Shown here: positions 1-43,027 of the stretch, in pieces
Numbering within the stretch: position 1 is the stretch's first letter
Layout of the letters: every line of letters starts with the position of its first letter
Source of the DNA: Nitrospirota bacterium
GTDB lineage: Bacteria; Nitrospirota; UBA9217
Length of the DNA stretch: 43,027 nucleotides
Assembly: GCA_020052615.1 (NCBI GenBank)
Contig: JAGVOT010000038.1
Coordinates: 1-43,027 of the forward strand
Direction: 5' to 3'
Translations under genes and position numbers: made by a program
The notes under the pieces: generated by a model
The model's input: the letters and a program-made list of their open reading frames with translations, nothing else
The model's database searches: none
What the model was told of the DNA's origin: nothing

Positions 1-265
1 CAGGCCCCGGGACACGCGGCCCGGCGGGGACCGCAAGAAGCGGTTCCAGGTCAGAAAGAAGGTCTGCAGGTTCTGCGTCGACAAGACGCCGTTCATCGAC
101 TACAAGGACCTCAAGACCCTGAAGTTCTTCATCACCGAGCGGGGCAAGATCCTTCCGCGCCGCATCTCCGGCAATTGCGCACGTCATCAGCGCGAGATCA
201 CCGTGGCGATCCAGCGCGGCAGGAACATCGCGCTCCTGCCGTTCTCCGGCGAAAAGACCGGCTAG
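1..265 (+). CDS. rpsR: 30S ribosomal protein bS18, 3' part
   Basis: The 5' end lies outside the window; the first full codon is at position 2 and the stop TAG is at 263-265. The 87 visible codons carry the bS18 core: a Cys pair in KVCRFCVDK, then [13 protein letters not shown], the basic [11 protein letters not shown] segment and the [14 protein letters not shown]-terminus. The protein binds 16S rRNA in the small-subunit platform beside bS6. In related bacteria rpsR follows rpsF and precedes a DUF2232 gene, as here. A strong terminator separates it from that gene. Confidence 0.97.
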
Positions 266-292
266 ACCGCAGGGCTAACGCAGCATACCCTT

Positions 293-340
293 AAGGGAAC
301 CCCGGCCGTTTTCGAACAGGTTGCGGGTTCCCTTTTTTTT
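293..340 (+). terminator. Rho-independent terminator after rpsR
   Basis: Perfect 10-bp stem AAGGGAACCC (293-302) with GGGTTCCCTT (325-334), 22-nt loop, followed by a run of T to 340. It ends one base before the GGAG ribosome-binding site (341-344) of the next gene. DUF2232 expression would therefore depend on read-through, or the hairpin could act as an attenuator. Confidence 0.85.
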
Positions 341-349
341 GGAGAACAT

Positions 350-1285
350 ATGCCATTCCGGTCCATCCTTACCGCCGCCCTCCAGTCCGCGGGGCTGATG
401 CTGGCGGGATTCATCGTTCCGCTCCTCGGACAGATCGCTTTGCTCATCGCACCGGTGCCGCTCATCCTCATCATGGTGCGTGAGGGGAAAATGCCGGGCA
501 TGCTGGCCCTGGGGCTCGCAACGGCCGTCATCGCGGTCCTCGCCGGAGGCCATGCGGTATTTGTCGTCATCTTCCTGAGCTATGGCTTCATGGCCATGGG
601 CCTGGCCGACGGCCTGCGGTGGCGCTGGAAGCCCGAGAACGCCGTCCTTATCGGCGGCATGCTCACCATCGTCGCCCTGGTCGTCGTACTGGCCCCTTTA
701 GTACATGGCACCGGAAAAAGCCCCGTGACCGTCATCGAGGAATATCTTCGGACAAGCATCGCCGAAGCGCAGCAGCTCTATACGCAGCTGGGGCTCGTCG
801 ACGTGGCTCAGGCCATGGCCCAGGTCTCCGATAGGGTGGTCTATTACCTCGTGCGGCTTCTCCCCGGCATCATCGTGGTAGCGACCCTGCTGCAGGCCGC
901 CTGTTGTTACGGCATGGCGCGGGCCCTCATTCTCCGGAAGGACCCTTCCGCAGCGATCCTCCCGGAACCTTCCCTGGCCACCTGGCACGCGCCGGACGCC
1001 TGGGTCTGGGGACTCATCGCCGCACTGGGACTCGTCGCCCTGCCGGACACGACCATCCGCTTCATCGGCATGAACATCGCCCTGGTCTGCCTCCTGATCT
1101 ACTCGGTCCAGGGCATCGCCCTGGTGGAGTTCACGCTCCGGAAAGCCAGGGTCGGCACGATCTGGAGGAATCTCATCATTACGATCATCATTGCCCTCCC
1201 CGTGATCGTGCCCGTGATCGCCCTTGGCGTCGTGGACATCTGGGCGGATTTCCGCAAGGTCCGGACGCCGGCGCAGAACACCTGA
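350..1285 (+). CDS. DUF2232 (YybS-like) integral membrane protein
   Basis: Encodes 311 aa, mostly hydrophobic, with about eight predicted membrane segments (for example residues 10-45, 55-85, 95-120, 168-190, 220-265 and 275-300). It matches the DUF2232/YybS family by pattern and by its position directly after rpsR. The ATG at 350 has GGAG at 341-344. Function is not established; the family is usually found beside ribosomal protein genes. The expected downstream rplI (bL9) gene is absent here: a dispersed repeat and DUF507 genes follow instead. Charged residues cluster at the C-terminus, probably cytoplasmic. Confidence 0.85.
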   Translation: MPFRSILTAALQSAGLMLAGFIVPLLGQIALLIAPVPLILIMVREGKMPGMLALGLATAVIAVLAGGHAVFVVIFLSYGFMAMGLADGLRWRWKPENAVLIGGMLTIVALVVVLAPLVHGTGKSPVTVIEEYLRTSIAEAQQLYTQLGLVDVAQAMAQVSDRVVYYLVRLLPGIIVVATLLQAACCYGMARALILRKDPSAAILPEPSLATWHAPDAWVWGLIAALGLVALPDTTIRFIGMNIALVCLLIYSVQGIALVEFTLRKARVGTIWRNLIITIIIALPVIVPVIALGVVDIWADFRKVRTPAQNT

Positions 1286-1475
1286 CTTGGACAAGCCGAA
1301 ACCAGTAACAGCAAAGCCATCTCTCGCAAAGCCGCAAAGGACGCAAAGAAATCTTAAATCCTGGTCAAATAAACTAAAAGATTTGACTGTTCTTTGCGAG
1401 CTTGGCGTCTCGCTTAGAAGCGCCTACTTTTGGTTGCGAGATATATGCTTCCTGTTTTAAAAAGATTTTGATTTA
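1286..1475 (+). repeat. CGCAAAG-type dispersed repeat, copy 1
   Basis: An intergenic element of about 190 bp. It starts with a GGACAAGCCG segment, then tandem CGCAAAG words at 1325-1348, an AT-rich centre, the inverted word CTTTGCGAG near 1391-1400, GCGCCTACTTTTGGTTGCGAGA near 1421-1442 and a GATTTTGATT end. A same-orientation copy is at 22466-22655 and an inverted copy at 18214-18389. No coding capacity is evident. Confidence 0.85.
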
Positions 1476-1514
1476 CTACGGACCAAATCTTTTCGTTTCC
1501 TCTATTCGTTTTTC

Positions 1515-1523
1515 TGGTATAAT
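1515..1523 (+). promoter_or_regulatory. Extended -10 promoter for DUF507 genes
   Basis: TGGTATAAT matches the extended -10 consensus (TGn TATAAT at 1518-1523). The first candidate start ATG overlaps it at 1522 and the conserved start is at 1534. A transcript from this promoter would have almost no leader, and no Shine-Dalgarno sequence is visible. Confidence 0.55.
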
Positions 1524-1533
1524 GCCCATCAAT

Positions 1534-1815
1534 ATGCGACTCACGAAAGACCTCATCCAGCATCTTGCCGGCTCCATCGCCGCGAACCTTGAAAGCAAAG
1601 GCGCGGTAACATACGACGTGTCCAAAGAGGCCGTCGCCTCGAAAATCGCCGACGTGATAACCGCGGACATGATGGCCGAGGAAAAGCTCAACAAGGACGT
1701 CGAAAAGCTCCTGTCGGCTCATGAGGACGAGATCGCCAGGGGCCAGATGGACTACCGCAAGGTGTTCGAGCTCACCAAGCAGAAGCTCGCCAAGGACCGG
1801 GGGATAGTACTCTAA
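1534..1815 (+). CDS. DUF507 family protein, first of a tandem pair
   Basis: Encodes 93 aa, soluble, charged and mostly helical. It begins MRLTKDLIQH, nearly the same as the MRLSEDRISH start of the next gene; this decides the start over ATG 1522. Both have the size and N-terminal pattern of DUF507 proteins, known from Desulfobacterota, Nitrospirota and Aquificota. Function is unknown. A near-leaderless promoter lies immediately upstream. The stop codon is directly followed by heptad repeats. The two paralogues may form a heterodimer, which is inference. Confidence 0.85.
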   Translation: MRLTKDLIQHLAGSIAANLESKGAVTYDVSKEAVASKIADVITADMMAEEKLNKDVEKLLSAHEDEIARGQMDYRKVFELTKQKLAKDRGIVL

Positions 1816-1846
1816 TGCGGATTTCGGATTGCGGATTGCGGGATAA
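1816..1846 (+). repeat. TGCGGAT heptad repeat after a stop codon
   Basis: Four degenerate 7-nt units (TGCGGAT, TTCGGAT, TGCGGAT, TGCGGGA) begin at the base after the TAA stop of the first DUF507 gene. Related words occur after the stop codons of the mlaD, mlaF and STAS genes. Confidence 0.75.
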
Positions 1847-1870
1847 CGCCGCAAAAAAGGATCACCAGCC

Positions 1871-2149
1871 ATGCGCCTGAGCGAGGACCGCATCTCCCAT
1901 ATCTCCCACCTGATCCTGGACATGCTGATGCAGAACAGGAATGTCGACGCCCTCCAGCCCGAGGAACGGGTCCTCCGCGAGATCAAACGCACCATCACCG
2001 AAGAGCTCACCTTCGACGATGAAGCGGACGACGCCGCCCGCCGCACGATCCAGTCCCTCTCGCGCCGGATACCCGAGGGAAGCCGCGAGTGGGATGTCCT
2101 GTACCAGAAATACCGGGAAGAAGAACTGAGGAGGAGACGAAAGCTTTGA
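1871..2149 (+). CDS. DUF507 family protein, second of the pair
   Basis: Encodes 92 aa starting MRLSEDRISHISHLIL and ending in a very basic EELRRRRKL tail. It is a paralogue of the preceding gene with the same length class. It contains a run of acidic residues in the middle (FDDEADDAA). Its stop TGA overlaps the TTG start of the diguanylate cyclase gene, so the two are probably translationally coupled. No catalytic motif is visible; function unknown. Confidence 0.85.
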   Translation: MRLSEDRISHISHLILDMLMQNRNVDALQPEERVLREIKRTITEELTFDDEADDAARRTIQSLSRRIPEGSREWDVLYQKYREEELRRRRKL

Positions 2150-4281
2150 GCAAGACCACCACTCCCGGCCTGGTCATCGCCTGCATCGTTTCCGGCCTGG
2201 GGTTGTTCATCAGCCCGGGACTGTCCAGTCCCCTTCTGTTCCCCTGGGTCATCGGCTACCTCTTCCTCGCCCTCCGGATCTCCTACGATGCCTACGTCAT
2301 TCCCGATCCCCTGAAACCGTTCCCGTTCATCGTTCTGGGCGTTATCCTGGTGAACTTCCTGGTACAGGTGACGGGAGGGGTGCATTCCTCCCTCTGGCCT
2401 GTCTATTTCCTCTATGCCGTCGTCGTTGCGGCATTCTCGCCGCCCCGGCGCGCCTATGGGATGGTGGCCGTCATCCTGGCCATCGAATCGGCCAATCTGT
2501 TGCTGACCGGCCAGGACGTCGCCGGCCGCTGGCACGTCTACGCGGGATCCGGCCTGTCCCTTGCGGGCGTCTCTGCCACAGCATCGCACGTCATGCACCG
2601 GATCCGCAGCGAGGCGGAGGAGGTCCGTGACGCCCACGATCGTCTTATCGCCCACGCCGAAGCCTACAACCCCCTTGCCGACACTGACAAGCTCGAATCG
2701 CTGACGCGGGAGCACCGACAGGCCGCGAACGTGAAAGCCGCCAGCGAACTCGAAAGCTGGTTCAGCGGACTCGTCGAAATGGCCTCTGATCTCGTTCCGG
2801 CCCACACCTATGCGCTCTTCGTGAGCGAGCGCCGCGATGCCGGCGAGGCATTCACCCTGCGGGCCGTCAGGACGGAGAGTCCCGGCTCCGTGCTGCCGCC
2901 GGGTGCGGCCCTGGCCCCCCACGCGAGAACACGCATCAACGTATGCGCGGAGCAGCAGGAGGTACTGTACCTGACCGATCCCGAGGAGACCATCACCGGC
3001 CTCGACCACTACCGTTCCGATGGCCGGGGCGTGCCGGTGAGGTCCCTGCTCCTGCTCCCCATTGTGCAGAAGGACCGGACCCTGGCCGTCCTCGCCGTGG
3101 ACAGTCTGCAGGCCGACGCGTTCCCCCGCAGGACGCAGGATGTGCTGGAGCGGCTGTCGACCTTTTTCATCCACTTCAGCGACAAGGTCCAGACGACGCT
3201 CGAACTCGATGCCCGGGTGAGGCACTTCAGCGCTCTCCACGAGATCAGCCGGGACCTGAACGAAAGCCTCTGGTTCGGCAATATCATGAAAAAGGTGATC
3301 CCCCGGATCACCCAACTCGTCCCCTACGACTACTGCGCCTGCGTCCTGAGCACCGAGATCGACAGCGTACTGCACCTCCAGTTCATCGCCCTCGAAGGCT
3401 ACGATGACGAACTGGTCGGTGTAAAGTTCCCGCTCTCGGACAGCGCGGTCGTATCATTCATGCACCGGCACTGGGCGGAGACCGGCGTCCCCTTTTTCTA
3501 CACCGGTGACTACGGGGATCGGGGCAGGGACATCGCGCTCTTTCCGTTCAAGGCGTTCCAGAAGCCCATGCGGACCCTCTATGGAAGCCTGCTGGTCGCC
3601 AAGGGCACCTTCGTCGGCGCGTTCTTCCTCGCCTCGCGGCAGCCGAACGCCTTCACCAAATACGAACGGGACAGCCTCCTCGACACGCTGATGAACCAGG
3701 TGGCGATGGTCGCCTACAACTCCCTGCTTTACCAGAAGATCGAGAACATGGCGAGGACCGACGGACTCACCGGCCTTCTGAACCACCGGACGTTCATGGA
3801 AAAGCTCGCCGAGAAGTACCGTGAGCTGGAGCGCACGCCCCGGCCGTTCTCCCTCCTGATCATGGACATAGACAAGTTCAAGCTGGTGAACGACAAATAC
3901 GGTCATCCCGTGGGAGACGTGGCGATCAAGGCCGTCGCCCAGGTCCTCCGCGATACCGTCCGGGGCACGGACTTCGTAGCACGCCACGGCGGCGAGGAGT
4001 TCGCCGTGGGCATGGTCGAGACCGATATCCGCGGCGCCGAGCTGATGGCGGAGCGCGTCAGGTCGATCATGGAAAAGACCATGATCACCCGGGTGCATGA
4101 CGGCGAGCTCCGGTGCACGCTGAGCATCGGCGTCGTATCGTTCCCCGAGGACACCGATAAGATGGCAGATCTCGTCAGCTTCGCCGATGAGGCCCTGTAT
4201 CATGCGAAACGGTCGGGCAGGAACCGCGTCAGTCTGTACCGTGATTCCCTGAAAAACCCCGTCCAGCAGGTGCAGTCCTGA
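2146..4281 (+). CDS. Membrane diguanylate cyclase with GAF domains
   Basis: Encodes 711 aa. The start chosen is TTG 2146, which overlaps the previous stop (TTGA) and has AGGAGGAGA at 2129-2137. The alternative ATG 2089 has no such site and would run far into the DUF507 gene. Residues 1-150 hold several membrane segments, followed by a coiled stretch, two GAF-like sensory regions (about 200-350 and 365-540) and a GGDEF domain. The active-site motif is GGEEF (615-619) in RHGGEEFAVG, so synthesis of cyclic di-GMP from GTP is expected. No EAL domain follows. The two HD-GYP genes in this window could degrade the product. Confidence 0.92.
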   Translation: MSKTTTPGLVIACIVSGLGLFISPGLSSPLLFPWVIGYLFLALRISYDAYVIPDPLKPFPFIVLGVILVNFLVQVTGGVHSSLWPVYFLYAVVVAAFSPPRRAYGMVAVILAIESANLLLTGQDVAGRWHVYAGSGLSLAGVSATASHVMHRIRSEAEEVRDAHDRLIAHAEAYNPLADTDKLESLTREHRQAANVKAASELESWFSGLVEMASDLVPAHTYALFVSERRDAGEAFTLRAVRTESPGSVLPPGAALAPHARTRINVCAEQQEVLYLTDPEETITGLDHYRSDGRGVPVRSLLLLPIVQKDRTLAVLAVDSLQADAFPRRTQDVLERLSTFFIHFSDKVQTTLELDARVRHFSALHEISRDLNESLWFGNIMKKVIPRITQLVPYDYCACVLSTEIDSVLHLQFIALEGYDDELVGVKFPLSDSAVVSFMHRHWAETGVPFFYTGDYGDRGRDIALFPFKAFQKPMRTLYGSLLVAKGTFVGAFFLASRQPNAFTKYERDSLLDTLMNQVAMVAYNSLLYQKIENMARTDGLTGLLNHRTFMEKLAEKYRELERTPRPFSLLIMDIDKFKLVNDKYGHPVGDVAIKAVAQVLRDTVRGTDFVARHGGEEFAVGMVETDIRGAELMAERVRSIMEKTMITRVHDGELRCTLSIGVVSFPEDTDKMADLVSFADEALYHAKRSGRNRVSLYRDSLKNPVQQVQS

Positions 4282-4410
4282 ATATCGGCTCCACCGGGGA
4301 CGGGTCCAGACATAGCAAGGCAGCAATACCGCCATTCCAGTCGCTCACGAACCCACGATGGCTGCGCTCACTTTAGATTCAACCTTTCCTGAGCTTCCGG
4401 GTCTCATAGT

Positions 4411-4980
4411 ATGACGAACGGCCGCCCTATGGACGAGGACCTCGCACTTATTGATAGATACATTGCCGGCGACCGGGAGGCCTTCGATGCGCTGGTGCTC
4501 AAGCACCAGAAACCGCTCTATTCCCTGCTGTACCGCATGGTGAGCGACAAAGAGGACGCCGCGGACATCCTCCAGAAGGCCTTTATCAAGGCATTCACCG
4601 GCATTCGCAGCTTTGAACGGCGTTCGAGCTTCCGGACCTGGCTGTACCAGATCGCCATAAACCTGGCAAAGAACGTCTACCGGGACCGGGCCCGGGCCGC
4701 GCTGGTACCCCTGGACGACGTGGTCATCCGGAGGGACCCGAAGGTGCTGGAATCGCTCATCCACAAGGAATCCCGGGGGAATCTGCTCCGGGCAATGGCC
4801 GGACTTCCCGAAAAGCAGCGTCTTACCGTGATGCTCAGGGTGCAGGAACAGAAGTCGTTCGATGAGATCGCCGGGATCATGCAATGCTCCGTCGGCACTT
4901 CAAAGGCGAATTATCACCACGGCGTGCAAAAGCTCAAGGAACTGTTCAAAAAAGCAGGGAATGACAATGACGTGCAATGA
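4411..4980 (+). CDS. ECF RNA polymerase sigma factor, RpoE-like
   Basis: Encodes 189 aa. Region 2 spans about 20-85, with DKEDAADILQKAFIKAF and the promoter-melting stretch SSFRTWLYQIAINLAKN. Region 4 spans about 125-180, with LPEKQRLTVMLR and the helix-turn-helix SFDEIAGIMQCSVGTSK. Downstream overlapping genes encode its likely anti-sigma factor and a periplasmic Spy-like protein, an envelope-stress arrangement. The start at 4411 is not supported by a good ribosome site; ATG 4429 (MDEDLAL) is an alternative. Confidence 0.93.
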   Translation: MTNGRPMDEDLALIDRYIAGDREAFDALVLKHQKPLYSLLYRMVSDKEDAADILQKAFIKAFTGIRSFERRSSFRTWLYQIAINLAKNVYRDRARAALVPLDDVVIRRDPKVLESLIHKESRGNLLRAMAGLPEKQRLTVMLRVQEQKSFDEIAGIMQCSVGTSKANYHHGVQKLKELFKKAGNDNDVQ

Positions 4981-5590
4981 CCTCAACATAAAGGGGCTTC
5001 TCCCCGCCTACCAGGGCAAAATGCTCTCTCCGGCAGATACCGGCCGGATCGAGAAGCATCTGTCAGGATGCGAGGACTGCAGAACCGAGCTTTCCCTCCT
5101 CCACATGCTGTCCGGTGAGCCTGTTCCCGATCCCGGAGAAGCGTTCTGGGCGGCAATGCCGGGCAGGATCTTCCGCGAGGTCCAGGCGCAGCAACCGCCG
5201 ACGATGCTGCAGAGACTGCCCGGCGGCAGAGGGTGGACGATCATTCCCCGCTGGACCTGGGCAGCGGCCGCGGTATTCCTGGTGGCCGCCGCGTTCCTGC
5301 TTCTCGACCGCCCGGAGACCCCTGAGATCGCCCGCACCACGGTGCCGGAGAACGGATCATCCTACGGAGACCTTCTCTCTTCCGAGACGGTCGACATGGC
5401 GGAACTCACCGACATCGAGATCGACTCCGTGGATCTCTGGGCGACGGAAGAACTTTCCCTGCTGCGCGAGGAGGTCATCGACAGCTTCAGGACCAGCACG
5501 GACATCAGCATTGACGACAGGCTTGCGGAATTGAATGCCCGGGAGTTGGAACGATTAATGAGCATACTCGATACCCAGGAGGAGGGTTAA
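4961..5590 (+). CDS. Transmembrane anti-sigma factor with zinc finger
   Basis: Encodes 209 aa. The start ATG 4961 lies inside the end of the sigma gene (20-nt overlap); ATG 4967 is also possible. The N-terminus carries the zf-HC2 metal site: Cys5, His33, Cys37 and Cys40 (HLSGCEDC). A single membrane segment at about residues 97-115 follows. The C-terminal part is acidic and probably periplasmic. It is expected to hold the co-transcribed ECF sigma factor inactive at the membrane until stress. The Spy-like gene begins one base after its stop. Confidence 0.9.
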   Translation: MTMTCNDLNIKGLLPAYQGKMLSPADTGRIEKHLSGCEDCRTELSLLHMLSGEPVPDPGEAFWAAMPGRIFREVQAQQPPTMLQRLPGGRGWTIIPRWTWAAAAVFLVAAAFLLLDRPETPEIARTTVPENGSSYGDLLSSETVDMAELTDIEIDSVDLWATEELSLLREEVIDSFRTSTDISIDDRLAELNARELERLMSILDTQEEG

Positions 5591-5591
5591 T

Positions 5592-6188
5592 ATGAACACG
5601 ATCGTACGCGGCATCATCGTGGCGGCATTTCTCGCCGCATCGGCAACCAGCGCCATCGCGCAGCAGCAGGCGCCGGGCCCGCGGAGGGACCGGCCGTCGG
5701 ACGAGCAGCGCGAAGCGGTCAGAAAGAAGATGTATGCTGTCAAGATCGTCAGGCTGACAGAAACATTGAAGCTCGACGAAAAGACCGCGGCAGCGTTCAT
5801 TCCGGCCATAACCGCCCTGGAGCAAAAACGCCGGGAACTCTACAGAGAGAACCGCGATATCATGCAGGAAATGAAGCTCATCCTTCAGGCGTCCAAGCCT
5901 GATGAGGGAAAGCTGAAGACAGCCATCAGCAGGATCGAGAGGAACCGCCAGGAAATAGCGGCCCAGCGAAGCAAGGAATTCGATGCGGCACGGAGCCACC
6001 TCACGATCGCGCAGACGGCGCAATATATCATCTTCAACCAGGAATTCCAGCAGGAGATGCGCGGGATGATGGAGGGTGCCCGGGGCGGCAGGAATCCTGA
6101 CGGCCGCAGACCCGGCAAGGGCTTGGCCCCGGGCCGCGGACCCGGCCAGGGTCCGGGAATGGGAGCTGCACCTCTTGAGGGCAGATAG
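5592..6188 (+). CDS. Spy/CpxP-like periplasmic protein
   Basis: Encodes 198 aa. A signal peptide ends near AIAQQQ (about residue 24). The middle (45-155) is all helical with alternating charge and includes LDEKTAAAFIPAI and the LTxAQ-type motif LTIAQTAQY, typical of Spy/CpxP/heavy-metal resistance proteins. The C-terminal 45 residues are Gly/Pro/Arg-rich and disordered. GGAGGG just upstream of the ATG gives a strong ribosome site. It probably acts as a periplasmic chaperone or sensor arm controlled by the adjacent sigma/anti-sigma pair; this role is inferred from position. Confidence 0.8.
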   Translation: MNTIVRGIIVAAFLAASATSAIAQQQAPGPRRDRPSDEQREAVRKKMYAVKIVRLTETLKLDEKTAAAFIPAITALEQKRRELYRENRDIMQEMKLILQASKPDEGKLKTAISRIERNRQEIAAQRSKEFDAARSHLTIAQTAQYIIFNQEFQQEMRGMMEGARGGRNPDGRRPGKGLAPGRGPGQGPGMGAAPLEGR

Positions 6189-6233
6189 GCCATAACTGTT
6201 CGTCGAAAGACGCCCTATGGGATAGATGCTCGC

Positions 6234-6266
6234 AAGCCTGAGTTTCAGAGAGACTCAGGCTTTTTT
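6234..6266 (+). terminator. Terminator of sigma/anti-sigma/Spy operon
   Basis: Stem AAGCCTGAGT (6234-6243) pairs perfectly with ACTCAGGCTT (6253-6262), with a 9-nt loop and a T run to 6266. Confidence 0.9.
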
Positions 6267-6390
6267 CGGTTTTAACGGGGTGCATGCGCAGCCGTTCTGC
6301 ATCTGCAGCGCGCTGACGTCCATCAAGACGGCATTGCCGCCCTGCTCCGGTCCGGGGAGCGGGCATTTCCCGCCTCCTTCCACCTTATCA

Positions 6391-6420
6391 TTGACAAACA
6401 GCGTGCCGAGCCCGTATAAT
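6391..6420 (+). promoter_or_regulatory. Sigma-70 promoter, consensus hexamers
   Basis: TTGACA (6391-6396), 18-nt spacer, TATAAT (6415-6420). Both hexamers are perfect. The Cys-cluster gene starts 34 nt further on. Confidence 0.85.
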
Positions 6421-6454
6421 CCTGCACACCATCACAGGAAAGGCAGCTGTCCCT

Positions 6455-7069
6455 ATGAAAAAAATCGTCCAAAAATACTCTAAGTTCCTCAAGCAGACGA
6501 GCGAGCAGTTCAACGCGGCGGCGAAAAAGAACGGCGTGAAATGCGCGCGGGGGTGCCATGAGTGCTGTGCGACCGGCTTCTTCGACATCACGCTTCTCGA
6601 CGCCCTTCATATCCGGGACCGCCTGAAAAAGGTCCCCGCCCCCATCCGAAAACGCGTCATCGCCAAAGCGAACGAGCAGCTCGACATCCTGGAAAAAAAG
6701 AGCGCGTTCTCCCGAAAGGACCCCCTTCTCAAGACGCTGGCGTCCATAGACTCCATTTCCCGCAGGTCTGCAAAAATGCGCTGTCCCGCTCTTGATGACC
6801 GGGGGGCGTGTCTCATCTACGACCAGCGGCCCCATATCTGCCGCATCTTCGGGCCTACCGTCCGCGGTCCGCGCCGCGCCGTCCGCCTCGAAGGCTGCGG
6901 CTATTTCACCCGGGACATACCGGAGACGGACTTCCCCATCCTTCTTAACTACGGCGATGAAGAGGCCATGCTCAAGGCAATGTTCCTCAAGGCCGGACGC
7001 AAGCGGGTGCGCGAAGTGGACACCATCATCCCCGCTGCCATCGCCCTGGACCTGGAGAAGTGGCTGTAA
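6455..7069 (+). CDS. YkgJ family cysteine-cluster protein
   Basis: Encodes 204 aa. The N-terminal metal motif CxxxCxxCC (Cys30, Cys34, Cys37, Cys38) is typical of the YkgJ zinc/iron-chelating family. Later cysteines (MRCPAL, GACLIYDQRPHICR, EGCGYF) complete the cluster. The family is thought to bind zinc or an Fe-S cluster; its substrate is unknown. It has its own consensus promoter and stands alone between a terminator and an inverted repeat that starts 10 nt after its stop. Confidence 0.88.
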   Translation: MKKIVQKYSKFLKQTSEQFNAAAKKNGVKCARGCHECCATGFFDITLLDALHIRDRLKKVPAPIRKRVIAKANEQLDILEKKSAFSRKDPLLKTLASIDSISRRSAKMRCPALDDRGACLIYDQRPHICRIFGPTVRGPRRAVRLEGCGYFTRDIPETDFPILLNYGDEEAMLKAMFLKAGRKRVREVDTIIPAAIALDLEKWL

Positions 7070-7078
7070 GAGCCTTTT

Positions 7079-7225
7079 ACCACGGAGACACAGAGACACG
7101 GAGAAGGGCAAAGAGTAATGCGAATACGCGGGCTTATTCCCCGGCCCCGCACTCCTGAATTGGCAGTCGTTTTCCATTCCGACATGCAGTTGGTTTTCTC
7201 TGTGACTCAGTGCCTCCGTGGTGAA
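7079..7225. repeat. CACGGAGA octad inverted repeat pair
   Basis: The left arm (7079-7106) consists of CACGGAGA, CACAGAGA, CACGGAGA units with an 8-nt period. The right arm (7194-7225) is the inverted form (CTCTGTGA, CTCAGTGC, CTCCGTGG). About 85 bp separate them, with no gene. The pair lies between the YkgJ-like stop and the NUDIX start. Confidence 0.85.
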
Positions 7226-7241
7226 TACCGTTTCTTGTACT

Positions 7242-7790
7242 ATGGAAATCATCAAGAAGATAGTCCGCTGGAAAGGCAAGTTCATGAGCGCCGTGGAGAT
7301 CCATTACCGCGACGCGAAGGGTGTGGAACGCACCTGGGAGGCCATAGAACGCGTCAACATCGGCGGGATCGTCGTCATGGTAGCGGTCACGCCGGCGAAC
7401 GCCGTCCTGCTCGAACGACAGTTCAGGCCGCCCCTCGGCCGGGATGTCATCGAACTCCCCGCGGGTCTCGTAGACCCGGGCGAGGCCATGGAAGCCGCAG
7501 CGCGGCGGGAACTCATCGAAGAGACCGGATGGTCTGCGCGGGAGCTCCGTTTTCTCGTGGAAGGCCCCATGTCCACCGGCGCATCCACCGAGATCATCAG
7601 GACCTATCTCTGCACCGGGCTCGAGCATGTGGGAAAAGCAGGCGGTGACGACAATGAGATCATCGAGGTCATCGAGGTCCCCATCGAGAACGTCAACGAA
7701 TACCTGGTCAGCGCCCAGGCCGGAGGAGTGCTCGTCGACCTGAAGGTCTTCGGCCTGATCGAGCTTGCCCGCCGCACCCTCTCCCGGTAG
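7242..7790 (+). CDS. NUDIX hydrolase, ADP-ribose pyrophosphatase-like
   Basis: Encodes 182 aa from ATG 7242 (upstream ATG 7218 lies in the repeat arm). The Nudix box is complete at residues 75-97: G75, E81, then REL at 89-91 and EETG at 93-96, giving the GX5EX7REUXEEXGU pattern that binds Mg2+. Upstream LERQFRPPLGRDVIELPAG is typical of ADP-ribose pyrophosphatases (NudF-like). It would hydrolyse ADP-ribose or similar nucleoside diphosphate sugars. Its start lies 17 nt from the octad repeat, so any promoter must be in or before that element. Confidence 0.88.
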   Translation: MEIIKKIVRWKGKFMSAVEIHYRDAKGVERTWEAIERVNIGGIVVMVAVTPANAVLLERQFRPPLGRDVIELPAGLVDPGEAMEAAARRELIEETGWSARELRFLVEGPMSTGASTEIIRTYLCTGLEHVGKAGGDDNEIIEVIEVPIENVNEYLVSAQAGGVLVDLKVFGLIELARRTLSR

Positions 7791-7901
7791 ACTGCACACA
7801 CACCTGCCCCTGAACACCCTCTCCCACGGAGATCCCGTCGCCCCCGCCCGCCGTTGGCCGATAGAACGGTGTTCCGTACGCCATTGACCGCACAAATAGC
7901 A

Positions 7902-7930
7902 TTGAAACGGGGGCCTCTTTCTGGTATCTT
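7902..7930 (+). promoter_or_regulatory. Sigma-70 promoter of glucan phosphorylase gene
   Basis: TTGAAA (7902-7907), 17-nt spacer, TATCTT (7925-7930) preceded by TGG (extended -10). The gene begins at 7991. Confidence 0.6.
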
Positions 7931-7990
7931 TCAAGGGTAGCATTCGTCAAACGGTTCCAGCACGCTCTGTGAACACCTCCGAGGAATAGC

Positions 7991-9709
7991 ATGAACAGTC
8001 TCCATGAGTTTACCGCCGAGCCGATGATCGCCTATTTCTCCATGGAGATCGGCGTCAAGAACGACATCCCCACTTACAGCGGCGGCTTGGGCATCCTTGC
8101 CGGCGATACCATCAAGTCCGCGGCTGACCTCAAGCTGCCCGTCATCGCGGTAACGCTTATCAGCCGAAAAGGGTACTTCACCCAGGAGATCGATCCGCGG
8201 GGCTGGCAGCAGGAAAAGCCGGTGGTCTGGGACCCGGCCCGGTATATGAAGCTCCTTCCCGTGAAGGTAAAGGTCCAGATCGAGGGCCGCGACGTCACCA
8301 TTCAGGCGTGGGTCTATCTGGTCGCCAGCCCGACGGGCGGCAGGATCCCGATCCTTTTCCTCGACACCGATGTTCCCGAGAACACCCCGGAAGACCGCGG
8401 CATCACCGACTACCTCTACGGCGGGGACCATACCTACCGGATCAAGCAGGAGGTCGTCCTGGGCATGGGCGGAGTGCGGATGCTCCATGCGCTGGAATTC
8501 CACATCAAGAAATATCACATGAACGAAGGCCACGCGAGCTTTCTCGCGTTGGACCTCCTGCTTCGCTTCAAGCGGGACATCGAGAGCGTCTGGGACGAGC
8601 GGTCGGTCTGGGACCTGGCCCGGGTGCGCGACCTCTGCGTGTTCACGACCCACACGCCGGTCGAGGCGGGTCATGACAAGTTTCCCTACTCCCTGGTGAA
8701 GCAGGTCCTCGGGGACATCCTTCCCCTCGACGTCCTGAAGGACATCGCCGGAAAGGAAAGCCTCAACATGACGCTTCTCGCGCTCAACCTCAGCAGATAC
8801 ATCAACGGCGTTGCCAAGAAGCACGGCGAAGTCTCCCAGCACATGTTTCCGGGATACCACATCCATGCCATCACGAACGGCGTGCACACCTTCACCTGGA
8901 CGTGCGAAGAGATGGCGGCGCTGTTCGATAAGTATATCCCGGGGTGGGCGAACGAGCCGGAGCTCTTCGTCCGGAGCGGCAATATCCCCAATCTGGAGCT
9001 CTGGGAAGCCCACCGCGAGGCCAAGCGAAAGCTGTTCGCCACGGTCAAGCAGACAACGGGCGTCGACATGGACCTGAATGTCCTGACCCTCGGGTTCGCC
9101 CGGCGCGCCACGGCGTACAAACGTCCCCACCTTCTCTTTCGCGACATCGACCGGCTGCTGAAGATCGCGGAAAAGGGACCGATCCAGGTGGTCTATGCCG
9201 GCAAGGCACACCCCCATGATGATTCCGGTAAAAAACTGATCCAGGGGATCTACGAATACAGCGAAAAGCTCAGGGGCAAGGTCGCCGTCGTTTTCCTTCC
9301 GGGCTACAACATGGACACGGCGCTCAAGCTCGTGTCCGGCGTGGACATCTGGCTGAACACGCCGCTCCGCCCCCTGGAGGCATCCGGTACGAGCGGCATG
9401 AAAGCGGCCCATAACGGGGTCCTCAACTTCAGCGTCCTTGACGGCTGGTGGATCGAGGGGCATATCGAGGGGTTCACCGGCTGGTCAATCGGCGGACCGC
9501 CGACGGAATACTCGAAGCCCGGAGACGCCGATGCCGACGATGCCGCGGATCTTTATAACAAGCTTGAGAACATCATCATCCCGAAATACTATAGTCCCGA
9601 CAAGGACCCCTGGGCCAGGATGATGAACAACGCCATCAGCAAAAACGCCTATTACTTCAACAGCCACCGGATGATGCGACGGTATGTAACGGAAGCGTAC
9701 ATCCGGTAG
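7991..9709 (+). CDS. glgP: Alpha-glucan (glycogen) phosphorylase, short type
   Basis: Encodes 572 aa, the short GT35 class of prokaryotes rather than the ~800-aa E. coli/mammalian type. The N-terminus has [20 protein letters not shown], the substrate region has MNEGHASF, and the cofactor site is [14 protein letters not shown] with Lys471 as the expected pyridoxal-phosphate lysine. The reaction is phosphorolysis of alpha-1,4-glucans to glucose-1-phosphate. A phosphohexomutase at 16.1-17.5 kb and enolase could carry the product to glycolysis. GAGGA at 7981-7985 supports the start. Confidence 0.95.
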
Positions 9710-9791
9710 CGAACGGCGGTCCCGGCCGGAGCGAACCGATGTCCGCATTCGTGAGGTGTGATAGTACAGCGGCACGCATGAAGGACAGCAG

Positions 9792-11300
9792 ATGAACGGT
9801 GAAAGCCATCGCGCCGGGATCATAGACTCGGTTCCTGTCTGCATAATGCTCCTTGTTCCAGATGGTTCACTGCGGGATATGAATCCGGCCGGACTCGCCA
9901 TGGTGGAAGCCGACTCCCTTGAACGTATCCGGGGCAAGCCCTACCATCACATCGTCGCCCCCGAGTTCCGCTCATCCTTTCAGGCACTTGTCCGGAAAGT
10001 GGCCGGGGGCGGGACCGACTCGCTGGAATACCAGATCACGGGTCTCAAGGGCACGCGCCGCTGGCTCGACGTCCATGCCGTTCCCTTCCATTACGCCAAC
10101 GGCCCGGACAGGTACATCCTGGCCGTGGCCCGTGATACGACGGAGCGGGTGCAGCGCGAGGGAAAGACACGGTATGATCAGAAAATGGAGATCATCTCCA
10201 CCCTTACCAGCGGCATAGCCCACGACTTCAACAATATTCTGACCGCGATCATCGGCTATGCCACGGTCATGAAAATGAAGCTCCCGGAGGATGACCTTCT
10301 CCGGCCCATGGCCCTCCAGATCCTGGCGGCGTCAGAACGGGCATCCGGCCTCACCAAGGGACTTCTGTCCTTCGGCAGCAAACAGATACTGAACCTGGAG
10401 CAGGTTGACCTCAACGATATCGTCAGGAATGCCACCGGTATCTTCGAAAAAGAATCGGGAGGCGCCATAACGGTCTCGCTCAATTTGGCCCCTGCGCGCC
10501 TTGCCGGCATGGTGGACGAAGGCCAGATAGAACAGTCTCTCCTGAACATCATGGCCAACGCGCGGGACGCCATGCCCTCAGGGGGAACCCTCAGCATCTC
10601 GACAGAGACCATGGAACTGGAGGACACCTTCATCTCCATCCATGGATACGGGGTCAAGGGTTCCTATGGAGTGATCGCGCTGACGGACTCCGGTCGGGGA
10701 ATGGACGAACGGACGAGGAGAAAGGTTTTCGAGCCGTTCTTCACCACCAAAGAACCGGGGAAAGGCACCGGGCTCGGCCTGGCGATCGTGTACGGGAGCA
10801 TAAAAAGCCATCGCGGGTTCGTGAACGTTTACAGCGAGCCAGGCACCGGAACGACCTTCCGGGTATATCTGCCGCTATCCGGCGACCGCCTGAAGCACGC
10901 TTCCGCAGCAGCCTCCCTCTGTCCCGAAGGCAGAGGAGAAACGATCCTTATCGGTGACAACGAGGGTGGCGCCCGAAAGGTCGTGGCGTCCGTCCTGGAA
11001 CGGTTCGGGTACCGCGTGCTTCAGGCCTCCGACGGCGGGGAGGCGCTTCGCCTGTTTCAGGAACAGGCGGACCAGGTCCGGCTGGTCATGCTGGACATCT
11101 TTATGCCCGTCCTGAACGGGAAAGAGGTCTGTGACGAGATCATCCGGCTGCGCCCGGGAACACGGGTCGTCTTCACCAGCGGGTATACCGCGGATATCAT
11201 CAGGCAAAAGCATCTGCTCAGCGACAACGTGCCGTTCATAGCCAAGCCGGTCTCTCCGAGGGACCTGCTCACCAAGATCAGAGAGGTGCTGGACACATGA
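9792..11300 (+). CDS. PAS hybrid sensor histidine kinase
   Basis: Encodes 502 aa with no membrane segment, so it is probably cytosolic. A PAS domain spans about 8-125, followed by HisKA with phosphoacceptor His144 in [11 protein letters not shown]. The HATPase domain has the N box [10 protein letters not shown] and G boxes DSGRGMDE and [11 protein letters not shown]. The C-terminal receiver (about 383-502) has acceptor Asp435 (VMLDIFMP) and KPVS lysine. The N-terminal acidic pair reads GDNE instead of the usual DDE, so one Mg-binding acid may be changed. It overlaps the next gene by 4 nt (ATGA) and probably signals to it. Confidence 0.93.
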
Positions 11301-12367
11301 CGCAAAAACACAATACCATCCTTGTGGTCGACGACGATCCCTACGTGCTCGCATCCATTTCGACGCTGCTCAGGGCGTTCGGCTTCGTGGTGAACACCTG
11401 CGATAACGCGAACAGCGCCATCCAGGAGATCCAGCGTACCGCGGTCGACGTCGTCCTGACGGACATCAAAATGCCCGTTCTGACGGGCGTTGACCTTCTC
11501 GGCATGATACACAAGTTCGATCCGCAGATCCCCGTCATCCTGATGACCGCCTATGCCGAGCTCGATGTTGCCGTGGACGCCATCAAAAAGGGAGCCTTTG
11601 ATTTCATCACCAAGCCCTACAACGCCGACTACCTGGTCCACACCATCGAAAAGGCCGTAAAATATTCCGGACTGATCCAGATGGAGCGTGACTACAAGAA
11701 GAACCTGGAAGAGACCGTCCGGAGACGGACCCAGGAGCTGTCCGACGCGCTTATCCAGGTGAAGAACATGAGCCGCGAGGTCATCACCAGGCTCACGGTG
11801 GTGGCGGAATACCGCGATACGGCAACGGGCGCCCACATCTCGAGGATCGGGCTCTATTCGAACAAGATCGCGGAAGAGCTGTCGCTGCCGGCCGACTTCG
11901 TTGAAAAGATCACCTTTGCCAGCTCCATGCACGATCTGGGGAAGATCGGCATCCCCGACAACATACTCCTGAAGAACGGCCCGCTCACCAGGGATGAATA
12001 TGAACTGATGAAGACCCACACCTCGATGGGAGAACAGATCCTCTCGGGCTCCGATTATCCGGCGATCCAGCTCGCCGCTTCCGTCGCGCTGAACCACCAC
12101 GAGCGTTTCGACGGCGGAGGCTATCCGCGCGGTCTCAAAGGAGAGAATATCCCCATCGAAGGCAGGATCGTCATGCTCGCGGACCAGTATGACGCGCTGC
12201 GCAGCCCCCGGCCCTACAAGCCCGGGTTCTCTCACCAGGAGACCTGCAATATCATCACCCGCGGCGATGTCCGTACGATGCCAAGCCACTTCGATCCGAA
12301 GATCCTGCAGGCGTTCAAGAAACTGGCCCCGGTCTTCAACGCGATCTTCGAGACGAACATATCATGA
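11297..12367 (+). CDS. HD-GYP response regulator, c-di-GMP phosphodiesterase
   Basis: Encodes 356 aa. The receiver domain (1-125) has acidic residues 12-14, acceptor Asp56 (VLTDIKMP) and Lys107 (TKPY). A coiled linker (130-160) leads to an HD-GYP domain with HD at 212-213 ([11 protein letters not shown]) and [11 protein letters not shown] at 267-277, so hydrolysis of cyclic di-GMP is expected. The start overlaps the kinase stop (ATGA), pointing to one two-gene operon. It could oppose the diguanylate cyclase at 2.1-4.3 kb. Confidence 0.94.
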
Positions 12368-12410
12368 TCTGCCTCTTGCCTTCCCGCCTGGTTGTATAGT
12401 ATAGTTCCTT

Positions 12411-12911
12411 ATGATCGCCAAGATAAAGACCATCCGGGAGCTCCAGCCTCTTCTCACTATCCTTCGGGCGGCAGGCAGGAAGATCGTCTTCACGAACGGC
12501 TGTTTCGACATCATCCATACCGGCCATACCCGCTACCTTGCCATCGCTCGTTCCTTCGGCGATATCCTGGTCGTCGCCGTGAACAGCGACTCATCCGTCC
12601 GCACGATCAAGGGCGAGAAGCGGCCCATCAGCTCCCAGGCCGAACGCGCCGAAACCCTTGCCGCGCTCGAATCGGTCGATTTCGTCACCATCTTCGACGA
12701 GCCGGACCCGCATCGGGTGATCTCCGCGCTGCAGCCGGACGTGCTGGTAAAGGGCGGCGACTGGCCGATCGAGAAGATCATCGGGAGGGACGTGGTCGAA
12801 GCGCGCGGCGGGAAGGTCGTGAACGTGCCCTACGTTGAGGGTGCTTCTACAACGGGGATCATTGAGAGGATCGTAAGGATATACGGCGAAGGTGGGAAGG
12901 TGGGAGGTTGA
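12411..12911 (+). CDS. rfaE2: D-glycero-beta-D-manno-heptose 1-P adenylyltransferase
   Basis: Encodes 166 aa, matching the C-terminal adenylyltransferase half of HldE as a stand-alone protein. The nucleotidyltransferase motif is TNGCFD (28-33) and HTGH (36-39); the late VKGGDW and ASTTGIIERI segments are also typical. It forms ADP-heptose for the LPS inner core. The last seven residues (GEGGKVGG tail) are encoded by the left arm of the inverted repeat at 12888, so the gene's natural end appears altered by that insertion. Confidence 0.92.
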   Translation: MIAKIKTIRELQPLLTILRAAGRKIVFTNGCFDIIHTGHTRYLAIARSFGDILVVAVNSDSSVRTIKGEKRPISSQAERAETLAALESVDFVTIFDEPDPHRVISALQPDVLVKGGDWPIEKIIGRDVVEARGGKVVNVPYVEGASTTGIIERIVRIYGEGGKVGG

Positions 12912-13367
12912 GAAGGTGGGAGATAAGCCCCTCGAACGGAAGAAGTCTCTTCGCCACTTCAGAGACCTTGAAGTATATCAGATGGCTTTTGCAGGCGCGA
13001 TGAACATCTATCAACTCACGAAGAATTTCCCTGCCGATGAAAAATATTCCCTTGTAGACCAGATACGAAGAACATCGCGTTCGGTTTGTTCGAATCTCTC
13101 TGAAGCATGGAGAAAACGCAGATATCCGGCAGCTTTTAAGAACAAACTAACAGACTCGATGCAGGAGGCATCAGAAACTCAATGCTGGCTTGAGTTCAGC
13201 CTATCATGTGACTACATCAGAAAGAATGTATTTGACAAGCTCGATGCTGAATACGAAAGTGTTCAATCAATGCTCAATGTAATGGAAAAAAGCGCTGAAA
13301 AGTTCTGTTATTGACGTTTTTCGTGCTCTTTCCCACCTTCCAACCTTCCCCCCTTCCCACGTTCCCG
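12888..13367. mobile_element. Four-helix-bundle cassette with inverted octad arms
   Basis: The left arm (12888-12922) and the right arm (13327-13367), read inward from each outer end, align as GAAGGTGGGAAGG(T/G)GGGA, GGTTG, GAAGGTGGGA over about 36 bp with few mismatches. Both have an 8-nt period. The only gene between them is a four-helix-bundle protein. The arms also encode the C-terminal tails of the two convergent flanking genes. No transposase is present. A similar empty arm pair is at 15984-16063. Confidence 0.7.
12916..13314 (+). CDS. Four helix bundle protein (S23/IVP-like)
   Basis: Encodes 132 aa from GTG 12916, which has GGGAGG at 12902-12907, inside the repeat arm. GTG 12892 is an alternative. 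Recognisable family features are the first helix HFRDLEVYQMAFAGAMNIY, NFPADEKYSL, the conserved QIRRTSRSVCSNLSEAW and EASETQCWLEFSL. This family (23S rRNA intervening-sequence protein, also related in fold to the Avd protein of diversity-generating retroelements) has no agreed function. Codon use is AT-rich compared with rfaE2 upstream, suggesting transfer. It sits exactly between the inverted arms. Confidence 0.87.
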   Translation: MGDKPLERKKSLRHFRDLEVYQMAFAGAMNIYQLTKNFPADEKYSLVDQIRRTSRSVCSNLSEAWRKRRYPAAFKNKLTDSMQEASETQCWLEFSLSCDYIRKNVFDKLDAEYESVQSMLNVMEKSAEKFCY

Positions 13368-13742
13368 CTTTTCTGCCTTCTCGTCCTCGATCTCATACAG
13401 CGTATCATCATCAAACCCGAAATAGTGCCCTATCTCGTGCACGACCGTATCGAGCACGATTTCCTCGATCTCTTCGGCTGTTCGCGCATCCCTTTCGATC
13501 GGCCCCTGGTAGATCACGATCCGGTCAGGCAGGACGTTCCCGTAGTTCCACTCCCGCTCGGTCAGCGGCGTTCCCTGGTACAGGCCGTACAGGCCATCAT
13601 CCTCGATCCCCATGTCGTCGAGCACGTCCTCCGGAGGCTCGTCCTCGACTTCGATCGCGATATTCTTAAGCGCGGCCAGGAACTTCTTCGGAAGCCGTCC
13701 GAGCGATCGTTCGACGAGCTGTTCGAACTTCTTTCGGTCCAT
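13308..13742 (-). CDS. Minimal zinc metallopeptidase family protein
   Basis: Encodes 144 aa from ATG 13742, with GGAG six bases before it. The zincin motif HEIGH (102-106) is followed by Asp111 (FGFDDD), as in the family of short predicted metallopeptidases with HExxHxxGxxD. The family normally ends soon after this motif. Here residues about 118-144 form a highly charged tail (many K, E, R, G), and residues about 126-139 are encoded by the right arm of the four-helix-bundle cassette. It converges on and overlaps the four-helix-bundle gene by 7 nt. Substrate unknown. Confidence 0.88.
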   Translation of the reverse strand: MDRKKFEQLVERSLGRLPKKFLAALKNIAIEVEDEPPEDVLDDMGIEDDGLYGLYQGTPLTEREWNYGNVLPDRIVIYQGPIERDARTAEEIEEIVLDTVVHEIGHYFGFDDDTLYEIEDEKAEKRERGKGGRLEGGKEHEKRQ

Positions 13743-13907
13743 GCATGTCTCCGCTTCTCTTTCAAATCCACTCGGGACGATTCCCGGTGCCGGCCTGTCC
13801 TGGATTCCCGCCTCTGCAGTATAACGGCGCATTGCTGGAATAGATAATCATAAGGCGACGCGCTTCTTTTTTTTATCCTCTTTGCAACTACGATCCCGGA
13901 CAATCTT

Positions 13908-14600
13908 TCAGCTTGCCCCCCTCCCGCGCCTCAGCGTTACCACCTTGTCGATCGCCGCCCGTACCTCCTCGTCAACGTTCGTAAACTTTATGCCATACAG
14001 ATACATATCGGCCTCTTCCTGATGCCGTTCGACCCGCATGATCTCTCCGTATCCGCTGATATGCGTCCCGTCAGGGAGGAAGAATGAGAGGAACACGCCT
14101 GCCCCCTTCGACAGCGGCTCCGGCGCCTTGATGAGCATTCCGCTTGCGCTGAGGTTTTCGGTCCAGAACGGCACCGGCCGGTCTCTGAACTTCCCTTCGA
14201 TGGCGACAGCAAGCGCCGCACGATACAGCATCCGCGGCGCCACATTCAGGAATTCCTGCATCTTCATATGCAGGATCAGGGCATCGACGGGCATGGTCAG
14301 GACCGCATTGGCCCTGCAGCGTTTGCATCGCTCACGGTGAGCCAACGTGTCCTGTCTGACCATGATGATGGAGGCCTTTCGCAGTGCCGGTCTTGTTCTG
14401 ATGAACTCGCAGAGGGATTCAGGGGCTCCGCCGGGCAGGTCGAGCAGCGTCACGATCAGATCGATGGTCTCTTTTGCGCATATTCTCTGCGCTTCGTCGT
14501 TCGTCGACGCAACAAACACTTTGATGTCATGCCGATCGAGAAAACTGTCTTTCCCGGGCAAGAGGCTCTTCAAGTCCTTCGCGATCAGCACCTTTTTCAT
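13908..14600 (-). CDS. Receiver-like plus PilZ domain protein
   Basis: Encodes 230 aa. Residues 1-120 look like a degenerate response-regulator receiver: a possible Asp54 (LLDLPGG) is present, but the conserved Lys before Pro is replaced (LTMP at 101-104). Residues 121-230 are a PilZ domain with RxxxR (Arg123, Arg127) and NLSASG (149-154), the usual cyclic-di-GMP contacts. A CxxC (Cys92, Cys95) lies in the receiver part. It probably works as a c-di-GMP effector, fitting the cyclase and HD-GYP genes of this window. Output partner unknown. Confidence 0.85.
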   Translation of the reverse strand: MKKVLIAKDLKSLLPGKDSFLDRHDIKVFVASTNDEAQRICAKETIDLIVTLLDLPGGAPESLCEFIRTRPALRKASIIMVRQDTLAHRERCKRCRANAVLTMPVDALILHMKMQEFLNVAPRMLYRAALAVAIEGKFRDRPVPFWTENLSASGMLIKAPEPLSKGAGVFLSFFLPDGTHISGYGEIMRVERHQEEADMYLYGIKFTNVDEEVRAAIDKVVTLRRGRGAS

Positions 14601-14630
14601 GGCAAGCCTTGCGGCTCCTCCCGAAGAAAA

Positions 14631-14662
14631 GAAAAAAGCCGGAAGTCACGAAGACTTCCGGC
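14631..14662 (-). terminator. Rho-independent terminator after enolase gene
   Basis: On the minus strand, GCCGGAAGT (14662-14654) pairs with ACTTCCGGC (14646-14638) and is followed by a T run (14637-14632). It sits 17 nt after the enolase stop. Confidence 0.85.
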
Positions 14663-14678
14663 CCTGATGAACGCTCGC

Positions 14679-15971
<1,293 letters not shown>

Positions 15972-15983
15972 TTATAATCCGAT

Positions 15984-16063
15984 GGTGAGAGGTTAGGGGG
16001 ATGGGAGGCTGAGAAGAACCACAGCGCCGCATAACTTCCCAACTTCCTACCTTCCCAACTTCG
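15984..16063. repeat. Empty octad inverted-arm pair
   Basis: The left arm (15984-16017) contains TGGGAGGCTGAGAAG, matching TGGGAGGTTGAGAAG in the left arm of the four-helix-bundle cassette in 14 of 15 bases. The right arm (16033-16063) is its inverted partner (CTTCCCAA, CTTCCTAC, CTTCCCAA; 8-nt period). Only about 15 nt separate them. It looks like a cassette that lost, or never had, the gene. It lies between eno and the phosphohexomutase gene. Confidence 0.7.
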
Positions 16064-16070
16064 TGTATGA

Positions 16071-17492
16071 TCACTGCCCCACAATGAACTTCCTGCCCGC
16101 TTCCAGCAGCACCTTGATCTTTTCTTCCGACGAGGACTCGACATACAGGCGCACCACCGGCTCGGTCCCGGAAGCGCGCATGAGCACCCAGCTGTCGTCC
16201 TCGATCATGTATTTCGTGCCGTCGGCTGTCGTCTTCTTTCCTTTTACGCGGAGACCGTCGAGCTCGGTCAGCGGCTGGCTGAGCCGGTCGGCGACCCCCT
16301 TCCGATTCGCCTCGGTAAGATGGATGTTGATCCTGTGGTTCAGGATCACCCCGACCTCCTTGTACAGCCGTTTCAGAAGGTCCTTGATCGATCTCCGTTC
16401 CTTCGCGACCATCTCGGCGACGAGCATGCAGGCGAGGATCCCATCCTTCTCGGGGACATGGTCCTTGATCGTCATCCCGGCGCTTTCCTCTCCGCCGAAG
16501 ATGATCTTCCCCTGCACGAGGAGGTCTCCTATGTACTTGAACCCGACGCCGGTCTCGTAGACCTCGATCCCGTGCTTTTTCGCGACCGCGTCCACGAGGT
16601 GCGAGGTCGCAATGGACCGTGCCGCACCGCCCTTCCATCCCCGCGAGCGGCAGAGATAGTCAAGCACCAGCGCGAGCACCTGGTTCGGGTCGATATAGGC
16701 GCCGTCGTTGTCGAGGATGCCGAACCGGTCAGCGTCCCCGTCAACGGCAAGGCCGATATCGAAGCGGCCCTTCTTCATGATCTCCGTCAGTTCCGCGAGG
16801 TTGTCTTCGGACGGTTCCGGTGCATGGCCGCCGAACAAGGGGTCACGATGGCCATGGATCGTTGTTATGGCGCAGCCGGCGTCCCGGAGCGCCGTGTCGA
16901 GATAGTCCCTTCCGGTCCCGTAAAGAAGATCTGACGCCACTTTGAGCTTCGCCTTGCGAATGACATCAACGTCGATCTTCTTTCGGATGTCATCGAGATA
17001 GGGCTTTCTCAGGTCGGCGTCCTCGACCAGACCCTTCTCCTTCGCTTCGCTCAAGGCCATGACTGCGATGCTGTTCTTCTCGAGCAATGCATTGGCGCGC
17101 GTTTCTATGTCCTTCGTCGTCTCCGGCAGGGCCGGTCCGCCCCATGCCGGTGAGAACTTGAGGCCGTTGTACTCGGGAGGATTGTGGCTCGCGGTGAAGT
17201 TCAGGCCCCCCGCGGCCTTTCTGCGTATGATCTCGTAGGATACGACCGGCGTGGGTACGTCCCGGCTGGAAAGCCAGGCATGGATGCCGCAGGCGGCCAG
17301 GACCCTTGCCGCCTCGGCAGCGAACTTCTCGGACAGGAACCGCGTGTCATATCCCACGACAACGCCCTTGTCCTTGAGCCCCTGGGACACGAGATGATCG
17401 GCGATCGCCTGGGTGACCGCGCGTACGCGGGCAAAGGTGAAGTCATCGGCAATGACGCCGCGCCATCCCGATGTGCCGAATTTTATCTTCAT
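16071..17492 (-). CDS. Phosphoglucomutase/phosphomannomutase
   Basis: Encodes 473 aa from ATG 17492 (MKIKFGTSGWRG); ATGs at 17501 and 17519 are in frame, and none has a strong ribosome site. The alpha-D-phosphohexomutase signatures are all present: phosphoserine Ser102 in FTASHNPPEYNG, metal loop DGDADRFG, sugar loop GGEESAGM and phosphate loop RASGTEPVVR. It interconverts hexose 1- and 6-phosphates; substrate preference cannot be read from sequence. Glucose-1-phosphate from the glucan phosphorylase is a plausible substrate. The stop is followed within 8 nt by octad repeats. Confidence 0.93.
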   Translation of the reverse strand: MKIKFGTSGWRGVIADDFTFARVRAVTQAIADHLVSQGLKDKGVVVGYDTRFLSEKFAAEAARVLAACGIHAWLSSRDVPTPVVSYEIIRRKAAGGLNFTASHNPPEYNGLKFSPAWGGPALPETTKDIETRANALLEKNSIAVMALSEAKEKGLVEDADLRKPYLDDIRKKIDVDVIRKAKLKVASDLLYGTGRDYLDTALRDAGCAITTIHGHRDPLFGGHAPEPSEDNLAELTEIMKKGRFDIGLAVDGDADRFGILDNDGAYIDPNQVLALVLDYLCRSRGWKGGAARSIATSHLVDAVAKKHGIEVYETGVGFKYIGDLLVQGKIIFGGEESAGMTIKDHVPEKDGILACMLVAEMVAKERRSIKDLLKRLYKEVGVILNHRINIHLTEANRKGVADRLSQPLTELDGLRVKGKKTTADGTKYMIEDDSWVLMRASGTEPVVRLYVESSSEEKIKVLLEAGRKFIVGQ

Positions 17493-17589
17493 GATCGCCA
17501 TATGTTCAAAAAATATCACAAATAGGCATCGTTTGCAACTTAAATGGAGGATGATTGGCGGCTAACACTGCGTGATCTTCGACAAGAAC

Positions 17590-18069
17590 CTATACCCGCA
17601 CGATCTCCGCCGTCAACGAATCCCCGACGGTCAGGACCGCGACCGAATGATAGGGTGCATACCGGTTGTCCGTCGGACTGCCGGGGTTGAGGAACAGGAC
17701 ATCGCCGACCCTTCCCCAGAACGGCGTGTGCGAATGTCCATAGACGATCAGGTCCACGTCATCGAACTCCTTCCGGATCATTTCCTTCTGTACATCGATC
17801 CGGTATTTTCCGTGAATGAGGCCGACCGTGAACCTGCCGAGGGTCAGGACCTTCTTGCGGGGAAGCCTTGTCTGCAGGTCCGGACCGTCCATGTTCCCGG
17901 CAACGGCCTCCACGGGCGCGATGGCACGGAGCTCATCCAGCACGGAAAGCTCAACGATGTCTCCGGCATGGAGAATGAGGTCCACGTCCTTGAATATCTC
18001 GAAGACCGCGGGCGGCAGCGACGGCGCGGCACCGGGCACATGGGTATCGGAGATGATGCCGATTTTCAT
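17590..18069 (-). CDS. YfcE/MJ0936-type metallophosphoesterase
   Basis: Encodes 159 aa. Calcineurin-like metal-binding motifs appear in order: SDTHVPG (8-14), HAGDI (34-38), GNMD (58-61), HGKY (about 90) and GHSHTP (about 116). This is the short YfcE/MJ0936 family, Mn-dependent phosphodiesterases of uncertain physiological substrate. It is followed by the phosphohexomutase on the same strand with a gap of about 100 nt. Confidence 0.9.
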   Translation of the reverse strand: MKIGIISDTHVPGAAPSLPPAVFEIFKDVDLILHAGDIVELSVLDELRAIAPVEAVAGNMDGPDLQTRLPRKKVLTLGRFTVGLIHGKYRIDVQKEMIRKEFDDVDLIVYGHSHTPFWGRVGDVLFLNPGSPTDNRYAPYHSVAVLTVGDSLTAEIVRV

Positions 18070-18159
18070 TCACAACCTCAGGATCTGAATTTTACCGCGG
18101 TAAAAGCAGGCGCTTCCATGCGAGGACGCAGGGGACTTCATCTGGAACAAGATCCTAGA

Positions 18160-18500
18160 CACAGAAAAAGCGGATTAACACCGGATAAGATCGGATAATT
18201 AATAAAGCGAAGCACTCTACTCAAAATGGCAAGAATATTTCTCGCAAAGTTCGCAAAGGTCGCAAGGAAAGTCCAATGCTTTAGCCTTTATTTCATAACA
18301 AAATCCTCGCCTGCTTTTCTTGGTGTTCTTTGCGAACTTTGCGAGAGATGCCTTTAGGTTTTGCTTTTAGTTCCGGCTTGTCCGGGTTAAGGAAGTATCC
18401 GCCGTTATCCGACCCTTATCTATCCGATTTGATCAGTGTCAAATGCAGTTCTTAGGTCAAGTGTTATCATATTTTGAGAACACCGTGTCCATCCGCGTTC
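18160..18500. repeat. Nested short-word repeats; inverted CGCAAAG copy 2
   Basis: The 432-nt gap 18070-18501 has no convincing gene. Its core (18214-18389) is an inverted copy of the CGCAAAG element and closely matches the copy at 22466-22655. It is flanked by an outer inverted pair of CGGAT-word arms (about 18170-18200 and 18395-18432). A further arm (about 18483-18501) with the word GCGGATG starts right after the hisS stop. The structure looks like repeats inserted within repeats. Confidence 0.8.
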
Positions 18501-18501
18501 A

Positions 18502-19752
18502 TCAAGCTCCCGACAACCTGGTCTTAAGCTCTTCAACAGCGTTGTCAAGCGACACCGCAACCTGCTCCTTCGTCGCCATGTTCCTGAGCACTGCTGTCCT
18601 CGACTGCATCTCCTGCTCGCCGACGATCAGCGTGAATGCGGCCCCATACTTGTCGGCCTTTTTCATCTGGCTTTTGAGGCTCGCCCCTCCGTAGTCCGTC
18701 TCGACCCGGATGCCGTCGTTCCGGAGGGCGTGGATGACCGGCATGACCAGCGCGACCGCCTCATCTCCCAATGCGGCGATGAAAAGCGCCGGGCGGGCGG
18801 GTTTCAGACGCGAGGTGTCCATCAGGGATATCGCCCGCTCCACGCCCAGGGCAAACCCGATCCCCGGTATTGCCGGCCCCCCGATCTCCTTCACCAGACC
18901 GTCATAGCGGCCTCCCGCGGCCACCGTGTTCTGGGCCCCTTCATGGTCCATGACGAGCTCGAAGGTCGTCCTCGTGTAGTAATCCAGCCCCCGCACCAGC
19001 CGGGGATTGACCACGAAGGGGATCCCGAGCTTTTTCAGCCCGCCTTCCACCATGGCAAAGTGGTCCTTGCAGGGGCCGCAGAGATGGTCGAGCATGATCG
19101 GCGAATCACTGAACTTCGCGGCGTCCACCTTGCAGTCGAGCACGCGAAGCGGGTTCGTCTCATACCGCCGCTGGCAGTCCGCGCAAAGCGTCGGGAGCTT
19201 TTCCTTCAGGTACGCCTTGAGCGCATCACGGTAGGCGTCGCGGCACTGGGAGTCGCCGAGGGAGTTCACCTGGAGCGTCAGGCCGGTGATGCCCAGCTTT
19301 GCGAACAACCGGTGCAGCATGACGAGGATATCGATGTCAACGTGCGGATGCGTGCCGCCCAATGCCTCCACGCCGACCTGGTAGAACTGCCGGTATCTTC
19401 CCTTCTGCGGACGTTCATGCCGGAACATGGGCCCCAGGTAGTAGAGCTTGACGAGCGATGCGTCGGCGTACATCTTGTGTTCGATGAACGCCCGCACGAC
19501 CCCGGCGGTCCCTTCGGGACGGAGCGTTATCTTCCTGCCGTCGCGGTCCTCGAAGGTATACATCTCCTTCTCGACGATGTCGGTGGAGACGCCGATGCTT
19601 CTCGCGAAAAGATCGGTGTATTCGAACACGGGGACTCGTATCTCCGAGAAGCCGTACTCCTCGAAGATCGTCCGTGCCACGGCCTCCAGGTGCTGCCACG
19701 CCGGCATATCGTCCGGAAGGATGTCCTTGACTCCTTTTATCGCCTGTATCAC
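18502..19752 (-). CDS. hisS: Histidyl-tRNA synthetase
   Basis: Encodes 416 aa from GTG 19752, which gives the usual start (M)IQAIKGVKDILP and has GGGG about 10 nt before it; the ATG 57 nt further up would add a 19-residue extension not usual for the family. Class II motifs: motif 2 near MFRHERPQKGRYRQFYQ; HisA motif LVRGLDYYTRTTFE; motif 3 GIGFALGVER. The C-terminal anticodon-binding domain follows (about 320-416). It charges tRNA-His. The stop is immediately followed by a short-word repeat. Confidence 0.96.
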   Translation of the reverse strand: MIQAIKGVKDILPDDMPAWQHLEAVARTIFEEYGFSEIRVPVFEYTDLFARSIGVSTDIVEKEMYTFEDRDGRKITLRPEGTAGVVRAFIEHKMYADASLVKLYYLGPMFRHERPQKGRYRQFYQVGVEALGGTHPHVDIDILVMLHRLFAKLGITGLTLQVNSLGDSQCRDAYRDALKAYLKEKLPTLCADCQRRYETNPLRVLDCKVDAAKFSDSPIMLDHLCGPCKDHFAMVEGGLKKLGIPFVVNPRLVRGLDYYTRTTFELVMDHEGAQNTVAAGGRYDGLVKEIGGPAIPGIGFALGVERAISLMDTSRLKPARPALFIAALGDEAVALVMPVIHALRNDGIRVETDYGGASLKSQMKKADKYGAAFTLIVGEQEMQSRTAVLRNMATKEQVAVSLDNAVEELKTRLSGA

Positions 19753-19894
19753 GTTTTGTTTTCCCCGATCATATTCAGATTCGATCAAAAAACCAACGAC
19801 ACGGGTCACGCGCCGCCTCGTGGCGCGTCGCTGTGGACCCGCTTCGTTAGAATTTAGTTTGGTTCAGTCGGTCATACGATCTGGGCTTCACATC

Positions 19895-20359
19895 TTACCC
19901 CCCTGCTCGGCGAACTGTCGGTAACCGTTTGCAGTCGGCGGGCAGAGCGTCTCTATCATTTTGCAGGTATTGAAATGTTTCCTGATTCTGCTTCAGATTC
20001 CTTTTGATGTCATCCATGGTACGTTCTGGATCATGCTCGCAATTATAATTAGCGGTCTCACGATCAACTATATCAAAGCACTCCCATTCAATGACGGCGT
20101 CAGAGCGTTTCGATTTAAGCTCGGAAATAACACGCTGGCGAAGGTCTCTGGAGTAGAAGGCGATGTCGGTCACAACGCAGTTCTCGCCGTCAACAACAGC
20201 TTGCACGAACTCAAAATACGCGGTATTGGGCCAATCTGGATGGACCGGTCGCCCCGTGATCTTCTCATCAAATGATCTGAACCCCTGATCCGCTAGCTCT
20301 TTCGCTCGGAATGATTTACCCGACCCACAGAGTCCAAGGACGAACACCACGCGTGGCAT
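19895..20359 (-). CDS. Small P-loop ATPase/kinase-like protein
   Basis: Encodes 154 aa from ATG 20359, the most likely start because MPRVVFVLGLCGSGKSF places the Walker A motif (GLCGSGKS) at the N-terminus. The ORF extends 50 codons further upstream through AT-rich sequence. It resembles small AAA-type nucleotide kinases. TDIAFYS and a Glu/Asp-rich second half are seen, but no substrate motif is recognised. It is AT-richer than hisS and the mla genes. A perfect 20-bp palindrome lies 35 nt upstream and could be an operator. Function unknown. Confidence 0.7.
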   Translation of the reverse strand: MPRVVFVLGLCGSGKSFRAKELADQGFRSFDEKITGRPVHPDWPNTAYFEFVQAVVDGENCVVTDIAFYSRDLRQRVISELKSKRSDAVIEWECFDIVDRETANYNCEHDPERTMDDIKRNLKQNQETFQYLQNDRDALPADCKRLPTVRRAGG

Positions 20360-20393
20360 AGCTTGACTCCAAGCATGAGCTAACCAGTGTATA

Positions 20394-20413
20394 TCTATCC
20401 ATATATGGATAGA
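20394..20413. promoter_or_regulatory. Perfect 20-bp palindrome
   Basis: TCTATCCATATATGGATAGA is self-complementary over all 20 bases. It lies 35 nt upstream of the P-loop gene start. Possible operator of an unknown regulator. Confidence 0.45.
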
Positions 20414-20506
20414 AAAGAACGAATTTGCGGTTTTTACCAGCCTGCAAGAATAATACCGTACTTTTCTAAGACTAATATCAAAACATAAATAACGATTTTT
20501 ATCCTT

Positions 20507-20540
20507 CAATCAGCGATCCACATTCCCAATCCGCAATCGG
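20507..20540 (-). repeat. ATTGCGG heptad repeat after mlaD stop
   Basis: Reading on the minus strand directly after the mlaD TGA: degenerate 7-nt units ATTGCGG, ATTGGGA, ATGTGGA, TCGCTGA. It begins two bases after the stop. Confidence 0.65.
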
Positions 20541-21362
20541 TCACGGCTTTCTTATCAGCTTCCACGGGTGTTTTTTGATATCGTCGGTCATTTCCTTCAG
20601 GTTGTTCGTGATCTCTTTCACGTTCTCCATGGTCGCGTCGATGTTCTTCTTGTTCTCACCCATGATCTTGTCGGTCTTTTCGGTGATCTCCTTGAGGTTC
20701 GCGACGCTGGCATCGACCTTCTTCATAAGCTCCGGCAGGTTCTTCAGCGTCTCGGCGACCTCTTCCTTGCTCGAGGTCATCACCTTGACGTTCTCGGTGA
20801 TCTCGTTGACGTTCTGCACGGCGCCCTTGATGTTCTTCGACAGCGCCGGGTCCCCGACCGTCCGTTCGACGTTCTGCACGATCTTTTCGATGTTCTGGGC
20901 CACGCCCTTCAGCTTGTTCACCACCTCGAGCCCCATGCGGGTGAGGTCCTCCAGCTTGAGGGATTCCTCGCCGTAGAGCGTGGAGCCCGGCTTCAGCAGT
21001 TTGGATTCCGGGGTGCCCCCGCTGAAATCGACATACTTTTTCCCGACCAGTCCCAGGGTCTTGATCGAGACCTTCATGTCTTCCTTGATCACGGCCTCTT
21101 CGAACACGTTCAGGGTCAGCTCCACCTTGCCGCCAAGCTCGGGAACCACCCGCATGTCGCTTACCCGTCCGATCCGGATGCCTGAGATCCGGACGTTCGC
21201 GTGCTTTTCGAGGCCCTCGTTGGACAGGAACAGGACCTTGTATTCCTTTCGCTTCTTGAACATGCCCTGAAGGTCGCTGACGGAAAAGAGCATGACGACG
21301 GCGATGATAAAGGACGTCAGGATAAAGGCCCCGGCGCGTATCTCATTCTTGCGGTATTCCAT
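20541..21362 (-). CDS. mlaD: MlaD-family (MCE domain) lipid-transport protein
   Basis: Encodes 273 aa. An N-terminal membrane anchor (about 10-28) is followed by one MCE domain (about 38-115) with SGIRIGRVSDMRV and KTLGLVGKKYVDFSGG. A long helical region (about 130-265) contains repeated N/E-V-x-E-I-T/N segments, likely a coiled coil. In Mla systems this subunit is periplasmic and binds phospholipid for transfer between outer and inner membrane. It is the third gene after mlaE and mlaF on the same strand. The longer helical tail resembles MCE proteins of tube-forming type. Confidence 0.9.
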   Translation of the reverse strand: MEYRKNEIRAGAFILTSFIIAVVMLFSVSDLQGMFKKRKEYKVLFLSNEGLEKHANVRISGIRIGRVSDMRVVPELGGKVELTLNVFEEAVIKEDMKVSIKTLGLVGKKYVDFSGGTPESKLLKPGSTLYGEESLKLEDLTRMGLEVVNKLKGVAQNIEKIVQNVERTVGDPALSKNIKGAVQNVNEITENVKVMTSSKEEVAETLKNLPELMKKVDASVANLKEITEKTDKIMGENKKNIDATMENVKEITNNLKEMTDDIKKHPWKLIRKP

Positions 21363-21440
21363 TGATTACCTCTCACAAATATTACAGATGAACTTCCGCG
21401 GCAGAGCAGAGGCGTCGTAAAAGCATCTCATACGACGGAT

Positions 21441-21478
21441 GTTTCAATTCCGCACTCCGCACTCGCCACTCCGCAGTT
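21441..21478 (-). repeat. GTGCGGA heptad repeat after mlaF stop
   Basis: Minus-strand units CTGCGGA, GTGGCGA, GTGCGGA, GTGCGGA with an exact 7-nt period, starting about 4 nt after the mlaF TAA. The same word follows the STAS gene at 23571-23599. Confidence 0.75.
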
Positions 21479-21481
21479 TAA

Positions 21482-22267
21482 TTATCCCACCAGCAGGTCT
21501 TCACCGAAATCCTTGCTCGATGCCCGGAAGGCTATGGGGCCTTCGACATTGCCCGTAATGAACTGCTGGACCAGCGCGTCCGGGCTTTGCCTGATCTCCT
21601 GGGGCGTCCCTTCGGCGATGACCTTTCCCCGGTACAGGATGACGATCCTGTCGGCGGTCCGCAGGGCCTCTTCCACGGCATGAGACACGACGATGCAGGA
21701 GATGCCCATAAGGCGGTTCAGGTCTGCAATAAGCTTCGTGATCACGGATCTGCCGATCGGATCGAGGCCCGACGTGGGCTCGTCGAAGAAGATGATCGCC
21801 GGGTCCAGCGCGAGCGCCCGCGCAAGGGCGACGCGTTTCTGCATCCCTCCCGACAGCTGAGAAGGCATGAGTTCCTCAAAGTCCCGAAGACCCACCAGCT
21901 CCAGCTTCATCTTGACCATGATCTTGATGATGTTCTCGTCAAGGGTCGTATGTTCCCGCATGGGCAGTGCGATATTGTCAAAGACGTTCAGGTAATTGAT
22001 GAGGGCCCCCTGCTGGAACAGCATGCCGATCTTCCTGCGATAGGGATCGAGGCCTCGTTCCGTCTGTTTCGTTATGTCCATATCGCCGAAGAGGATCTCG
22101 CCCGCATCAGGCTTGATGGCCCCGATCATCGTCTTGAGAAGCGTGCTTTTCCCGCTCCCGCTCGTCCCGAGAATATAGGTGATCTTCCTGTCCTCAGCGG
22201 TAAAGGACACGTCGTCCAGAACGGCACGGCCGTTATATCGCTTGATGATGTTTCGGATTGAAAACAT
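21482..22267 (-). CDS. mlaF: MlaF-family ABC transporter ATPase
   Basis: Encodes 261 aa. Walker A GTSGSGKST (34-42), signature LSGGMQKRVALARALA, Walker B IIFFDEPTSGLDP and switch His in VVSHAVEEA are all present. The GGMQKR signature is typical of the MlaF/Ttg2A subgroup. It energises phospholipid transport with MlaE and MlaD. It is separated from mlaE by 416 nt filled with a four-helix-bundle remnant and a dispersed repeat, so the operon seems to have been interrupted by insertions. Confidence 0.94.
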   Translation of the reverse strand: MFSIRNIIKRYNGRAVLDDVSFTAEDRKITYILGTSGSGKSTLLKTMIGAIKPDAGEILFGDMDITKQTERGLDPYRRKIGMLFQQGALINYLNVFDNIALPMREHTTLDENIIKIMVKMKLELVGLRDFEELMPSQLSGGMQKRVALARALALDPAIIFFDEPTSGLDPIGRSVITKLIADLNRLMGISCIVVSHAVEEALRTADRIVILYRGKVIAEGTPQEIRQSPDALVQQFITGNVEGPIAFRASSKDFGEDLLVG

Positions 22268-22465
22268 AGTTGAGTAAAAGTAATTAAGTAATAAGTGATT
22301 TGGTAATGAGTTCTTTACATCAAATCAGCAGAAACAGTGATTAAGATTTCGGCTCTTTGTAAGCTTGATAGACGTCTTCAATGACCATCATCACCTTTTC
22401 CCATAGTTTGAGTTTTTTATGAGGTCTTTCGTTCATTGCCTGATCTCACTCACTCAATTACCTAA
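22268..22465. mobile_element. Degenerate four-helix-bundle cassette
   Basis: The left arm (about 22268-22308) has 7-nt units AGTAATT, AAGTAAT, AAGTGAT; the right arm (about 22441-22465) is inverted (GATCTCA, CTCACTC, AATTACC). The space between holds only the start of a four-helix-bundle gene on the minus strand. Architecture matches the intact cassette at 12888-13367, but with a different arm word. It sits between mlaE and mlaF. Confidence 0.6.
22341..22436 (-). pseudogene. Truncated four helix bundle gene, N-terminus only
   Basis: A 31-codon reading frame from ATG 22436 to TAA 22341. It reads MNERPHKKLKLWEK, then VMMVIEDVYQAYKEPKS, which fits the first helix of four-helix-bundle proteins (L-x-W-x-K ... 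VY). The rest of the ~120-aa protein is missing. Enclosed by inverted AGTAATT-type arms. Confidence 0.6.
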
Positions 22466-22655
22466 CCCGGACAAGCCGGAACAAAAAGCAAAACCTAAAG
22501 GCATCTCTCGCAAAGCTCGCAAAGAACGCCAAGAAAAGCAGGCGCGGCTTTGCTAAAGCTTTGGACTTTCTTTGCGACCTTTGCGTGCTCGCCTCGAGGC
22601 GCCTACTTCTGGTTGCGAGAAATATTCTTGCCATTTTGGGTAGATTTTGATTCGT
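22466..22655 (+). repeat. CGCAAAG-type dispersed repeat, copy 3
   Basis: Same orientation as the copy at 1286-1475. Begins CCCGGACAAGCCGGAAC, has CGCAAAGCTCGCAAAG at about 22509-22524, inverted words at 22569-22590, GCGCCTACTTCTGGTTGCGAGA and ends in GATTTTGATTCG. No gene inside. Confidence 0.85.
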
Positions 22656-22683
22656 AACTTACTAATTTGTTATAATAACTGAC

Positions 22684-23472
22684 TTACCCATAGAATGCCG
22701 TTGTCAGGACCGTATCGAGCACAATTATCGTCAAGGTCGACCACACGACCGTCACCATGGTCGCCTTCCCCACTTCCTCGGCGCTGCCCTCGACGATCAG
22801 CCCGCGGTAGCAGCCGATCATGACGATAACAACGGCGTAGAACAGGGATTTCACGATGCCTGATACCACATCGGTGGGCGTAAGGATATCGAGCATCCCC
22901 ACGATGTACACGTTGGGCCCCATGCCGAAGCGGCTTATGCAATACAAAAAGCTGCCGAACAGTGCCATAAAACTGCCGAGGACCGTCAGGGCCGGAAGGG
23001 CGATGAGCATTCCCAGGAACCGCTGCACGACCAGGAACCGCACCGGATTGATCGCCATGGTCTCGATCGCGAGGATCTCCTCGGACACCTTCATGGTGCC
23101 GATCCGCGCGGTGAACGCGGCCCCCATCCGTCCGGCAACGATGATCCCCGTGAGGAGCGGCGCCAGGAACCGGTAGACGGCCACCACGACGACCCCCGGA
23201 AGCGCATTGAGCATGCCGAGATTATCGAGGTTGTAGGCGATCACCACCGTCAGACCGATGCCGATCAGTGCCGAGACCAGCAGGACCAGGGGGATCGAGA
23301 ACGATCCGATCGCGTCCACGTAGGACAGGATGTTCGCCTTTTTCAGCCGTTTCCGGTCTTTGAACAGGAGGGCCGTCTGGAGCACGGTCTCCAGGAGAAG
23401 GGAGAAGATGCTGGAGAGGTCCTGCAGGAAGGTAATGAACATCCTGCCGACATAGCCGAAGAGATTCGTCAT
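22684..23472 (-). CDS. mlaE: MlaE-family ABC transporter permease
   Basis: Encodes 262 aa with about five to six membrane segments. Family features include VDAIGSFSIPLVLL, the conserved VAGRMGAAFTARIGTMKVSEEILAIETMAINPVRFLVVQRF region (about 115-155, split here into its motifs GRMGAA, EEIDA-like EEILAIE and NPVRFLV) and GCYRG. It is the inner-membrane channel of the Mla retrograde phospholipid system. It follows the STAS gene on the same strand with a 127-nt gap. Confidence 0.94.
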   Translation of the reverse strand: MTNLFGYVGRMFITFLQDLSSIFSLLLETVLQTALLFKDRKRLKKANILSYVDAIGSFSIPLVLLVSALIGIGLTVVIAYNLDNLGMLNALPGVVVVAVYRFLAPLLTGIIVAGRMGAAFTARIGTMKVSEEILAIETMAINPVRFLVVQRFLGMLIALPALTVLGSFMALFGSFLYCISRFGMGPNVYIVGMLDILTPTDVVSGIVKSLFYAVVIVMIGCYRGLIVEGSAEEVGKATMVTVVWSTLTIIVLDTVLTTAFYG

Positions 23473-23570
23473 CTACATCCCCGTTCGCCGCGTGCTGATA
23501 GCGGCCCCGGACGAAGATAAAAAATGCGGGCATTTCCTGGCCATGAAAAGGCAGGCCTTGCTGTAGAACC

Positions 23571-23599
23571 ATTCACTCGACACTCCGCACTCCGCACTT
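23571..23599 (-). repeat. GTGCGGA heptad repeat after STAS gene stop
   Basis: Minus-strand units GTGCGGA, GTGCGGA, GTGTCGA, GTGAATG begin two bases after the TAG of the STAS gene. Same word and orientation as at 21441-21478. Confidence 0.75.
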
Positions 23600-23941
23600 C
23601 TACAGGCCCGCCTGCGCTTCCCCTGTGTTCGCAAATATCTCAAAGATGCTGGAGAGCCGGGCCAGTTCGAACACGTCGCGCACCGGGGGGCTCAATTCCA
23701 CGAGGCGCAGTTTCATGCCCTGCTTCATGCAGTTCTGCATGGCCTCGACCAGCGTCGCGATGCCGGAGCTGTCCATGTAGCGGACGCCGGACAGGTTGAT
23801 CAGGAGCGCCTTTGCGCCGCCCTGCTTGAATATCTCGTCGAGGCTGCTCCGGACATCGGGCGAGGAGTTCATGTCCACGTCGCCCTTGATCAGGAGTATG
23901 GACCCCGCGCCGAACTTTTGTGTCGTGATCTCCACCTTCAT
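23600..23941 (-). CDS. STAS-domain anti-sigma factor antagonist
   Basis: Encodes 113 aa, a single STAS domain (SpoIIAA/RsbV type). The phosphorylation site is YMDSSGIATLVEA (Ser near residue 59). Its start overlaps the stop of the kinase gene (ATGA), as in rsbV/rsbW pairs. Unphosphorylated protein would sequester the kinase partner. mlaE follows downstream, so an MlaB-like role (STAS subunit of the transporter) cannot be excluded; the overlap with a kinase gene favours partner switching. Confidence 0.9.
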   Translation of the reverse strand: MKVEITTQKFGAGSILLIKGDVDMNSSPDVRSSLDEIFKQGGAKALLINLSGVRYMDSSGIATLVEAMQNCMKQGMKLRLVELSPPVRDVFELARLSSIFEIFANTGEAQAGL

Positions 23942-24399
23942 ACGTTCACCCGCTGTTTTTTCTTTTCAAGGGTCAGGAGCGTGCCCTGCTCCTGGTTCGT
24001 ATCATAGGTCACGGTATCGAAAGCCGCCCCGATAAAAAGGGTTCCCAGCCCGCCGGGTCTGATATTCGCGAGGTCCCGCGGCGCGATCTTCGCGGGATCC
24101 GCTTTTTTGCCGTAGTCCCTGAGGCGGACGATGAAACGATCGGCATCTTCGGCAACGGTCATGGTAATGGACTTCGTGGGGTCCCCCTCGTAGGCATGCT
24201 TGATGATGTTCGAACAGGCCTCATCGACGGCAAGAATGATCCTCCGCGCATCCTTCCTGCCGAATCCCGCGTCCGTAAGGATGGGATAGAGGGCGCTCCG
24301 GACGACATAGAGGTACTTCGGATGGCTCGGCACGATGAGCGTGACCGGGCCGGTCTCGTTCCGGGTCATATCGGTTTTTCTTCTTCTGTCCTCGGCCAT
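23938..24399 (-). CDS. RsbW-like anti-sigma kinase (HATPase_c_2)
   Basis: Encodes 153 aa from ATG 24399; ATGs at 24438, 24414 and 24369 are in frame. GHKL-type ATPase: N box DEACSNIIKHAYEG, then LRDYGKKADP and GGLGTLFIGAAFD, as in RsbW/SpoIIAB and response-regulator-less switches. It is expected to phosphorylate the STAS protein encoded by the overlapping next gene. No sigma-B-like factor is in the window; the partner could be another output protein. Confidence 0.88.
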   Translation of the reverse strand: MAEDRRRKTDMTRNETGPVTLIVPSHPKYLYVVRSALYPILTDAGFGRKDARRIILAVDEACSNIIKHAYEGDPTKSITMTVAEDADRFIVRLRDYGKKADPAKIAPRDLANIRPGGLGTLFIGAAFDTVTYDTNQEQGTLLTLEKKKQRVNV

Positions 24400-24450
24400 G
24401 GACGCCTTTTCCATACAGACGTGATTGGATAAGATCAAAAATCATTCAAT

Positions 24451-24542
24451 GCTGAAAAAGCTATGAGAAAATACCCATGATTTGCTCTGTAAAGACCTCA
24501 ATCTTTCATAGTTTTTCATAAGTATTTCAGCGAAAATCTGCG
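24451..24542. repeat. Imperfect AT-rich inverted repeat
   Basis: GCTGAAAAAGCTATGAGAAA (24451-24470) is matched in reverse complement by the segment ending at 24534 (GCTGAAATACTTATGAAAAA). It lies between the phosphatase and kinase genes. Word period is not clear. Confidence 0.5.
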
Positions 24543-24602
24543 TTCAATGTATTGACCGCCTTTGTCTGTCGATCTCATTATCCTGTCTAAGACTTGTCCC
24601 GT

Positions 24603-25886
24603 TCACTTGGCCGCGCCAAAGCAGACCAGCGTCATATCATCATGCTGCGGGCTGAGGCCGGTGAAGCGGTTCACGTCCGCGATGATCGCTTCCTTCAGCG
24701 CACTCGGCCCCGGTCCGCTCTTTTTGAGCAATGTCTCGAAGCGTTCATAGCCGTAGAGCTCTTCCTTCGCGTTCATGGCCTCGACGATGCCGTCCGTGTA
24801 CAGGATCACTGTATCACCGGGCTCCAGCTTCGCCTCTTCCTGGAACAACTTCATACCGGGCAGCATGCCCAGCGGAGCGCCGCCCGCGGTCTCGAGCTTC
24901 ACCAGCGAACCGTCCGCCTTCTTGATGATCGGCGGCAGATGCCCCGCGTTGGACAGGGTCATGGTGCCGGTCGAGGCATCAAGTTCGATATAGAGCAGGG
25001 TCGCGAACATCCCGCGCCTGCTCCGCCCCGCAAGGAGATCGTTCAGCTTCATGAGCGCCTGGGCCGGCACCCGCTCGGTGAATGCCAGCGTACGCATGTC
25101 GCTTCCCAGCTTCGCCATGTACAGCGCCGCGGGAACGCCCTTGCCCGAAACGTCGCCGATCACGATGCCGGTGCGGTTCTGGTCCAGGTAGATGAAATCG
25201 TAAAAATCCCCGCCGACCTCGAGGGCCGGCGTGTAGTGGGCGCTGAAACGATAGCTCTTCACGTCCGGCGCCTGCTGCGGCAGGAAGCTCTCCTGCACCG
25301 TACGGGCGAACTCCATGTCCTTCACCAGCCGCTGCTTGTCCAGGATCTTCTGGTGCATCTTGGCGTTCTCGAGGGCGATGGCGGCCATGCTCGAAAGGGA
25401 GATGAACAGTTCCAGGTCGTCCTGGTCAAAGGGTTTTCCGTCGAGCCGGTTGATCACCTGTGCCACGCCGGTGACGCGGTTGCCCACCTTGAGCGGGACC
25501 GTGATCATTGACTTCGTCCGATACCCTGTCGCTTCATCATTGCCGCGGAAGAACTTCGGGTGCGTATAGGCGTCCTCGAGCAGGAGCGGCTTGCCCTCCT
25601 CCGCCACCGTTCCGGCGATCCCCTGCCCCATCTTGAGCCGCACTTCCTTCTTGAGCTTCTCGCCCACCGATCCCTGCGCCACCTGGTAGATCAGTTCGTT
25701 CGTCTTCTCGTCAATGCGCATGAGGCTCGAAGCATCGGCGTTCATCACCTTCTTCGAAATGGTCATGACGTTCTCGAGGATGGTGTCGATCTCCAGGGAG
25801 GAACTGATGATCTCGTTCACCTCGATGAGAGTATGGAGCCGCTTGACCTTCTGGCTCAACCGTTCGATATTGTTGGTATTTTCCAT
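24603..25886 (-). CDS. GAF-domain PP2C/SpoIIE-type phosphatase (RsbU-like)
   Basis: Encodes 427 aa: short coiled N-terminus, GAF domain (about 20-185), coiled linker, then SpoIIE/PP2C phosphatase (about 215-427). Metal-binding motifs are present: EVGGDFYDF, VIGDVSGKGVPAAL, NAGHLPP, YTDGIVEA and HDDMTLV. It would dephosphorylate the STAS protein at 23.6 kb, releasing the kinase's target. The GAF domain is the likely sensor. It is the first gene of the switch on this strand. Confidence 0.93.
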   Translation of the reverse strand: MENTNNIERLSQKVKRLHTLIEVNEIISSSLEIDTILENVMTISKKVMNADASSLMRIDEKTNELIYQVAQGSVGEKLKKEVRLKMGQGIAGTVAEEGKPLLLEDAYTHPKFFRGNDEATGYRTKSMITVPLKVGNRVTGVAQVINRLDGKPFDQDDLELFISLSSMAAIALENAKMHQKILDKQRLVKDMEFARTVQESFLPQQAPDVKSYRFSAHYTPALEVGGDFYDFIYLDQNRTGIVIGDVSGKGVPAALYMAKLGSDMRTLAFTERVPAQALMKLNDLLAGRSRRGMFATLLYIELDASTGTMTLSNAGHLPPIIKKADGSLVKLETAGGAPLGMLPGMKLFQEEAKLEPGDTVILYTDGIVEAMNAKEELYGYERFETLLKKSGPGPSALKEAIIADVNRFTGLSPQHDDMTLVCFGAAK

Positions 25887-25939
25887 GTCCTTAAAATATC
25901 ACAAGAAACGGAGAATGGTCAACGGGAAAGTGGGGATTG

Positions 25940-26040
25940 CAGTAGACAACAGACAGTAGACGGCATACAGTAAACAGCACACGGCATGCCCACGACATTA
26001 TGCTTCCCCTCGTTTACCGTATACCGTCTACTGTTTACCC
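25940..26040. repeat. GTAGACG heptad inverted repeat pair
   Basis: The left arm (25940-25988) has 7-nt units CAGTAGA, CAACAGA, CAGTAGA, CGGCATA, CAGTAAA. The right arm (26011-26040) is inverted (CGTTTAC, CGTATAC, CGTCTAC, TGTTTAC). The right arm contains the last codons and stop of the M48 gene. Confidence 0.8.
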
Positions 26041-27269
26041 GCTCCTCTCAGCTCCCGTATCCTCTCCACCACCGGCGGATGGGAGTAATAGAACGCGGCG
26101 TAGAGCGGATGGGGATGGAGATTGGACAGGTTCTCCTTCGAAAGCTTCACCAGCGCCGAAGCCATGGCCCCGGTGCCGCCCGTCAGGTCGGCGGCGAACC
26201 GGTCGGATTCCCGTTCATCACGCCGCGACAGCCAGTTGAAGAGCGGCGTCAGGGGAAAGGTCACGATCGAGAGGAGGAATCCCAGGATCAGGGCCTTTGC
26301 GTAGAACGAGGCATGCGCCAGGCCCAGGATGTTCGGCAGCCAGTTCCCGCGAAGAAGCCAGAAGGCCGCCAGGATGCCGCAGAACGCCAGGGACTCGGTC
26401 ATGACGATCCGTTTCAGGACATGCTTCTTCTTCCAGTGCCCAACCTCGTGGGCCAGCACGGCCAGGATCTCTTCCTGGGTCATCTGCGCGAGCAGCGTGT
26501 CGAACAGCACGATCCGCTTCACCTTTCCGATGCCGGTGAAGTAGGCGTTGGAATGGCGGCTCCTGCGCGACGCGTCCACCTGGAACACCCGGCTCACCTT
26601 CAGCCCCGCTTTCTCCATGAGCGTCCTGATGCGCTCCTCCAGGCCTTCGACCTTGAGCGGTTCGAACTTGAAGAAGAGCGGTTCGATCACCGTCGGCGAG
26701 ATGTACATCATGAAAATGCCGAAGGCGAGGAAGAACAGCCAGACCCAGAGCCACCAGAGCCCCGGGCTCCACGTGACCAGCCAGAGGGCGCCAAGGACCA
26801 CGAGCGTGCTGACGACCGCGCCGATCGCCAGTCCCTTGATCAGGTCCGTTAGCCAGAGCTTCACGGTCATCGTGTTGAAGCCGTACTTGTTCTCTATCCG
26901 GAAGTTGCGGTACAGGCTGAAGGGAATGCCCATGATCGTCTGAGCAACCATGAGCAAGAGAAAGAAAAGGACGCCGCTCCCCAGGAACGACCCGGTAAAG
27001 GACGCGATCCACTCATCATAGCGCCCCAGAACGCCCCAGAACAGGAAGACGATCAGGACCATGTTGTCGACGAGCGATTCGACGAGGCCCAGTTGGCTGT
27101 TTTCCACCGTGTAGTCCGATATTTTCGCGAGCGTCGCCGGGTCCACGGCGCCTTCGAACTCCGGCGGAACGGTATGGCCGTGGACCTTGAGGTGGGACAG
27201 ATTGAGGTATTTGAGCCAATAGCCGGCGCAAACAACCGCGAGAAAGGCGAGGAATACAAGGATCGTCAT
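26028..27269 (-). CDS. M48 family (Ste24-like) membrane zinc protease
   Basis: Encodes 413 aa from ATG 27269 (MTILVFLAF). Several membrane segments surround the catalytic motif HEVGHWKKKH (about residue 275). The downstream Glu is likely in RRDERESDRFAADLTGG. The length and layout match the Ste24/CAAX-prenyl-protease-type M48 family. Substrates in bacteria are mostly membrane-protein quality control. The last three codons and the stop lie inside the heptad repeat arm. Confidence 0.93.
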   Translation of the reverse strand: MTILVFLAFLAVVCAGYWLKYLNLSHLKVHGHTVPPEFEGAVDPATLAKISDYTVENSQLGLVESLVDNMVLIVFLFWGVLGRYDEWIASFTGSFLGSGVLFFLLLMVAQTIMGIPFSLYRNFRIENKYGFNTMTVKLWLTDLIKGLAIGAVVSTLVVLGALWLVTWSPGLWWLWVWLFFLAFGIFMMYISPTVIEPLFFKFEPLKVEGLEERIRTLMEKAGLKVSRVFQVDASRRSRHSNAYFTGIGKVKRIVLFDTLLAQMTQEEILAVLAHEVGHWKKKHVLKRIVMTESLAFCGILAAFWLLRGNWLPNILGLAHASFYAKALILGFLLSIVTFPLTPLFNWLSRRDERESDRFAADLTGGTGAMASALVKLSKENLSNLHPHPLYAAFYYSHPPVVERIRELRGAGKQ

Positions 27270-27329
27270 AGGATCATCATACCCGCAATCCTGTCCATGG
27301 TCAAGCAACGGACGGCCGCGACCGGGCGC

Positions 27330-28481
27330 TCACGTCCTGATCAGCCGGAAGAAGTTGTCCACCAGTTTGGGATTGAAGGACTTCCCGGCCCCGCCCTTCA
27401 GGATCGACTCGATCTTGCTCATGGGCTGGGGCTCCTGGTAGGACCGGCGGCTGCGCATGGCGTCGAACACGTCGGCGACGGAGATCATCTGGCTCGCGAT
27501 GTTCGGCGTCCAGCCGCCCTTGATGGAGGGATATCCCGTCCCGTCGAACTTCAGGTGGTGCTCCAGCGAGGCCAAGACCGCCAGCTTCGGGATCCCCTCC
27601 GTGCCCATCAGATACCGCGCCCCCTTGGTGGTATGGGTCTCGATGATCATGCGTTCTTCTGCGCTCAATTTCCCCTGCTTGTTCATGATCTCCTCGGGTA
27701 CGAAGAGCTTGCCGATGTCGTGGAGGAACGAGGCAACGCCGATCTGATGCAGGTGCTCGCCGGTGAAGCCCAGGGACTCTGCCTGGGCCATGGTCAGGAT
27801 GCCCACGTTCACCACGTGGGTGAAGGTATATTCGTGGGACGACTTGAGCGATGCCAGCATGCGCAGGGGGTTCACTTCCTCGCGGAAGCCCTTGATAAAG
27901 CGTTTGACCATCTCGTCAACGCCCCGAACGTCGATCTGCTTGTGCTTCTTGATGCGCAGGTACAGGTCCTTGAGCTCATCCAGCTCGGTCGTGGTGAGCT
28001 TGACCAGCTCTTCAAGCACCTCGGTCGGCGCTTCCTCGGCGCCGACCCATCCGCGCTGTCCGCCCCCGCCTGCCTGTTTGACCCGGAGCTCCACCTTGCC
28101 CAGTTTGATGAAGCTCGTCGCCTTGATGGATGCCGCTTCGGGTGTTGCCAGGTCCTGGATGAACGTCTGAAGCTCGGCCCGGGGGAGGCCCGCCACGAAA
28201 GTGACACGCTCGATGGATTTTCTCCGGAGGATCCGGATGAAGTTCGCCGCATAGGCGCTGTCCGAGGGAAACGGGCGGCCCCCTGCCACAAGATCGTTTC
28301 CGACAAGCATGACCGTTACTTCCGGGCTTGCCTGGAGCAGGCCTGCGAGCACACTATGGGTCTTGTCGACATACTGGCCCACCTGGGGGTGGTTTGCCGA
28401 ATAAAGGCCGATGTTCGTCACCGCCGCGGTCAGCTGCACGACAACCTTTACCAGTTCCTCTTGGACGTCCATCTCAGCCAT
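27330..28481 (-). CDS. HD-GYP protein with novel N-terminal domain
   Basis: Encodes 383 aa. The C-terminal HD-GYP domain has LHDIGKLFVPEE and HHLKFDGTGYP, so it is likely a cyclic-di-GMP phosphodiesterase. Residues 21-120 form an unassigned domain (Tyr27, His31, Asn62-Asp63, Val93-Thr94-Phe95, Gly98-Leu99, Phe107). The same domain, aligned without gaps at an offset of 22 residues, starts the HEAT protein gene at 31041. A repeat-filled gap of about 180 nt separates it from that module. Confidence 0.9.
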   Translation of the reverse strand: MAEMDVQEELVKVVVQLTAAVTNIGLYSANHPQVGQYVDKTHSVLAGLLQASPEVTVMLVGNDLVAGGRPFPSDSAYAANFIRILRRKSIERVTFVAGLPRAELQTFIQDLATPEAASIKATSFIKLGKVELRVKQAGGGGQRGWVGAEEAPTEVLEELVKLTTTELDELKDLYLRIKKHKQIDVRGVDEMVKRFIKGFREEVNPLRMLASLKSSHEYTFTHVVNVGILTMAQAESLGFTGEHLHQIGVASFLHDIGKLFVPEEIMNKQGKLSAEERMIIETHTTKGARYLMGTEGIPKLAVLASLEHHLKFDGTGYPSIKGGWTPNIASQMISVADVFDAMRSRRSYQEPQPMSKIESILKGGAGKSFNPKLVDNFFRLIRT

Positions 28482-28488
28482 GGTAAGT

Positions 28489-28657
28489 GATCAAGTAATT
28501 GAAGCTCCCAGAAACAAACGGCAAGGAAGCTTCGATCCGCAGGGAAATAATGAATTATTCTAATCGCTCGCTGAGCCCCAAACTGAGGGGCTGAGCTCGC
28601 TCCTGGATTCAGTGATTAAGTAATTATGTTTCAACAACACAATTACAAATGACCGAT
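28489..28657. repeat. AGTAATT-type repeat arms between HEAT and HD-GYP genes
   Basis: The left arm (about 28489-28511) has AGTGATCAAGTAATTG, a central segment (28608-28628) has AGTGATTAAGTAATTA, and the right arm (28641-28671, overlapping the HEAT stop) is inverted with units AGTAAAT, AGTAATC, GGTCATT, TGTAATT. A hairpin GCTGAGCCCC/GGGGCTGAGC (28570-28595, one mismatch) sits in the middle. No gene remnant is recognised. Confidence 0.6.
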
Positions 28658-28659
28658 TA

Positions 28660-29844
28660 CTATTTACTTTCCTTTCTTTCACCGAGCTTCCGGCACAGCA
28701 TCCGTATCTTGTCATCGTCGGACCGTTCACCGATCTTGACAAGCTCCGCGATGCTCTCCTTCGGGTACCGGCCAAGGGATTCGAAGAGCGTGACCTTCAT
28801 GCGGGCATGGCTCTTGCGGTACAGCGACCATCCCGCCTTCGCCAATTTTTCCAGGTCCGGGACCGCCCGGACATCGCCGATCTCACCGAGCACCCGGATG
28901 ATCTCCTCGTTCACGTCGTAGTCGGTCTCGAAGAGGATCGTTCGCTTGATCAGGGGCAGGATATCGCCGACCACTTCGGCAACACGGAACTGGCCGGCAA
29001 GGAGAACCGCAGTGGACGACACATCGGGGTCCCTGGAGTTGATCTCCTGCCGGAGGATCCCCGCGGCGGAGGGGTCCTTGAACCGGAGCAGCACCGCCAG
29101 TGCATCCATCCGCACTTTCGGGTCAACATGCTGCAGGAGCGGCTTGACCGCCGCGATCACATCGGATGTGCCTGCCCGCCGGATCAGCATCAGGAGGTTC
29201 CGCACGTAGTACACCCGCGGGTCCTGAAGCCGCTTGACCGCCTCGGCCACGGTGTCCTTGCCGAACGTACAGAGAAGGTCGAACAGGACCCGCCGACCGC
29301 CCGGCGCCGCATCGTACGAATAGATCTCCAGGAGACCGGGGACAAGGATCGGGCCGAGCGCCAGCATGAAGGCCTGCGAATCTTTCGCCCGGGTGCGCGA
29401 CCAGGTGTTGAACGCATCGAGGGACTTGTCGATGAAGGCGGGGTCCCAGAACACTTTCAGTGCCTCGGCTGCGGCAGCGCGGATGCCTTCGCCCTTCTTG
29501 TCCGAGAGGTGCCACCGCAGGGTCTGGAGGGTGTCCAGGAGCAGGGGAAAATGGCCGCTCGTCAGCATGTCCGGGACGATGGCGATGAGCTTCTTCGAGA
29601 ACTCCCGGTAATCCTCCTCGTCGATGTTCTCCTCCATGAAGGCCAGCACCGCCCTGCCGATCTGGAAGTCGAGGTGCTGGTCGTCCAGATCCTTGAGATA
29701 CGTCTCGGCGAAGAACCGGTCCTTGGCGGTGGCAGCCATGGTCTCCGCACGGCCCGATACGCTCTTCAGGATGTCGTCGTACTCCTTCTCAACATAGCCC
29801 TCATACTTTTCCCGGTCGAACAGCTTTGCCATGTGCTCGGGCAT
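28660..29844 (-). CDS. HEAT-repeat protein, C-terminal part
   Basis: Encodes 394 aa from ATG 29844, which has GGAG only 3 nt before it; ATG 29832 is an alternative. Helical repeats of HEAT type run through about 150-390, for example DVIAAVKPLLQHVDPKVRMDAL, DPSAAGILRQEI and DVRAVPDLEKLAK. It is in the same frame as the preceding gene, separated by one TGA and 18 codons rich in Gly, Ser and Thr. The two are probably one ancestral protein of about 794 codons. Likely a scaffold; no enzyme motif. The final codons and stop lie in the repeat arm. Confidence 0.8.
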   Translation of the reverse strand: MPEHMAKLFDREKYEGYVEKEYDDILKSVSGRAETMAATAKDRFFAETYLKDLDDQHLDFQIGRAVLAFMEENIDEEDYREFSKKLIAIVPDMLTSGHFPLLLDTLQTLRWHLSDKKGEGIRAAAAEALKVFWDPAFIDKSLDAFNTWSRTRAKDSQAFMLALGPILVPGLLEIYSYDAAPGGRRVLFDLLCTFGKDTVAEAVKRLQDPRVYYVRNLLMLIRRAGTSDVIAAVKPLLQHVDPKVRMDALAVLLRFKDPSAAGILRQEINSRDPDVSSTAVLLAGQFRVAEVVGDILPLIKRTILFETDYDVNEEIIRVLGEIGDVRAVPDLEKLAKAGWSLYRKSHARMKVTLFESLGRYPKESIAELVKIGERSDDDKIRMLCRKLGERKESK

Positions 29845-29898
29845 GATCTCCGGACCCGCGCCGTCTTTCCCCGCCGAGCTCGAACCGGTCCCCGTGCC

Positions 29899-31041
29899 TC
29901 AGGTGGTGCCCACGACACTGCCGAACCCCTTGGCGGCCCCGCCCGCTCCGCCTGCAGCGGTCACCTTGCCGCCGCCGGGCTGCGCCGTCGTCGTCTTGTC
30001 CCGCACGCTCGCCAGTTTGCCCAGAAGCCCTGTCAGCGTTGGTGATATCTCCCGTCCTTCCGAGCTCGCCTGCCTCAGCATGTCGATGATCATGTCGTCC
30101 CCAAGGCCGCCCAGCACCTCTTCGGATCCGGGGCTCGCGGCGTTCTCCGAAACGTTCTTGAACGCCGTGGAGAGGAACTGTTTCCTGATGCCGGGGTGAA
30201 GGTCCTTCAGCAGTTTGTTCAGGTTGGCAATGGTCTGTGACTGCTCCTCGGTAAGCTGTCTCTTTTCAGCCGACGTCCGGACATAGCTCGAGATGATGCG
30301 GTCGTAGCTCTGGACAGCGGCGCCGGGATCGAGCTTGCGATCGTTCAGGAGCCTGGCAAGCTCTGCAGGGTCGATCTGGGACGAGTCCTTCAGGGAAACT
30401 CCCTCGCCCGATGCGGCCAGCGTCCCCGTGGAAAGGAGCGAAACAAAATCCTGCCATACCCCCGCCCCGGGCTTGTCGCCCGCTTTTTCCCCCGGCTTCT
30501 GCCGGGATTTGAAGATCTCATTCTCCTCAGTGAGGTGGAAGCTGCCGTAGTCGATGGCCATCACGCGGATGTTCGGGATGCCGGCGTTCTCCACGACCTT
30601 TGCGATCCCGCCCATGGCCGTTATCTCGTCCGGCTTCGTGGTGATGATGCGATGGAAGCGGACCAGCTGTTCGCGGTCAAGCCCCCGGAGGAAGGTCACC
30701 GCGGCGATCCCCTGCTGGTTCATGGACAGGGCGAAATCCCGGTACACGGGATTCCGCTGGTCCAGATAGTCCTGGCCCACGAATAGCGTGTCCTTCGCCA
30801 CGCCGAGCGTCATCTCCTGACGGATCTCGAACAGTTTTACCAGGACCTCGTATGCGCGATCGATGCTCTTGGTGATCTGGATATGGCCGGGCGGGTAGAT
30901 GCTGACGTTCTTTCGGGAGATGTTCAGTTCGATGACCGCGTCGGAAAGCAGTTTCGTATCGATCGGGATCTCGCGCTCCGCGGGCTGCGGCGGCTTTTGC
31001 GAGGCGTGGGCTGGCGGATTCCTGTCCCGTTCTTCAGACAT
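29899..31041 (-). CDS. HEAT protein, N-terminal part (ends at in-frame TGA)
   Basis: Encodes 380 aa. A charged, Pro-rich start (1-25) is followed by the domain shared with the neighbouring HD-GYP protein (about 43-142: Tyr49, His53, Val115-Thr116-Phe117, Gly120-Leu121, Phe129). Residues about 210-345 are helical, and the end is a Gly/Ala/Thr linker (TTAQPGGGKVTAAGGAGG). The reading frame stops at TGA 29899-29901 in the middle of the linker and continues in frame with more Gly/Ser/Thr codons into the HEAT part. Confidence 0.75.
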   Translation of the reverse strand: MSEERDRNPPAHASQKPPQPAEREIPIDTKLLSDAVIELNISRKNVSIYPPGHIQITKSIDRAYEVLVKLFEIRQEMTLGVAKDTLFVGQDYLDQRNPVYRDFALSMNQQGIAAVTFLRGLDREQLVRFHRIITTKPDEITAMGGIAKVVENAGIPNIRVMAIDYGSFHLTEENEIFKSRQKPGEKAGDKPGAGVWQDFVSLLSTGTLAASGEGVSLKDSSQIDPAELARLLNDRKLDPGAAVQSYDRIISSYVRTSAEKRQLTEEQSQTIANLNKLLKDLHPGIRKQFLSTAFKNVSENAASPGSEEVLGGLGDDMIIDMLRQASSEGREISPTLTGLLGKLASVRDKTTTAQPGGGKVTAAGGAGGAAKGFGSVVGTT

Positions 31042-31074
31042 GATGGAGTATATCCGGTTTCTCGATCTATTTCA

Positions 31075-31491
31075 CTATCTACCTGCAGCCGCCTGCTTCG
31101 CGCCGGATGTCTTTTTCCGGTTGCGTCGTACAACGAAAAACAGGAGCAGGAACAGCATCAGCAGAATCCATGGCAAAAACGGGACGCCGGGTTCAACTAA
31201 TGCCGCTGCGGCAGCAGGCTGCGAGGGCGCTGCCTCTGCAGGACTGTCGGCGGATATTACCGCCTTCCCCTCGACGGGCTCTTTCGCAGGCTTCCGTCTG
31301 ACCGTTTTCTTCCGTGCCACTTTGACGGCCTTGCCGTCCTTGTCGTGCATATGGTATTCAGCGTAGTAGAGGTCCCACTCAGCGCATTCCTTATAACACT
31401 TGTGGCCGCCGTCCCGGTCGGTCTTGCCGGGATGAGCGTACGCGGGAAGTACGAAGACGGCCGCCAGGAGGAAGGGAAATAGCACTTTCAT
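31075..31491 (-). CDS. YHYH-like domain membrane protein
   Basis: Encodes 138 aa. The signal peptide ends near AYAHPG (about residue 19). A short His/Cys domain follows (HPGKTDRDGGHKCYKEC, then YYAEYHMHDKDG), resembling the YHYH/GGHxC module of small secreted proteins. A Lys/Arg-rich then Ala/Pro-rich linker leads to a C-terminal membrane segment (about 106-122) and a basic tail. It is probably anchored with the Cys/His domain outside the cytoplasm. Function unknown. Confidence 0.7.
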   Translation of the reverse strand: MKVLFPFLLAAVFVLPAYAHPGKTDRDGGHKCYKECAEWDLYYAEYHMHDKDGKAVKVARKKTVRRKPAKEPVEGKAVISADSPAEAAPSQPAAAAALVEPGVPFLPWILLMLFLLLFFVVRRNRKKTSGAKQAAAGR

Positions 31492-31550
31492 TACGAGAGC
31501 TTATACTATAGTCCTCTGGGTGTCAACACCGCGGAATTCCGCATTTTTTC

Positions 31551-31579
31551 TTGACATCACCGGGGCGTGATGTTACAGT
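31551..31579 (+). promoter_or_regulatory. Sigma-70 promoter of tRNA-Ala
   Basis: TTGACA (31551-31556), 17-nt spacer, TACAGT (31574-31579). The tRNA begins 27 nt later. Confidence 0.8.
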
Positions 31580-31605
31580 AACCATCGCAGATGCAGGAAA
31601 AACAT

Positions 31606-31681
31606 GGGGCTGTAGCTCAGCTGGGAGAGCACAAGGCTGGCAGTCTTGGGGTCAGGGGTTCGATCCCCCTCAGCTCCACCA
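31606..31681 (+). tRNA. tRNA-Ala(GGC)
   Basis: Full 76-nt cloverleaf. Acceptor GGGGCTG pairs with CAGCTCC, including the G3:U70 pair that marks alanine tRNAs. The D arm is GCTC/GAGC; the anticodon stem CAAGG/TCTTG has loop CTGGCAG, anticodon GGC; the T arm AGGGG/CCCCT has loop TTCGATC. The CCA end is encoded. A consensus promoter precedes and a terminator follows. A split direct copy of its 3' half lies at 38265-38371, marking it as a likely integration site. Confidence 0.97.
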
Positions 31682-31692
31682 AGATGACTCAA

Positions 31693-31723
31693 AAAGGTTG
31701 GCGAAATATCGCCAGCCTTTTTT
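31693..31723 (+). terminator. Terminator after tRNA-Ala
   Basis: Stem AAAGGTTGGCG (31693-31703) with CGCCAGCCTTT (31710-31720), 6-nt loop, then T run. Confidence 0.85.
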
Positions 31724-31729
31724 ATCGCC

Positions 31730-31746
31730 CTGAGGGGGATCGAACC
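31730..31746 (-). repeat. Inverted 17-nt copy of tRNA-Ala T arm
   Basis: CTGAGGGGGATCGAACC is the exact reverse complement of tRNA positions 31657-31673 (T arm plus start of the acceptor 3' strand). It lies directly after the tRNA terminator. A 16-bp palindrome AGGGGGCCGGCCCCCT follows at 31797-31812. These may be leftovers of site-specific integration. Confidence 0.7.
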
Positions 31747-31884
31747 AAAGGGAGTTTGAGGGAAAGGATGTCCCTCATGCTTCGGGGGAGCACACGAGGG
31801 GGCCGGCCCCCTCTCCCCCTTCTGCGTTGTAGGGCATTAAGAAAGTTCAGCGTTTGCGCCTCTCTATTTTTTGAGGTAAGAACG

Positions 31885-32058
31885 TTATAACACGGATGAA
31901 CATTGTCGCGAATCTGCTCTTTTGCTACCACCTTTGGCATTGCACGCTCCCGCGTCGCAGCCCGGGCAGTGTCCCTGCTTCTTCCATACCGAACGATAGA
32001 GCAGATAGAAAGCGCCGGTAATGATCAGGATCATGACAACAATATCAGCGAAACCCAT
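31885..32058 (-). CDS. FeoB-associated Cys-rich membrane protein
   Basis: Encodes 57 aa from ATG 32058 with GGAGG four bases before. One membrane segment (about 3-22: ADIVVMILIITGAFYLLY) is followed by a Cys-rich tail with CPGCDAGAC and a later Cys. This is the pattern of the small FeoB-associated (FeoC-substitute) proteins. It ends the minus-strand feo gene set, about 100 nt after the cytochrome gene. It may bind iron or regulate FeoB. Confidence 0.85.
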   Translation of the reverse strand: MGFADIVVMILIITGAFYLLYRSVWKKQGHCPGCDAGACNAKGGSKRADSRQCSSVL

Positions 32059-32156
32059 AGGACCTCCTGTTGTATTTACACCTGGTACCGCACTGCACAT
32101 CACCGTGCGGTCCGCTCCTCTGAATGCTGGAATGGTTCACGCCGACCGGACCACTG

Positions 32157-32603
32157 TCAGTATTTCACCGATATCCCGACAAGGTCTTCCCTGGTCATTT
32201 CCGGAAACCGCTTCAATGACCAATTGCCCACCCAGGCTTTGAACATCTGCAGATTTCTCTGCCGCTCATCCTCGGTTACTCCTAAATAGTGGTACATGTT
32301 GCCTGGTTTGCCGTCTTTCGTGTTTTTTCCATCATCGAGGCGGCGCATGATCGCGCCGCTGTCCGGCCAGCCCGCATAACTTACAAGGTGTACATAGCTG
32401 TCCATCTTCGGCCCCAGACCCCGCTTCGTAAATCCCTCCTTGCCCTTCTTGAAATCGCCATGCTCCGGCGCATTCTTGCCGTGACAGGAAAGACACTGCA
32501 CGTCGATGATCCGCTTGATGTGCGTCGTATAGGTGATCTCCTCCGCATTCGCGACGATCGCAAGGCTCGCAAATAACCCCATGCTGATCAATAAACCTCT
32601 CAT
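32157..32603 (-). CDS. Periplasmic monohaem c-type cytochrome in feo locus
   Basis: Encodes 148 aa from ATG 32603 (GGAGA five bases upstream). The signal peptide ends near NAEEITY. A single haem-binding site CLSCH lies at about residues 37-41; candidate distal Met ligands occur later (IMRRL, QMFKAW, EMTRED). It lies 82 nt after feoB and before the Cys-rich protein, so it is probably co-transcribed. A role in ferric reduction or ferrous-iron redox balance in the periplasm is inference from position. Confidence 0.85.
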   Translation of the reverse strand: MRGLLISMGLFASLAIVANAEEITYTTHIKRIIDVQCLSCHGKNAPEHGDFKKGKEGFTKRGLGPKMDSYVHLVSYAGWPDSGAIMRRLDDGKNTKDGKPGNMYHYLGVTEDERQRNLQMFKAWVGNWSLKRFPEMTREDLVGISVKY

Positions 32604-32685
32604 CCATTCTCCTGAATTGATCCGATCCATATTTTTCCTCCCTGTTATGTGAATTCTCCAAGATAAGAGAAGCCACGATTCGGTT

Positions 32686-34920
32686 TCAGCTCAATCCCAG
32701 CAATCTTCCGCCCTGATATATCCCAAATGCCACGACCCACGCCAATACCATCTGGTATGCGAAAGCGATGCCGAACCACTTCCACGTCCCGAATTCCTGC
32801 TTCATGGCGATGGCTACGACCACGCAAGGCATATACAGCAGGACGAATGTGATGAACGCATAGGCGCTGAGGGGGGTAAACTGGTCTTTGATCACTTCAC
32901 GCAACGGCGAGCGTTCCTCCTGTTCATTCAATGATTCCTGCGCGGTAATGCTTGAGATTCCGATCCCGGAAACAACGTTTACGGCTGAGTCACGGATAGC
33001 GCCAATAAAGCTCGTACCGACCTCTTTCGCATCCTCTGCAAATGTCGGGATGTTTTTCTTTTCTTCCTCTGCCTTCGGCACATAGATCTCACCCATGGTG
33101 CCGACCACGATCTCTTTTGCAATGAGGCCCGATACCAGAGAAGATGCCGCTTCCCAAGTGCCGAATCCAAGCGGCTCTAATACCGGCGCGATCACCTGCC
33201 CCATTCTGCCGAGGTAGGAGTCCTTTCTCTGCTCCACTCCCCAAGGTAGATTCAGAAGAAACCAGACGAGGATCGAAACCGCGAGAATATACGTTCCTGC
33301 TTTGATAAGGAAGTGCTTGCCTTTTTCCCAGGTATGGATCATCAGGCTCCGAAATGACGGCATGCGGTAGGGCGGAAGCTCCATGATGAACATGGGCGCA
33401 TCGCCTTTGAACAGCGTCCTTTTGAAGATAATGCCCATCAGCACGGCAAGGGCGATCCCCATGACATAGAGCGACCAGAGGACCGTTCCGGCATAGGCGC
33501 TGAAGAATACCCCTATGAACACGACGTACACGGGGAGGCGTGCGCCGCAGGACATGAGCGGTATGAGCAGCGCCGTCAAGGCCTTGTCCCGCTGATTTTC
33601 GAGCGTCCGCGTGGCATATACCGCGGGGACGTTGCACCCGAAGCCCAGGAGCATGGGGATAAAGGATTTCCCGTGCAGGCCCATGGCGTGCATTGCCCGG
33701 TCCATCACGAACGCGGCCCGCGCCATGTATCCGCTGCCCTCCAGGAAGGTGATAAAGAACATCATCGCGAAAATGACCGGCACGAAGACCAGCACGAATC
33801 CGACGCCGGCGATCACACCGTCGGTTGCGAGCGAGACCATCCAGTCTGATGCGCCCACGAATCCGAGCAGGACTTCCATCCACCGCTTGAAGGGTCCTGC
33901 CGTCATGGCATCGATCCAATCGACGAACGGCGTTGATACATCAAAGGTCAGCTTGAACATGAGCCACATGGCTGCTAAAAATATGGGAATGCCGAGAAAA
34001 CGGTTCAATACGATTCGGTCGATTTTTTCGGTCAGCTCTTTCTTTTTCGATTCAGGCTTGCGGAGCACCTCCCGGGTCAATCCGGCCGCCTGCGCATACC
34101 GCGCATCGGCCATCAGTGTCTCCATATCCGACTCATGTACCTCCGCCAAATGCGCGGTAGCGTGCTTAACAATTGCATCGATACCGCCTAGATTGACTTC
34201 GCTCAAAACCCGTTCATCGCCCTCCGTGATCTTGAATGCCAGCCAGCGTTTGGGATACCGTTCAACAAGTCCGTGATGAGCGCCGATGACCGCCTTTTCC
34301 ACAGCCGCTGCCGCCGCTTCGAGGTCTTCACCGTAGCGCAGTTCCTTGGGACGGCGCGCCGGATCAGCAGCCGCTTCCAGCGCCGCATCCAGAAGATCCT
34401 GAAGGCCGACCTTCTTCGTGGCCACGGTCGGGATAATGGTCATCCCAAGCATCTGCTCCATGGCTTTTACGTCGATCCGGTAGCCCTTCTGCTCCGCCTC
34501 GTCGTAGATGTTCAGCGCCATGACCATCGGGATTCCCAGTTCCATGAGCTGGACCGTAAGATACAGGTTGCGCTCGAGGTTCGTTGCGTCCACGACATTG
34601 ATGATAACGTCGGGCCGCTCGTGCACCAGATAATCCCGCGCTATGATCTCCTCCTGCGTATAGGGGCTCAGGCTGTAGGTTCCGGGCAGGTCCACGAGCT
34701 TGACCTCTTTCCCATCAAACGAGAACAAAGCTTCTTTTTTCTCCACAGTAACGCCTGGCCAGTTGCCCACATGGAGTCGGGTCCCTGCAAGGGCATTAAT
34801 GAGCGTCGACTTCCCGGAGTTCGGATTTCCCGCCACTGCGACAGTTACGGACCTTTTTGCAGCGCCAAGACCGAGACCCGAGCTCGTTTCAGAATTCAAT
34901 TCCGCCACGTCTACGCTCAT
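32686..34920 (-). CDS. feoB: Ferrous iron transport GTPase/permease FeoB
   Basis: Encodes 744 aa. The N-terminal G domain has G1 GNPNSGKST (31-39), G3 DLPGTYSLSPYT and G4-like ALNIYDEAE. A helical regulatory region follows, then about 8-10 membrane segments with Gate motifs, including GFGCNVPAVYATRT and the second Gate LMSCGARLPVYV with a Cys. It imports Fe2+ across the inner membrane. Its ATG overlaps the feoA stop (ATGA), giving translational coupling. Controlled by the Fur-overlapped promoter upstream of the operon. Confidence 0.97.
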   Translation of the reverse strand: MSVDVAELNSETSSGLGLGAAKRSVTVAVAGNPNSGKSTLINALAGTRLHVGNWPGVTVEKKEALFSFDGKEVKLVDLPGTYSLSPYTQEEIIARDYLVHERPDVIINVVDATNLERNLYLTVQLMELGIPMVMALNIYDEAEQKGYRIDVKAMEQMLGMTIIPTVATKKVGLQDLLDAALEAAADPARRPKELRYGEDLEAAAAAVEKAVIGAHHGLVERYPKRWLAFKITEGDERVLSEVNLGGIDAIVKHATAHLAEVHESDMETLMADARYAQAAGLTREVLRKPESKKKELTEKIDRIVLNRFLGIPIFLAAMWLMFKLTFDVSTPFVDWIDAMTAGPFKRWMEVLLGFVGASDWMVSLATDGVIAGVGFVLVFVPVIFAMMFFITFLEGSGYMARAAFVMDRAMHAMGLHGKSFIPMLLGFGCNVPAVYATRTLENQRDKALTALLIPLMSCGARLPVYVVFIGVFFSAYAGTVLWSLYVMGIALAVLMGIIFKRTLFKGDAPMFIMELPPYRMPSFRSLMIHTWEKGKHFLIKAGTYILAVSILVWFLLNLPWGVEQRKDSYLGRMGQVIAPVLEPLGFGTWEAASSLVSGLIAKEIVVGTMGEIYVPKAEEEKKNIPTFAEDAKEVGTSFIGAIRDSAVNVVSGIGISSITAQESLNEQEERSPLREVIKDQFTPLSAYAFITFVLLYMPCVVVAIAMKQEFGTWKWFGIAFAYQMVLAWVVAFGIYQGGRLLGLS

Positions 34921-35144
34921 TTCACCACCTCAACCGCTATGCCTTCGGCCTCTCTTTTCCTGAGCGAAAGCTGATAATTCTTGATCGTCACCTCGATGGG
35001 GTCTCCCAGCGGCGCGATCTTTTCCACCTGCACCTCTTCGCCGACGAGAAGGCCCATGTCCATCAGTCTGCGCTTGAGCGGACCGAGAGCGCCCATTTTC
35101 GTGATTGTTCCCTTTTCACCGGGCTTCAGCATTGCCAGATTCAT
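34917..35144 (-). CDS. feoA: FeoA family protein, second copy
   Basis: Encodes 75 aa from ATG 35144, which overlaps the first feoA stop (ATGA); its own stop overlaps the feoB start. SH3-like FeoA domain with LKPGEKGTITKMGALGPLKR, RLMDMGLLVGEEVQVEK and an IEVTIKNYQLSLRKREAEGI end. It is a canonical FeoA, thought to interact with FeoB in the cytoplasm. Confidence 0.93.
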   Translation of the reverse strand: MNLAMLKPGEKGTITKMGALGPLKRRLMDMGLLVGEEVQVEKIAPLGDPIEVTIKNYQLSLRKREAEGIAVEVVK

Positions 35145-35410
35145 TTCTCCGACCTCCGTACCAGTATTTTCATCGCGATCCCGCGTCCCATGGCGATCCG
35201 CGACTCGTCCACCTTGAGCAGGATCGGCCCGCGACCCCCGTTGCTCAAGACCTCCACTATCTTCCCGACGCGAACTCCCATGTCCTCGATGCGGTCCTGA
35301 CAACTTCGCTGCGAATTGCTTCCGACAGATGTTAAAACGCATCTTTTATCTTCCCGCACTTCCATGATCTCAGCGCGCTCCTCCGTTCCCAATAGTCCCA
35401 GCGGTATCAT
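35141..35410 (-). CDS. feoA: FeoA family protein, first copy
   Basis: Encodes 89 aa from ATG 35410 with GGAGG seven bases upstream; ATG 35434 would overlap the previous gene. FeoA-like domain with IEDMGVRVGKIVEVL and ILLKVDESRIAMGRGIAMKI. It has a longer N-terminal segment with two Cys residues (KRCVLTSV, QRSCQDR) that the second copy lacks. Double FeoA plus FeoB is known in other anaerobes. The Cys residues could bind metal, which is inference. Confidence 0.9.
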   Translation of the reverse strand: MIPLGLLGTEERAEIMEVREDKRCVLTSVGSNSQRSCQDRIEDMGVRVGKIVEVLSNGGRGPILLKVDESRIAMGRGIAMKILVRRSEK

Positions 35411-35421
35411 CTGTATGCCTC

Positions 35422-36216
35422 CTACAGTCTCCACGTGATCCCCGCAAGGATGGTGGTGTCCGTTTCTGGTTTGTTCAGGGCCTTCTTTATGCCAAGGTCG
35501 ATATCAAGGTTGTCGGTAATCGAGTAAATGAACCCGGCCAGAGCAAAAGCGGGATCTGTATCTGAAGTTCTGTCCGGGTTCCGCTCCATGCCGACATTTA
35601 CCGCCAGGTTTAAGTTACTGACAACCTCCACCTGCGATGCAACAGAGACATGCCAGATGTCCTTTCTGTTGGCGTCCTCGTCAGCCTGGAGTTTATATTC
35701 GTTGCGCATGTAACCGACGTTCACATGGAACGCCCAGGGCTCCGCTTCCCTGGTCGCGATAACGAAAGCGCTGTAGGATATTCTGCCGCTACCGAGCCCT
35801 TTTTCCTCGTCGCCGGTCGGAAGACTTACTCCAGGCTTCACGGCGAAGCTCCATCCGTCCTTTTCATGGACCCGCGCTTTAAGTTCAATGGACATATCTG
35901 TGGCCCCCCGCACCGCCGTGGTGGCTCCCGTGTCTTCAACCCTTACAGAAGCATAAGGAAGGCCGAACACGAGGTCCATGGTATTGCTTAGTCCGTAGGA
36001 CAGGAAAGGAGTAGTCGGCACTTCCAGACCTTTCTCTGTGACCCCGTTTTCCTTCTCAATCCCGTACTGGCCGATGAATTCGAGCTGCGCCCTCCCCTTG
36101 CCCTGCGTTCCCGTATCGTCAGTGATAAGCGGATGGGCGGCGAAAGCCCTTCCCGAGACAAAGAGCGACATCATTAACCCGATTAACAAAACCGCTGTCC
36201 GAACCATTCCGATCAT
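35422..36216 (-). CDS. Outer-membrane beta-barrel protein in feo operon
   Basis: Encodes 264 aa. The signal peptide ends at SGRAFAAHP (about residue 27). The rest alternates short amphipathic strands (YGLSNTMDLVFGLPYASVRV, IWHVSVASQVEVVSNLNLAV) and ends in ITWRL, an outer-membrane barrel signature. It resembles the MetA/phenol-pathway transporter-like barrel family. GGGGGG precedes ATG 36216. It is the first gene after the Fur-controlled promoter, so it may let ferrous iron or a metal complex through the outer membrane; this is inferred. Confidence 0.8.
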   Translation of the reverse strand: MIGMVRTAVLLIGLMMSLFVSGRAFAAHPLITDDTGTQGKGRAQLEFIGQYGIEKENGVTEKGLEVPTTPFLSYGLSNTMDLVFGLPYASVRVEDTGATTAVRGATDMSIELKARVHEKDGWSFAVKPGVSLPTGDEEKGLGSGRISYSAFVIATREAEPWAFHVNVGYMRNEYKLQADEDANRKDIWHVSVASQVEVVSNLNLAVNVGMERNPDRTSDTDPAFALAGFIYSITDNLDIDLGIKKALNKPETDTTILAGITWRL

Positions 36217-36318
36217 TTATCCCCCCTTTACTTTATGTTTATGCCGTTGAATCAATATGTTAACGTATGTGAATTCAGTAATTATTTTTCACTATTTGTC
36301 GAAATACCAGCCGTCATA

Positions 36319-36347
36319 TTTATACAGATAATGATTTTCATTATCAA
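36319..36347 (-). promoter_or_regulatory. feo operon promoter with overlapping Fur box
   Basis: On the minus strand, TTGATA (36347-36342), 17-nt spacer, TATAAA (36324-36319). The spacer and part of the -35 are covered by GATAATGATTTTCATTATC (36327-36345), a near-perfect 19-bp Fur box. Iron-loaded Fur should block polymerase binding here. Confidence 0.85.
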
Positions 36348-36456
36348 TAGGAACTCTGATAAAAGGGCCGCTTTTTTGATCAGCGACCCTCGTATGCCCG
36401 CTTAATATCTCAGTGCGGAACGCGGTTCTTACTGTCTCGCGCTCTAAATCCCTGCC

Positions 36457-36909
36457 CTAGAGAGCAATTCTCTGCTTCCGCTGCTGGCACTTTGCGCACA
36501 GTCCATAGAGCTCCAGTTTATGGCTTTGAACCTTAAATCCATTTTTACTGGCCACATCCTGCTGCAGTGCTTCTATTCCCTCATTCTCAAATTCGATGAT
36601 TGAACCACAACCGGTGCAGATCAGGTGGTCGTGGTGAGCATTTGGCTTCTTGTATTCAAAGCGAGTAAAGCCATCTTCAAACCTGCGCTCCTCTGCGAGC
36701 CCGGCTTTTGCCAGTAGCTTTAAGGTGCGGTATATTGTTGCATATCCAATACTTGGGTGTGTTTTCCTTACGCGGGCGTACAGTTCCTCCGCGCTCAGAT
36801 GCTTTCCGACCTCAATGAATGCCTTAAGTATTGCATCCCGCTGACTCGTGGACCTGAGCCCCTGAGTTGCAAGGTATTCAGACAATTGAAGGCCAGCTGT
36901 TTTCTTCAT
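36457..36909 (-). CDS. fur: Ferric uptake regulator, Fur family
   Basis: Encodes 150 aa, the usual Fur length. The winged helix includes LRSTSQRDAIL and SIGYATIYRTLKLLAKAGL. The metal sites are HHDHLICTGCGSIIEF and CAKCQQRK, giving two CxxC zinc pairs. It should repress iron genes with Fe2+ as co-repressor. A Fur box overlaps its start region (36914-36932), indicating self-regulation, and a second lies in the feo promoter. PerR or Zur identity is less likely given the Feo neighbours. Confidence 0.93.
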   Translation of the reverse strand: MKKTAGLQLSEYLATQGLRSTSQRDAILKAFIEVGKHLSAEELYARVRKTHPSIGYATIYRTLKLLAKAGLAEERRFEDGFTRFEYKKPNAHHDHLICTGCGSIIEFENEGIEALQQDVASKNGFKVQSHKLELYGLCAKCQQRKQRIAL

Positions 36910-36913
36910 GTTT

Positions 36914-36932
36914 GATATTGATTTCCATTATC
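36914..36932 (-). promoter_or_regulatory. Fur box upstream of fur
   Basis: GATATTGATTTCCATTATC matches the 19-bp Fur consensus (GATAATGATAATCATTATC) with four differences. It lies 4 nt before the fur ATG. A short dyad GGGATG/CATCCC follows at about 36937-36955. Confidence 0.75.
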
Positions 36933-37072
36933 AACAGGGATGATATTACCATCCCTGATTATTGCTGTCAAGATATTTTCTCATTTCTATATATTTTCGT
37001 AAACTCTTTGGCTGCCGAAACGCCTTCTGTTCCTCCGCGTTTTTTTTTGCGATTATTGATATGACCATGATT

Positions 37073-38046
37073 CTATTCATGACCATTACCTTCATAAGCT
37101 TTATTCTTCATATCTAAAAGTCCCCTGCTGAACAGTTCAATCGCCATGCACCTGATGGCTTTCTTAGATCCCCTCAGCACTGGCGACAATTCAGCAAACG
37201 CCCGCTGTAACCATTTCTCCTGCTCTGGATTCGGGAGTGCATCGAATGCCTCCTCTTCAGCCTTTCTTTTTGCCGCATCAGCTCTCTGCCTCAGCTCCAT
37301 TGCTTCTTTTGCCATTCGTTCGTTTTCAGCACGTTCATGATACGGGACATAACCAAGCGGCGTAATGACACCTTTCGAGAGCCCGCTGGCCAGAATCGCA
37401 ACAGGATTATTGACCACTTATCGCTCTGTCTGTATGTCGCTATGAGCATGTCGAGCGCATTTAATACGTAATCGCGTCCGTATTTCGCAATGAACCTCTT
37501 CAACGATTGTTCGTCGATATTTTGAAAAGGAGTACCTGTAACGAGATTTTTTATATCGTTGACAACAGCGTTCGCAGTTGTTGTATCTTGTCTTTTTATA
37601 CTTGTTTTTGTTGTAGCTCTCTGTGAGCTACCGGGTAGTTCAAGGTGAGCCAAGGGGGGTAGCTCCCGGTGAGCTACCCCCCTTATGATACCCTTCTTTC
37701 CGCCGGGTCCGCACAGGTGATAGATATTACAGCCACCGCTCCCCTTCCCTGATTCGACCACTAAGAATCTTTTTTTGATGAGGCAAGTAAGCGTGCGTTT
37801 GACCGTAGCAACGGATACAGAGGCTTTCCTGGCTATCGTTTTATGAGACGGCCAGATACTTTCGCAGTTGGCCCGTGACTTGAGCACGATGTAAATAAGC
37901 TTGTCGCCGGCACTGAGATCGCCGCGATCGAACAGCCAGTTCTCGACGACGGTGAACTTATTCGTGTGATCGATGATGAGGCTTTGATTATCCCCTGAAT
38001 GTACAGGTGGAGGCTTGCGCTCGACCGTCTTCCCCATTGTTCTCAA
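37073..38046 (-). pseudogene. Replication-initiator-like HTH protein, frameshifted
   Basis: Two overlapping frames on the minus strand look like one protein. The first (38046 to 37291) encodes a winged helix-turn-helix domain (FDRGDLSAGDKLIYIVL, SIWPSHKTIARKASVSVATV), as in RepA-like initiators. It continues to RQSDKWS near 37415, after which the sense changes. The second frame (37417 to 37073) then continues sensibly: NNPVAILASGLSKGVITPLGY, followed by a charged helix. A one-base shift near 37415 would join them. AT-richer than most genes in the window; likely part of a plasmid-like or integrative element. A sequencing error or real frameshifting cannot be excluded. Confidence 0.65.
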
Positions 38047-38127
38047 TTTCGTTCTCCCGATGAGGCGTCACGGATCTCATTCTGCACGAATTGACATGGC
38101 GTCGTTCGCCCGAGCCCAATTGTTCCA

Positions 38128-38147
38128 TTGTGCAGTGATTGTGCAGT
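38128..38147 (+). repeat. TTGTGCAGT direct repeat, 11-bp spacing
   Basis: Two exact copies of TTGTGCAGT (38128-38136 and 38139-38147) one helical turn apart. A similar pair, TGTGCTGT at 38418-38425 and 38429-38436, lies on the other side of the tRNA fragment. These resemble arm-type sites for a recombinase, which is inference. Confidence 0.45.
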
Positions 38148-38264
38148 AGAGGGCGGGAACAGGCGGTAAAATACGGAAAACCCCTGCTCCGTCCTGTGCG
38201 CTAAGAGTATGAAATAGCAAGGAAAGGGAAAGGCGGGGAACGAATGCGGATTTCAGGGTTTACC

Positions 38265-38371
38265 CTGGCAGTCTTGGGGTCAGGGGTCGCAGGCCGGATT
38301 TATCGGCCACCATAGGGGCTGGCCTCCTGTGGAAGCGAAGCGCGCGAGATTCCCCCTCAGCTCCACCAAGA
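38265..38371 (+). other. Split 3' tRNA-Ala copy, candidate attachment-site remnant
   Basis: Positions 38265-38287 equal tRNA-Ala positions 31637-31659 (anticodon loop to start of T arm). Positions 38351-38371 equal 31664-31684 (end of T arm, acceptor strand, CCA and three more bases). The two halves are separated by 63 nt that replace TCGA of the T loop. No acceptor 5' strand or D arm precedes it. Orientation is the same as the intact tRNA, as expected for direct att repeats of an integrated element. Confidence 0.8.
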
Positions 38372-38379
38372 ATTTCAAT

Positions 38380-38408
38380 GGGTTGACCTACACCGGTCAG
38401 CCCTTTTT
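38380..38408 (+). terminator. Terminator after the tRNA fragment
   Basis: GGGTTGACC (38380-38388) pairs with GGTCAGCCC (38395-38403; one G-T pair), followed by TTTTT. Confidence 0.75.
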
Positions 38409-38497
38409 CGTTTCAACTGTGCTGTATTTGTGCTGTTGAATTTGTCCAGAGTCTTGTACTCGAGTGATCTGAACGGTTTTTCGCAGCAAGAATTACA

Positions 38498-38528
38498 AAG
38501 GGTTAGCTATGAGAGCTAATCCTTTTTT
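38498..38528 (+). terminator. Second terminator hairpin
   Basis: AAGGGTTAGCT (38498-38508) pairs with AGCTAATCCTT (38514-38524), then a T run. The bases before it (AAGAATTACAA) resemble those before the previous terminator (AAGAATTTCAA), suggesting a duplicated tRNA-downstream segment. Confidence 0.75.
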
Positions 38529-38898
38529 GCCTCGCTGCACTTTTTTTCCCGACCTGGACTCTTGTGCCCACCCCCTGCACAAATCATGAATCTTTGCCCC
38601 GCTTAGCTTTCGCACGCATTTTTGTTTCGGTTCCAAGTTTCTCTTGGCCGGGTAAAGACATTGCCGCAACACTCCAATGGGATAGCCCCATCTCCCGCCC
38701 TCCCATGCGCGTCGAAGACTCCCTCTCGTTGGGCACGATGCCCGCCAATGGATTTTGAGGAAACTATCCCGCCCCGAGGGGCGGGGACATCCATAGCGAT
38801 GCTGATTGGACGGAAAGGGTTTAGAGTTGGCAGGAATGCAAAGTAAGAGGTGACGAGCAATTTAATGAGACGATTAGGCGCTGATTATTCTGTGTTTA
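38529..38898. other. Gene-free stretch
   Basis: About 370 nt with no recognisable gene. Short open frames on both strands lack ribosome sites and any family resemblance. The only clear structure is a hairpin CCCGCCCC (38768-38775) with GGGGCGGG (38778-38785). Confidence 0.5.
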
Positions 38899-40158
38899 TC
38901 AGAACTCATATCGTATCTGCGTATATATGTTGTCGTTTTTTGCGAATTGTCCGAACTGGTTAAACGGCTTGTCGCCCCCGAATATGTTGCCGCCGAGCGC
39001 TATCCAGACCGAATCCGTAATATTGTATTTCACCTCCGGATTCAACATGTAGTCTCTGTCCGAAAGACCGTAGAATGCAAAAAAGGACAGCCTCAAGGTC
39101 TGATGAATCATGAATTGCGTTAAGCGAATGGAAGTCAGTTGATGCAAACGCTTCTCCTGCGGGAAACCGGACGGGAGGTTCTGAACATAGGCTGAATAAT
39201 CCTGCATGTACTCGCCGTAATACTGGAGTCCCAGCGTGAAGTCCTCCCACAATTGACGTTGATATCCGATAAGATACCGGGTTTGAGAGTTGGGAATCAT
39301 CGGGTCAATGCCGTGCCGGTCCTGGCGCGAATCGTAATAACCCGCCTCCAGACTCAGAACGCCGTCCAGAGCCCTGCCCTGAACGCTCGCGCCATATTCC
39401 GATAGCTCGGGATAGAAATAGGTGAGCTTTGTCGGCACCAGCGGATTGTCAGGCATTATCGAGGGCTGGCGCGAGAATCCTCGATAATAATACAGCGAGG
39501 CATCGTACCCGGCCACATCGCGGTATACGCGTAAGGCTGCCTCCGCTTTATGGAAGTCCTTGTATGGATCTTGTGTTTCCCTGTTCGAGATACCCGGCAT
39601 CGGATCGAACATCCAGAATTTATTCGGGTCAGGATACGTGTTCGGTTCAAAATAGGGGATGGCAATGAACTCGAAATTGGCAAACCCCGGATAGAATCCA
39701 AGCTTCGCTCCGTCAGTACCTTTTTTCAGATATTCCATGGGCCTGCCGGAGAAGAACGCTGCGAAGTCTTTCGGGAAGACATCATTGATGAACAGCAGGT
39801 CGCCGACGCCCCAGGTTATGACCTGCCTGCCGACCCGCGCATCCCATTTCTCGGATGTGTAGTCAGCGTATCCCTCCCGCAGTTCCATGATAGAATGCTT
39901 GTCGATGTTGTCATGAAATGCGTCGCCTTTGATGAACAGGCTGAACGCATCAGCAGCGGCTTCAAGCCTGAGCTGAGCTCGCTCCTCGGACCACTTGAAG
40001 TCCTTTCCGTCGGGATTGTCTTCCGCCGTATTCAGAGAATAATTTCCCTGCACAAAACCGTGGAGGGAAACATCCGCGGCCATAGCGGACATTGGCGGCA
40101 AAAGAAAGAATAAGCAGCAGGCAGCCAATGCCGGGATCTCCGTCCGCTTCCTGCTCAT
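38899..40158 (-). CDS. Outer-membrane beta-barrel protein (DUF1302-like)
   Basis: Encodes 419 aa. The signal peptide ends near AMAADVSLHG (about residue 28). The body has alternating amphipathic strands rich in Tyr and Phe and ends in YTQIRYEF, a terminal Phe typical of Bam-inserted barrels. GRQVITWGVGDLLFINDVFPKD resembles DUF1302-type proteins. Its start overlaps the stop of the LolA-like gene (ATGA). In other genomes such proteins accompany LolA-like proteins and RND exporters; here the partner is a YeeE transporter. Function unknown. Confidence 0.8.
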   Translation of the reverse strand: MSRKRTEIPALAACCLFFLLPPMSAMAADVSLHGFVQGNYSLNTAEDNPDGKDFKWSEERAQLRLEAAADAFSLFIKGDAFHDNIDKHSIMELREGYADYTSEKWDARVGRQVITWGVGDLLFINDVFPKDFAAFFSGRPMEYLKKGTDGAKLGFYPGFANFEFIAIPYFEPNTYPDPNKFWMFDPMPGISNRETQDPYKDFHKAEAALRVYRDVAGYDASLYYYRGFSRQPSIMPDNPLVPTKLTYFYPELSEYGASVQGRALDGVLSLEAGYYDSRQDRHGIDPMIPNSQTRYLIGYQRQLWEDFTLGLQYYGEYMQDYSAYVQNLPSGFPQEKRLHQLTSIRLTQFMIHQTLRLSFFAFYGLSDRDYMLNPEVKYNITDSVWIALGGNIFGGDKPFNQFGQFAKNDNIYTQIRYEF

Positions 40159-40943
40159 TCAATCCACCTCTTCGGCGGCTGTTTGAGATACCGTTCGGTG
40201 AACAGACTGTCCTCGATCCCGACGTTGTATTCCGCCTTGAGAAACGACACTTCGGTCATGTGCCCGCTCAGGAGGTTTTTCATCGATCTCTTCGTGATCG
40301 TCGGATGGCCCTTCACGTCCTTGATCTCGTCAGCGCTGAAAACCCTGTACAGTTCACCTTTCTTATCGTAATATTCCTCCTTCATCGGCAAAAAGGTCGT
40401 TTTGTCAATCCAAGAGAGCTTGTAGCTATATTCCATCTCCGCAGCCTTTGGTGTGCTTTTGATGACCGTGCAGTCGCGATCCCCGATCTTCTCATCCTTC
40501 ACGACTGCATGGGTGTCATCTTCCAGATTTCTGCCCGAGATGTCCTCATAGGTGAAATCGGAGCCTACGAAGCTCGACCTCTTGTCCTGCGCCGCGATCC
40601 GCCTGACCATATTGATGGCGGGCACGAAGAGCCACCGGTCGGCATCTTTGCCCGGATACTTGTAGACCATGAAGGTCATATTCCGCACGTCCGCCGGCTG
40701 GAAGAAATACATGAAATACTTCTGTTCGCCGCCCGGCTGGCCGAAGTTCTTTCTGAGCATCATCATCTCTCGCACCCGTTCCTGGCCGCCTTTGCTGATG
40801 AGCTTCATCATAACCCTGGCCTTGAAATCAGCGCCCGGATAGAGAAAAGCCGCCTGTGATTTTTTCATGGCCTCATCAGCTGTAATTGCGAGAGCATTCA
40901 AGGGAAGCAGCAGCAGCAGGACAAACACATATATACGGTTCAT
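40155..40943 (-). CDS. LolA-like outer-membrane lipoprotein-sorting protein
   Basis: Encodes 262 aa. Signal peptide (1-19, ALAITADE cleavage region). The body has the LolA-like half-barrel pattern: RVMMKLISKGGQERVREMMM, KYFMYFFQPADVRNMTFMVY, ADRWLFVPAINMVRRI, FVGSDFTYEDI. This matches the family annotated as outer membrane lipoprotein-sorting protein (often beside RND pumps). Start and stop overlap both neighbours by 4 nt, so all three are tightly coupled. It may carry a hydrophobic ligand across the periplasm. Confidence 0.87.
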   Translation of the reverse strand: MNRIYVFVLLLLLPLNALAITADEAMKKSQAAFLYPGADFKARVMMKLISKGGQERVREMMMLRKNFGQPGGEQKYFMYFFQPADVRNMTFMVYKYPGKDADRWLFVPAINMVRRIAAQDKRSSFVGSDFTYEDISGRNLEDDTHAVVKDEKIGDRDCTVIKSTPKAAEMEYSYKLSWIDKTTFLPMKEEYYDKKGELYRVFSADEIKDVKGHPTITKRSMKNLLSGHMTEVSFLKAEYNVGIEDSLFTERYLKQPPKRWIE

Positions 40944-42331
40944 GGTAATGCCTCCTTTTTCTGTGTGTGAAGCCCGCGCAGGAATATTTCATCCGTTGAG
41001 AGCATTGCATAGTCTTTTGCATTCACCTTTGCGATCCCAGAACCCTTCCTGACGGTCCATACCAGGAGCCCGATGAGAACAGCCGTGTAGGCCAGAGCAA
41101 AAGCGTACTGGACGTAGGGATTGTCCGGCAAGAGCTCCAGCATATTTTTTTCCTTCATAAAACCCCGTGAGAAGAAGATCTCATCGATCTGGTCCTTGTA
41201 GAGAGAGTAAGGAAGATATCCCAGCATGAATCCGGGGAGCGCAGCAAGACCTGTCAGATAGGACATCCCGAGCCGGGCGTAGGTCCGGATCTCGCAACCC
41301 AGCATCATGACGCTGCCGATGCCCAGCATCGGACCTCCTATGAGATGGCCCAAATGGAACCCGAACTTATATCTGCCCGCCTCCACCACGACCGGCACGT
41401 CCCAGCCCAGCACGATCCAGGTGAACAGGATCGTCAGATTGAACATCAATACCGCCACGAGCAGACCGGCAAAAGGCATCATCCCCGTGAACATGGTCTG
41501 GGTGATCTTGGCTACTTTCATTGCATCAAAATGCTTCGGTTTCATGAGAAGAGACTTTGGCGACATGACCGCGCACTCTGTCCCGAAACCGGATTTAGCG
41601 ATGCCGAATCCTACGAGAAAACCGACCAGTCCCTTCAGAAGGATCTCCGTCCACGCCATCCCGCCGATGCTGTTTGGCGAAGTCCCCTGGAGCGCGGTCC
41701 ATCCTGCCGAGACAATGACCAGAAGGAAGAACGCGGTCAGAACAAGCCTGACCGGATCTCTATACGGCTTGTGCTGAGGGTCGTAGCACAGCGTTTCGGT
41801 CTGGTATTCCAGCTCAACGCATTTCTGGACCGTTGCCTTTACCTCGTGGTGCTTCATGAACCCGCCGGCATTCAGCTTCGCCATGAGCAGGAACGCAAGG
41901 TAGGCAAAAGGAATGCTCACGATCGCCACAACAAGCGAGGTAAGGCTCATTGCCGGAATGCCGCCCAGATAGTGCCACGCCGTGCAGCCCTGGGCAAGCC
42001 GCGTTCCGAAACCGAAGATCATGGCGCCGACAAAGGCTAGGATGGCCACCCGGGGAGGATACTTTACCCAGGTCTTGCGTTCGCGCTCAATGAGCGTGAC
42101 CAGACACCCGCCTGCGATCATCCCGATCAGGACCCAGTGGATGTCGGCGCTGTAGGTTCTCGTGATGAAATCGGTATGCGTGATATTTGCCTCAAGGGTG
42201 CCGAACATCTTCGCCAGCCCGGTTGTGATAGGGATCGGCGTCTCGTACTTGAGAAAGTACAGGACCTCGGCGAGACCCACAAGGAACCCGCCCCAGATAA
42301 ACGACCAGGGCCGTGTAAGGATGGAAGGCAT
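40940..42331 (-). CDS. YeeE/YedE family transporter (sulfur transport)
   Basis: Encodes 463 aa with about ten membrane segments. The family's conserved cysteines are present: RLAQGCTAWHYLGG, GFGTECAVMSPKS and MMLGCEIRTYARLG. In the thiosulfate channel TsuA/YeeE, such cysteines pass the sulfur compound through the membrane. The upstream gene encodes a periplasmic rhodanese, so uptake of thiosulfate or another sulfane-sulfur (or selenium) compound is plausible. The next gene overlaps by 4 nt. Confidence 0.92.
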   Translation of the reverse strand: MPSILTRPWSFIWGGFLVGLAEVLYFLKYETPIPITTGLAKMFGTLEANITHTDFITRTYSADIHWVLIGMIAGGCLVTLIERERKTWVKYPPRVAILAFVGAMIFGFGTRLAQGCTAWHYLGGIPAMSLTSLVVAIVSIPFAYLAFLLMAKLNAGGFMKHHEVKATVQKCVELEYQTETLCYDPQHKPYRDPVRLVLTAFFLLVIVSAGWTALQGTSPNSIGGMAWTEILLKGLVGFLVGFGIAKSGFGTECAVMSPKSLLMKPKHFDAMKVAKITQTMFTGMMPFAGLLVAVLMFNLTILFTWIVLGWDVPVVVEAGRYKFGFHLGHLIGGPMLGIGSVMMLGCEIRTYARLGMSYLTGLAALPGFMLGYLPYSLYKDQIDEIFFSRGFMKEKNMLELLPDNPYVQYAFALAYTAVLIGLLVWTVRKGSGIAKVNAKDYAMLSTDEIFLRGLHTQKKEALP

Positions 42332-42334
42332 CGA

Positions 42335-42856
42335 TCATTCCTCCGCAGGCGTGACGGTTTCCGATTTAACGGGGTAGTTCCTGGTTGCTGCTTTATCCAT
42401 GACCGACTTCATCTGCTGAGCGCCCTGGGAATCCTTTATCCATGATGCATAGCCGAGCGTCAGCGTGGCTGCGTCATAGCCCAGGACCCGCAGAGGCACG
42501 ACCGGCAGGTTCTGCAGTTGACCGGTATTGCACACAAGTACGATCTTTTTGTCCTTCGGCAGCTTCGCAAGGTTCTCCGGAACGAGGATCTTGCTGTAAG
42601 GAATATGGATGGCGCCGGGGACATGCCCCAACTTGAACGAGGTCTCGCCCGGCCGCACATCGACGACAATGAAATCGGTTTTGCCGGTCTTGATCCACAT
42701 GGAGAGTTCTTGTGCGCTTACCCACCAATGGCCATCTTCCGGCCCCTTGTTCAATACGTCATTCAGCCTTTTTGCAAGATCATCCTGTGCGAACACCGGT
42801 GCGACCAGAAACAGAGCAACCATCGACACAACCATGAACACCATGACCTTTTTCAT
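42335..42856 (-). CDS. Periplasmic rhodanese-like sulfurtransferase
   Basis: Encodes 173 aa from ATG 42856 with GGGAGG upstream (ATG 42895 is in frame but lacks a site). Signal peptide to about VFAQDD (residue 24). A single rhodanese domain has FIVVDVRPGETSFKLGHVPGAIHIPY and the active-site loop VLVCNTGQ with the catalytic Cys. It could deliver or receive sulfane sulfur for the YeeE transporter whose gene starts 3 nt after its stop. Confidence 0.9.
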   Translation of the reverse strand: MKKVMVFMVVSMVALFLVAPVFAQDDLAKRLNDVLNKGPEDGHWWVSAQELSMWIKTGKTDFIVVDVRPGETSFKLGHVPGAIHIPYSKILVPENLAKLPKDKKIVLVCNTGQLQNLPVVPLRVLGYDAATLTLGYASWIKDSQGAQQMKSVMDKAATRNYPVKSETVTPAEE

Positions 42857-42924
42857 TTCTTTCCTCCCCCTCTTGCTGGTTAAAGTTTTTCTCATTCAGG
42901 GTCACGACCCTGATGATGCTATTC

Positions 42925-43027
42925 TCAGCCGATCCCGAGCCTGAAATCCTTCACGTCCTTCACCACAGCCTTGAGCTTTACGCTGTTGTTGTCCGCGATC
43001 TCCTGCCACGTCTTGCCCGCTTTCTTC
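42925..43027 (-). CDS. Unidentified protein, C-terminal 33 residues
   Basis: A frame open to the window edge, ending at TGA 42925-42927. The visible peptide includes GKTWQEIADNNSVKLKAVV and ends in FRLGIG. It lies 68 nt upstream of the rhodanese gene on the same strand and may begin the operon. Not recognised. Confidence 0.55.
   Translation of the reverse strand, partial: KKAGKTWQEIADNNSVKLKAVVKDVKDFRLGIG

Follow-up and report, generated by a model that had tools for sequence, protein, structure and literature searches.

An S23/IVP gene between inverted word arms at a Nitrospirota gene junction: a putative free-standing mobile element of the intervening-sequence type

The element between rfaE2 and a zincin gene

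The DNA analysed here, called the window, is a stretch of 43,027 nucleotides from a Nitrospirota bacterium (GTDB lineage Bacteria; Nitrospirota; UBA9217), namely positions 1 to 43,027 of contig JAGVOT010000038.1 in assembly GCA_020052615.1. Within it, the junction of two convergent genes, for an rfaE2-like cytidylyltransferase and a zincin-like metallopeptidase, is occupied by a small gene of the S23/IVP family that lies between two inverted arms. The features of this region, together with a gene-less hairpin some distance away, are as follows.

12411..12911, forward strand: rfaE2-like cytidylyltransferase gene (PF01467); its 3' end enters the left arm
12888..12921, forward strand: left arm, tandem 8-nt words GAAGGTGG/GAAGGTGG/GAGGTTGA/GAAGGTGG; includes the final residues and stop of rfaE2
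12902..12907, forward strand: GGGAGG, ribosome-site-like, within the left arm (read from the sequence)
12916..13314, forward strand: S23/IVP four-helix-bundle gene, 132 aa from an inferred GTG start (PF05635, TIGR02436, AlphaFold2, PDB 2gsc/2rld)
13308..13742, reverse strand: zincin-like metallopeptidase gene (PF06262); the right arm, together with the stretch between that arm and the IVP stop, writes its 3' end
13331..13364, reverse strand: right arm, inverted copy of the left-arm word (TTCCCACC...); codes part of the zincin C-terminus
15981..16065, no strand assigned: compact gene-less hairpin, GAAGTTGG, of the same word class as the element, between enolase and the next gene

The arms align over 34 nt without a gap, are 82% complementary, and both have an internal period of 8 nt. 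When the two 200-bp flanks are aligned locally, the score is 23, which none of 5000 Markov shuffles reached (best, 19). (It should be noted that the same score was reached at 6 of 5000 positions drawn at random from the window with equal spacing, where overlap with the locus was not excluded.) The S23/IVP gene is the sole ORF between the arms, and no transposase gene is enclosed with it. Its product belongs to the S23/IVP family, matching PF05635 at 106.8 bits (curated cut-off 33.8) and TIGR02436 at 92.4 bits (cut-off 24) and having the four-helix bundle of 2gsc and 2rld. At 0.43, the GC content of the gene is below that of the window (0.57) and of rfaE2 (0.61). Its reading frame is open from an in-frame GTG codon at 12892, and a second in-frame GTG follows at 12916. 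Both codons lie within the left arm; the second is inferred to be the more probable start. Both neighbouring genes run into the arms: the rfaE2 ORF terminates in GEGGKVGG and a stop codon at 12911, inside the left arm, and the C-terminus of the zincin, which finishes in RERGKGGRLEGGKEHEKRQ, is encoded by the right arm, with the gene ending inside that arm or just beyond it.

The first-pass annotation of this DNA had described matching inverted arms with an 8-nt period around one 'AT-rich' S23/IVP-like four-helix gene, with the left arm as the source of the ribosome site (GGGAGG at 12902) and with no transposase present. These points held, that on the ribosome site as regards its sequence and position. 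It had left undecided whether the four-helix protein or a helper in trans is the agent of movement, and this stays undecided.

The hairpin at 15981-16065 has a loop of about 18 nt and is separated from the IVP element by 3 kb; it is possible that it represents a non-autonomous or collapsed form of the element. The window also contains short ATTGCGG and AGTGCGG arrays (1815-1841 and 23570-23599) that have no IVP gene, and these two words serve as arm words of other IVP elements in this family of genomes.

Arms, sites and words across genomes

Matches to PF05635 are found at six places in the genome of the window and at 1 to 11 places in each of 26 of the 41 genomes searched, a set made up of the window's own genome and relatives from its phylum. 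Most of these places are flanked by inverted short-word arms, with a word that varies from locus to locus. Among 74 full-length loci, the median score of a left arm against its own inverted right arm is 22, compared with 10 in direct orientation and 9 when left and right arms are taken from different loci. A scan of named genomes gave 80 further IVP loci, most of them again with arms, in the Desulfobacterota, Elusimicrobiota, Omnitrophota, Bacteroidota, Cyanobacteria, Chloroflexota, Acidobacteriota, Planctomycetota, Verrucomicrobiota and other phyla. At a threshold score of 15 or above, inverted arms of 7-8 nt words are present at 122 of 143 full-length IVP loci (85%) but at only 13 of 400 non-IVP ORFs (3%) taken as controls from the same DNA; about 15% of IVP loci lack arms detectable at this threshold. 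The best word period is 7 in 88 of 134 arms and 8 in 34. When inverted word pairs were detected independently of genes, 79 of 108 enclosed an IVP gene, and most of the remainder either were compact hairpins or lay next to an IVP element. (This is not a genome-wide rate, since the loci had been collected by an IVP search.) Word arrays distant from any IVP gene are common in these genomes (133 far arrays), and gene-less inverted word hairpins occur, indicating that arms can exist without the gene. Loci of one lineage are not independent, some being related by descent, and some of the cross-phylum cases come from metagenome bins that may include stray contigs. In the open-access PMC literature searched, no description of such arms around S23 genes outside rRNA was found; an earlier description elsewhere is not excluded.

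Synteny of the convergent rfaE2-zincin pair is seen in 12 genomes from the family. The element is present in four of these, and six have a plain junction of 33-134 bp; the other two, G007 and G011, lack an IVP gene and yet have longer junctions, that of G011 measuring 226 bp. In the empty genome G004 the neighbours stop after IVKTYK and DEKARKKRKE, without extra residues, whereas in occupied genomes they are lengthened by the arms. No target-site duplication was seen at the rfaE2 site. The 345-bp junction of G007 (among L039-L047, L043 in particular) holds word arrays of several kinds and lacks an IVP gene; it could be a graveyard of elements or a product of nested insertions.

Empty sites were also found in Nostoc plasmids. 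The element L213 is absent from four related plasmids with flanks that are about 90% identical; homology on the left ends at 1468-1477 and restarts at 1967-1969. At this position the empty plasmids hold about 21-28 nt that are lost or altered in the occupied plasmid (about 20 bp missing), and nucleotide-level comparison of the Nostoc empty sites revealed no target duplication. At a second Nostoc site, the gene-less plasmids may have decayed rather than never having been occupied. In L222, a compact gene-less hairpin of the Nostoc word class (2084-2169) has an empty IVP site at a distance of a few hundred bases.

Closely related elements also occur at unrelated sites. L057 and L061, with 88% identity, are at unrelated sites of one genome and have kept their own word; L014 and L018 are 96% identical, and L085/L086, L002/L025 and L094/L090 are further pairs of this kind. 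The homology between such pairs stops at the arms. At one site common to two species (L076/L081), the gene between the arms has opposite orientations in the two, judged against the flanks. The IVP sequence of the window itself falls in a well-supported clade (99/94) with sequences from Desulfobacteraceae and Elusimicrobia. Taken together, these comparisons, which are the only kind of evidence available, show that the arms and gene are a unit that is present or absent at orthologous sites, recurs at unrelated sites with its own word, and has relatives in other phyla. That this unit is mobile is very likely; no movement has been observed.

The first-pass annotation had suggested that the ends of both convergent neighbours were rewritten by an insertion, and the G004 site bears this out. 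It had also proposed two comparisons. The first, of the rfaE2-metallopeptidase junction in relatives, gave the empty sites described above; the second, a search for further arm-bounded four-helix copies, was positive, since inverted short-word arms flank almost every IVP gene examined, both in this phylum and in many others. The outcome that it had named as refuting, namely the same gene without arms or arms that are equally frequent elsewhere, did not arise, given the difference between IVP loci and control ORFs.

The word is specific to the element: comparison shows that it is the same in both arms, common to close relatives, and different in distant ones. Within the phylum, word similarity is 0.72 for proteins with more than 70% identity, 0.44 for those with 50-70%, and 0.22, which is background, for those below 50%; for the two arms of a single element it is 0.75. 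Across phyla, the median is 0.50 when protein identity exceeds 60%, compared with 0.22. Thus GACGCGG flanks related IVP genes in the genome of the window and in a Pirellulaceae, a Pyrinomonadaceae and a Spartobacteria bin, and GAAGGTGG flanks both the window gene and a 73%-identical relative in a Desulfobacteraceae bin. In 14 of 18 pairs of same-site orthologs (p=0.004, with pairs that are not fully independent), an element's own two arms match each other better than they match the arms of its sister, which argues that both arms change together. Two near-identical elements of genome G026 (L015 and L032), each beside a CRISPR-like repeat array, have nearly identical genes and near outer flanks, and differ at about one-fifth of arm positions; the arms therefore seem to evolve far more rapidly than the gene.

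The IVP protein and related systems

Ten pairs of IVP genes, some of them from different sites, have dN/dS values of 0.02-0.12, and the protein is therefore kept by purifying selection. Most members of the family are basic (median pI 9.0), the window protein only weakly so (7.8). N60, E63 and E87 are invariant in the alignment, and Q49, R52 and S56 are nearly so. AlphaFold2, run on the monomer, predicts four helices with a pLDDT of 95; the nearest solved structures are 2gsc and 2rld (TM up to 0.93), followed by the Avd protein of diversity-generating retroelements (DGRs), 4dwl (TM 0.73/0.89). A pentamer of the S23 family from Xanthomonas is described in literature cited by PMC4990558, and by analogy the window protein is likely to be pentameric as well, only the monomer having been predicted. 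Scans of Pfam, NCBIfam and PHROGs gave no match of the IVP protein to a transposase family, no catalytic site is recognisable in it, no match was found in a phage collection, and PADLOC did not place it in a defence system.

The closest known kind of element is the 23S rRNA intervening sequence (IVS) with an S23p ORF, as found in Leptospira and Coxiella burnetii; each has one S23/IVP gene. Like these, the window element has complementary, stem-forming ends around that ORF and short tandem repeats on its 5' side, here the 8-nt words, and the total size (428 nt in Coxiella) and the sporadic distribution are similar. The Coxiella IVS has a 28-bp stem, with three copies of GACAGAT and a purine-rich site just upstream of the S23p ORF; the number of heptamers varies among strains, and the RNA is processed by RNase III (PMC4990558). 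A role of the IVS ORF in mobility was proposed by Ralph and McClelland in 1993 (as cited in PMC4990558); the Coxiella work judged the ORF expendable there (PMC4990558). The IVP elements differ from the rRNA IVSs in lying outside rRNA, between protein genes at junctions throughout the genome, in reaching up to 11 PF05635 matches per genome, in occurring in many phyla, and in having word arrays of a lineage-specific word on both sides. The window element, which sits between rfaE2 and the zincin gene, does not meet the requirement of location in an rRNA helix and is therefore a variant of the IVS rather than a member. Among the IVP loci checked, seven of eight rRNA motifs were absent and the other, a 10-mer, had four isolated matches; there was no sign of an IVP gene inside rRNA in this set, and this location was rejected for it. 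The lineage-specific word common to both arms, the pan-bacterial architecture, and the tie to the 23S rRNA intervening sequences all go beyond the first-pass annotation.

Other systems share fewer properties with the IVP element. Avd has the same four-helix fold (4dwl) and pentameric relatives; against the Avd profile NF033474 (cut-off 80 bits), relatives of the window protein score only 20-29 bits and the window protein itself has no match. DGRs further differ in that no reverse transcriptase was found in the genome of the window and there is no adenine-specific variation. A classical insertion sequence has a transposase within terminal repeats and a target-site duplication, neither of which is met by the IVP element. 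The units of REP/RAYT systems and MITEs are likewise small, intergenic and bounded by inverted repeats, with compact gene-less forms, but their ends are fixed and recognised by a transposase, whereas the ends of IVP elements are element-specific arrays that enclose none. IVP elements do not share their ends with the Y1/RAYT genes inspected, which have other ends. Finally, tandem words of 7-8 nt, intergenic and often in inverted pairs, are known from Xanthomonas, Nostoc and Geobacter; inverted heptamer pairs have been reported in Xanthomonas (PMC4692102), and Geobacter metallireducens has octamer and heptamer sites that occur in pairs (PMC2700814). The relevant sections of that work do not tie these arrays to an S23 gene or to mobility, and offer G-quadruplex or regulator-site readings (PMC4692102, PMC2700814).

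What the element may be

The reading preferred here, by a modest margin and with its mechanism and protein role inferred, is that the window element is a free-standing, minimal mobile element of the IVS type at a gene junction, with an IVP protein that acts on the word arrays. In this view, a four-helix IVP multimer, probably a pentamer, would recognise its own word array at both ends of the element and draw the two ends together, and host replication or repair enzymes would complete mobilisation without duplication of the target. The likeness of the arms would be maintained by selection for recognition together with exchange between the arms. The arms would also provide the ribosome site, and in a transcript they could pair with each other and enclose the gene; insertion behind a stop codon would thus be well tolerated.

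The main rival, which remains possible, places the element at the RNA level: the arms would pair in a transcript, RNase III would free the loop as in the 23S rRNA IVS, and the RNA would spread through a reverse transcriptase in trans, with the IVP protein playing an Avd-like part. In its favour, the arms pair together in the sense-strand minimum-energy fold at 63 of 67 loci (the fold of the window element has a z of -5.3), the IVP fold matches that of Avd (4dwl) and there are weak matches to Avd profiles, in 52 of 70 cases the gene upstream reads in the same direction, and RNase III cuts the Coxiella IVS (PMC4990558). Against it, no RVT_1 gene was found in the genome of the window despite its six PF05635 places, and 18 of the 26 IVP-bearing genomes have none (Fisher p 0.72); a reverse transcriptase was accordingly rejected as a general helper. 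Sense-strand G-U mismatches between the arms are not in excess (290 vs 253, sign test p 0.37), and a reading of selection for RNA pairing from them was given up. Nor is the variation of the words biased toward adenine as it is in DGRs; the variant rate is alike for all four bases (0.20-0.25), and DGR-type adenine mutagenesis of the words was discarded as well.

A less likely rival is a MITE-like passenger that is moved in trans by an ordinary transposase, for example of the RAYT/Y1 type, with the IVP gene as cargo. Of the 26 genomes with IVP genes, 25 have Y1_Tnp, as do 7 of the 15 without (p 0.0005), and the compact gene-less word hairpins would suit such a passenger. However, among 19 Y1 genes inspected, the majority are flanked by recurrent inverted ends of their own (GGGGTCAGGTCT, GGGGACGTTG), none of the 19 showed word-array arms, and G036 has nine PF05635 places and no Y1_Tnp; a RAYT/Y1 helper, which co-occurs by genome but has other ends and is absent from this IVP-rich genome, was rejected. 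Moreover, the word ends vary widely between elements, whereas the ends used by transposases are usually fixed, and strong purifying selection is unexpected for a gene that is mere cargo. (Many RAYT-like Y1_Tnp genes of the phylum, L188-L207, carry recurrent inverted ends, such as these two, near the ORF.) It is very unlikely, and already disfavoured, that the arms are static repeats, either born of slippage or serving as regulatory sites, beside a gene that is inherited vertically and often lost. Word arrays are indeed common apart from IVP genes, and heptamer and octamer arrays are known in Xanthomonas, Nostoc and Geobacter (PMC4692102, PMC2700814), but this reading is opposed by the excess of inverted same-word flanks at IVP loci over controls, by close relatives at unrelated sites of one genome, by cross-phylum relatives with the same word, and by plain empty sites. 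A beneficial inversion cassette, in which inversion of the gene by way of its arms would act as a switch for it or its neighbours, is also very improbable: the inverted gene in the same-site pair L076/L081 speaks for it, but this is a single case, any inverted repeat is expected to invert, and no recombinase lies inside. In three cyanobacterial plasmids (L208, L209 and L210, two from Nostoc and one from Tolypothrix) an IVP element lies directly upstream of a tyrosine recombinase gene, with the recombinase outside the arms; such a recombinase is also found in plasmids without an IVP gene, and it was rejected as a partner.

The DNA-level model, in which protein and word act together, is favoured over these rivals because word and protein co-evolve, the arms are alike, target bases are lost without duplication, the gene can be inverted between the arms, and there is no sense-strand G-U bias. 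The balance of evidence leans only slightly toward movement at the DNA rather than the RNA level, which is inferred, and it leans to a similar degree toward action of the IVP protein on the arms, an inference made without binding data. A bolder reading is compatible with the evidence and somewhat less likely than not: IVP elements would form a separate class of mobile element without a fixed end sequence, in which a lineage word is read by a dedicated four-helix protein that is not a transposase and that co-evolves with the word, while host enzymes are borrowed. The rRNA IVS would, on this view, represent one particular case, in which such an element landed in rDNA, and the gene-less hairpins would be non-autonomous derivatives.

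S23/IVP genes, annotated as 'four helix bundle protein' in many phyla, have remained without an assigned function ever since the description of the rRNA intervening sequences. Their usual flanking by arms of their own word, their inferred movement with these arms, and the strong selection on them suggest a testable role for the family, that of an element protein. IVP elements may account for part of the heptamer and octamer arrays of bacteria, and they constitute a natural series of protein-word pairs. On present comparative evidence, the IVP element appears, with some reservation, to be the free-living form of intervening sequences that have long been known only from rRNA genes. If it is true that protein and word co-evolve and that the ends can change, this would be an unusual way of defining a transposable end.

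Follow-up and report, generated by a model that had tools for sequence, protein, structure and literature searches.

A probable relic of a small mobile four-helix-bundle cassette in the mlaE-mlaF junction of a Nitrospirota bacterium

The intervening sequence of Coxiella 23S rRNA is bounded by 28-bp terminal inverted repeats and carries tandem GACAGAT heptamers, variable in number, ahead of its S23p ORF (PMC4990558). It is cleaved by RNase III in vitro and one strain has a 176-bp deletion in the ORF; earlier suggestions that rRNA intervening sequences were once mobile are repeated in the same report (PMC4990558). Tandem words of similar length have been described from other genomes, including GGGAATC heptads, often in inverted pairs, in Xanthomonas, GGGGAYT in Nostoc (PMC4692102) and paired hepta/octanucleotide sites in Geobacter metallireducens (PMC2700814).

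We analysed a 43,027-nucleotide stretch of DNA from a Nitrospirota bacterium (the window; contig JAGVOT010000038.1 of assembly GCA_020052615.1, genome G000 below) together with related genomes and plasmids. The region between mlaE and mlaF within this window is probably the relic of a small mobile cassette in which inverted arms of tandem words surround a single ORF of the PF05635/TIGR02436 four-helix-bundle family. The protein family is already known under both of these names, and it is the shared cassette class rather than the remnant that is the interesting part.

The mlaE-mlaF junction and its 31-codon remnant

The mlaE-mlaF gap of the window is 416 bp long. Its features, its host genes and the intact cassette used for comparison are as follows:
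20541-21362: mlaD, next after the mlaF-type ATPase gene
21482..22267, minus strand: mlaF-type ABC ATPase gene, downstream host gene (PF00005, E=1.5e-31)
22268..22310, minus strand: downstream arm (operon sense), degenerate octads, reverse complement AGTTGAGTAAAAGTAATTAAGTAATAAGTGATTTGGTAATGAG
22341..22436, minus strand: remnant of a PF05635/TIGR02436 four-helix-bundle ORF, 31 codons, start of the N-terminal helix kept, most of the ORF lost
22437..22466, minus strand: upstream arm, inner piece, GTTAGGTAATTGAGTGAGTGAGATCAGGCA in operon sense
22463..22668, no strand assigned: MITE-like palindromic dispersed element of ~205 bp, inverted CGCAAAG words, no ORF, boundaries approximate
22669..22683, minus strand: upstream arm, probable outer piece, adjoining the mlaE stop codon; short and so weak
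22684..23472, minus strand: mlaE, upstream host gene (PF02405 MlaE, E=4e-60)
12888..13364, plus strand: intact comparison cassette of the same class, ORF in frame 12892-13314, PF05635 106.8 bits
12888-12921 and 13331-13364: arms of the 12.9 kb cassette, GGTGGGAA octads, arm score 46-47, period 8

Read in operon sense on the minus strand, the gap runs from some 15 bp following the mlaE stop codon, through the dispersed element, an arm piece and the 31-codon ORF to an AT-rich downstream arm that runs up to the mlaF start. Translation of the remnant (MNERPHKKLKLWEKVMMVIEDVYQAYKEPKS) and the PF02405, PF00005 and MlaD neighbours confirmed the original prediction of a 31-codon ORF at 22436-22341 on the minus strand between mlaE and mlaF. 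The interval 22268-22465, in which that prediction had placed a decayed cassette, does hold a cassette remnant, but the splitting of its left arm by the dispersed element had been missed.

Pfam and NCBIfam gave no match to the 31-codon remnant, which thus falls below the curated PF05635/TIGR02436 cut-off. A family profile was made of 110 cassette-family proteins, from which the window's intact cassette and the ortholog in a related genome, G010, were left out. Among 1,101 six-frame pieces of the window this profile ranked the 12.9 kb cassette first (5.8e-37) and the remnant second (E=0.0018), with the background beginning at E=2.5, so that the profile check suggested for the remnant came out negative with the curated models and positive with the custom one. 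When 14 family genomes were searched, the remnant showed 67% identity over 24 residues to the N-terminus of the G010 ORF (E=1.4e-7). The latter is a near-complete PF05635 ORF interrupted by a single in-frame TAG (121.6 bits against a cut-off of 33.8) directly upstream of mlaF, at the same mlaE-mlaF junction as the window remnant, and the start of the G010 cassette adjoins mlaE, on its downstream side, at the end of a separate contig of the same genome. Aligning the mlaE-mlaF gaps of relatives, proposed as a way to find intact versions, thus yielded one that is near-complete save for a single stop. The four-helix-like start ascribed to the remnant is borne out by the leave-out profile and the G010 match, and the remnant is evidently a relic of the four-helix family.

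Solved PF05635 relatives (2gsc and 2rld) are pentameric four-helix bundles, and the intact 12.9 kb protein matches both structures by sequence (2rld E=1.9e-8, 2gsc E=3.1e-6). PADLOC defence models gave no match for this protein.

The inverted arms had been predicted to consist of AGTAATT-type heptads. In formal alignment against dinucleotide shuffles the window arms taken alone were marginally inverted (p 0.04-0.11), while those at the same site were clearly so in G010 (p<0.0005) and G003 (p=0.0025); the inverted pair therefore stands mainly through these two genomes, and the window arms appear convincing only by way of the same site there. The heptad did not stand, since a lag of 8 is best both in G010 (0.67), the arms of which are GAGATTGA-type octads, and in G000 (0.49, p=0.06). 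The downstream arm of the window resembles that of G010 (p=0.027), its left arm is similar to the corresponding arm in G010 (p=0.002) and in G001 (p<0.0005), and the arm pieces of G000, G001, G003 and G010 are mutually alike (p 0.002 to <0.0005). The GTTAG end of the inner upstream-arm piece overlaps the end of the dispersed element, and a visual alignment pairs the outer piece (22669..22683) with the beginning of the G001 gap, CAGTTATTA. As predicted, the arm word at the mla site differs from the GGTGGGAA octads at 12.9 kb, the two words being unrelated.

Using the gap sequence as query we found 65 matching stretches in G000, nearly all of them to the half made up by the dispersed element, 13 aligned copies of which share the ends CCTAACCCGGACAAGCCGG and TTACTAA. 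Words of 8-9 nt in inverted orientation flank the short ORF-less core of the element, and copies are present in the window at 22463-22668, 18216-18389 and 1280-1473. It is separate from the cassette, having inserted in the upstream arm, and is independent of the main finding. It may be an arms-only relative of the cassettes or an unrelated repeat; because no CGCAAAG arms flank any fetched four-helix ORF, save for a single doublet in L056, it cannot yet be called an arms-only cassette derivative.

In five family genomes (G008, G009, G011, G012 and G013) mlaE and mlaF are spaced 6-12 bp apart, and the ancestral junction was therefore probably tight. Elsewhere the site is found in various states of decay, with the near-complete ORF and its one stop in G010, an 89-bp gap of inverted arms with no ORF in G003, an arm piece like that of the window alongside a different CGCAAAG element in G001 (same genus as the window genome), and 31 codons plus an inserted element in the window. 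In this Nitrospirota family several genera thus evidently once had a cassette at the mlaE-mlaF junction, and the window copy itself is the ordinary decay of a cassette. The simplest reading would be a single arm-word lineage at the mla site, the copies of which decayed independently and afterwards took in other repeats. Occupied sites are not all grouped with support in the poorly resolved mla gene tree, and more than one insertion at the junction is possible; the relatives at this site are too diverged for a target-site duplication to be read there. The gaps of G001 (L030), G004 (L031) and G005 (L032) hold different repeat-like sequences, and the junction looks like an insertion hot spot.

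Arm architecture, arm words and mobility of the cassette class

Arms were scored by comparing the upstream arm with the reverse complement of the downstream arm. For 58 family-genome cassettes own pairs had a median score of 33.5, compared with 16 when pairs were swapped and 17 in direct orientation, and for 76 loci of many phyla own pairs scored 36 against 18 when swapped. A score of at least 32 was reached by 89 of the 129 pooled cassettes and by 3 of 292 virtual genes placed as controls elsewhere within the same loci (Mann-Whitney p about 2e-45). The contig scan was made by alignment of four close sequences, and its 80 loci are skewed toward one section of the family. Among the 89 strong cassettes the upstream arm has its best period at 7 in 62 and at 8 in 24 (86/89, 97%), and both arms have the same period in 83. 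Inverted tandem-word arms around a four-helix ORF are a general architecture across many phyla, and the occurrence of different arm words within the same architecture, anticipated by the original prediction, is the rule across the 129 cassettes.

Decay of the ORF is common among the cassettes. Inside operons they lie mostly in the sense direction, with both flanking genes in sense orientation in 53 cases and both antisense in 6, while 14 cassettes lie between convergent and 8 between divergent genes. A conserved-motif scan for 23S rRNA around the fetched cassettes found nothing convincing beyond one isolated motif in L156, and no relatives were found on phages. On plasmid pANA02 of Anabaena sp. 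90 (L203) a type I-D cas operon contains a GACAGGT-arm four-helix cassette, flanked by cas6 and cas4, which fits the 23S_rRNA_IVP genes noted earlier in cas loci (PMC3936711).

It had also been argued that the exact arm sequence does not matter. In that form the argument finds no support, as period and word both track the protein clade: changes between periods 7 and 8 on the protein tree number 11 against 21.2 when shuffled (minimum 16), and the word distance to the nearest protein neighbour is 0.38 against 0.69 shuffled. Arm words are unrelated between clades, yet they track the protein tree, each lineage retaining its own word. Such an association of word and clade could arise by shared descent without recognition. 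Within the ERTKxFA clade AGTGCGG words occur at two different loci, one next to a DinB-like gene and the other between kinase-like and response-regulator-like genes (names read from the flanks).

Two further observations concern this word. One AGTGCGG protein clade is present at two unrelated loci in different genomes (L112, L101 and L096 as against L095, L100 and L103), and ATTGCGG is found in both arms of G001 where G000 has AGTGCGG, as if both had changed together.

Cyanobacterial plasmids offer occupied and empty versions of the same sites. Plasmid C of Trichormus variabilis carries a cassette with CAGAAGT/CAGGAGT arms at site A, and Nostoc linckia and Fremyella plasmids of about 98% identity have this site without exactly the arms and ORF; a possible 5-bp target duplication, GTAAT, is seen at site A. 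At three further sites, nrdB-nrdA among them, plasmids with and without the unit are about 85-92% identical; the Nostoc edaphicum cassette at nrdB-nrdA has GGGAGTA arms. The target duplication is ambiguous at site C. In a Nostoc sp. C052 plasmid (L206) site A holds a decayed copy, with a shortened ORF and no right arm, which parallels the fate of the window copy. In plasmid pNPM1 of Nostoc N6 the cassette ORF is interrupted by an ORF-less 181-bp element with the same CAGAAGT/CAGGAGT arm words, which has no clear target duplication, ends beside a conserved GATAA-like sequence and matches 98 places across 43 cyanobacterial plasmid records. Because the empty sites are without exactly the arms and ORF these behave as a unit, and such comparisons show that arms and ORF moved together and that arms without an ORF spread too. 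Insertion as a unit and the ORF-less elements with the same arms together indicate that the arms are the ends of the unit and that the window copy is a relic.

The nested 181-bp element lies at 816-1007 of L211 and has a conserved 3' end, CTGTTTGATAA. Nostocales plasmid cassettes use words of the heptanucleotide-repeat type as arms, and one small operon found on different plasmids of related Nostoc strains (L210; L201/L211) has two distinct four-helix cassettes at adjacent junctions, depending on the plasmid.

Proposed mechanism and alternative explanations

We propose that the arms act as cis-acting ends, that the pentameric four-helix protein would recognise the arm word of its own cassette, as DNA or as RNA, and that the cutting and joining enzyme may come in trans from the host or a different element. 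The cassettes encode no recombinase or reverse transcriptase, only the four-helix protein. In RNA, pairing of the arms may also form a long hairpin open to processing by RNase III, and such processing would allow the cassette to reside within operons and, like known intervening sequences, in 23S rRNA; in predicted RNA folds arm-arm pairing is above 50% in 75 of the 89 strong cassettes.

Two candidate components were rejected or left without support. Selection on a sense RNA stem was rejected, as the wobble asymmetry expected of a maintained sense stem is absent (160 vs 142 in one comparison and 111 vs 113 in another) and arm duplexes are equally stable in sense and antisense (p=0.91). A resident reverse transcriptase as partner is unsupported, RVT_1 being present in 5 of the 14 family genomes and none being found at E<=1e-5 in G000 (97.8% complete).

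Of the explanations that differ from that of a mobile cassette, the one bearing directly on the window is that the 31-codon ORF is there by chance and the gap is merely a landing pad for palindromic repeats. The failure of Pfam and NCBIfam to match the remnant would agree with this, as would the p of only 0.04-0.11 for the window arms and the same gap in G004 and G005, which holds other sequence, apparently other repeat elements. Chance is nevertheless very improbable given that the G010 ORF at the corresponding junction matches at E=1.4e-7, that the remnant ranks second among 1,101 pieces even with that ortholog left out of the profile, and that the window arm resembles the arms of G010 and G001. 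It is also improbable, if less extremely so, that the arms are neutral tandem repeats beside a small resident gene with their inverted match produced by gene conversion or chance. Heptanucleotide repeats are over-represented in many bacterial genomes, for which polymerase slippage has been invoked (PMC4679880, PMC4692102), and the mismatches between arms show no direction; however, inverted arms share word and period in 83/89 cassettes while high scores are found at 3/292 virtual genes, and words are common to a protein clade at different sites. The neutral reading is disfavoured above all because of the empty sites, the whole unit being absent at site A in relatives of about 98% identity.

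As a third alternative, the cassette might be a unit at the RNA level only, an RNase III hairpin that separates or tunes the flanking mRNAs, with mobility incidental. The sense bias of 53 to 6, the long arm-arm RNA stem in 75/89 and the finding that RNase III cleaves the Coxiella insert in vitro (PMC4990558) all favour such a role, but differences between arms show no G-U bias, the sense strand is without the stability advantage that a maintained stem should have, 14 cassettes lie between convergent and 8 between divergent genes, and the frequent decay or loss of the ORF speaks against a conserved host function; we regard this as the least unlikely of the alternatives, though still unlikely. 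Somewhat less likely again is that a Y1 REP-associated tyrosine transposase (RAYT) moves cassettes and palindromic elements in trans with the arms as its hairpin substrate. Every one of the 14 family genomes encodes PF01797 (Y1) proteins, many of them about 300 aa long, although their presence says little as Y1 proteins are common in many bacteria. The nested 181-bp element, without clear duplication and ending beside a GATAA-like sequence, would suit a transposase of this kind, while the possible 5-bp duplication at site A does not fit, and REP elements have short local hairpins rather than long-range tandem-word arms. A mobile cassette with its enzyme supplied in trans thus remains our preferred reading of the region.

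Comparison with described elements

We tentatively consider, at somewhat less than even odds, that PF05635 cassettes, 23S rRNA intervening sequences and many orphan heptanucleotide repeats form one mobile class, in which the arms would be read by a pentameric four-helix protein, word specificity would diverge with that protein, no recombinase would be encoded and arms-only families would spread in trans. Shared anatomy and protein-specific words would tie together the S23p/IVP proteins, the origin of the 23S intervening sequences and the heptanucleotide repeats of cyanobacteria, Xanthomonas and Geobacter. A mobile-cassette anatomy would also explain PF05635 genes inside cas loci and other operons, and the shared anatomy makes a direct test possible, namely binding of a protein to its own word as DNA or RNA.

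Avd of the diversity-generating retroelements has a related four-helix pentamer fold, and the 12.9 kb protein matches the bAvd and Avd models weakly (E about 0.001-0.002). The cassettes differ from these retroelements in that no reverse transcriptase or template/variable repeat was identified nearby, RVT_1 being absent from G000. MITEs and REPIN/RAYT systems are likewise short non-autonomous mobile repeats with inverted ends that are moved in trans; cassette arms differ from both in being long arrays of tandem words, with different words in different families, and in accompanying a four-helix-bundle protein rather than a transposase. The orphan repeats, including cyanobacterial STRR, Xanthomonas GGGAATC and those of Geobacter metallireducens, share with the cassettes their tandem 7-/8-nt words, intergenic location and frequent inverted pairs (PMC4692102, PMC2700814), but reports of them link the repeats neither to a four-helix ORF nor to insertion as a unit. 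In the open-access literature searched we found no report linking such arms to the four-helix ORF, or to intervening sequences or heptad repeats.

The 23S rRNA intervening sequences with an S23p ORF (Leptospira, Coxiella and others) have an ORF of the same PF05635 family within terminal inverted repeats, an arrangement also found in 89/129 of the class and at the G010 site, and marginally so in the window alone. The Coxiella intervening sequence further resembles the cassettes in its tandem heptamers upstream of the ORF and in having strains with a decayed ORF (PMC4990558). Unlike intervening sequences, the window copy lies between mlaE and mlaF, outside any 23S rRNA gene, the 129 cassettes are mostly in intergenic junctions of protein operons rather than in helix 25 or 45 of 23S rRNA, and they use many words with both 7- and 8-nt periods. 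By this analogy the class seems to include the 23S rRNA intervening sequences.

Follow-up and report, generated by a model that had tools for sequence, protein, structure and literature searches.

A private in-frame TGA in the linker of a HEAT-repeat gene of a Nitrospirota bacterium, probably an ordinary nonsense codon on an unusual UGA-decoding background

The locus described here raises the question of what an in-frame TGA signifies when it interrupts an otherwise continuous HEAT-repeat gene: a plain nonsense codon, a mistake in the assembled sequence, a functional division of the gene into two, or a codon that is read through. Inspection of the reading frames of the window, i.e., of the whole 43,027-nucleotide stretch analyzed, shows a minus-strand frame that opens at ATG 31041 and runs for 380 codons up to the TGA (29901–29899), this first half spanning 29899–31041. 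Beyond the TGA the minus-strand frame is unchanged (GTGTGSSSAGKDGAGPEI), passing through ATG 29844 and ending with a TAG at 28662–28660, and this second half (28660–29898), consisting of 412 codons and the TAG, is in frame with the first, giving a gene of 794 codons with both stops included. This reproduces the same-frame coordinates and the description of the linker given in the first-pass annotation of this DNA.

The HEAT_2 repeats are confined to the second half (Pfam, E 1e-18), and a Pfam search with the first half returned no family. The two are joined by a linker rich in Gly, Ala, Ser, and Thr (residues 351–412, positions 29805–29991, minus strand), which makes up about 8% of the gene and is predicted to be coil. 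In the AlphaFold model, which was run with two sequences and is poor (pLDDT 41), the helices end at residue 350 and restart at residue 413, and the TGA, being codon 381, falls in the middle of this predicted 62-residue coil. On the 3′ side of the HEAT gene lies an HD-domain gene (27330–28481, minus strand, assigned by frame and Pfam), as is the case in most genomes of the family. The HEAT protein (29899–31041) and the downstream HD-domain protein (28140–28457, minus strand) have an N-terminal domain in common, which is without a Pfam family and to which similar stretches are found elsewhere in the proteins of these genomes.

A whole-genome search with a loose cut-off matched the first half in all 14 of the 14 genomes of the family, and the strong matches are single open frames of ∼630–860 codons, with the exception of the present genome and of one fragment at a contig edge. 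When the search was extended to 198 genomes of the phylum, 41 matches in 39 Nitrospirota genomes other than the present one were found to be single frames of 583–860 codons, the two-gene arrangement being seen in none of them; in one match (genome G141) a TAG is reported inside the matched stretch. The nearest relative (Hainich-H41-bin277-1, Nitrospiria) has one uninterrupted gene, to which the linker and the two halves align with a DNA identity of 88% and in which a Ser codon stands opposite the TGA; the two codons differ at two positions, one of which may have changed on the branch of the relative. The contig of the congener G004 ends within the HEAT half, placing that genome outside the linker comparison. 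Because in the relatives a single frame covers the two halves and the alignment holds at 88% identity, the continuity of the frame across the TGA is more than chance, and the HEAT locus is, judging by these homologues, ancestrally a single gene. This bears out the earlier proposal that a single coding sequence carries one stop in its linker, as well as the check for fused homologues suggested with it, since the relatives carry one gene and not two. As the nearest relative is uninterrupted and has a Ser codon at this site, the alignment makes the stop private to the present genome among the genomes compared.

Relative to this nearest relative, the part before the linker shows a dN of 0.045 and a dS of 0.491 (dN/dS ∼0.09), and the part after it a dN of 0.046 and a dS of 0.336 (dN/dS ∼0.14), which indicates purifying selection on both halves. 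When the changes in the second half are polarized, 18 nonsynonymous and 23 synonymous ones fall on the present branch, compared with 10 and 28, respectively, on that of the relative (p = 0.16), i.e., the excess of amino-acid changes on the present branch is not significant. Purifying selection on both halves implies that the stop is either recent or artefactual: the second half has not long been free of selection, or the gene is still intact in the organism.

The reading that we favor, with a probability of roughly 0.56, is that the TGA is an ordinary private nonsense substitution, genuine and recent, with no recoding behind it. According to this model, an ancestral two-part protein, in which a flexible linker connects a conserved N-terminal region to a C-terminal half of HEAT repeats, and which is encoded before the HD-domain gene, would have had one codon of its fast-evolving linker turned into TGA in the present genome alone. 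Termination at the TGA would then yield a 380-residue product, and the HEAT half would be re-initiated at ATG 29844 at most weakly. Consistent with plain nonsense, the genome has RF2, and TGA is used more often than either of the other stops, ending 609 of 1507 coding-like ORFs. The closest parallel appears, from its sequence, to be the conserved ebfC/ybaB gene (G000:C93:2217, minus strand), which has a private in-frame TAA in place of a Lys codon of the relative and is otherwise intact, its remainder aligning at 88% DNA identity. Private stops other than TGA in further sampled genes, and ebfC in particular, suggest that such changes arise at a low background rate whatever the codon. The HEAT gene resembles other nonsense-interrupted bacterial genes, be they recent pseudogenes or split genes, in that it belongs to a single-gene family and has one private stop with intact flanks; it differs from the usual ones in that its stop is located in a disordered linker, and both domains could therefore still fold if translated. 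It has to be noted that two observations count against plain nonsense, namely the position of the stop inside the linker, the region in which one would expect to find a stop that is tolerated or suppressed, and the occurrence of a candidate opal suppressor tRNA in the same genome. Among the explanations listed in the first-pass annotation, a recent nonsense mutation and a sequence error nonetheless provide the best fit, and read-through as selenocysteine is contradicted by the internal controls described below.

A consensus or assembly error, or else a minority strain variant, would mean that the gene of the organism is intact and that the TGA exists only in a metagenome-style assembly, which we consider possible, albeit rather unlikely. 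Such an error would be in keeping with a genome of 135 contigs and 97.8% completeness, which fits a metagenome-assembled genome, with the private stop in the widely conserved ebfC, with the frameshift at a T-run in a yedF-like gene, and with the purifying selection still seen on the second HEAT half. However, in a comparison of ∼80 genes with those of the nearest relative the HEAT stop is the sole clear internal stop, and therefore errors are not widespread in the assembly; the difference from the relative's codon at two positions, of which one is maybe the relative's own change, also speaks against an error.

It appears quite improbable that the gene has been split functionally, with the halves made separately and cooperating, and with the second arising by re-initiation or from a start of its own at ATG 29844. 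The stop is situated in the linker, the second half is conserved, and ATG 29844 lies 18 codons 3′ of the TGA and is preceded by GGAG, a motif three bases upstream on which separate translation had originally been proposed. The motif is indeed there (GGAG-ATC-ATG, 29842–29851, minus strand), but this possible internal start is probably coding sequence only: it is identical in the uninterrupted relative, where it codes for PEIM, and is therefore explained by the coding sequence and not by an evolved start, which leaves the proposal weak. In addition, the three-base gap between GGAG and ATG is short for Shine–Dalgarno spacing, and the two-gene form is absent from all relatives searched.

A different model would involve the second UCA tRNA of this genome (G000:C130:47997-48091), which has an 8-bp acceptor, a 4-bp T stem, a long variable arm, U73, and an encoded CCA, and which by sequence and fold is a candidate selC* tRNA-Cys; tRNAs of this type with these features have been described in several phyla, including Nitrospirae, and proposed as opal suppressors (PMC7609411). 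Insertion of Cys by this selC*-like tRNA-Cys (UCA) at the HEAT UGA, giving some full-length protein, is in our estimate quite improbable, and it is very improbable that the tRNA is an active natural opal suppressor for which the HEAT UGA serves as a SECIS-less, non-selenocysteine Cys codon. The distribution of the tRNA would agree with suppression, as it occurs in the present genome and one congener and is absent from the nearest relative (G005), which has the intact gene, and so would a TauE/SafE copy (G000:C30:5513, minus strand) with a TGA at an invariant Cys codon and no hairpin. That copy, however, also has an in-frame deletion that removes 21 bp from a conserved motif, and an intact paralogue exists (C36:49757-50518); moreover, the tRNA orthologues look decayed in G004 (C145, one T-stem mismatch) and in G012 (C24:23842-23926, degraded). 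SelB and CysRS are each present in one copy above the cut-off, with neither a dedicated CysRS nor a second SelB found above it in the genome, and TGA stop usage is not depressed. Broad UGA suppression would lead one to expect mostly TGA among the interruptions, yet a scan for in-frame stops flanked on either side by coding signal, covering 1.91 Mb or 48% of the genome, gave small numbers without a UGA excess among the non-selenocysteine cases, with two TGA (HEAT and the TauE copy), at least two TAA (ebfC and yihY), and one TAG (an activase remnant). The present genome is thus like the proposed selC* system (PMC7609411) in carrying a candidate tRNA and unlike it in that no selB*/cysS* was seen beside the tRNA and the genes have no UGA excess, and suppression of the HEAT stop by this tRNA is possible but unsupported. 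The surroundings of the tRNA contain a decayed CoA-dehydratase activase remnant, an HdrB-like gene, and the frameshifted yedF-like gene.

That the HEAT UGA encodes selenocysteine is scarcely credible, being excluded by the hairpin controls and the conservation of the site, and genome-wide reassignment of UGA is ruled out by TGA being the commonest stop and by the presence of RF2. The genome itself, judged from its gene content, decodes UGA as selenocysteine: besides RF2, it encodes a canonical tRNA-Sec and SelB, and the same scan of 48% of the genome yielded about 12 candidate selenoprotein TGAs at Cys-type positions. The candidates, most of them named by motif only, comprise a peroxiredoxin, an MvhD-like protein, a glutaredoxin-like protein, MsrA, a [NiFe] hydrogenase, a multihaem-type protein, a pyridine nucleotide-disulphide reductase, two rhodanese-like proteins, a heavy-metal-binding type, and two DsrE-like proteins, and Cys-type TGAs are located at G000:C36:107778, C37:27400, C37:29636, C30:16048, C16:9920, C21:6515, C113:109761, C131:75066, C29:1457, C36:48512, and C113:79330. 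This candidate selenoproteome is large for a Nitrospirota genome. Hairpins were scored by the best perfect stem centered 17–30 bases 3′ of the UGA and compared with random codons, hairpin free energy alone giving no discrimination in this GC-rich genome. Six selenocysteine candidates reach stem scores of 5.5–8, at background frequencies of 0.01–0.12, whereas the best stem at the HEAT TGA, 4 bp long and including one G-U, scores 3.5, a value that 59% of random codons attain, and that of the TauE copy scores 2.5 (attained by 90%). The HEAT gene therefore shares with bacterial selenoprotein genes an in-frame UGA in a selenocysteine-using genome, but its UGA is without a suitable hairpin, lies at no Cys or redox site, and is not conserved, the codon being Ser in the nearest relative and unconserved elsewhere.

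Among these candidates, the large subunit of the [NiFe] hydrogenase (G000:C85:70331-72025) has an in-frame TGA and a hairpin that are conserved in six genomes. In the L1 motif (RICGV-UGA), the TGA occupies the position of the second Cys, the L2 motif having all its Cys residues. Selenocysteine in the alpha subunits of NiFe hydrogenases is listed at UxxC (PMC13188914), and the L1 TGA may therefore be an unreported selenocysteine site.

Taken alone, the finding of a private nonsense codon in a single environmental genome is of minor significance. Read-through of UGA at this locus would matter, given that the genome has a second UCA tRNA in addition to a true tRNA-Sec, and the selenocysteine sites with their hairpins act as internal controls that make the question of read-through directly testable. 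The HEAT stop is probably an ordinary event on an unusual UGA-decoding background, a nonsense codon that is real and recent or, otherwise, a consensus error.
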